Positions 1 through 32,448 of a stretch of DNA of 32,448 nt are shown here, one piece after another. The DNA is from Acetomicrobium sp. S15 = DSM 107314. Its GTDB lineage: Bacteria > Synergistota > Synergistia > Synergistales > Thermosynergistaceae. The notes below the pieces were generated by a model. That model was not told the origin of the DNA. It saw only the letters and a list, made by a program, of their open reading frames with translations, and did not search any database. The position numbers and the translations under genes are program-made. How positions within the stretch are numbered: position 1 is the first letter of the stretch; each line of letters starts with the position of its first letter. The stretch is taken from NCBI RefSeq assembly GCF_016125955.1, contig NZ_JADEVE010000174.1:1-32448 (forward strand). Direction: 5' to 3'.

Positions 1-741
1 TTCAGCTTCGATCCTAAAGAGCTCGAAGCGCTCATAACTCCTAAGACAAAGATGATAATCATAAATACGCCGCAAAATCCGACGGGAGGCGTGCTGCCGT
101 CCTCGGACCTCGATCTTATTGCGGAACTTGCCGTAAAGCACGACTTGTGGGTAATGGCGGACGAAATATACTGCGCCATCATATTTGACGCGGTCTTTGA
201 CAGCATTTTATCCCGCCCCGGCATGAAGGAGCGCACTATACTGGTAGACGGTTTCTCAAAAACCTACGCCATGACGGGGTGGAGGTTGGGCTACGCCGTG
301 GTGAGGGAAGATCTGGTTGCACACTTTTCTAAGCTTCTCACCAACTCGGTATCGTGCACAGCCACATTCACCCAGTGGGCCGGCATAGCAGCCCTCGAAG
401 GACCTCAGGACTGCGTGGAGGAGATGGTGGCGTCGTATAAGAGGCGCAGGGATATGCTCGTAGACGGCCTGAATGAGATACCCGGTTTCAAGTGCTTAAA
501 ACCTCAGGGGGCCTTTTACGCCTTCGCAAACGTCACAGGTGCGTGTCGTAACCTTGGCCTTAAGGGCGCTGAAGAACTCCAAGATTATCTTCTCAACGAG
601 GCCGGAGTTGCAGTGTTGGCGCGCACTTGCTTTGGGAATCGCGTACCCGGGGAAACAGAGGAATACGTAAGGTTCTGCTTCGCTACGTCCGAAAGCGCGA
701 TAAAGGAAGGCCTTTCGAGGATAAAGAAGGCTGTATCCTAA
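1..741 (+). CDS. PLP-dependent aminotransferase, class I/II (5' truncated by window edge)
   Basis: This is the C-terminal part of a fold-type I aminotransferase; the reading frame is open from base 1, so the true start lies upstream. Visible hallmarks are NTPQNPTGG (substrate/PLP loop), ADEIYC (the Asp and Tyr that contact the PLP ring) and SKTYAMTGWRLGY, whose Lys forms the Schiff base and whose Arg is conserved. A late Arg in YVRFCFATS fits the substrate alpha-carboxylate clamp. These motifs are those of the aspartate/aromatic aminotransferase subfamily, which transfers an amino group to 2-oxoglutarate in the cytoplasm. The exact amino acid substrate cannot be told from this part. The gene ends with TAA and is followed about 55 bases later by an intrinsic terminator, so it is the last gene of its transcript. 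Confidence 0.9.
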   Translation, partial: FSFDPKELEALITPKTKMIIINTPQNPTGGVLPSSDLDLIAELAVKHDLWVMADEIYCAIIFDAVFDSILSRPGMKERTILVDGFSKTYAMTGWRLGYAVVREDLVAHFSKLLTNSVSCTATFTQWAGIAALEGPQDCVEEMVASYKRRRDMLVDGLNEIPGFKCLKPQGAFYAFANVTGACRNLGLKGAEELQDYLLNEAGVAVLARTCFGNRVPGETEEYVRFCFATSESAIKEGLSRIKKAVS

Positions 742-795
742 AGGCTTTGAGGTTCATCGCCCGATCTCAATCGCAAATTCTCCGTTAATAAATAG

Positions 796-839
796 CCGCG
801 TCGGAGGGGAGTGGATAACCATCTCTCCGACGCGGTTTT
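796..839 (+). terminator. Intrinsic terminator of the aminotransferase gene
   Basis: A perfect 11-bp stem (CCGCGTCGGAG, 796-806, with CTCCGACGCGG, 825-835) encloses an 18-base loop and is followed immediately by TTTT. It lies 55 bases after the aminotransferase stop. Confidence 0.85.
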
Positions 840-949
840 CGAGAGTTCCTTGCCCCCCAACTCCACAGAGCCGAAGGCGCACAACGCAAAAGTACCCTTG
901 TAGTTAAGCGTCTCTAAGCTATTTGGCGGAAAGTCAAAGCCTAAAGCCC

Positions 950-1570
950 TTAGGAGGGGAGGATATCCTTTTCCTTGAGTTCCTTTTCGTTTAAAAGCAC
1001 CAAATAATCCCCTCCCATGGCAAGGGCAAAGAGGTTGTGCTCCGTAGCTACGTTTACGATGGATTGGTCAAGGTTGAAAGAAGCTATGCAGCCAATCGTC
1101 TTTTTGTCCTTGAGCTCTGGCAGGAGCTCGCACGCCTTGGGAAGGAGCACATCCTTGAAATATTCCAAATCCTTCCGTCTGCCGTAATTTCCCTTTACAT
1201 CCACGAGGAAAGCGTAATCGCCGCTCGTGGCTATGGCATCAAATTCCCAGACGTTTTTGTATGCGTCTTTTATCTTCCTCCTGATGGACATATCATCTAC
1301 GTCCAAGTCGAAGCTCCTCTTTAACAGCAACGGCAAGCCTGGGAGGACAATATCCTCCACGAATGTCCCCATTTTCCTCACCAGGTCTCCCCACTTGCGA
1401 TTCATCTCATCTTTGAAATCGCGCATCTCATCTTTGAAAACCTTCATCTCATCCTTGAAATCGCGCATTTCCTCAGAGAGCTGAAATATATTGATCTCCG
1501 TCTGGCGTGATTGATAAACGAGCTGCATCATTGCCCGCTCGAGCTCGCTCACTCGCTCTTCTACTAACAT
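950..1570 (-). CDS. Coiled-coil protein with PD-(D/E)XK nuclease-like domain, function unknown
   Basis: The product is 206 aa. Residues about 5-60 are a charged helix with heptads of the form RDFKDEM repeated three times, so a coiled coil or oligomerisation stalk is expected. The C-terminal part resembles the endonuclease-like fold of DUF3782-type proteins: EFDAIA (Glu109, Asp111) is followed by a beta strand ending VDVK (Asp124, Lys126), which fits the PD-(D/E)XK catalytic spacing. I chose the ATG at 1570 because AAAGGAGG lies 8 bases upstream; an ATG 11 codons earlier (1603) has no comparable site. No signal peptide or membrane segment is seen. It is divergent from the Rrf2/hcp operon and monocistronic. 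Whether it cuts DNA is unknown; such proteins are common in anaerobes and cyanobacteria without an assigned role. Confidence 0.7.
   Translation of the reverse strand: MLVEERVSELERAMMQLVYQSRQTEINIFQLSEEMRDFKDEMKVFKDEMRDFKDEMNRKWGDLVRKMGTFVEDIVLPGLPLLLKRSFDLDVDDMSIRRKIKDAYKNVWEFDAIATSGDYAFLVDVKGNYGRRKDLEYFKDVLLPKACELLPELKDKKTIGCIASFNLDQSIVNVATEHNLFALAMGGDYLVLLNEKELKEKDILPS
1403..1465. repeat. Three tandem 21-bp units coding for coiled-coil heptads
   Basis: Units at 1403-1423, 1424-1444 and 1445-1465 all begin CATCTCATC(T/C)TTGAAA. Units 1 and 3 differ at one base and unit 2 differs in its last bases. Each encodes one seven-residue repeat (about RDFKDEM) on the minus strand, so slippage would change the coiled-coil length without a frameshift. 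Confidence 0.85.
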
Positions 1571-1614
1571 AACACGCCCTCCTTTGAAAACGCTTAAAGA
1601 CATACTCGCATTGA

Positions 1615-1623
1615 ATTATACCA
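1615..1623 (-). promoter_or_regulatory. Extended -10 promoter for the coiled-coil/nuclease-like gene
   Basis: On the minus strand the sequence reads TGGTATAAT, a consensus extended -10 element (TGnTATAAT), 45 bases before the chosen ATG at 1570. No good -35 hexamer is seen at the usual distance, which is acceptable for an extended -10 promoter. Confidence 0.45.
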
Positions 1624-1774
1624 TCATGTCGAAGAGAAGGCGAGGATAGGGTCGCTCTTACTCAGAAGTCATCTATTTTTTGAGGGCGTTTCTATTATCG
1701 CTGCTTGGTGACCGTTGGCAGAGATAAAGGGTTAGAGCCTGTAAATAACGTGCTGATTTGGTTGAAAATGCATA

Positions 1775-1805
1775 TTGACAGAAATTGGTATTCTGGTATT
1801 ATAAT
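1775..1805 (+). promoter_or_regulatory. Sigma-70-type promoter for the rrf2-hcp operon
   Basis: TTGACA (1775-1780) is followed by overlapping candidates TATTAT (1797-1802, spacer 16) and TATAAT (1800-1805, spacer 19). The spacer holds the direct repeat TGGTATT-C-TGGTATT, which could be part of a regulator site. It lies 35 bases before the Rrf2 start, so this regulator may control its own operon. No NsrR- or HcpR-type palindrome was recognised. Confidence 0.65.
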
Positions 1806-1839
1806 GTGTGTAAATAAGCGTGTATGGAAGGGGAGTATT

Positions 1840-2304
1840 ATGGCAGGATTGATGCAGCTTTCAGAGGCAGCTTCGCTCGCTCTGCATGGAATGGGGCTTT
1901 TAGCGGCATCTCGCAGGCGCATGAGCGTGAAAGAGCTCGCCTCGGCTACGGGGGCCTCAGAGGCTCATCTAGCTAAGGTGTTTCAGCGCCTTGGGAAAGA
2001 GGGTTATGTCTTTTCCACGAGGGGGCCTCGCGGAGGGTTTGTCCTTGCCAAGCCGCCGGAGGAGATCTCCCTTTTTGATATTTATAGGGCAATAGAGGGT
2101 GAACCGTCAAAGGAATATTGCCTTTTGAGGCGCGAAAGTTGTCCTTTTAAGCGCTGTATTTTTGGTTCTATAGTAAGGCGCCTTTCTGAAGATTTTTTGT
2201 CATATTTAACCTCAAAAACACTTGCAGATCTTGTGGAACCACAACTGGAGAAGGCGCAGGTCACAGCTTTTGAGGGTGGCTTGCAGTTTAATAAATCAAC
2301 TTAA
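1840..2304 (+). CDS. Rrf2-family transcriptional regulator with three-cysteine cluster
   Basis: The 154-aa product has a winged helix-turn-helix at about residues 28-70 (MSVKELASATGAS, then the RGPRGGF wing) typical of Rrf2 proteins (IscR, NsrR, RsrR). Cys94, Cys101 and Cys106 (C-x6-C-x4-C) occupy the place where this family binds a [2Fe-2S] or [4Fe-4S] cluster. The ATG at 1840 is chosen because AAGGGGAG lies just upstream; the frame is open further upstream but without a ribosome site. The next gene, hcp, starts 19 bases after the stop. Known Rrf2 members of NsrR type sense nitric oxide and repress hcp. The same role is likely here by context, but the cluster type and ligand are inferred, and it could sense redox or iron-sulfur status instead. 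Confidence 0.88.
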   Translation: MAGLMQLSEAASLALHGMGLLAASRRRMSVKELASATGASEAHLAKVFQRLGKEGYVFSTRGPRGGFVLAKPPEEISLFDIYRAIEGEPSKEYCLLRRESCPFKRCIFGSIVRRLSEDFLSYLTSKTLADLVEPQLEKAQVTAFEGGLQFNKST

Positions 2305-2323
2305 GAGACAGGAGGGTTAAAGG

Positions 2324-3973
2324 ATGTTTTGTTACCAGTGTGAGCAGACGGCAAAGGGGACCGGATGCACAACTTTCGGCGTATGCGGTAAGAGTCCTGA
2401 GGTTTCAGACCTGCAGGATCTGTTGATCCACATAACCAAGGGGATCTCCATGTATGCCCACAGGGCGCGGGTTCTGGGAGCTAAGGACCCCGAGGTGGAC
2501 TCCTTTGTCTTAGAGGCGCTATTCACAACGGTCACGAATGTCAACTTCGATGAGGAGCGCATGGAGTGGATGATCCGCAGGGCTGAAAGCATGAGGAAGA
2601 AGGCCCGCAATGTGTACGAAGAAGCCTGTAAGAAAGCAGGGAAGACTCCGGAGGCATTGACGGGGCCTGCGACCTTCGAGCTTGGCAGCAACCGCGATGA
2701 GCTGATCCGCCAGGGAGAGGGGCTCACGCCAGAGGCGAGGGCCGAAAAATGGGGGGAGCTCATTGGAGGACTTCATGACCTCGTTCTTTTCGGCCTCAAA
2801 GGCAGCGCGGCCTATGCCGACCACGCTCAAGTTTTGGGCAAGAAGGACGAAGAGATATATGCTGGTTTCCATGCCTTTCTCGATTTTTTGAGCCGCGAGA
2901 ACTTTACAGAGGACGAGCTGCTCTCTAAGGCCCTTGAAGTGGGCAAGTTCAACATTAAGGTCATGGAGTTGCTCGATGCCGCCAACACCGGTTCTTACGG
3001 CCACCCTGAGCCCACAAGGGTGCGCACGACGCCGGTGGCTGGAAAGGCCATCGTCGTCTCGGGTCATGATTTGCGCGATCTGGACCTGCTTTTAAAACAG
3101 ACCGAAGGGAAGGGGATAAACGTCTACACCCACGGGGAGATGTTACCCTGCCTCGCCTATCCCGGTCTCAAAAAATACCCTCACCTGGTAGGCAATTACG
3201 GAAGCGCATGGCAGAATCAGAGGGAAGAGTTCGATACCTTCCCAGGCGCCATACTCATGACCACAAATTGCATCCAGAAGCCAAAGGATAGTTATAAAGA
3301 CCGCATCTTTACGACGGGCCTCGTAGCTTGGCCAGGCGTGCACCATATAGGGCCGGATAAGGACTTTTCTCCCGTGATCGAGGCGGCGTTGAAGGCAGAG
3401 GGTTTTGCCGAAGATGCGCCTGAACATTACATCACTATAGGTTTTGCCAGAAACGCGGTGCTATCCGCCGCGGACAAGGTGATAGAGTTGGTGAAATCAG
3501 GCAAAATCCGCCATTTCTTCCTCATAGGAGGATGCGACGGCGCAAAACCGGGGCGGAATTACTACACGGAGTTCGCCCAGGCGGTGCCAAAAGACTGCGT
3601 CATACTAACCCTTGCCTGCGGCAAATATCGCTTCAACAAGCTGCCTTTCGGCGATATCGAGGGAATTCCCAGGCTCTTGGACGCCGGACAGTGTAACGAC
3701 GCCTATTCTGCCGTGAAAATTGCCCAGGCCCTGGCTGAGGCCTTCGACACGAATATAAATGGTCTGCCGCTTTCCCTCGTGCTCTCCTGGTATGAACAGA
3801 AGGCCGTTTGCATCCTACTTTCTCTCATCTATCTGGGGGTGAAAAATATGCGCCTTGGGCCAAGCCTTCCTGCCTTCGTAAAGCCTGCGGTGTTGGATTA
3901 TCTGAGCAAGGAGTTGGGCTTGAAGCCTATAACCACTCCCAAAGAGGACCTTGCAGCCATATTGGGAGCATAG
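2324..3973 (+). CDS. hcp: Hybrid-cluster protein (hydroxylamine reductase / NO-linked), class I
   Basis: The 549-aa protein has the full length of class I Hcp from strict anaerobes. The N-terminal cubane ligands are Cys3, Cys6, Cys15 and Cys21 (C-x2-C-x8-C-x5-C). The hybrid 4Fe-2S-2O cluster ligands are all present at the expected places: His248, Glu272, Cys316, Cys404, Cys432, Cys457 and Glu491, with the conserved Lys493. Family members reduce hydroxylamine to ammonia in vitro and act in nitric oxide detoxification or protein S-nitrosylation in vivo, in the cytoplasm. GGAGG (2311-2315) lies 8 bases before the ATG. The gene is directly downstream of, and probably controlled by, the Rrf2 regulator. 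No hcr-type reductase gene follows, so the electron donor must be encoded elsewhere, as is usual in anaerobes. Confidence 0.96.
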   Translation: MFCYQCEQTAKGTGCTTFGVCGKSPEVSDLQDLLIHITKGISMYAHRARVLGAKDPEVDSFVLEALFTTVTNVNFDEERMEWMIRRAESMRKKARNVYEEACKKAGKTPEALTGPATFELGSNRDELIRQGEGLTPEARAEKWGELIGGLHDLVLFGLKGSAAYADHAQVLGKKDEEIYAGFHAFLDFLSRENFTEDELLSKALEVGKFNIKVMELLDAANTGSYGHPEPTRVRTTPVAGKAIVVSGHDLRDLDLLLKQTEGKGINVYTHGEMLPCLAYPGLKKYPHLVGNYGSAWQNQREEFDTFPGAILMTTNCIQKPKDSYKDRIFTTGLVAWPGVHHIGPDKDFSPVIEAALKAEGFAEDAPEHYITIGFARNAVLSAADKVIELVKSGKIRHFFLIGGCDGAKPGRNYYTEFAQAVPKDCVILTLACGKYRFNKLPFGDIEGIPRLLDAGQCNDAYSAVKIAQALAEAFDTNINGLPLSLVLSWYEQKAVCILLSLIYLGVKNMRLGPSLPAFVKPAVLDYLSKELGLKPITTPKEDLAAILGA

Positions 3974-3977
3974 AATT

Positions 3978-4013
3978 TAATAGGGCGAGTCTCTCTTTTG
4001 GCTCGTCCTATTA
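3978..4013 (+). terminator. Hairpin after hcp (terminator-like, no U tract)
   Basis: TAATAGGGCGAG (3978-3989) pairs over 12 positions (one G-U) with CTCGTCCTATTA (4002-4013), starting 5 bases after the hcp stop. It is not followed by a T run, so it may partly terminate or protect the hcp mRNA end rather than end transcription fully. The cupin gene follows 35 bases later. Confidence 0.5.
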
Positions 4014-4048
4014 GCGGTGATTATAGCCGAACAAAAGGGGTGTTCATC

Positions 4049-4375
4049 GTGGAAGATGACATCAAGGGGAAGGTTTTTAAGCTCAAAGACCTGGTCGGAT
4101 TCCAAGAGGAGTCTATCGTGAGCAGAACCATTGTAGATAGGCCTGAAGGGACAATTACGCTGTTCGCTTTCGACGAAGGACAGGCCTTGAGCGAGCACAG
4201 TGCTCCCTATGATGCGCTTGTGACGGTCGTAGAAGGAAGGCTCGAGGTCAAGCTCGGCGGCAAGCCCAACGAAATGCACGCCGGCGAGTCCATAATCATG
4301 CCGGCCGGCGTGCCCCATGCCCTGCGGGCGTTATCGCAGGCTAAGATGCTCCTTGTGATGGTTCGTGGAAGTTAG
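4049..4375 (+). CDS. Small cupin-domain protein
   Basis: The product is 108 aa, a single cupin barrel. Motif 1 is seen around LSEHSAPYDALVTVVEGRLEV and motif 2 around PAGVPHAL, giving at least two metal-ligand-type histidines. The GTG at 4049 is preferred because AAAGGGGTG lies 7-9 bases upstream; an earlier in-frame GTG at 4040 and TTG at 3998 lack a ribosome site. Such stand-alone cupins bind metals or small ligands and often accompany stress or redox genes. The location just downstream of hcp suggests a shared context, but the function is unknown. There is no signal peptide, so it is cytoplasmic. Confidence 0.8.
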   Translation: MEDDIKGKVFKLKDLVGFQEESIVSRTIVDRPEGTITLFAFDEGQALSEHSAPYDALVTVVEGRLEVKLGGKPNEMHAGESIIMPAGVPHALRALSQAKMLLVMVRGS

Positions 4376-4469
4376 CGATACTCCTTGCCTTGCGCCGCGG
4401 GGGGTTGTGATATCATTTTAGTTGTCATGTCGTTTGGGCATGGTCGATGACTGACTTTGGGGTGATAAG

Positions 4470-5903
4470 ATGGCAGACGTGAGCGTTTGGTCCCGCATCG
4501 TGAGGGAATACGACATCCGCGGCATAGTAGGAGAGGATCTTACCCCTCACGTGGCTTATTGTCTGGGCCTTGGATACGCAGCTTACATAGAAGGGCAGGG
4601 CTTCGGCAGGGAGCGCGTTGCCGTAGGACATGACGGGCGCATCTCTTCGCCGTCGCTGGCGTTGGCTTTATCGTGTGGCTTGGCCGACGGCGGGCTGTCG
4701 CCTCTTCTATTGGGGATGGTTCCGACCCCAATCGTCTATTACGCCACCCACGTTTTAGACGTGATCGGAGGCATTGCTGTTACGGGAAGCCACAACCCAC
4801 CCGAGTACAACGGCTTTAAAGTCTGTGTCAGGACGCAAACGCTTTGGGGTGAAAGCTTGAAAGAGATAGGCCAAATGGCTGCATCAGCTATGACAAAACC
4901 TTCCATCTCGGGTAGTGAGGCGCTTAAAGATAGGGGTTTTGAGCGCGTGGACGTTATGGGTCGCTACATACAAGACGTCCTATCGCGCGTCGACGCAAAA
5001 AGCATCCGTCTTGCCAGCCCAAAAGTCATCATCGACGGCGGCAACGGCGTCGCGGGTCCAGTCGCGAAGAAGGTCCTCGACGGATTGGGTTGTGATGTGA
5101 AGGGGCTTTATATAGAGCCTGACGGAAATTTCCCGAACCATCACCCGGATCCGACTATAGAGGAAACGCTGAAGGACCTCAAGAGGGAGGTCGCCGGCTC
5201 TGGCGCCGACTTCGGGATCGCCTTCGACGGCGACGGAGACAGGATAGGCGCTGTCGACGAGTCGGGAAACGTCGTATGGGGAGATAAGCTCCTCGTAGTT
5301 TATGCTCGCCAGATCCTAAAAGAACATCCAGGTGCGACGATCATAGGCGACGTCAAGTGTTCATCTGTGAGTTTTAAGGCTATAGAGGCTGCCGGAGGCG
5401 AGGCGGTCATGTGGAAGGCCGGGCATTCGCTCGTCAAGGCCAAGCTGAGAGAGACGGGAGCTCTAATGGCCGCCGAGATGAGCGGTCATGTATTTTTCGC
5501 GGACCGCTATTGGGGTTTTGACGACGCCACATACGCAGCCGCACGGTTGGTGGAGGTTTATTCCAAGGCTAAGCTTGACAGTCCGAAGACGAAGTTTTCA
5601 GATCTCTTGGCAGATTTGCCTCGCACTTTCGCTACGCCGGAGGTCCGAATTCCATGGCCCGACGAGGAAAAATTTTCCGTAGTGGAGTGCCTTGCTCAGA
5701 AGATAAAGGCGTGGCCCGACGTGAATGAGGTCATCACCATAGACGGCGTGCGGGCTCATCTGAAAGATGGCTGGGTTTTGGTGCGCGCCTCAAACACACA
5801 GCCCGCATTGGTCTTGAGGTGCGAGTCTTGTGTCTCCCAGGCGCACCTGGAAGAGTTGAGGAAAAGGCTTGAAGCGCTCTTGGCAGAATTGCAGCCGGCG
5901 TGA
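4470..5903 (+). CDS. Phosphomannomutase / phosphoglucomutase
   Basis: The 477-aa enzyme belongs to the alpha-D-phosphohexomutase family and has all four domains. The phosphoserine loop TGSHNPPEYNGFK carries the catalytic Ser107. The Mg-binding loop is DGDGDR (Asp253, Asp255, Asp257). The sugar-specificity loop is EMSGH (336-340), in which Glu and Ser fit the PMM/PGM (ManB/AlgC) subgroup. The C-terminal phosphate-binding loop is RASNTQPAL. It interconverts hexose 1- and 6-phosphates for cell-surface polysaccharide and nucleotide-sugar supply. The ATG at 4470 follows GGGGTGATAAG. An upstream TGATATCAT (4408-4416), an extended -10 type site, may serve as its promoter. It ends 12 bases from the convergent phosphoesterase gene. 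Confidence 0.93.
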   Translation: MADVSVWSRIVREYDIRGIVGEDLTPHVAYCLGLGYAAYIEGQGFGRERVAVGHDGRISSPSLALALSCGLADGGLSPLLLGMVPTPIVYYATHVLDVIGGIAVTGSHNPPEYNGFKVCVRTQTLWGESLKEIGQMAASAMTKPSISGSEALKDRGFERVDVMGRYIQDVLSRVDAKSIRLASPKVIIDGGNGVAGPVAKKVLDGLGCDVKGLYIEPDGNFPNHHPDPTIEETLKDLKREVAGSGADFGIAFDGDGDRIGAVDESGNVVWGDKLLVVYARQILKEHPGATIIGDVKCSSVSFKAIEAAGGEAVMWKAGHSLVKAKLRETGALMAAEMSGHVFFADRYWGFDDATYAAARLVEVYSKAKLDSPKTKFSDLLADLPRTFATPEVRIPWPDEEKFSVVECLAQKIKAWPDVNEVITIDGVRAHLKDGWVLVRASNTQPALVLRCESCVSQAHLEELRKRLEALLAELQPA

Positions 5904-5915
5904 ATCTGGCGCTTT

Positions 5916-7064
5916 TTAGGGCGAGGGAACGAACTTTAAGGTCAAAAACACGATCTCGGGCACGGAGCCGAGGCGCGTTGGAGGTCCCCAAGTGCCGAAT
6001 CCGCACGATATGTAATATATAGTATTACCTTTTTGCAATAGCCCCCACGATTTCTCGAAGATGAGTGATGTAATGAAATTAAAAGGGAAGAGCTGACCGT
6101 TGTGGGTGTGCCCAGATATCTGCATGGTTACGCCAGCCTCTTCGGCTTCGCTCAGTTTGAGTGGTGTGTGGTCGAGGATAAACGTAGGAAGCGGCGGAAC
6201 TTCGCGCAGAAGTTCTTTTAGGGGAAGACGGCTATCGCCGAAGGAGCTACCGCGTATGTCGTTTCGGCCGACGAGCAGAATGGCATCGCCAACAACCACC
6301 GCCTCGTCGCGCAGTAACCTAACGCCCCCTCGTCTCAGATAATCGGCTACCTCCTCAACGCCGGCGTAATATTCGTGGTTGCCGGTCACGGCATAGACCC
6401 CGTAGGGAGCCTCGAGGCGGGAGAATTCTTCGGCCAGTTTCTCCTCTTCGGCTTGATAGACGCTCTCATCTACTATGTCTCCTGCCAGCCAAACCGTGTG
6501 CGGTTTTAAGGAATTTACCGTGTCGACCAGCTCTTTTATACGAGAGTTGCGCATGAAGCAACCCACATGTATGTCAGAGATCGCCGCTATGTGCATATCC
6601 TCTCTAACAGTGCTGCCTTGGCCTGGCATAGAGAGTTCGATTTTCGTAATCTGGATCCTTCTGGCGTTTAGACCCGCTGCCACTACGAGCGCGATGATCG
6701 CTATGCTGCCGATGGCCCAGATCCCTCCCCTTGAAGCCGTCGACAGCGGAGGCATGGCGGCAAAGAGATAGCTCAAAAGCCTGTAGATATCGACAGCCAA
6801 ACAGAGGAGTATGGCGTAGACCATGAAAGCCAGATAGTAAGAGCCGACCCATATCATGCCCCACGTAAGGGTGTTTTTGACGATATAAGCTTCCAATAAC
6901 CTGCCGGCCGGGTAGGAAATCGCCGCAAGGGCCCAGAACAGCAACAACAAGAAGGTTCCCGGTGAATTTGCTGCTGCCTTCAGATGGGAGAAGATATAGT
7001 AATTTGCCGCAGCGTAAGAAGAAAATGCCGCGAAGAGCAGCGTCACGATGAGCCTCGTCTCCAC
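5916..7064 (-). CDS. Membrane-anchored metallophosphoesterase (calcineurin-like)
   Basis: The 382-aa protein has about four N-terminal membrane segments (near residues 1-22, 37-58, 68-95 and 113-132) followed by a calcineurin-like phosphoesterase domain. Dimetal ligands are visible: SDIHVG (Asp164, His166), AGDIVD (Asp196), GNHEYY (Asn229, His230), His299 and SGHTHNG (His319, His321). This arrangement matches the YkuE/YaeI-type membrane phosphoesterases, some of which act on lipid-linked phosphates; the substrate here is not known. The start is GTG at 7064, with GGGAGGGG 5 bases upstream. It lies 87 bases downstream of the M48 protease gene on the same strand and may share its transcript. Confidence 0.88.
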   Translation of the reverse strand: METRLIVTLLFAAFSSYAAANYYIFSHLKAAANSPGTFLLLLFWALAAISYPAGRLLEAYIVKNTLTWGMIWVGSYYLAFMVYAILLCLAVDIYRLLSYLFAAMPPLSTASRGGIWAIGSIAIIALVVAAGLNARRIQITKIELSMPGQGSTVREDMHIAAISDIHVGCFMRNSRIKELVDTVNSLKPHTVWLAGDIVDESVYQAEEEKLAEEFSRLEAPYGVYAVTGNHEYYAGVEEVADYLRRGGVRLLRDEAVVVGDAILLVGRNDIRGSSFGDSRLPLKELLREVPPLPTFILDHTPLKLSEAEEAGVTMQISGHTHNGQLFPFNFITSLIFEKSWGLLQKGNTIYYISCGFGTWGPPTRLGSVPEIVFLTLKFVPSP

Positions 7065-7151
7065 AAAACCCCTCCCTTTAAAGAGGCCACAAAGACTATT
7101 GAATATATACCTGGGCCCCTTTAGATTTACGGCTCATACTAAGTTGGGAAT

Positions 7152-7793
7152 TTATTTCGCCTCTGTTAGGGCAAATTTCTGGGCAGTTTGGCGAACGTGC
7201 TGCAGACGACGGTCTGTGGGCGGGTGCGAGTTAAAGCCATTGGGAGAAGTGGTATAGCCGGCCTCCTTCATCTTTTCCAGAGCGCGTACCAATCCCCATG
7301 GGTCATAACCGGCTTTAGTGGCGAGCTCGATGCCGTAGTCGTCTGCCTCCACCTCTTGCTCCCTGCTGAAGCCCGCTTCCGCGAGGGCCAAACCGAGTTC
7401 CACCGGGTCTATGCCGGAACTCCCCTTGTAGCCTATAGCCTTGAAGATGAGGCTGTAGAACACTCCTCGCCCCACGGTCGAGCCGTAGTGGTTGAGTTTT
7501 ATGTGGCCTAATTCATGGGCCAAAACGCCGGCGAGCTCATCCTCGCTATCGAGAAGATCCAACATCCCAGTAGTCACGGATACCGAATACGACCCCACAG
7601 AGAAGGAGACCCAGGCATTGGGCTCCTTCTGTTTCACGATTCTGATTGGCCCAGGCTTTTCTAAGTTGGCGGCCTTTGTGAGGCGCTGCCACACCTCTGG
7701 CACGGCGGAGGCAGGAAGCGCCGCGCAAGCTTCGATCGGCAACAGGAGCAGGAGGAATATCGCCACGACAAGCGACGTTCTCTTGGCTCTCAT
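7152..7793 (-). CDS. M48-family zinc metalloprotease, exported
   Basis: The 213-aa product starts at the ATG at 7793, preceded by AGGAGGTG about 6 bases upstream, and begins with a classical signal peptide (MRAK, then a hydrophobic core to about residue 18) with likely cleavage near ACA or ASA at 22-30. A Cys22 in IEAC could instead make it a lipoprotein, though the box is poor. The catalytic HELGH (93-97) supplies two zinc ligands and the catalytic Glu; EVEAD (147-151) supplies the third. HPPTDRRL near the end is the conserved M48 C-terminal motif. Family members (BepA, LoiP, HtpX-like) perform envelope protein quality control. An earlier ATG at 7841, also with an AGGAG-type site, would add 16 residues. 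Confidence 0.9.
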   Translation of the reverse strand: MRAKRTSLVVAIFLLLLLPIEACAALPASAVPEVWQRLTKAANLEKPGPIRIVKQKEPNAWVSFSVGSYSVSVTTGMLDLLDSEDELAGVLAHELGHIKLNHYGSTVGRGVFYSLIFKAIGYKGSSGIDPVELGLALAEAGFSREQEVEADDYGIELATKAGYDPWGLVRALEKMKEAGYTTSPNGFNSHPPTDRRLQHVRQTAQKFALTEAK

Positions 7794-7857
7794 CTTTGTC
7801 ACCTCCTGCAAAAACCTGCGTCGAGATCTGGCAGATGCCATACCTCTCCTGATAAAT

Positions 7858-7885
7858 AGGATAATGAATCTGCTGAAAATTTCAA
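7858..7885 (-). promoter_or_regulatory. Candidate promoter of the M48 protease gene
   Basis: Read on the minus strand, TTGAAA (7885-7880), a 16-base spacer and TATCCT (7863-7858) lie 65 bases before the chosen start. An imperfect inverted repeat (TGCTGAA at 7871-7877, TTCAGCA at 7901-7907) overlaps and flanks the -35 box and could be an operator. Confidence 0.4.
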
Positions 7886-8087
7886 GATAGCTGGAAAAAA
7901 TTCAGCATTATTACGGGTTTACCATTTCCCCTGTCACTTTAACCCTCATGTTCGGCGTAAGCGTGCCGCAGACTCACATAAAAATACGGTTAGGGAACCT
8001 CTGCAGGGGTTCGCGGGTTGCCATAATGACGTATGGCTTCGGTGGCTCGAAAGTAGCGCGAGCATTGCGCTGGTATAGGTGATAAGT

Positions 8088-9008
8088 CTATAGAAAATGC
8101 CAACAAGCTACTTTGCGCCCAAAGGAGGCATTCTCAAAGGGTGGCGAGACATCACATTTGTCAAAGCTTTCGGGGCAGAAAGGCAAAAAAGGACAACTTC
8201 CTTCTTTTTTGGGCGCGCCTCGTCGCCGCGCGGCTGCCTCTAACGGTTTGCCGAGGCGTGGCAGGGCGGAGGCGAGCGCTTTCGTGTAAGGGTGTATCGG
8301 ATTTTCTATGATGGCATTACTGGGTCCTTCCTCGCATGGATTCCCTTGGAAGAGGACCAAGCCCCTCTCGGTTATTGCCTTAGCTAAGAGGAGATCGTGA
8401 GTTACGAACAAGAGGGCCATCCCTTTTTTTATTCTTCTCTTTAACACCTCGAGAACATCCCACCTCGTAGAAGCATCCTGCATAGAAGTGGGCTCGTCCG
8501 CCAGGAGCAGTTCGGGCTCGAGCACAAGGGCCCTGGCGATGGCCACCCTCTGACGCTGTCCCCCCGAAAGGCCATCGCGGAGGGAACTTTTGAACATATC
8601 GCGGTCAATGTTAAGTTCCTCGAGAAGCGAAGTCGCTTTTTCTTTCGCTTCTTTCGTTGAACCGTGGACAAGCTGCCACACTTCAGCCACTGCATCTTCT
8701 ACGCTCAAAGTGGGTGGCAGAGAGCCGTATGGATCCTGAGCCACATAACCGCAACGACGGCGCGCGCTCCTTCGCTTTGCCGCTTCGACTGAATGGAGGT
8801 CAGTGTCAAATAGCAGGGCCTCACCTTCGCTGGGTGCTACCAATCCGAGAAGCGCCCTCAGCAGCGTAGTTTTGCCGCTTCCTGATTCGCCTATTATGGC
8901 AAGGCTTCCACCTAAGGGCAGAACGAAATCGATGCCGTGCAGCGCCCACGTTGCCTCTTTCCCTTTGCCGAAGAACACGCGGAGGTTTTTTACGCAAGCG
9001 GCGTTCAT
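8088..9008 (-). CDS. Oligopeptide ABC transporter ATPase, DppF/OppF type
   Basis: The 306-aa cytoplasmic ATPase energises peptide import. Walker A is GESGSGKTT, the signature is LSGGQRQRVAIARAL, Walker B is LLLADEP and the switch His is in FVTHD. The C-terminal oligopeptide/dipeptide (HPY) extension is present: NPIHPYTKAL, then a cysteine-bearing tail (CPFLPFCPESFDKC and a final AC) typical of OppF/DppF. The D-loop reads EPTSMQD instead of the usual EPTSALD, a small oddity. The ATG at 9008 overlaps the stop of the partner ATPase (ATGA), so the two are translationally coupled. It is the last gene of the five-gene operon; no strong terminator is seen downstream. Confidence 0.93.
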   Translation of the reverse strand: MNAACVKNLRVFFGKGKEATWALHGIDFVLPLGGSLAIIGESGSGKTTLLRALLGLVAPSEGEALLFDTDLHSVEAAKRRSARRRCGYVAQDPYGSLPPTLSVEDAVAEVWQLVHGSTKEAKEKATSLLEELNIDRDMFKSSLRDGLSGGQRQRVAIARALVLEPELLLADEPTSMQDASTRWDVLEVLKRRIKKGMALLFVTHDLLLAKAITERGLVLFQGNPCEEGPSNAIIENPIHPYTKALASALPRLGKPLEAAARRRGAPKKEGSCPFLPFCPESFDKCDVSPPFENASFGRKVACWHFL

Positions 9009-9784
9009 GGTCCGACCTCCAACTTTTTTAGCGCAGCTATCAGCACTTTTGTGTGGTGGTGCCGTGGGCTCTCTATGAGCTCAAGCGGCTCTCCTTGTTC
9101 CACAATTGTGCCGTCGTGCATAACGGCGATCCTGTCGCTCAATCCGGAGGCCAGCGGCAGATCGTGCGTGACAAGGAGAAGCCCCATGTCTCTTTCTATC
9201 ACCAGGCGAAGCAGGAGTTTTGTGATTTCCGCTTGCACGATTACGTCCAGAGCGGTCGTCGGCTCGTCCGCCAGGAGATAATTCGGATTACAGGCCAAGG
9301 CCATCGCTATTGCAGCACGCTGTCTTTGCCCTCCTGAGAGTTGGTGGGGATAGCGGGATGAGAAATTGGCGGGGAGTTCGACTTCTTCCAACAGCGATGC
9401 CGCCTTTCTCTTGGCATCAGCCTTGTTGATGCCAAGGTGCACCTCCATGGGTTCCGCTATTTGGGAGCCTATCGTTATGACCGGCGTGAGAGCGTTCATG
9501 GAACCCTGGGGCACCAGCGAGATCTTGTGCCAGCGCAGTTTACGGAATTCCTCATCGGATAATCCTAAAGCGTTTTTGTCATCTAAAAAAACTTGCCCGG
9601 AGATGCTTGTTCCGTAGGGAAGGAGGCGTAACAGAGCGAGGAGCAGCGTGCTTTTGCCGCTTCCCGATTCCCCCACGACGGAGACAACTTCGCCTCGGCG
9701 AACATCCAGGCTCACGCCGCGCAGGGCTTCGACGGATCGCTTTTCTCCATGATAGGCGACGCAAAGGTCTTTTATTGAAATCAT
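9005..9784 (-). CDS. Oligopeptide ABC transporter ATPase, DppD/OppD type (short)
   Basis: The product is 259 aa when started at the ATG at 9784, which overlaps the upstream permease stop as ATGA and has AGGAGG 9 bases before it. Walker A is GESGSGKST (38-46), the signature is LSGGQRQRAAIAMAL, Walker B is YLLADEP, the D-loop is TTALD and the switch His is in LVTHD. It lacks the C-terminal HPY/cysteine extension usual in DppD (about 320 aa), ending soon after ESPRHHHTKVLI. It should form the heterodimer with the DppF-type subunit. The open frame continues far upstream of 9784 inside the permease gene, but that part has no ATPase homology. Confidence 0.92.
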   Translation of the reverse strand: MISIKDLCVAYHGEKRSVEALRGVSLDVRRGEVVSVVGESGSGKSTLLLALLRLLPYGTSISGQVFLDDKNALGLSDEEFRKLRWHKISLVPQGSMNALTPVITIGSQIAEPMEVHLGINKADAKRKAASLLEEVELPANFSSRYPHQLSGGQRQRAAIAMALACNPNYLLADEPTTALDVIVQAEITKLLLRLVIERDMGLLLVTHDLPLASGLSDRIAVMHDGTIVEQGEPLELIESPRHHHTKVLIAALKKLEVGP

Positions 9785-10974
9785 AACGCTTTCCTCCTGA
9801 GCCGCGGGTCCAGAATTTCCTCGAGGTGCCGGCCGAGGTCTAAAAAGACGAGACACAACCCTGCTATGCCAAATCCGGGAGGCAGGATGAGCCACCATGC
9901 GCCACTTGTAAAGGCTCCAAATGAGTGGGCCTCGTGAAGCATTCTTCCCCACGATACGAGCCGCGGGTCGGAGAGCCCCAAAAAAGACAGGCCGGCCTCC
10001 GCCAAGACCGCTCCCGGTACTCCCAGAGCGATGTTGGCCAGGAGCAATGGCAGCGCTTCCGGCAAGAGATGGCGCCACAATATATAAGAAGAGGGAGCAC
10101 CGAGGGCGCGCAGGCCCTCTACGAAGGTAGCCTCTCTCAGGCTTAACGTCATAGATCTCACGGTGCGAGCGGTGGACATCCATGAGAAGGCTGAAAGTAT
10201 CAAGATGAGGTTGAACAGTCCTTTGCCCCACAATCCGGCCAGCACTATCATGATGGGAAGGGTCGGTATGGATAAGAGCACATCGACCGCCCTCATTATA
10301 ATGGCGTCGATGATCCCACCGAAGTAACCGCTCGAAAGTCCGAAGGCGAGCCCCAGCGCTGTAGCTATAAACGTGGCCGAAAGCCCTACCAGAAGCGACA
10401 CCCTGATGCCCAATACGAAGAGGTGAAATACGTCACGCCCTCTCTGGTCTGTTCCCAAAAGCCCCCATCGGTTTCCAGGAACCTGGAGTGTCAATGAAAC
10501 CTCATTCGGCGGTTCGCTGCTCTCGAGGCGCAATGCGTACTCTCCGGGGGCGGGAAAGAGATGAAGTATGGGGTTTTGAAAGGGAGAAAGCCCAAGTGCG
10601 AGCTTGAAAGACACATCCCTGGTGTCGAGATCTATCTGGCTTCCTGCCTTTTTAGAGGCGTCGTAGAGCACTATCGTTTCCTTAGGCGTCTCCCACATGA
10701 TACGTGCAACCTCGGGCGGCGCCTCGAAGCGTATTGCGCCTTTTAAAGAAAAGCGCAGCGGCGGCTCATATTCCCAAAGGAAACGCCTTTCGAGTTGCTC
10801 CTTTGTTATCATCAGGTGCAGACTGGGAGGGGCATCCTTGGCGAGCCAGATCGGCTTTACGAAGGGGGGTGCCACTGCCTCATCCGGTGAGGCCTTGAAG
10901 AGGTGCGGTCCGATCGCAGCGAGGATTATGCCGAGCGCCAGGGTCCAAAAGCTCCACCGACGCAATAACCTCAT
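9781..10974 (-). CDS. Oligopeptide ABC transporter permease, DppC type, with enlarged periplasmic segment
   Basis: The 397-aa inner-membrane protein is about 100 residues longer than usual DppC/OppC (about 280-300 aa). After the first membrane segment (about 8-25), residues about 28-165 form a long hydrophilic segment expected in the periplasm. Only then comes the family motif LLGTDQRGRDVF and five further membrane segments. The EAA loop that contacts the ATPase is visible around EGLRALGAPSSYILWRHLLP. The ATG at 10974 overlaps the stop of the DppB-type gene, and its own stop overlaps the next ATPase start. With DppB it forms the membrane channel. The extra segment, rich in beta-like stretches and prolines, may contact the unusual binding protein of this operon (inference). 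Confidence 0.92.
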   Translation of the reverse strand: MRLLRRWSFWTLALGIILAAIGPHLFKASPDEAVAPPFVKPIWLAKDAPPSLHLMITKEQLERRFLWEYEPPLRFSLKGAIRFEAPPEVARIMWETPKETIVLYDASKKAGSQIDLDTRDVSFKLALGLSPFQNPILHLFPAPGEYALRLESSEPPNEVSLTLQVPGNRWGLLGTDQRGRDVFHLFVLGIRVSLLVGLSATFIATALGLAFGLSSGYFGGIIDAIIMRAVDVLLSIPTLPIMIVLAGLWGKGLFNLILILSAFSWMSTARTVRSMTLSLREATFVEGLRALGAPSSYILWRHLLPEALPLLLANIALGVPGAVLAEAGLSFLGLSDPRLVSWGRMLHEAHSFGAFTSGAWWLILPPGFGIAGLCLVFLDLGRHLEEILDPRLRRKAL

Positions 10975-11948
10975 CGCTCCATCTTCCTCTCAATGCCTAT
11001 ACGAGGATCGACGAAGCCGTAGGCGAGGTCGGCCAGGAGGTTAGAGATCACGGTGAGCAACGCCAATAAAAAGAAGGCGGCGCCTGCGGCTGGGTAGTCT
11101 TGTCCCGTCACGGATTCGAGCAGAAATCGCCCCACGCCGTGAAGAGAGAAGACTGTCTCTGTTATCACGGCTCCCGATACCACCCCGGGCAGCGACAGGA
11201 AAATTATCGTGACTATGGGTGGTAATACGGAGCGAAAGGCGTGACGCCACAAGATCAAGTTTTGTGGCAACCCCTTGGCCCTCGCCAAAAATATAAAATC
11301 TTCACCCAAAACCTTCACCATGAGGTTTCTGACGTATAAGGCCCAGGAGCCGAAGCCCAAAATGACGAGTGAAGAAACAGGTAGGGTCATGTGCCAGATG
11401 TAGTCGATCATTGCGGGCCAACCTGGAGGCGGCGGAGGGATAGAGATACTTCCCCTCAAAGGAAATATTGGTACGGCAAAGGCGAAAAGCAAGAGCATCA
11501 CGAGCTGTATAAAAAAGGAGGGAAAGGAAAAGGATATCGCTCCCGCCCAGAGCACCAACCTCTCGACAAGCCCTCCGCGCTTTGCCGCTGCGATCACACC
11601 GAGGTATATCCCCAACAGGGCTGAAATGGCCATTGCTGAGCCGAGCAGAATGAGCGTGTTAGGGAGGCGGCTTCTTATTTCATCCCATACAGGCCTCTGA
11701 CTCAAAAACGAGACGCCGAAGTTAAACGTGAGCATCTGCTTGACGTAGAGCAGAAATTGCTCGCCCATAGGGCGATCCAGGCCGAAGAGGGCAGCCAGCT
11801 CCTCCTTGGCCTGGGGAGAAAAGCGAGGGTCGATGATCGCGCTCACCGGGTCTCCCGGGAGTATGCGGAAGAGAAAGAAGTTTAATATCAACACGACGGC
11901 GAGGACCAAAAACGATGAGGCGATTCTGCGACCCCAATATGTCTTCAA
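10971..11948 (-). CDS. Oligopeptide ABC transporter permease, DppB type
   Basis: The 325-aa membrane protein has the standard length and features: an N-terminal segment followed by FRILPGDPVSAI, six membrane helices, an EAA loop (VLGEDFIFLARAKGLPQNLI) and a C-terminal DPRIG. It pairs with the DppC-type protein to form the peptide channel. The start is TTG at 11948, with GAGGTGAAG upstream, 6 bases after the stop of the binding-protein gene. Its stop TGA lies within the ATG of the next gene, indicating coupled translation. Confidence 0.93.
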   Translation of the reverse strand: MKTYWGRRIASSFLVLAVVLILNFFLFRILPGDPVSAIIDPRFSPQAKEELAALFGLDRPMGEQFLLYVKQMLTFNFGVSFLSQRPVWDEIRSRLPNTLILLGSAMAISALLGIYLGVIAAAKRGGLVERLVLWAGAISFSFPSFFIQLVMLLLFAFAVPIFPLRGSISIPPPPPGWPAMIDYIWHMTLPVSSLVILGFGSWALYVRNLMVKVLGEDFIFLARAKGLPQNLILWRHAFRSVLPPIVTIIFLSLPGVVSGAVITETVFSLHGVGRFLLESVTGQDYPAAGAAFFLLALLTVISNLLADLAYGFVDPRIGIERKMER

Positions 11949-11954
11949 TGTGCT

Positions 11955-13619
11955 TCACCTCGGCATGAGCCAAAAGAGGTCGTTTCGGACCAGACGGACA
12001 TACTCGCCTTGTCGGTATTCGCTAAAAGCGAACGGGCCCGTTCCGACCAACATGGTGAGGTTTCTTTTTTGCGGGTGGATCATCCTACTGGGTTGCCATA
12101 TTTGCCAACTCTCCAATGAGGCGAGCTGCCACGCCGGGAGGATCGGGAGCCCGCCGATCTGGTGGAGGTGCCAATAGCTCGTATTCTTCATCGTGATAGT
12201 TATTTCATAGTCGCCCTTGACGACCGCCGTGTCGACGTCGCTCACGGCATCCCAGAAGCGCGGCACGCGGTGTTCTTTCAAGAATGAGATCGTCGCCGCT
12301 ACGTCTTTGGCTGTAAAGGGCTTGCCGTCCTGCCAGAGCACGTCGTCTCTCAAGAGAAACGATAGGCATGTTACCTGTCCATTGCCTGAGGGAACGGTTT
12401 CCACTTTCCATTCCTTAGCGAGCCAGGGTAGATCTTTTAGTGTCTCTGGGTCTGAGGTTAAAAGCGCGTCGTATATAAGGCCCAAGACTTGCCAATCATA
12501 GGCGGAGCTCGCGGTGAACGGGTTTAGGTTGCGCGGTTCTTCCGGCAAGCACCAATAGAAAGGACGCATCTTTCCCTCTGGCTCCATGGCAAGCAGGCTC
12601 CAAAGGTTGTCAGCCGTAGCAATTTGGGTGGTTACGGCCCCTTTCCATTCTTTGCGCAAAGCCGTAACGAAGTAGCGTGAGTAGATGGGAACCATTGGGA
12701 CTTTCTCCAGCAGAAGCTCTTGGGCGCGCCTGGCAGCGGACCTGGCATCTTCTTCGTCTGGAGCCCATCGCAACGCCTCAAGGGCGGCGTCTAACTCGTC
12801 GTCATGGATGCCGCAGATATTATAGCCGCCTTTTACATCCATAGAGGAATGAAAGAAGGCGTAAAGGCTATCAGGGTCGCGAGACAGTTGCCACGCTAAT
12901 ACATATGAGTCAAAGGTATGCTCGTCGAGTCTGGCTATGAGTGTGGAAAAATCCACGGGCTCTACCTCTATGGGCAAACCCAACTCCCTCAACGAGGCGG
13001 CGACTCGCTGTGCCAGCTCGGCCGTCGTGGGAGCCACCTGGGCCGTGGGGGAGAGGATCCTCATGGGTTTAAGCGGCAAATCTTCGCCCGGGGGAACTAG
13101 GAGGCCATTGCTGTATCGCCATCCCGCTTCCTGCAAAGTCCTGCGGGCACCTTCCAAATCATAGGGCGGCGTTTCGAGATCTCCGGCGCAGTAAGGTGAA
13201 GCTGGCGGCAAAAACGTGGAGAGAGGCGCGGAGTAACCGGAAAATATGTCTCTGACGAATTGATTTCTGGGAATGGCCTGCCATATCGCCCGGCGCAGTT
13301 CAACTTTGTTCCAGGGGGCCTTCCTGATGTTGAAGCCTAAGAAGAAGGCGTGAAAGCCTTGAGCGAGAGAAAGAGAAAGCTCTTTGTTGGAGGCGAGGCG
13401 TTCGATGTCGACGGGGCGCGTGATGTCTGAAAGCAAGTCTACCTGCCCCTTTTCCAGCGCCAGCAGTTGAGCGTCTGGGTCTCTTATGATGACCAAATAT
13501 AGCTCTTCTATCTTTGGCCCGCGGATCGCGCTTACGTCCACCCCGCATGCTGCCGTCACAAAAATCGCAATGCTGCATACCACAAGGGCGACGCTTTTTA
13601 GAAACCGCTTGGCGAACAT
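11955..13619 (-). CDS. Oligopeptide ABC transporter substrate-binding protein, apparently circularly permuted SBP_bac_5
   Basis: The 554-aa exported protein starts at the ATG at 13619 (GGGAGAGG upstream) and has a signal sequence ending VTAAC, so it is probably a lipoprotein at Cys25. The family order is reversed. Residues about 33-340 carry what is normally the second half: GPKIEELYLVI, ALEKGQVDLL, FNIRKAPWNKVELRRAI, FLPPASPYC, YDLEGARRTLQEAGW, FDSYVLAWQLSRDPDSLY and the late VPMVPIYSRYFVTALRKEW. Residues about 350-554 then carry what is normally the first half: PRNLNPF, LGLIYDALL, LPWLAKEWKVE, LLRDDVLWQDGKPFTAKDV, VGTGPF and finally NDLFW. In ordinary DppA/OppA the segment after GTGPF...YW continues directly into G-KP-ID, which here is at the N-terminus. 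The protein thus seems complete but permuted. It heads the transporter operon. Confidence 0.9.
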   Translation of the reverse strand: MFAKRFLKSVALVVCSIAIFVTAACGVDVSAIRGPKIEELYLVIIRDPDAQLLALEKGQVDLLSDITRPVDIERLASNKELSLSLAQGFHAFFLGFNIRKAPWNKVELRRAIWQAIPRNQFVRDIFSGYSAPLSTFLPPASPYCAGDLETPPYDLEGARRTLQEAGWRYSNGLLVPPGEDLPLKPMRILSPTAQVAPTTAELAQRVAASLRELGLPIEVEPVDFSTLIARLDEHTFDSYVLAWQLSRDPDSLYAFFHSSMDVKGGYNICGIHDDELDAALEALRWAPDEEDARSAARRAQELLLEKVPMVPIYSRYFVTALRKEWKGAVTTQIATADNLWSLLAMEPEGKMRPFYWCLPEEPRNLNPFTASSAYDWQVLGLIYDALLTSDPETLKDLPWLAKEWKVETVPSGNGQVTCLSFLLRDDVLWQDGKPFTAKDVAATISFLKEHRVPRFWDAVSDVDTAVVKGDYEITITMKNTSYWHLHQIGGLPILPAWQLASLESWQIWQPSRMIHPQKRNLTMLVGTGPFAFSEYRQGEYVRLVRNDLFWLMPR

Positions 13620-13668
13620 ATGGTTCCTCTCCCTCTTGAAGGTCATGTCATTTGAAGACAGCCTTTAT

Positions 13669-13699
13669 ATAATAGCAAACGTATAGGCTATAGGCTCAA
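13669..13699 (-). promoter_or_regulatory. Candidate promoter of the oligopeptide transporter operon
   Basis: On the minus strand TTGAGC (13699-13694) is followed after 19 bases by TATTAT (13674-13669), preceded by TGC to give an extended -10 (TGCTATTAT). It lies 50 bases before the binding-protein start. Confidence 0.45.
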
Positions 13700-13795
13700 C
13701 TCTTTCTCTCAAGCATTTTTGGCTCTAAGTCTTCATTGGAAAGCGCTGACATTATTCGACGACGCATGGGCGTAAAGCACGACGAGGTGACGCGC

Positions 13796-14920
13796 GTGGA
13801 ACGCAAAGTCGTATGCACCAAATTCTGGCAGATTGTGGAGATCTTGAAAAGCCTCGATGCGCATGAAGGCGTGTGCATAATCCCTATAGGCGCTCAAGGG
13901 TCCGGTAAGAGCACACTTGGGCGGAGGCTCAAAGTCGCCTTGGGCGATGTCGATGTGATATCGCCCGATGCCATACGTATGAGGCTGTATAAGAAAGCCC
14001 ATCCCGAAGAAGAGCGGGTTGACTACGGAAAAGTCTGGAATTGGCTGACTGAGACGAACAAACACGAACTGGTGAGGAAGATAGCCAAGGAGAGGTTCGC
14101 AAAGAATGTCGCCCGCTTCGTATATATAGATCAAATGAACCTGACGCGCAGAGGCCGTCGCCCCTTCCTTTTGACCGACAGACTCAAGGTTGCCATATAC
14201 TTTCATCTCGATGAAGAGACCTTGCTCGAGCGGCACAGGCGGCGTTCTGACAAAGCAGCTCATATACCGGAGGCGGCCGTTTTAGTCAATCACAGGAAGG
14301 CGGAAGAACCGACAGAAGAGGAAGGCTTTGACCTCATCATCAATTATTACGTGGACGAGCACAAAAGGCCTCATCTCTCGAAGTGTTATACTGTCAAAAA
14401 GGGGGTGTCAGGCGTGCAAAGGTCTATTGAGATTCTGGAGTTCGCCATGAAGATGGAACTTGAGGCCAGAGACTTCTACAGAGAGAGCGGAGATAGGGTG
14501 GCGAGAGACGATGTGAAGCGCCTCCTCTCCCGCTTGGCAAAATGGGAGGAATCTCACCATCGCTTCTTAAAAGAACAGAGAGATCGCCTAAAAAGCGGCG
14601 CAGGGTGGGATGCCAGTGCCATTCTTTTGGACGTGAGTGAGGCCCGAGATATCTTAGAGCGGCCGTGGAAGGGTAGGGGAGTCGAACCGCCTCTGAGCGA
14701 GGAGGCCTCGGATTTCAGCGTAATCCGCATGGCTTTGGGGATGGAGACCGACTTTCGAAATTTCTATCTGAAAGCGGCTGCCAACACCGATGATCCGGAT
14801 GGTAAAGCGGTCTTGGCGAAACTCGCCGATTGGGAGGGCGAACATCAAAAGATCATTGACGAGCAATATCGCCAGTTGCACCAAGATTTTATGGCTCAGA
14901 TGGGCTTCGCTCCATTCTAA
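13796..14920 (+). CDS. P-loop kinase fused to diiron ferritin-like (rubrerythrin-type) domain
   Basis: The product is 374 aa from the GTG at 13796, which has GAGGTG 6 bases upstream; ATG 13766 and TTG 13736 are alternatives without a ribosome site. Residues about 25-195 form a nucleotide kinase of the AAA_33/zeta-toxin/polynucleotide-kinase kind: Walker A GAQGSGKST (32-40), SPDAIRMRLY after strand 2, VYIDQMNLTRRGR, and an Arg-rich lid HRRRSDK. Residues about 205-365 form a four-helix ferritin-like domain with a full diiron set: Glu221, E251-x-x-H254, Glu317 and E347-x-x-H350. The frame runs through both without a break. GGGGGTG at 14401-14407 lies 6 bases before an in-frame GTG (14414), so a separate 168-aa ferritin-like protein may also be made. 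Substrate and role are unknown. Confidence 0.82.
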   Translation: MERKVVCTKFWQIVEILKSLDAHEGVCIIPIGAQGSGKSTLGRRLKVALGDVDVISPDAIRMRLYKKAHPEEERVDYGKVWNWLTETNKHELVRKIAKERFAKNVARFVYIDQMNLTRRGRRPFLLTDRLKVAIYFHLDEETLLERHRRRSDKAAHIPEAAVLVNHRKAEEPTEEEGFDLIINYYVDEHKRPHLSKCYTVKKGVSGVQRSIEILEFAMKMELEARDFYRESGDRVARDDVKRLLSRLAKWEESHHRFLKEQRDRLKSGAGWDASAILLDVSEARDILERPWKGRGVEPPLSEEASDFSVIRMALGMETDFRNFYLKAAANTDDPDGKAVLAKLADWEGEHQKIIDEQYRQLHQDFMAQMGFAPF

Positions 14921-14971
14921 CGCAGGGATCAGGCCTTTGCTTTTTGCATTTTCGTGCTGAAGTTGATCCTC

Positions 14972-15001
14972 TTGGCCCGAATGGCGTTTTTTGGCTAAAA
15001 T
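14972..15001 (+). promoter_or_regulatory. Candidate promoter upstream of the Fe-alcohol dehydrogenase
   Basis: TTGGCC (14972-14977), an 18-base spacer and TAAAAT (14996-15001) lie 67 bases before the dehydrogenase start. The match to consensus is moderate. Confidence 0.35.
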
Positions 15002-15068
15002 AGATTCCGTCGCGCTGCCGATGCGGATCAAACCTCATTTATCAAACATCTTGGAGGGGGGAAATCCT

Positions 15069-16355
15069 GTGAACCTCAAGGGATTGAAAGACAAGGCACG
15101 GCGTTTGCTCGTGGAGTTTAAAGGTGAAAACTATGCCTTTGGGCTCGGCGTATTAAAAATGGCTGGGGAATTCGGTGCATCCTTCGGCAAAAGCGCCCTT
15201 GTGATATCAAATGCGACACATATTGAGTCTGTGGCTAGCGTGGTAGTTGAGTCCCTGCAGGCTCGAGGAGTGGCTTTGGCCGGCGGGCGGATATGGCTTG
15301 GAGCCAGGCCTAATGCGCCGAGGGAGGATGTCTACCGGATGGAGAGCTACATCCTTCACTTTAAGCCCGATTGTATTATTCCTATAGGCGGGGGAAGCAC
15401 CATAGACGCGGCTAAGGCTGCAGATGTCTTGGCAGCCTTGGGCGGGTATGAACCCGATATAGACGCTTATTTCGGCACCGGCTTGGTTACGAAGGCCTTA
15501 AAAGAGACAGGTAAAAACCTTGTGCCTATAGTTGCAGTGCAGACCTCCGCCAGCTCCGGAGCACATCTTACCAAGTATTCCAACGTGACCGACCCCACAG
15601 CCGGACAAAAGAAGCTCATAGTGGACGATGCCATCGTTCCGCCCAAAGCGGTCTTCGATTATGAAGTGACTGCTTCTATGCCGCTGGGCGTTACTGTGGA
15701 CGGGATCATGGATGCCATCTCGCACTGCCTCGAGGTCTTCTACGGCGCTTCTGGCGAGACTTTCGACAAAGTTGCAGAGGTGACTCTAACGGGCATAGAA
15801 CTCGCCGTGGGCTATGCGAAAAAGGTCTTGTCAGCGCCTCGAGATTTGGAAGTTAGAGAAGGATTAGGCTTGGCCACTGACTTGGGCGGCTATGCCATAA
15901 TGATAGGCGGCACTAATGGCGCTCACCTGACCAGCTTTTCCTTGGTGGATGTAACAAGTCATGGCCGTGCGTGCGGCCTTATGAACCCGTACTATACAGT
16001 CTTCTTCGCACCGGTGATAGAAAGGCAGTTAAAACTGCTCGGAGAGATCTTTAAGAGAGCAGGCTATATAGGCGAAGATTTGGAGGCGCTGCGAGGTAGA
16101 GAGTTAGGCGTTGCAGTAGCCAAGGGAATGGTGGCCTTTGCTCAAGATATAGGTGCGCCCACAAAACTCACGGACCTGCCGGGCTTTTCCGATGAGCACA
16201 TAAAGCGTGCCTTGGAAGCGGCTAAAGATCCGCAACTTGAGATGAAACTTAAAAACATGCCGGTGCCGCTTTCTGCCGGTCTGGTTGACGAATATATGGC
16301 TCCGATTTTGGAAGCCGCTAAGGTCGGTGATTTTGCCTTAATCAAAAACATGTGA
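15069..16355 (+). CDS. Iron-containing alcohol dehydrogenase family protein
   Basis: The 428-aa enzyme belongs to the group III (Fe-ADH/dehydroquinate synthase-like) dehydrogenases. PIGGGSTIDAAKA is the NAD(P)-binding GGGS motif. Metal ligands are the Asp of DGIMDAISH (or the one four residues before its His), the His of that motif, the His in NGAHLTS and the His in TSHGRACG. Residues flanking the last two differ from typical butanol dehydrogenases, suggesting a more distant branch. GTG 15069 is preferred, with GGAGGGGG 8 bases upstream; the frame is open 26 codons further. It reversibly oxidises an alcohol or hydroxy acid in the cytoplasm. It lies 71 bases before tctA, so its substrate is probably linked to the acid imported by the TTT system (inference). 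Confidence 0.88.
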   Translation: MNLKGLKDKARRLLVEFKGENYAFGLGVLKMAGEFGASFGKSALVISNATHIESVASVVVESLQARGVALAGGRIWLGARPNAPREDVYRMESYILHFKPDCIIPIGGGSTIDAAKAADVLAALGGYEPDIDAYFGTGLVTKALKETGKNLVPIVAVQTSASSGAHLTKYSNVTDPTAGQKKLIVDDAIVPPKAVFDYEVTASMPLGVTVDGIMDAISHCLEVFYGASGETFDKVAEVTLTGIELAVGYAKKVLSAPRDLEVREGLGLATDLGGYAIMIGGTNGAHLTSFSLVDVTSHGRACGLMNPYYTVFFAPVIERQLKLLGEIFKRAGYIGEDLEALRGRELGVAVAKGMVAFAQDIGAPTKLTDLPGFSDEHIKRALEAAKDPQLEMKLKNMPVPLSAGLVDEYMAPILEAAKVGDFALIKNM

Positions 16356-16376
16356 CAAAAAGGAGGGTGCACAGAG

Positions 16377-16410
16377 CGTTGCGCCGCCGACCTTAACTTT
16401 AAGGGCAACG
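16377..16410 (+). promoter_or_regulatory. Hairpin just before the tctA ribosome site
   Basis: CGTTGC (16377-16382) pairs with GCAACG (16405-16410), and an inner CCTTA/TAAGG (16391-16395, 16400-16404) closes a 4-base loop. The structure ends a few bases before AAGGAGG of tctA and could modulate its translation or mRNA stability. Confidence 0.3.
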
Positions 16411-16426
16411 AGAAGGAGGCTCGTTT

Positions 16427-17941
16427 ATGGGAAGCTTGGTTCAAGTGTTAACTGTTGGATTTCCGGCCACATTTCAGCCGCTTACATTCTTACTTCTTGT
16501 CCTAGGGGTTTTTTGGGGGATGATCTTCGGCGCCATACCCGGTCTGACGGCGGCTATGGGTGTGGCTTTAGCTATCCCCTTCACATTTTTTATGAGCGCT
16601 GTGGATGGTTTGACCCTCCTTACAGGCATATGGGTAGGTGGCGTCTCCGGTGGGTTTATATCTGCCTGCCTTCTCAACATGCCTGGCACTCCCTCGTCTA
16701 TCACAACCTGCTTCGATGGTTATCCTATGAGTCGAAAGGGGAAGTCCGGCCAAGCTTTGGGCATTGCCCTTACTTCGTCAGTTATCGGTGGCTTGCTTGG
16801 AGTCTTGGTTCTCATGACACTTGCGCCGTTCATTGCCCGTCAGGCTCTGAAGTTTGGGCCCTTTGAGTATTTTTCCCTGGGCGTTTTGGCCTTTGTGGCC
16901 GTAAGCAGCATGTTGGGCGGAAGCATCTGGAGAAATTTGGCTGGCTTGGCTGTGGGGCTTGCCATCAGCTCGATCGGTGCCGATCCCATAAGTGGCATAC
17001 CTCGTCTGTGCTTTGGCATCAGCGAACTCCAAGGCGGGATAGCACTTCTTCCTTTGTTGGTTGGGCTCTTTTGCGTTTCTGAGATCATCGAGGATATTGG
17101 AGCGGAGATGGAGGCCATCGTTCCTCCGGAGGCGCGGAAGGTGAAGTTCAGAGAACTCCTGCCGCCACTTGAAGTCTTTAAGGACAACTTCGCCAATCTC
17201 ATCAGGTCCTTTATAATAGGGCTTACAATAGGTATTTTCCCTGGTATTGGGGGAGCCACATCAAATGTCATCGCCTACGGCATGGCGAAGTCCAGTTCCA
17301 AGCATCCAGAGAAATTTGGCACCGGCATACCAGACGGCCTGATAGCGAGCGAAGCGGCCAATAATGCCTCCATTGGAGGAGCATTTATACCACTCGTAGC
17401 TCTGGGGATCCCCGGGGATGCGGTTACGGCGATTCTGTTGGGAGGTTTTATGATCCACGGCATTAACCCCGGTCCGTTGCTGTTCAGATATAGCGCGGAT
17501 CTTGTATATGCCGTATTTTCGGCGCAATTCTGGGCAAACGTCGTGATGTTCGCGATGGGGCTATTTTTGATCAAGCTCTTTATATATTCACTGAGCTTCC
17601 CCAAAAGGTTTCTCTTGCCCATCATAGCGGTGTCCTGTATACTTGGAGCGTTTGCGCTCAATAATAGATTGTTCGACATATGGGTTCTGGTATTTTTTGG
17701 GATCTTCGGCTACGCTTGGAATAAAATGGGATTTTCGCTGGTGCCAGTGTTGGTGGCATTCGTCCTTGGGCCTGTGGTGGAGGCCAACTTAAGGCAAGGT
17801 TTGACCGAAAGTGCGGGGAGTTTCCTTCCCATATTTACGCGCCCGATTTCCTTGGGCCTTCTCATTGCAGCCGTGGCGCTCTTTTTGTTGGGCAGGTATC
17901 TTCAAATAATTATGAAACGGCGTAGAGTTAGCGGAATATAG
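16427..17941 (+). CDS. TTT transporter large membrane subunit, TctA family
   Basis: The 504-aa membrane protein has about 11-12 hydrophobic segments and the paired TctA signature loops: GAIPGLTAAMG near residue 31 and GIFPGIGGATSNV near residue 268, plus LLNMPGTPSSI with CFDGYPMSRKGK, and ALGIPGDAVTAILLGGFM. TctA forms the secondary-transport channel that, with TctB and the periplasmic TctC, imports tricarboxylates or other organic acids using an ion gradient. AAGGAGG lies 7 bases before the ATG. The order here (A, then C, then B) is not the common C-B-A order, and the C gene has its own promoter just after the tctA stop. Confidence 0.95.
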   Translation: MGSLVQVLTVGFPATFQPLTFLLLVLGVFWGMIFGAIPGLTAAMGVALAIPFTFFMSAVDGLTLLTGIWVGGVSGGFISACLLNMPGTPSSITTCFDGYPMSRKGKSGQALGIALTSSVIGGLLGVLVLMTLAPFIARQALKFGPFEYFSLGVLAFVAVSSMLGGSIWRNLAGLAVGLAISSIGADPISGIPRLCFGISELQGGIALLPLLVGLFCVSEIIEDIGAEMEAIVPPEARKVKFRELLPPLEVFKDNFANLIRSFIIGLTIGIFPGIGGATSNVIAYGMAKSSSKHPEKFGTGIPDGLIASEAANNASIGGAFIPLVALGIPGDAVTAILLGGFMIHGINPGPLLFRYSADLVYAVFSAQFWANVVMFAMGLFLIKLFIYSLSFPKRFLLPIIAVSCILGAFALNNRLFDIWVLVFFGIFGYAWNKMGFSLVPVLVAFVLGPVVEANLRQGLTESAGSFLPIFTRPISLGLLIAAVALFLLGRYLQIIMKRRRVSGI

Positions 17942-17945
17942 TTTA

Positions 17946-17973
17946 TTGACATTTTTGCAAACTTGTATATAAT
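17946..17973 (+). promoter_or_regulatory. Strong sigma-70-type promoter for tctC
   Basis: TTGACA (17946-17951), a 16-base spacer and TATAAT (17968-17973) are both perfect hexamers, starting 4 bases after the tctA stop and 62 bases before the TctC ATG. They would allow the binding protein to be made in excess over the membrane subunit. Confidence 0.75.
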
Positions 17974-18035
17974 ATAACGTATGATGGATTAGCTATAAAA
18001 AGCAGATAATAAATCTAAAAGAGGGGGGATTTAGA

Positions 18036-19007
18036 ATGGTTAAAAGATTTTGTTCACTGTTCCTCTTAAGTATAACGCTGGTCCTTCTGACGAGCTTTGC
18101 CTTTGCTGCAGAATATCCTGCTCAGCCTATCAAGGTGGTGGTTCCTTATGCGGCAGGCGGGACGAGCGACATCCAGACGAGGATCATGTCTAAGTACATC
18201 AAGGAATATTTGGGCCAGGATTTTGTAATAGTAAACATAAGCGGTGCCGGTGGAGGTATAGGCAACAGGGAGGTTTTAAATGCTGCCCCTGACGGGTACA
18301 CCGTCCTCTTCCAACATCAATCGATGTTTTCCAACTATCTCACCGGCGTTTCTGACTTTACTTACAATGATTTTGCGCCCGTTTGCCTCGCCATAAGAAC
18401 TAATCGCATATTTGTTACCAGACCTGATGCTCCATGGAATAACCTCAAAGATGTCGTGGAAGACGCGAAGAAGCGCCCCGGTCAGATAAGGCTCGGCGCA
18501 GAAATCGGAGCCACCAGTCACTTTCAGGTTATGCCGCTTCAGATAATGACGAATAATGCCTTCGTCCTCACCGCCAGCAAGGGTGGCGATATGGACAGGA
18601 TTACGAAGATAATGGGCAGCCATATGGATCTTAGCGTTGTGGCTCTCTCCTCAGTGGTTTCGTATCTGAAGTCCGGGGAGTTGAAGGCGTTAGCCGTAAC
18701 GTCCGCGGAAAGAGATCCCTTCCTGCCAGATGTGCCGACCGCGAAAGAGCTTGGCATAGATGCGGTCTTTATGCAGGATACAGGCTTTTACATGCCGCCC
18801 AAGACCCCAGAAAACATAGTGGCTGTTTTCTCCAAGGCGATAGGCGAGATGTCTAAGAATGAGGCTTACGTCAAGGAGATCGAGGAAAAGACTTTCTCTC
18901 AAGTTAGGTATATGGACACAGAAGAATTCGTGAAATTCCTGGAAGAGGACTTCAAATATTGGAGCAGGCTCGCGAAAGAGGCCGGATTCGAACCTGCCAA
19001 GAAATAG
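18036..19007 (+). CDS. TTT transporter periplasmic binding protein, TctC family
   Basis: The 323-aa protein has a signal peptide (MVKR, hydrophobic core, AFA-AEYP cleavage near residue 24) and then the Bug/TctC hallmarks: YPAQPIKVVVPYAAGGTSDI, a GAGGGIGNREV loop, APDGYTVLF and a late FMQDTGFYMPP. Proteins of this family bind carboxylates in a deep cleft through backbone contacts from the AGG loop. AGAGGGGGG lies upstream of the ATG. It has its own promoter and is followed by a very stable hairpin before tctB, consistent with high-level separate expression. The ligand cannot be read from sequence; nearby catabolic genes point to a sugar-derived or hydroxy carboxylic acid. Confidence 0.95.
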   Translation: MVKRFCSLFLLSITLVLLTSFAFAAEYPAQPIKVVVPYAAGGTSDIQTRIMSKYIKEYLGQDFVIVNISGAGGGIGNREVLNAAPDGYTVLFQHQSMFSNYLTGVSDFTYNDFAPVCLAIRTNRIFVTRPDAPWNNLKDVVEDAKKRPGQIRLGAEIGATSHFQVMPLQIMTNNAFVLTASKGGDMDRITKIMGSHMDLSVVALSSVVSYLKSGELKALAVTSAERDPFLPDVPTAKELGIDAVFMQDTGFYMPPKTPENIVAVFSKAIGEMSKNEAYVKEIEEKTFSQVRYMDTEEFVKFLEEDFKYWSRLAKEAGFEPAKK

Positions 19008-19044
19008 CTTTAAATCGACGAGTTGGGTTTAACTAAGTACGAAG

Positions 19045-19080
19045 ATAAAGCCAGGGCTGTGTGAACAGCCCTGGCTTTAT
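19045..19080 (+). terminator. Very stable hairpin between tctC and tctB (partial terminator or mRNA 3' protector)
   Basis: A perfect 15-bp stem (ATAAAGCCAGGGCTG, 19045-19059, with CAGCCCTGGCTTTAT, 19066-19080) has a 6-base loop. It lies 37 bases after the tctC stop and 22 bases before the chosen tctB start. The 3' arm ends CTTTAT rather than in a long T run, so read-through into tctB is expected; such hairpins often raise the level of the upstream binding-protein mRNA. Confidence 0.7.
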
Positions 19081-19102
19081 GAAGAACTGGAGGTATACGG
19101 CG

Positions 19103-19546
19103 ATGAGCGCATCTGTTCTACAAGGATTGGGCCTGTGCGCTGTGGGCATTTGGCTCTTTATCGAATCTTTGTCCATTCGAAGTTTAGGGTATGATGCTCT
19201 TGATGCGCCTTTCTTCCCCAAACTCAGCGCTGTTTTGTTGATAATTTTTGGAGCGGCTATAGCGCTTAGCGCTGCGCTCAAGAAGGAAACAAAGCTTCAA
19301 AAAGAGAGGAATAGGCGAAGTTATACCAAAGTAATACTGTATATGTGTATGCTTATAGCATATGCTATTGCGGTTAAATCCTTGGGTTTTGTAGTAACTA
19401 CAATTTTCTTTATATTTATAAGTTATTTAATGATGGCAAAAAAAATATCTCTTAAAGAAATAATTTACAGTATAACCTTTGCTTGCGCCACCACTTTTGC
19501 ATTCTGGTATATATTTGAAAAAGGCTTAAAGGTGATACTGCCGTAA
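19103..19546 (+). CDS. TTT transporter small membrane subunit, TctB family
   Basis: The 147-aa protein has four predicted membrane segments (about 5-22, 37-58, 75-93 and 95-140 as two helices) and the TctB-like DAPFFPKLSAVLLIIFG region. TctB is the poorly conserved small partner of TctA. ATG 19103 is preferred because TGGAGGT lies 9 bases before it; earlier in-frame starts at 19079 and 19061 fall in or next to the hairpin. The second half (19310-19545) is strikingly A+T rich (14 G/C of 60 in 19381-19440) compared with its neighbours. It is followed 39 bases later by the dehydrogenase gene, probably in one transcript. Confidence 0.85.
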   Translation: MSASVLQGLGLCAVGIWLFIESLSIRSLGYDALDAPFFPKLSAVLLIIFGAAIALSAALKKETKLQKERNRRSYTKVILYMCMLIAYAIAVKSLGFVVTTIFFIFISYLMMAKKISLKEIIYSITFACATTFAFWYIFEKGLKVILP

Positions 19547-19585
19547 GCGTCTAAGGCAAAAATCAAGACGAAGGAGGTTTTGAAC

Positions 19586-20485
19586 TTGACTTCCACAGAA
19601 AAACCGACAATAGGCTTTATAGGGCTGGGGATAATGGGACGACCCATGAGCAAGAATTTGCTCTCCGCCGGCTATCCGCTGGTCGTATATACCAGGACCA
19701 AGAGCAAAATTGAAGATATGGAGAGGTTGGGCGCCAGGGGGGCAACCTCCCCCAAAGGTGTTGCCAGTCAAAGCGACGTAGTTATAACGATGCTTCCTGA
19801 CTCGCCTGAGGTTGAGGAAGTAATTTTAGGTGAAAATGGCGTTATTGATGGCGTAAAGCCTGGGACCGTGGTCATCGACATGAGTTCGATTGACCCCGTC
19901 GTTACGCGCAAAATTGGTGCTGCCCTTGCCCAAAAAGAGGCGAAGATGCTCGATGCCCCCGTGAGCGGCGGCGAGAGCGGAGCTATAAAAGGAGAGCTTG
20001 CCATCATGGTGGGCGGCGATAAAGAGATCTTCGAGCAGTGTTTGCCCATACTCCAAGCCATGGGGCGCACCATCACTTATATGGGAAAATTGGGCAGCGG
20101 CCAGACTACGAAGTTGGTAAACCAGATCATAGTTGGGATAAACATAGCTGCCCTATCCGAAGCATTTGCTTTTGGAGCTAAGGCTGGATTGTCTGCAGAA
20201 GACATACATAGGGCGATCAGCGGAGGTATGGCCGGGAGCAGAGTTATGGAGATGATGGTGCCGCGCTTCATAAAGAGGGACTTTAAGCCCGGCTTTAAAC
20301 TGGATCTCCACATTAAGGACTTAAAAAATGCCATTAACGCTGGAATGGCATTGAAATCTCCTCTTCCTCTGGCTTCTTTTGTCGAGCAGGCCATGATCTC
20401 TCTCTCTGCGGAAGGCAAGGGGGAGTCCGATCACGGTTGTCTTGTTGAACTGTGGGAGGAACTTTCTGGAGCAGAAGTTAGATAG
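19586..20485 (+). CDS. 3-hydroxyacid dehydrogenase, tartronate semialdehyde reductase / HIBADH family
   Basis: The 299-aa NAD(P)-dependent enzyme has a Rossmann fingerprint GFIGLGIMG (10-18), the substrate loop DAPVSGGESGA (from 123) and catalytic Lys176 in GQTTKLVNQ, with DLHIKDLKNA in the all-helical C-terminal domain. Family members include GarR/GlxR (tartronate semialdehyde to D-glycerate) and 3-hydroxyisobutyrate dehydrogenase. The nearby glycerate kinase favours the GarR role, but this is inference. TTG 19586 is chosen because AAGGAGG lies 8 bases upstream; another TTG at 19580 is too close to the site. It belongs to the island running from tctC to the cyclophilin-like gene. Confidence 0.88.
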   Translation: MTSTEKPTIGFIGLGIMGRPMSKNLLSAGYPLVVYTRTKSKIEDMERLGARGATSPKGVASQSDVVITMLPDSPEVEEVILGENGVIDGVKPGTVVIDMSSIDPVVTRKIGAALAQKEAKMLDAPVSGGESGAIKGELAIMVGGDKEIFEQCLPILQAMGRTITYMGKLGSGQTTKLVNQIIVGINIAALSEAFAFGAKAGLSAEDIHRAISGGMAGSRVMEMMVPRFIKRDFKPGFKLDLHIKDLKNAINAGMALKSPLPLASFVEQAMISLSAEGKGESDHGCLVELWEELSGAEVR

Positions 20486-20574
20486 AGGTTAGATGAGACA
20501 TTAAAATAACATCAATACAAAGGTCAAACCCAATCCGCTTTTCTGTCTGTAAGGAAATCGAAGGAGGAATAGTT

Positions 20575-21465
20575 ATGACGTTTGCCCCTCGCGGCATATT
20601 GCCTGCCATGGTTACCCCCTTGAACGATAGGGAAGAGGTCAACGAAAAAGCTCTGAGGAGCCTCGTGGACTTCCTGGTCGATAACGGAGTTCACGGAATA
20701 TTCGTGGTGGGCAGCCAAGGTGAAGCTTATGCCCTATCACGGGACGAGAAGAAAAAAGTGATGGAAACGGCAGTGGAGCAAGCAGCCGAACGTGTGCCTG
20801 TATATGCCGGCACGGGCGCCGTAACCACCCGCGAGGCCGTCGAGCTTACTCGGATGGCCGAAGGGATCGGCGTGGATGCCGTTTCCGTCATCACTCCCTA
20901 TTTCCTGTCTCCATCTCAAGAAGAGCTTTACGAGTACTATAAGATTATAGCGAACTCAACGAGTCTTCCGATATTGCTCTATAATAACCCGGGCAAGACC
21001 GGAGGGGTGAGCATCTCCGTAGGCCTTGCAGAACGCCTTTCTCAAATCGAAAACATCGTAGGCATCAAAGATAGCAGCGGCGACATGACGCTCACCGGCG
21101 AATACATCAGGAAGACCAGAGATAAGGGTTTCAGTGTCCTCGCCGGCAGGGATACACTTATACTCTCTACGCTGCTTTACGGCGGGAGCGGAGCCATATC
21201 AGCCACGGCCAACGTGGCGCCTAAAATTGCAGTAGATATCTATGAGCATTTTGTAAAGGGCGACATTGAAAAGGCCAGAGAGGCGCAATTTGCCCTCGCC
21301 CCGCTGCGTGTGGCCTTTGAACTGGGAACATTTCCCGTGGTAATAAAAGAGGCGCTCAAAATCATAGGCATAGATGCAGGACCGGCCAAAAGCCCTGTTA
21401 AAGACTTATCAGATGCGAAGAGGCAAGAATTAAAGGAAATCCTCAAGGGAATGGGGCTTTTGTGA
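20575..21465 (+). CDS. Class I aldolase/dehydratase of the DapA (dihydrodipicolinate synthase) family
   Basis: The 296-aa TIM barrel has the family catalytic set: Lys165 in GIKDSSGD forms the Schiff base with a 2-oxo acid, Tyr136 in LYNNPGKTG is the acid/base, and GSQGE (46-50) replaces the GTTGE carboxylate-binding motif of true DapA. That replacement and the setting among sugar-acid genes argue for a catabolic lyase (for example a 2-keto-3-deoxy acid aldolase or 5-dehydro-4-deoxyglucarate-type enzyme) rather than lysine synthesis. Such a lyase would yield pyruvate plus an aldehyde such as tartronate semialdehyde, which the preceding reductase could use. The exact reaction is inferred. AAGGAGG lies 8 bases before the ATG. 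Confidence 0.85.
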   Translation: MTFAPRGILPAMVTPLNDREEVNEKALRSLVDFLVDNGVHGIFVVGSQGEAYALSRDEKKKVMETAVEQAAERVPVYAGTGAVTTREAVELTRMAEGIGVDAVSVITPYFLSPSQEELYEYYKIIANSTSLPILLYNNPGKTGGVSISVGLAERLSQIENIVGIKDSSGDMTLTGEYIRKTRDKGFSVLAGRDTLILSTLLYGGSGAISATANVAPKIAVDIYEHFVKGDIEKAREAQFALAPLRVAFELGTFPVVIKEALKIIGIDAGPAKSPVKDLSDAKRQELKEILKGMGLL

Positions 21466-21554
21466 CGCCCGCTATGTTGTCTCAAGGAGAGCCGAAAAGC
21501 GTAAGAGATTTCCGAGGTCAATAAAACATATAAAAAGAGGGAGAGTGGGCTAAG

Positions 21555-22541
21555 ATGAACGGAAAGCCGAAAGTCTTGATAACAAATCGCATTCCTGAGG
21601 AAGGTATGCGCATAGCGGAGGAACATTGTGAAGTTAAGGTATTCGACTACGAAGGGGCGCTCCCAAGAGAGGTGCTTTTAAGGGAGGTCAAAGGGATAGA
21701 CGGTATTATTTCCCTCCTAACTGATAAAATCGACGCTGAGGTAATGGATGCCGCAGGCCCTCAGCTTAAGGTTGTGGCTAATTACGCCGTCGGTTTCGAC
21801 AATATCGATGTGGAAGAAGCTACAGGGCGCGGCATCATGGTTACCAACACTCCCGGCGTCCTCACCGACACAACTGCTGACTTGGCATGGGCGCTGCTTT
21901 TGGCTGCAGCGCGCAGAATAGTCGAAGGGGACAAATTTGTACGCCAAGGGAAATACAAAGCCTGGAAACCGATGCTCCTTTTGGGCACTGATGTCCATCA
22001 TGCGACGCTCGGTGTCGTCGGTTTTGGCAGGGTAGGCAGGGCCGTGGCGCGCAGGGCGACGGGCTTCGATATGAGGGTCATTTACTATGACGTGCAGAGG
22101 GTGTCCGAGGAGTTGGAGAGAGAATTTAACGCTGAGTACAAGCCGTTGGATCAACTCCTTCAAGAGGCAGATTTTATATCAATTCATCTCCCTCTCACGA
22201 AAGAAACTCGCCATCTGATCAGCGAACGAGAGCTGAAAATGATGAAGAAAGAGGCGTATCTCGTTAACTCTGCCAGGGGCCCCATCGTAGATGAGAAGGC
22301 CCTGGCTAAGGCTTTGAAGGAGGGGTGGATCAGAGGCGCAGGCCTGGATGTTTTCGAGCACGAACCGCAGGTTGAACCGGAGCTGTTAGAGCTTGATAAC
22401 GTAGTTTTAGCCCCTCACCTTGGTTCCGCCTCTTACGCTACACGGGCCAAGATGGCTACAATGGCTGCCGATAATTTGGTCAAAGCCCTCAAAGGCGAGA
22501 CGCCGCCTAACCTCGTGAATCCGGAAGTAGTGAAAAAGTGA
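21555..22541 (+). CDS. D-isomer-specific 2-hydroxyacid dehydrogenase (glyoxylate/hydroxypyruvate reductase type)
   Basis: The 328-aa enzyme carries the NAD(P) fingerprint GFGRVGRA (156-163) and the catalytic triad Arg241 (NSARG), Glu270 (FEHEP) and His288 (APHLGS). Residues around NYAVGFDNID and NTPGVLTDTTAD are those of GyaR/GhrB-type glyoxylate or hydroxypyruvate reductases. It would reduce hydroxypyruvate to D-glycerate or glyoxylate to glycolate in the cytoplasm, converging with the GarR-type enzyme on glycerate. GAGGGAGAG lies upstream of the ATG. It is 11 bases from the glycerate kinase gene, which strongly supports the D-glycerate connection. Confidence 0.92.
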   Translation: MNGKPKVLITNRIPEEGMRIAEEHCEVKVFDYEGALPREVLLREVKGIDGIISLLTDKIDAEVMDAAGPQLKVVANYAVGFDNIDVEEATGRGIMVTNTPGVLTDTTADLAWALLLAAARRIVEGDKFVRQGKYKAWKPMLLLGTDVHHATLGVVGFGRVGRAVARRATGFDMRVIYYDVQRVSEELEREFNAEYKPLDQLLQEADFISIHLPLTKETRHLISERELKMMKKEAYLVNSARGPIVDEKALAKALKEGWIRGAGLDVFEHEPQVEPELLELDNVVLAPHLGSASYATRAKMATMAADNLVKALKGETPPNLVNPEVVKK

Positions 22542-22552
22542 GGCGTTAGACT

Positions 22553-23800
22553 ATGAAGAATCCGAGGGAAGATGCGCTTGAGATAGCCAGGAAGGCAATA
22601 GACGCGGTATTGCCGGAGAACGCGCTGAAGCGGGCACTGGAGGGGCGCTTATTCCCCGGTAAAGTCGTCCTCGTGGCCATAGGAAAAGCGGCATGGCGCA
22701 TGGCAAAGGCCGCTTCTGATGTGCTTGGTGATCGCATTCTTCGCGGCGTCGTAATAACCAAGTATGGTCACAGTCAGGGGCCGATAGGAAATTTTGAAAT
22801 TTACGAAGCTGGGCATCCGATCCCGGACGAAAATACGGTCATAGCCACCGAAGCGGCTCTTCGGGCCACAGCCGGCCTTTCGCGCGATGACGTAGTGCTC
22901 TTTTTGGTTTCGGGCGGCGGCTCGGCCCTTTTTGAGAAACCGAAAGGCGGTGTTTCTCTTAAAAGCATCATGGACGTCACAGATCAACTCTTGCGTTCTG
23001 GAGCCAACATCGTCGAGATCAATGCCATCAGGAAGAGGCTTTCTGCCGTCAAGGGAGGGCAATTCGCCCAAAACCTCCATCCTGCCAAAGTCTATGCGGT
23101 TGTCCTCTCCGATGTTTTGGGCGATCGCTTAGACAGCATAGCTTCCGGTCCGGCATATCCAGACAGCACTACGTCCGAAGAGGCGCTACGCATCGTCCAA
23201 AAGTACGGGCTGAAGTTGGATCCCGAGCTTTTGAAACTGTTAGAGGAAGAGACGCCCAAATCGTTATCCAACGTGGAGACGGTAGTCATAGGGAGCGTCA
23301 AGGTGATGTGCGAAGAGGCGGCTAAAACGGCATCCGAGCTGGGATACGATACTGAAATCCTGACTACGACTCTGGATTGCGAGGCCAGAGAGGCCGGCCT
23401 ATTCCTGGCAGCCATAGCTCGCGAGGAGAAGGGGTATGATAGACCATTGCTGCGCCCGTGCGCGTTGATCCTCGGCGGGGAAACGGTGGTTCACGTTCGC
23501 GGCCGAGGGTTGGGTGGCAGAAATCAAGAGCTCGCTCTTTCGGCGGCCACAGGTATCCATGGGCTTGAAGGCGTAGCAGTGCTTTCGGTCGGTTCCGACG
23601 GGACCGACGGACCTACAGATGCCGCCGGCGGCATTGTAGACGGATCTACGATAACAAAGCTAAAAGAAGCTGGTCGCGACCCGGAAGAAGCGCTAAAAGA
23701 CAACGACTCTTATCATGCCCTCGAGGCATGCGGCAGCTTAGTAAAGACGGGACCCACGGGGACTAATGTGAATGATTTGACCATCCTGGTATGTCAGTAA
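22553..23800 (+). CDS. Glycerate 2-kinase (MOFRL family)
   Basis: The 415-aa protein has the DUF4147 domain ([64 protein letters not shown]) followed by the C-terminal MOFRL domain ([32 protein letters not shown]). Members phosphorylate D-glycerate to 2-phosphoglycerate with ATP, feeding lower glycolysis. The length is normal. The upstream dehydrogenase stop is only 11 bases away, so they are co-transcribed. This gene is the best anchor for the function of the island: whatever acid is imported, part of its carbon seems to leave as 2-phosphoglycerate. Confidence 0.94.
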
Positions 23801-23824
23801 AGGTTTGAATAGGGGTGATGTGAA

Positions 23825-24379
23825 ATGAATGAAGTTCTCGATGTCATCAAGCGCAGAAGGAGCATCCGCAAGTATTTGCCGGATCAGATCAAGGATGAAG
23901 AGCTGAATATGATATTGGAGGCGGCAATCTTTGCCCCGAGCGGTCATAACGAGCAGCCGTGGCACTTTCTGGTCATCCAGAATAAAGAACTCATCGACCG
24001 TATGAGCGAGAAGGCAAAAGAGGCAATGATGCGTTCGGATATAGACTGGATTGTCAAGATAGGGCAAAATACGCGCCGTCACATCTTTCATAACGCCCCT
24101 ACAGTAATAGTGGTTTCTGGCCGCAAGGGCTCGTATTCCGCTTTAGTGGACTGCTCTGCCGCCACGCAAAACATGCTTTTGGCTGCCGAGAGCCTTGGCA
24201 TAGGAAGCTGTTGGATAGGCCTCGCCAATTTCTTCTTTCAACAGGAAGAAGAGGCAAAAAGGCTTTCCATCCCAGAGGGGTATGAGCCTTTTTATGCCGT
24301 CACGTTGGGCTATAAAGATCCTTCACATCAGTCCATAGCGCCCGAGCGGAAACGCGACGTCTTTGCCTACATTAGATGA
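23825..24379 (+). CDS. Nitroreductase-family flavoprotein
   Basis: The 184-aa protein begins VLDVIKRRRSIRKYLPDQ, the FMN phosphate-binding signature, followed by APSGHNEQPWHF (flavin contact) and a late GIGSCWIGL, typical of small single-domain nitroreductases acting as dimers with FMN. Such enzymes reduce nitro compounds, quinones or flavins with NAD(P)H; the physiological substrate is unknown. GGGGTGATGTG precedes the ATG. It follows glycerate kinase by 24 bases and overlaps nothing but abuts the next gene, so it is probably part of the same transcript though not obviously of the same pathway. Confidence 0.9.
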   Translation: MNEVLDVIKRRRSIRKYLPDQIKDEELNMILEAAIFAPSGHNEQPWHFLVIQNKELIDRMSEKAKEAMMRSDIDWIVKIGQNTRRHIFHNAPTVIVVSGRKGSYSALVDCSAATQNMLLAAESLGIGSCWIGLANFFFQQEEEAKRLSIPEGYEPFYAVTLGYKDPSHQSIAPERKRDVFAYIR

Positions 24380-24402
24380 CGGACTTTCGGAGGCGAAGGA
24401 GG

Positions 24403-24777
24403 ATGTCTACAGAGATTAAAATTACCGTAGGATCTGTGATTGTAAGGGTGAAATTGAATGATACAAAAGCCGCCAAGTCTATAAAGGAAGCGCTTCCTAT
24501 AAAGAGCGAAGCTTCTACATGGGGTGATGAGGTTTATTTTTCTACGCCTGTCAAGGCCTCTCTTGAGGATGCCAAAGAGGTGGTGGAAATGGGTGACGTG
24601 GGTTACTGGCCGCCTGGCAAAGCTATCTGTCTATTTTTTGGCCCTACGCCTGCGAGTCGAGGTGATGAAATTCGCCCAGCCAGCCCCGTGGTAGTGGTAG
24701 GTAAAGTTATAGGTGACCCGACGGTTCTCAAGGCTGTGCGCGATGGTGATAGCGTAACCGTGGAACTCTCGGAATGA
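24403..24777 (+). CDS. Cyclophilin-like fold protein (TM1367 type)
   Basis: The 124-aa protein matches the small cyclophilin-like family: IKITVGSVIVRVKLNDTKAA near the start, LPIKSEASTWGDEVYFSTPV, and the loop GDVGYWPPGKAICLFFGPTP, which is the best family mark. The family has a cyclophilin barrel but no proven prolyl isomerase activity; the role is unknown. The ATG at 24403 has GGAGG 9 bases upstream (24389-24393); a second AAGGAGG touches the ATG itself. An alternative ATG at 24376 overlaps the nitroreductase stop (ATGA) and would add an Arg-rich leader. It closes the island. Confidence 0.8.
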   Translation: MSTEIKITVGSVIVRVKLNDTKAAKSIKEALPIKSEASTWGDEVYFSTPVKASLEDAKEVVEMGDVGYWPPGKAICLFFGPTPASRGDEIRPASPVVVVGKVIGDPTVLKAVRDGDSVTVELSE

Positions 24778-24835
24778 GCGCTGGCGAAAGACCTCGGCCA
24801 ATTGTTTATGTATAATAAATGCTTTGGAGACCCCC

Positions 24836-24864
24836 TTGCGCAGACCTGGGGAGATTCGTATATT
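24836..24864 (+). promoter_or_regulatory. Candidate promoter of the NEW3-ABC exporter operon
   Basis: TTGCGC (24836-24841), a 17-base spacer and TATATT (24859-24864) lie 63 bases before the first gene. A further TATAAT at 24811-24816 has no matching -35 box. Confidence 0.4.
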
Positions 24865-24927
24865 TTTTAGTTGTGATGAACGAACTTTAGAATCGCAGAG
24901 GATACTAAGGTAGGAGGGTGAGCGGTG

Positions 24928-26154
24928 ATGAAGCGGATTTGTCTAGCCTTGACGTTGATAGTACTCTTGCTTGTTGTGCCACATTTTGCGTATTCCCAGG
25001 CAGTGGGCGAGGAGCCCTTTCAGTTATATGCGCCCTTTACGGGGGTTATCATAGGCGCAAAAGACAGAGCTACATTGGACGTGAAGCTCAAGAACATGAC
25101 CGACAAGGGTCTGGACGTGAAGCTCGAACTCGAGAGGGACGAAAAGGCCGAAGGTTGGGAGGTGATGCTCTTAAACTCCGAGTGGAGCGGCTTCGGAGTG
25201 AGCAGCCTTCATCTCGGCACGGGCGATGAGGATAAAGAGGCGACGGTAAAACTCCGCATAAAGCCCGCCGAGGATGCCGCGGCAGGGGAGTATCGCTTCA
25301 TCGTGAAAGCCTCTACGCTTGACGGCGCATTTTCCGAAACATTGCCCATCGTGGTTCAGCTCACCGGTGGCAAAGTGGCTGAGGAGAAAGTCAAGACAGA
25401 TATCGAACTGGAGGCCAAATATCCTGCCGTTGAAGGCACGCCGGGAAGGGCGTTTAGCTACGAGATTTCCGTTAAAAACGCGGGCGGAGATGCCGTGGTT
25501 GTGGATTTGACGCTGAACCTGCCCGAGAAGTGGTCGGGTTACATAACGCCGCGATGGGAGTCCGAGAGGAGGATAAACTCCATCAAACTCGATGGCAGCG
25601 CTACGGAGCGCATCCTTCTAACCGTAACGCCCCCCATCGATGTAGAGAAGAAGGATTATCCCGTAAAGCTCATCGCTAAGACAGGTGACGTGGAGAAGGC
25701 GCTGGACCTCTCGGCGATTATAAAGGGAACTTACAGGCTTCAGATGGTGCCTGAGACTAATCGACTCAACTTCGATATGGTGGCGGGGGAAGAGAAGCGC
25801 CTGGTGCTCTATCTCTGGAACGAGGGATCTGCTCCCATCGAAAACATTTCTCTCTTGGCCAGCAAGCCAGAGGGGTGGGAAGTGAAATTTGAGCCGGAAA
25901 AGTTATCAAGTCTGGAGTCCCTTTTGGTCACGCAGAAACCGGAGCAGGTGACGGCTATTTTCAAGGCTCCCGAGCGCACCATCCCTGGCGATTATCAGGT
26001 GTCCGTTACGGCAGCTGGGGACCAGGATCAAAAGAGCTTGGACTTAAGAGCCACAGTAAAGGTCCCCACCAGCTGGGGGTGGGCTGGTATTGGCGTTATC
26101 GCGGCAGTTCTTTTGCTCCTGTTCGGTATTTTCATGAAGCTGAAGAGGCGATAG
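24928..26154 (+). CDS. Exported, membrane-anchored Ig-like (NEW3/CARDB-type) protein of an ABC exporter operon
   Basis: The 408-aa protein has a signal peptide (MKRICLAL, cleavage near AYS-QA at about 23) and about three repeated beta-sandwich domains (about 30-145, 155-265 and 270-385). Each has the pattern of NEW3/CARDB modules (VKLKNMTDKGLDVKLELE; VKNAGGDAVVVDLTLNLPEKW; YLWNEGSAPIENISLLASKPEGW) ending with an xPGDY/AAGEY strand. A C-terminal membrane helix (about 388-403) and KLKRR tail anchor it with the domains outside. GGAGGG lies 9 bases before ATG 24928 (GTG 24925 also possible). The ATPase gene starts 3 bases after its stop, so it is a dedicated partner of that transporter, perhaps for recognition or extrusion of an envelope component. 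Confidence 0.82.
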   Translation: MKRICLALTLIVLLLVVPHFAYSQAVGEEPFQLYAPFTGVIIGAKDRATLDVKLKNMTDKGLDVKLELERDEKAEGWEVMLLNSEWSGFGVSSLHLGTGDEDKEATVKLRIKPAEDAAAGEYRFIVKASTLDGAFSETLPIVVQLTGGKVAEEKVKTDIELEAKYPAVEGTPGRAFSYEISVKNAGGDAVVVDLTLNLPEKWSGYITPRWESERRINSIKLDGSATERILLTVTPPIDVEKKDYPVKLIAKTGDVEKALDLSAIIKGTYRLQMVPETNRLNFDMVAGEEKRLVLYLWNEGSAPIENISLLASKPEGWEVKFEPEKLSSLESLLVTQKPEQVTAIFKAPERTIPGDYQVSVTAAGDQDQKSLDLRATVKVPTSWGWAGIGVIAAVLLLLFGIFMKLKRR

Positions 26155-26157
26155 ATC

Positions 26158-27090
26158 ATGGAGTGGGTAGTTGAGGCCTCCGAACTCACCAAGCTCTACG
26201 ACGGCTTCAAGGCTGTCGATGGTGTGAGTTTTTGCATAGCCAAAGGGGAGATTTTTGGTCTGTTGGGGCCCAATGGAGCCGGCAAAACGACCACGATACT
26301 TATGCTTTTGGGCCTCACAGAACCCACTTCTGGCACGGCAAGAGTTTACGGTTATAACTCTACCACTGAGCCCCTCCAGGTGAAGAGGGTAACCGGCTAT
26401 CTCCCCGAGAATGTGGGCTTCTATGAAGAGCTGACGGCAGCGGAAAACCTCCTCTATATAGCCCGCTTAAATGGCATCAAAGGTGAGGAGGCCGAAAGGA
26501 AGATCGAAGAAGCCTTGGAGGTCGTCGGCCTATCCCACGTTAAAGATCAAGCGACGGGCACGTTCTCTAAGGGAATGAGGCAAAGGCTGGGCCTCGCCTC
26601 CGTGCTGATAAAAGATCCGAAACTCGTCATCTTGGATGAGCCCACCACGGGCATAGACCCAGAGGGAACAGAGCAGGTATTGAGACTCATTATGAAAATG
26701 GCTCACGAAATGGGCGTTACGGTGATGGTCTCTTCGCACCTGCTTTATCAGATGCAAAGGATCTGCGACCGGGTGGGGATCATGTTCAAAGGCAAGATGG
26801 TGGCTCAAGGGAGCATCGATGAGATAGGGGCTCAAGTTTTGGGCGAGAGGCAAGGGGTGATGAAGCTCACGTGCGATAACCTCGAGCCGTCATTGATGGA
26901 GAGGCTCAAGAGTAAAGAGGGCGTGTTCGATGTGAGCGCAAGCGGCATGGCAGTGGTGGTCAAGTTCGACGAAAGCCGTAAGGCCGACCTTGTCCGTGAC
27001 GTCGTCAACGAAGGTTTCATTCCAATTGAGGTGAGAGGCAAGGAATATAGCCTTGAGGAGATCTATATGAGATATTTCCAGGAAGGGTGA
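26158..27090 (+). CDS. ABC exporter ATPase (ABC-2/NosF type)
   Basis: The 310-aa ATPase has Walker A GPNGAGKTT (37-45), signature FSKGMRQRLGLA, Walker B LVILDEP, D-loop TTGID and switch His in SSHLL, followed by a C-terminal regulatory domain of about 80 residues as in NosF/CcmA/NatA-type exporter ATPases. It powers the permease encoded 6 bases downstream. Its ATG lies 3 bases after the stop of the NEW3 gene. Confidence 0.93.
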   Translation: MEWVVEASELTKLYDGFKAVDGVSFCIAKGEIFGLLGPNGAGKTTTILMLLGLTEPTSGTARVYGYNSTTEPLQVKRVTGYLPENVGFYEELTAAENLLYIARLNGIKGEEAERKIEEALEVVGLSHVKDQATGTFSKGMRQRLGLASVLIKDPKLVILDEPTTGIDPEGTEQVLRLIMKMAHEMGVTVMVSSHLLYQMQRICDRVGIMFKGKMVAQGSIDEIGAQVLGERQGVMKLTCDNLEPSLMERLKSKEGVFDVSASGMAVVVKFDESRKADLVRDVVNEGFIPIEVRGKEYSLEEIYMRYFQEG

Positions 27091-27096
27091 TGGCTC

Positions 27097-28032
27097 ATGG
27101 GCGGAGCAGGAGCTGTGTTTTGGAAAGAGCTTACCGATTACTTGGGCAGCAAGCGCTTCCTAATAATATTTTTGATCATCGTGGCAGTCAGCCTCTTCTC
27201 TTCCTATGGGGCTACGGAAAGCCTATCGCCGGAGACCACGTATCCGGAGTATCTCTTCGTGATGCTCCTTTCATCCTCTGGAGGCGGGCTTCCGTCTTTT
27301 CTCTTCTTCATAAGCTTCTTCGGCCCGCTGATAGGAATAGTGTTGGGGTTTGATGCCATAAACTCCGAGCGCTCACGAGGCACGCTGAGCTTGCTCCTTT
27401 CACAGCCCATATATAGGGATGCCGTCATCAACGGTAAGTTCTTGGCGGGATTGGCCACTGTGGCCATCATGATAGCAAGCATCATCGTCATGATAACAGG
27501 GGTGAGCATCGGCAAATTAGGCGTCGTTCCCAATGGCCAAGAGGTGGCGAGGGTCGTCCTGTTCTTCCTGGCTTGCGTATTATACGTGGCCTTTTGGCTC
27601 AGCTTGGCAATTCTCTTTTCCCTCGTCTTCGCGAGGAGCTCCACATCAGCCCTCGTTTCGATCGCGGTTTGGATATTTCTCTCCTTCTTCATTTACATGG
27701 TCGCTGGCGTTATCGCCGACGAAATGGTGCCGCTGACGCAGCAATCTGCTATTGAGGAGATAGCCAAACACGAAGGCATAAGGTCCATGATAATGCGCCT
27801 TTCGCCAAGCGTCCTTTTGGAGGAGATCTCTTCGGCCATCTTGAACCCATCAATTCGGCTCTTCGGGATTGTCATGGAAAGCCAGTTGAAGGGGCTCATA
27901 GTTTCCCCCCTTTCCATTGGCCAGAGCTTAATGGTTGTATGGCCGCAGTTCGTGGCGTTGGTTGCCCTTTCTATAGTCTGTTTTGCGGTTTCCTATGTAG
28001 CTTTCATGCGGCAAGAGATTCGCTCCATATGA
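27097..28032 (+). CDS. ABC-2 type permease (NosY-like)
   Basis: The 311-aa membrane protein has six predicted segments, with the family pattern of a first cytoplasmic helix (FWKELTDYLGSKRFL), a large loop carrying DAINSERSRGTLSLLLSQPIYRDAVINGKFL, and a final segment with AFMRQEIRSI. This is the ABC-2 membrane_4/NosY layout. With the ATPase and the extracellular NEW3 protein it forms a three-gene export system; the cargo is unknown. The ATG at 27097 has GGAAGGG 9 bases upstream. Confidence 0.9.
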   Translation: MGGAGAVFWKELTDYLGSKRFLIIFLIIVAVSLFSSYGATESLSPETTYPEYLFVMLLSSSGGGLPSFLFFISFFGPLIGIVLGFDAINSERSRGTLSLLLSQPIYRDAVINGKFLAGLATVAIMIASIIVMITGVSIGKLGVVPNGQEVARVVLFFLACVLYVAFWLSLAILFSLVFARSSTSALVSIAVWIFLSFFIYMVAGVIADEMVPLTQQSAIEEIAKHEGIRSMIMRLSPSVLLEEISSAILNPSIRLFGIVMESQLKGLIVSPLSIGQSLMVVWPQFVALVALSIVCFAVSYVAFMRQEIRSI

Positions 28033-28070
28033 GAGGCGCGCAAAAGGCGTAAAAGGAGGAAGAATCAGGC

Positions 28071-28565
28071 ATGGGCAAAAGTGCATTGTTGAGCTCTTTG
28101 GGTAGCGGTAGGGTTTTGGAAATAGTGCAATTTAAGGTTACGGAGGGCGCAGATCTCCTCGAGGCTATTGAAGAGGGTGTTAAGGCGAGCGGCATATCTT
28201 GCGGTGTCTTCGTCTCGGGCTTGGGGGCATTGAGGAGGGCTGTGTTTCGCAACTTGAAGTGGTGGCCCAAGGAGTTTCCGGTGAAGCCAGAAGATAGGCT
28301 CTACCTTACGTTGGAGCAACCTTTGGAATTGCTGTCGCTCAGTGGTTGGATTGCCCCACGGGAGGGGTCAGAGGAAGTCGAGGTGCATGCCCATTTTACA
28401 GCTTCTACGGTGATGAACGATACAGTTGCTGCGTTGGGGGGACACCTAACAAAGGGGACGATCGCAGGGATCAAGGTCATCGTAGCCATTGCCAAATTGG
28501 AAATGCCAAATGCGCGCGTCGTGTCGGACGAGAGTACGCGCAGCTCTGATATAGCCTTCGATTGA
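28071..28565 (+). CDS. PPC/DUF296-domain protein
   Basis: The 164-aa protein is a single PPC (plant and prokaryote conserved) domain: VLEIVQFKVTEGADLLEAIEE, GVFVSGLGALRRA, a long strand EVEVHAHFTAS, and GGHLTKGTIAGIKVIVAI. The conserved His residues (VHAHF, GGHL) lie where family members may bind metal. Bacterial PPC proteins form trimers; the function is not established and DNA binding in bacteria is unproven. AAAGGAGG lies upstream of the ATG. It sits 38 bases after the exporter permease and just before the AbrB-type gene, with which it is probably co-transcribed. Confidence 0.85.
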   Translation: MGKSALLSSLGSGRVLEIVQFKVTEGADLLEAIEEGVKASGISCGVFVSGLGALRRAVFRNLKWWPKEFPVKPEDRLYLTLEQPLELLSLSGWIAPREGSEEVEVHAHFTASTVMNDTVAALGGHLTKGTIAGIKVIVAIAKLEMPNARVVSDESTRSSDIAFD

Positions 28566-28592
28566 GAGTGCTCACAGAAAGGAGCGCCTGAG

Positions 28593-29651
28593 ATATCAAC
28601 TCTTGAGCTGTTCGGGTTGCTGTTTCTGTTCGGAATCGGAGGGGCTGGGGCGTGGCTCTTCTTGCGGCTGCGCTTGCCAGCCCCCTCTATATTGGGTTCC
28701 CTTTTTGCCGTAGCTTTGCTATGTCCGTTAGGGCTGAAGGTTGCATTCCCCACGGGCATTGTCTCTTTCTTCAGCAAGGTGACAATAGGGGCCTTTATAG
28801 GGCTTCGCTTTGATCGCAACTGCACCAAGCTGTTACGCGATTTGGCTTGGCCTTCTATTATTGTTTCCCTATGGATGTTGGGCACGTCTATAGGGTGTGG
28901 CATGCTGCTTTATCTCTTTACGGACCTTCCCATCTCCACGGCGCTTTTGGGTTCGACCGCTGGCGGTGTCGCCGAGATGGCGCTCCTCGCTCTCTCCCTT
29001 GGGGCAGACGTGGCGAGCGTCACCTTGCTTCAGACCTTCCGTCTCGTCGGTTCGATGTTTGTTATGCCTCTGTTGGGTGCCAGGTACGCTGGAAGCGATG
29101 GGGGCTCGCTCGACGAAGAGCTCCCACCTTGCAGCTCAAGCTGTGATTCAAGCGATTCGAGCCCCTGGAGATATATGACTTTTGTGGGGTTGGCTCTCTT
29201 AGGAGGATGGGCGGGCACGATAAGCCATGTTCCAGCAGGAAGCCTGTTGGGCTCTATGTTCTTTGTAGGCGTTTTTTGTGCTTTGGGTATACCCATGTGG
29301 TCCCCTCCGAAGATCATCAGGTCTATCGCTCAGACTGGCGTAGGTATAACCATAGGCTTGAGCATGACCGAGGAGACGTTCAGGCAACTTTACTTTATGT
29401 TGCCCCCGGTTTTGTTGCTCACCGGGGGCATGATAGCCTGTGCCGTAGCCTTGGGTTTTCTCCTCAAGCGCATCACTGGTTGGGACTTGGTGACGTGCCT
29501 GTTGTCGGCATCTCCTGCTGGTTTGACTCAAATGGGCGCGATAGCCGATGAGATGGGAGCTGACCCGTTGATAGTCAGTCTCATGCACACGGTGCGCCTC
29601 GTGAGCATCCTCATCGTGATGCCATTTTCCCTTTCCGCTCTGCTTTCTTAG
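28593..29651 (+). CDS. AbrB-family membrane protein (putative transporter), possible ATA start
   Basis: The 352-aa protein is a duplicated AbrB (PF05145-type) membrane protein with about 9-10 hydrophobic segments in two halves, each with LPAPSILGSL or VPAGSLLGSM and a helix of the type GGVAEMALLALSLGADVASV or AGLTQMGAIADEMGADPLIV. An acidic and Ser-rich linker joins the halves near residue 175. The start is uncertain. AAAGGAG (28578-28584) is 8 bases before an ATA codon at 28593, from which the first helix is complete; the first standard in-frame start is TTG 28617, with no ribosome site and a clipped helix. Relatives are thought to transport organic substrates; none is proven here. Confidence 0.82.
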   Translation: MSTLELFGLLFLFGIGGAGAWLFLRLRLPAPSILGSLFAVALLCPLGLKVAFPTGIVSFFSKVTIGAFIGLRFDRNCTKLLRDLAWPSIIVSLWMLGTSIGCGMLLYLFTDLPISTALLGSTAGGVAEMALLALSLGADVASVTLLQTFRLVGSMFVMPLLGARYAGSDGGSLDEELPPCSSSCDSSDSSPWRYMTFVGLALLGGWAGTISHVPAGSLLGSMFFVGVFCALGIPMWSPPKIIRSIAQTGVGITIGLSMTEETFRQLYFMLPPVLLLTGGMIACAVALGFLLKRITGWDLVTCLLSASPAGLTQMGAIADEMGADPLIVSLMHTVRLVSILIVMPFSLSALLS

Positions 29652-30246
29652 CGAGACCCGAGACTTTTAAGCGGCCTTATTGAATTCGAAGCGGCCTCGA
29701 GTATCTACCGCACGGCCTGTACCATAATTACAGTCGCCGGGTTGTCGCCACTACGCCTCCTCTTGTCATCTTCACTACCTTGGCCTGAGTTGCTTGGGCA
29801 TTAACAGTTAGTCAACTCGAAGAGAACCAAAAACGCCAACTTAGAATACATCGGGTAGGCTACATGGGAATAGGCAACATTTAACACCCGAGCGCCTGAG
29901 TCCAGACAAATAAATTTGAATGTGGGTTGTTTAACGAATATGAAAGGCTGGAGGTAACCCAAAGACCAAGCATGAAAGCGCCCGGCAAACTGGGGCAACT
30001 CCAATAATAACAAGGATTCTGACATCCTTTCTCCGATTTCCGCCTCTTGAAAACTCCTTGCGCATCTTTTGGTTTGCCGGTATTCTTTCTGTTGGGTGCT
30101 CTCTTCTATTGGGTTTTATGCATAAATCTTATACTGAACCTCAGGCCACCCATTTTTACAGAAAGTACAGGACGTAATCTAACCAAGGTTTCTAAAGATA
30201 ATAAAAACGGTAGAATAGTGTGAATAGTGAAGCCGATTTGATATCT
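29652..30246. other. Long stretch without a convincing gene
   Basis: About 600 bases follow the AbrB-type gene. A direct repeat AAGCGGCCT occurs at 29669-29677 and 29689-29697. Short open frames exist on both strands (29801-30025 minus; 30047-30223 plus), but none shows a ribosome site or a family I recognise. The base composition drifts towards A+T across it, which, with the IS21 remains further on, suggests decayed or inserted DNA. Confidence 0.6.
30047..30223 (+). pseudogene. Hydrophobic reading-frame remnant, unidentified
   Basis: From TTG 30047 a 58-codon frame contains a membrane-like stretch (about GLPVFFLLGALFYWV) followed by a polar tail and a TGA at 30221. The frame is closed by a TGA at 30020 and has no ribosome site. 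It could be the tail of a broken membrane protein gene, or chance. Confidence 0.2.
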
Positions 30247-30263
30247 AAAGGAGGTTAATGTTG

Positions 30264-31241
30264 ATGATAGGTAAAGAAGTATTGATGACGAGAGGAGCGC
30301 GCAAGGTGATTAAGATTTGCGCAAACGTATCCCAGGGGGAAAGGGTTTTAATAATTACCGATCCAGAGAGACTAAATATAGCAAACCTACTGATGGGTGT
30401 GATGGAAGAGGATGTTGAACCGGTGATGGCAGTTATGTTTCCCAATAAATATGATGGCCAAGAACCACCTGATATCATTGCCTGTGCCATGCTTGAGGCT
30501 GATGTTGTAATTATGCCTGTGACTAGGTCGATTTCACATTCCACTGCTGTTCATAATGCTCTCAATAATGGTGCGAGGGTTCTTGCTATGTCGGCTTTTG
30601 TGGAGGAACAAATGTATGTAGGCGGGATTCAAGCTGATTTTGTTAAGCAGAGACCTGAGTGTGAAAGATTTGCGGAACATTTTACCAATTCGAACAAAGT
30701 AGAAATTACATCTTCAAGCGGTACCAGGTTTACAGCTAGTATCAAAGGCCGCAACGGTAACGCTCATTCATGTATAGTAAATGAACCAGGACAATATTCG
30801 GCTGTTCCAAATATTGAAGCAAATGTCGCACCAGTGGAGGGAACCGCGGAAGGAGTAATTGTTGTTGATGGCTCTGTTCCAAATTTCGGTATCGGTATTG
30901 TAGAATCTCCCATCGCAATAAAGGTTAAAAATGGCTCTATAACAGAAATTGCTGGTGGCAAGGAGGCTGCACTTCTCAATAGTCTTTTAAAGGGACTCAG
31001 GGATTCTGCAGCCTTAAATATTGCACAGATAGCAATAGGACTAAATCCCGAGATAAGAAGGTTTAATGGTATTATGCTTAATGATCATGGTGTATACGGT
31101 AGCGTACATGTAGGGATTGGGACTAGTCATAATCTTGGTGGTGAGGTTAAGGCCCCGATTCATTATGATGTAATGATGGCTAATCCTACAGTATCTCTTG
31201 ATGGTAGGGTAGTCATTGATAGTGGGGAAGTTGTTGGATAA
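30264..31241 (+). CDS. M29 aminopeptidase-like / NicX-like metalloenzyme
   Basis: The 325-aa protein resembles the family that unites thermophilic (M29) aminopeptidases and 2,5-dihydroxypyridine 5,6-dioxygenase (NicX). Visible marks are NEPGQYSAVPNIEANVAPVE, EGVIVVDGSV, VKNGSITEIAGGKEA, IAIGLNP, the His-rich GSVHVGIGTSHNLGG and a final HYD (His300, Asp302), which fits the H-x-D metal ligands of both groups. It lacks an obvious extra N-terminal dimer domain of M29. Activity could be peptide hydrolysis or ring cleavage; I cannot choose. AAAGGAGG ends 9 bases before ATG 30264; ATG 30258 is too close. The gene is richer in A+T than the main block (26-27 G/C per 60 bases in sampled lines, against 38 in hcp), so it may be acquired. 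Confidence 0.8.
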   Translation: MIGKEVLMTRGARKVIKICANVSQGERVLIITDPERLNIANLLMGVMEEDVEPVMAVMFPNKYDGQEPPDIIACAMLEADVVIMPVTRSISHSTAVHNALNNGARVLAMSAFVEEQMYVGGIQADFVKQRPECERFAEHFTNSNKVEITSSSGTRFTASIKGRNGNAHSCIVNEPGQYSAVPNIEANVAPVEGTAEGVIVVDGSVPNFGIGIVESPIAIKVKNGSITEIAGGKEAALLNSLLKGLRDSAALNIAQIAIGLNPEIRRFNGIMLNDHGVYGSVHVGIGTSHNLGGEVKAPIHYDVMMANPTVSLDGRVVIDSGEVVG

Positions 31242-31458
31242 TATAAAAGAGACTACTTAAAAAATCACCTAACCACGGTCACCATATCGAGTTGTATCCA
31301 TTTCTGGCATGTGGAATTAATGAAAGAGAAAGATAGCGGACTTTATGTATGTTGCTATGCGTAGTGGGTTTGCAATGCCGCATTCGTTATAGACGTATTT
31401 TATTAGATTTATCATAGATTGGCAGGTCTCGAGATCTTAGAGTGTCAACATAGGCCTG

Positions 31459-31494
31459 AAATTGATCCATCTATGCCGGTTTAAAATTGACCCA
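31459..31494. repeat. Terminal transposase-site repeats of the IS21 end
   Basis: Two 11-base direct repeats, AAATTGATCCA (31459-31469) and AAATTGACCCA (31484-31494), lie just inside the TG terminus with 25-base periodicity. Confidence 0.7.
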
Positions 31495-31557
31495 CCCCAG
31501 CCTTCAACTAAGCATTGGCTTGAGAACTTTTATACAGCCTAGTCTTTGCTCTGTCCT

Positions 31558-31950
31558 TCAAACGACCCTGATGTTAATGATGTGGGCATGATGAATAGCC
31601 TGTCCAACACTGCTGTTACTAACACTGAATCGCTCATCGGCTCTCCCTATTCACCAAATTCCTTATTGCTGGTGTATATGATGCTCCCTCTTTTGCAACG
31701 AGCGCTTTCAACTGAAAAAAAGAGGCTTGAACGCCTTTAGTTCTTTGATCAGCTTTGTAAGGGTAGTGAAGTAGACCGAAATGCTGCAAGGCAGTGCCTC
31801 CGCGAAAAGAGCAAATGCCAGGTGCGTTTTACCCACCCCAGTAGGCCCGAGGAGCACCAAGCTCTCTGCTCTGCAGGCGAAGGCCGTAGTGGCGAGCTCC
31901 TTGGTTGGTTTGTCGTCGACGCTCAACTGAAATTAAAATTAAACCACATA
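31558..31950 (-). pseudogene. istB (IS21 ATP-binding helper) pseudogene with deletion, frameshifts and stop
   Basis: The minus strand first encodes SVDDKPTKELATTAF and the Walker A region LLGPTGVGKTHLAFAL (within 31926-31780), characteristic of IstB. The frame continues to LTKLIKELKAF, then jumps near a T7 run (about 31715-31721) to the C-terminal part (SARCKRGSIIYTSNKEFGE). There the expected Trp is replaced by TAG (31647-31649), followed by GEPMSDSVLVTAVLDRLF. One more frameshift leads to HHAHIINIR and TGA at 31558. The middle, with Walker B, is missing, and the N-terminal third is lost before about 31950, where another shift is needed to read FNFNF into LSVDD. It cannot make a working protein. 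Intact IstB (about 250 aa) is an ATPase that stimulates IstA transposition. Confidence 0.85.
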
Positions 31951-32067
31951 AGAAACTAAACATAGAAGAATCTCAAAAAACAAACAAAACATGAGAAAAC
32001 ATGTAAATTCGCCATCTACAGTCCAGCGCCAATATGTACAATTGTCCTTATTTATTATTAACTAGGC

Positions 32068-32096
32068 TTGACATCTTTGGTAAGATATGTTTTCAT
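32068..32096 (+). promoter_or_regulatory. Candidate promoter upstream of the second tctC
   Basis: TTGACA (32068-32073) is followed after 17 bases by TTTCAT (32091-32096), a 4-of-6 match to the -10 consensus. It lies more than 230 bases before the gene, implying a long leader if used. Confidence 0.35.
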
Positions 32097-32250
32097 ATTG
32101 AGTAGTTTAGACGATAAGCTAAAATAAAACCGCAGCTCAAAGAATTTATGGTACTCAAAAGTTTTTTCAGTCGCCAAATAGACCTGTTATTTCATCTTTG
32201 TAGATAGCAATACGATATACAGTTAAAAAGATGATGTAACATCAAAACAG

Positions 32251-32280
32251 ACTTAGAAGGTGATCTTCAGGTTTCTAAGT
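32251..32280 (+). promoter_or_regulatory. Inverted repeat in the leader of the second tctC
   Basis: ACTTAGAA (32251-32258) and TTCTAAGT (32273-32280) form a perfect 8-bp inverted repeat, ending 49 bases before the start codon. It could be an operator or an mRNA hairpin. Confidence 0.35.
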
Positions 32281-32328
32281 TCGGCTAAAATTAATAAAAA
32301 CATACAACAAAAAGGGAGGGGAAGCTTA

Positions 32329-32448
32329 ATGAAAAAAGTTGTGATGTTTCTACTTGCAATGATTTTGAGCGTAGCTTTGTTTGGTCACGGTCAAATGGCG
32401 GCACTGGCAGCATCACAGTATCCCACGAAACCCATCACCTTATTGGTA
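32329..32448 (+). CDS. TTT transporter periplasmic binding protein, TctC family (3' truncated by window edge)
   Basis: Forty codons are visible: a signal peptide (MKKVVMFLLAMILSVALFG, then AALAAS) followed by QYPTKPITLLV, the conserved first strand of TctC/Bug proteins. AAAGGGAGGGG lies just upstream of the ATG. It is a second TctC-type binding protein in this window, different in sequence from the one at 18036. Its partner genes, if any, lie beyond the window. The nearby NicX/M29-like enzyme might act on its ligand, but that is only a proximity argument. Confidence 0.88.
   Translation, partial: MKKVVMFLLAMILSVALFGHGQMAALAASQYPTKPITLLV

Follow-up and report, generated by a model that had tools for sequence, protein, structure and literature searches.

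The gene at the head of a Dpp/Opp operon in Acetomicrobium sp. S15 = DSM 107314 raises the question of whether a complete peptide-type solute-binding protein (SBP) can exist in nature with its segments in rotated order, and how such a protein would have arisen and would work. The gene lies in a stretch of 32,448 nucleotides of contig NZ_JADEVE010000174.1, which is called the window here. It is on the minus strand, the plus strand across 11955-13619 being interrupted by stops. The frame is open from an ATG at 13646 (13646-11955, 563 amino acids). The likely start is M10, the ATG at 13619 (MFAKRF...), with a good ribosome-binding site, GAGGGAGAGGA, directly 5' of it, and given this start the coordinates 11955-13619 of the preliminary description are right. 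Residues are numbered on the 563-residue frame, in which residue 33 of that description is residue 42.

Segment order of the window protein

We name the canonical order of the SBP segments A-B-C; this order is absent from the window protein, which reads B-C-A. By its sequence, the signal region (13548-13619, minus strand as for all parts of the gene) ends in VTAAC and is either lipoprotein-like or carries an SPase I site, AxA. Alignments with phmmer and PF00496 define three segments behind it. Segment B, the canonical middle, comes first (residues 43-186, 13089-13520, GPKIEEL...GLLVPPG), followed by the canonically C-terminal segment C (residues 187-352, 12591-13088, ...PMRILSPTAQ...LWSLL). 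A joint or linker, AMEPEGKMRPFYWCLPEEPR (residues 353-372, 12531-12590), then connects the old C- and N-termini, and the canonically N-terminal segment A comes last (residues 373-559, 11970-12530, NLNPF...NDLFW). The motif order on which the permutation had been proposed was recovered in full, with GPKIEEL at residue 43, EKGQVDLL at 65, FNIRKAPW at 105 and IYSRYFVTALRKEW at 321, followed by NLNPF at 373, LIYDALL at 390, WLAKEWKVE at 408, WQDGKPFTAKDV at 438, VGTGPF at 534 and NDLFW at 555.

The PF00496 profile matches the window protein in two stretches with a total of 201 bits against a cut-off of 32.4. The larger stretch, residues 44-267, corresponds to profile positions 146-363, and on the DNA positions 146-363 come first and positions 4-141 second. 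Both halves thus match the profile in reversed order, as had been predicted, and the possibility that they stand in the normal order after all did not hold. With phmmer, residues 44-261 align to positions 189-407 of E. coli NikA and residues 388-559 to its positions 30-185. In a rotation scan against the E. coli MG1655 sequences of NikA, DppA, GsiB and OppA, the global score was maximal for all four references when the window protein was cut at 338-370, and the rotated scores exceeded those of the native order 1.5-1.7 times (NikA 314 vs 183, DppA 294 vs 195, GsiB 188 vs 124, OppA 129 vs 77), while composition-shuffled sequences reached about 20 ± 6 as their best score over rotations. The rotated order is far beyond chance, and the rotation restores full-length family 5 homology, as the preliminary description had expected from joining the two ends. 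The window gene is thereby confirmed as encoding a naturally circularly permuted SBP of PF00496, cluster C (DppA/OppA/NikA type).

The mature protein was modelled by AlphaFold2 as a single confident domain (pLDDT 88.8, pTM 0.87), and as modelled the permuted protein keeps one complete fold. A sequential Foldseek comparison of this model with the PDB, with AppA, DppA and NikA among the top matches, aligned about 310 of 530 columns in order at a TM-score of about 0.5, as expected for a permutant. Each segment occurs once, the length is normal, the segment trees described below agree and one fold is modelled; the earlier view of a whole rearranged domain rather than a fusion or truncation is supported.

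Distribution, a second cyclic order and known permutants

Orthologues in other Synergistota, which the preliminary description had suggested looking for, are widespread, and the permuted family is an old one. A full-length single-copy B-C-A orthologue with 44-91% identity was present in 108 of the 188 sampled genomes of the phylum at a threshold of 1e-60 or better, several on single-contig assemblies, and a joint-profile search placed a B-C-A SBP in 107 of the 188. All B-C-A members tested (30/30) match PF00496. Permuted SBPs also occur in Bacillota, where 32 of 349 sampled genomes carry one (24 B-C-A, 7 C-A-B, 1 unclassified), and plasmid records contained no relative at E 1e-25. Comparison with the sister species gave a dN of 0.046 and a dS of 0.43 (dN/dS about 0.11), with a linker dN of 0; the B-C-A SBP is under strong purifying selection. 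Two orthologues are split into two frames (G027:C43:107-1595, locus L038, and G131:C1:1106300-1107924) by a frameshift or an in-frame stop, and pseudogenes or sequencing errors are both possible. A simple scan found a recognisable lipobox in 4 of 74 B-C-A proteins, and most members appear from their sequences to have ordinary signal peptides.

The same genome encodes a second permuted SBP (G000:C273:49617-51299; locus L082:13614-15293, minus strand) with the order C-A-B, in which PF00496 positions 281-366 lie ahead of positions 2-287. Its cut falls between B and C, that of the B-C-A form between A and B. AlphaFold2 modelled it with a pLDDT of 91.6 and a pTM of 0.87; sequential Foldseek aligned about 340-400 columns of this model to PDB entries. 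No listed PDB match aligned full length to either model, so neither permuted order was seen in a solved structure. The C-A-B gene, too, stands at the head of a separate B-C-D-F operon, behind which lie two genes that are M20-type peptidase-like by sequence, and C-A-B operons elsewhere sometimes include M20-type peptidase, Asp/Glu racemase or S9-like genes. A search of the phylum's 187 other sampled genomes found no further C-A-B SBP, but full-length homologues occur in Bacillus (L094), Mesobacillus, Tissierellia, Myxococcota-assigned MAGs (L096, L098 and L099) and Alphaproteobacteria (Stappia, L101), a distribution suggesting that the C-A-B gene was laterally transferred. The two permuted forms share the modelled fold class, the C-to-A joint and the position at the head of Dpp/Opp operons, but the C-A-B form is spread more widely and more sparsely. 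With these two and the canonical A-B-C order, each of the three possible cyclic orders is represented in nature.

Once rotated, the B-C-A protein is homologous over the whole domain to the PF00496 SBPs DppA, OppA, AppA, NikA and GsiB, with which it shares the OppBCDF partners and the modelled fold class; it differs from them in the order, in the termini between A and B and in an OppC partner with an extra domain. The closest known parallel is TpMglB-2 (Tp0684) of Treponema pallidum, a circularly permuted glucose-binding lipoprotein of cluster B, designated "cluster Bc" (PMC4990184). It is likewise a natural permutant of an ABC-importer SBP, found in many species and encoded beside a permease and an ATPase, but it belongs to an unrelated family and has a cluster B (type I) fold, a sugar ligand and a different cut. 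Assignment of the window protein to cluster Bc was rejected, all its top fold and sequence matches being of cluster C. Membrane tethering, which was suggested as the reason for the permutation of TpMglB-2 (PMC4990184), is not favoured for the B-C-A proteins, given the lipobox count of 4 in 74. Permutation as such is a common phenomenon; the PDZ domain, for example, exists in four forms (PMC12667903) and like the permuted SBPs shows one fold in several cyclic orders, but it is a small domain. The main text of that study (CIRPIN) does not mention solute-binding proteins (PMC12667903). No report of circular permutation in family 5/cluster C SBPs was found in the open-access literature searched, in line with the preliminary description, which knew of no described case in this family. 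Natural SBP permutation is thus known from cluster B, and what is added here is cluster C, two permuted orders and the OppC domain.

That a large (about 530 residues), mobile, transporter-coupled protein survives naturally in all three cyclic orders is rare enough to make the set useful. Circular permutation is routinely engineered; here nature offers matched experiments for testing whether folding, export, tethering or docking to the ABC transporter depends on chain order and the position of the termini. Profile-based annotation calls the permuted proteins ordinary SBPs, as PF00496 is passed with two split matches.

The operon, the OppC domain and the ligand

In the window, the SBP gene is followed on the minus strand by oppB/dppB (10971-11948; PF00528 and PF19300), encoding the cognate translocator, an unusually long oppC/dppC (9781-10974), and the ATPase genes oppD (9005-9784, 259 amino acids from the start MISIKDL) and oppF (8088-9008; ABC_tran and oligo_HPY). 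In the loci read, including those of Bacillota, the B-C-A gene heads the series SBP-oppB-oppC-oppD-oppF unless the contig or the fetched stretch ends. The window OppC has 397 amino acids, whereas E. coli OppC-type proteins have 277-303, and an extra domain of about 147 residues (10456-10896) lies between TM1 and the permease core. At B-C-A loci the OppC frames have 133-270 residues after TM1 in 49 of 50 cases, the fiftieth belonging to a neighbouring operon, as against 26-27 in all 21 C-A-B operons and 22-28 in four E. coli OppC-type proteins. The invariant residues of the domain are P11, P15, W17, D91, R93, D94 and G145, and searches returned no Pfam relative and no convincing PDB relative.

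Of the phylum's 188 sampled genomes, 106 have the extra domain, 105 together with the B-C-A SBP and 1 without it. A further 3 genomes have the SBP only and 79 have neither; these counts are not phylogenetically independent, and the co-occurrence arises partly because both genes are inherited in one operon. Nevertheless, a docking role is plausible, as C-A-B and canonical operons lack the domain. The P2 loop of MalF is the docking surface for MalE, and by analogy the OppC domain is perhaps a docking module for the B-C-A SBP. The permuted SBP would then work with an OppC that has gained an extracytoplasmic domain, possibly as a docking surface for a binding protein with relocated termini, and the domain can be tested as a possible new contact between SBP and permease.

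The window SBP most likely serves an importer as its capture subunit, for small solutes of the peptide, opine or metal-chelate class. It would be exported, fold as a normal two-lobed clamp, capture its solute and deliver it to OppBC. At the positions of R383 and D436 of DppA, the pair mutated in structure 8z1z (one of the Foldseek matches), R or D was found in 0 of 30 B-C-A rows, although the local alignment is uncertain. Given this lack of conservation, a dipeptide bound in the manner of DppA is probably not the ligand. No conserved neighbouring gene was found outside SBP-BCDF at the B-C-A operons, so the context does not name the substrate. As a single-copy gene it occurs in most of the families sampled from its order, in several of them almost universally, which makes the B-C-A gene a good target for substrate finding.

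The divergent neighbour of the operon in the window (13736-14920, plus strand) encodes an unusual fusion of AAA_33 (P-loop kinase-like) and rubrerythrin/ferritin-like domains, with a weak PADLOC match to VakA.

Origin of the permuted forms

The joint between the old termini has a median length of 21 amino acids in both B-C-A and C-A-B proteins, and the alignment across it is gap-free near EP-x-G. A profile match of the linker alone gave E = 0.12, the linker being too short for significance; with 6 and 4 flanking residues it reached E = 1.4e-6, a signal due in part to the flanks, which are homologous anyway. Scored against a C-A joint-block profile, permuted proteins from intact genes reached about 300-530 bits across the whole model and some divergent ones 230-270 bits; canonical SBPs matched half of the model with at most about 126 bits. 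In the IQ-TREE analysis of 76 rows rotated to A-B-C, with a modest canonical sample of 23 rows, the B-C-A clade received support of 100/100 and the C-A-B clade of 100/97. The two grouped together with 100/98, apart from one canonical row on a long branch, and a constraint uniting the permuted rows was not rejected (p-AU 0.29). The trees of the single segments gave the same split (support 92 for A, 74 for B and 91 for C). The divergent canonical-order SBP beside the C-A-B clade (L062:1306-3015, genome G167) may be the closest relative that is not permuted, or a permuted form that reverted; its position may also be due to its long branch.

The grouping of the permuted forms and their common joint of about 21 residues indicate that the joint was probably formed once, and the simplest history that these sequences suggest is that one joint formed and the termini then changed a second time. 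The best explanation of the locus, to which we assign a probability of about 0.9, is a permuted SBP of a Dpp/Opp/Nik-type importer, with a joint that was probably formed once and an OppC that carries an extra domain. We hold more tentatively, and at somewhat less than even odds, the fuller account in which at least two serial permutations used one joint and two cuts, all three orders are functional, two of them within one genome, and the B-C-A termini co-evolved with a docking domain of OppC.

The principal competitor is two independent permutations of different canonical SBPs that converged on the same terminus-to-terminus joint. The old termini are close in the canonical fold, so that a short joint would be the only easy one, the linker by itself has no significant similarity and one canonical row adjoins the C-A-B clade; yet the permuted forms unite in the combined tree, with the exception of that long-branch row, and in each segment tree, and their linkers agree in median length and gap-free placement, which leaves convergence unlikely. 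The order of the segments alone would also suit a chimera in which the C-terminal part of one SBP was fused to the N-terminal part of another, both truncated, in imitation of a rotation; a chimera was considered by the authors of TpMglB-2 for their protein (PMC4990184). Against it stand the shared phylogeny of A, B and C, the presence of each segment once at a normal total length and the single confident modelled fold, and we regard such a fusion as highly improbable.

Hardly more credit is due to the idea that the B-C-A protein has become a sensor, a decoy or otherwise something other than a transport SBP. The lack of conservation at the ligand-anchor positions of DppA would fit such a role, but in the phylum and in Bacillota alike the loci that were read have the gene at the head of a complete BCDF operon, and its strong purifying selection also counts against the idea, so that a non-transport role is very unlikely. 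An artefact of assembly or annotation, by which two SBP genes or contigs would have been misjoined and their order reversed, had been named as the outcome that would undo the proposal, and the home assembly does consist of 438 contigs. However, over 100 genomes, each assembled independently, show the same order, and the window contig agrees with the sister species at 91% identity. Full-length orthologues in 108 of the 188 genomes of the phylum, single-contig assemblies included, and in Bacillota exclude that two SBP genes were joined in assembly, and the chance of an artefact of any kind is negligible.

In the B-C-A form the old C- and N-termini are linked by about 21 residues and the new termini lie in the A/B loop (canonically ...rN..YW|..PkI...); we hypothesize that this joint arose in one ancestor, probably by way of a tandem-duplicated gene. 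Further trimming or a second permutation would then have produced the two cyclic orders B-C-A and C-A-B. The route proposed in the preliminary description, tandem duplication followed by loss of the outer halves, is compatible with the data, but its A-B-C-A-B-C intermediate was not among the fetched loci. Four long frames of 852-894 amino acids (L040-L043) were considered as such intermediates and rejected, being normal-order SBPs with an open upstream frame. Two Bacillota loci, L190 and L191, carry two separate B-C-A genes in tandem ahead of one oppBC, an arrangement from which further permutation could arise.
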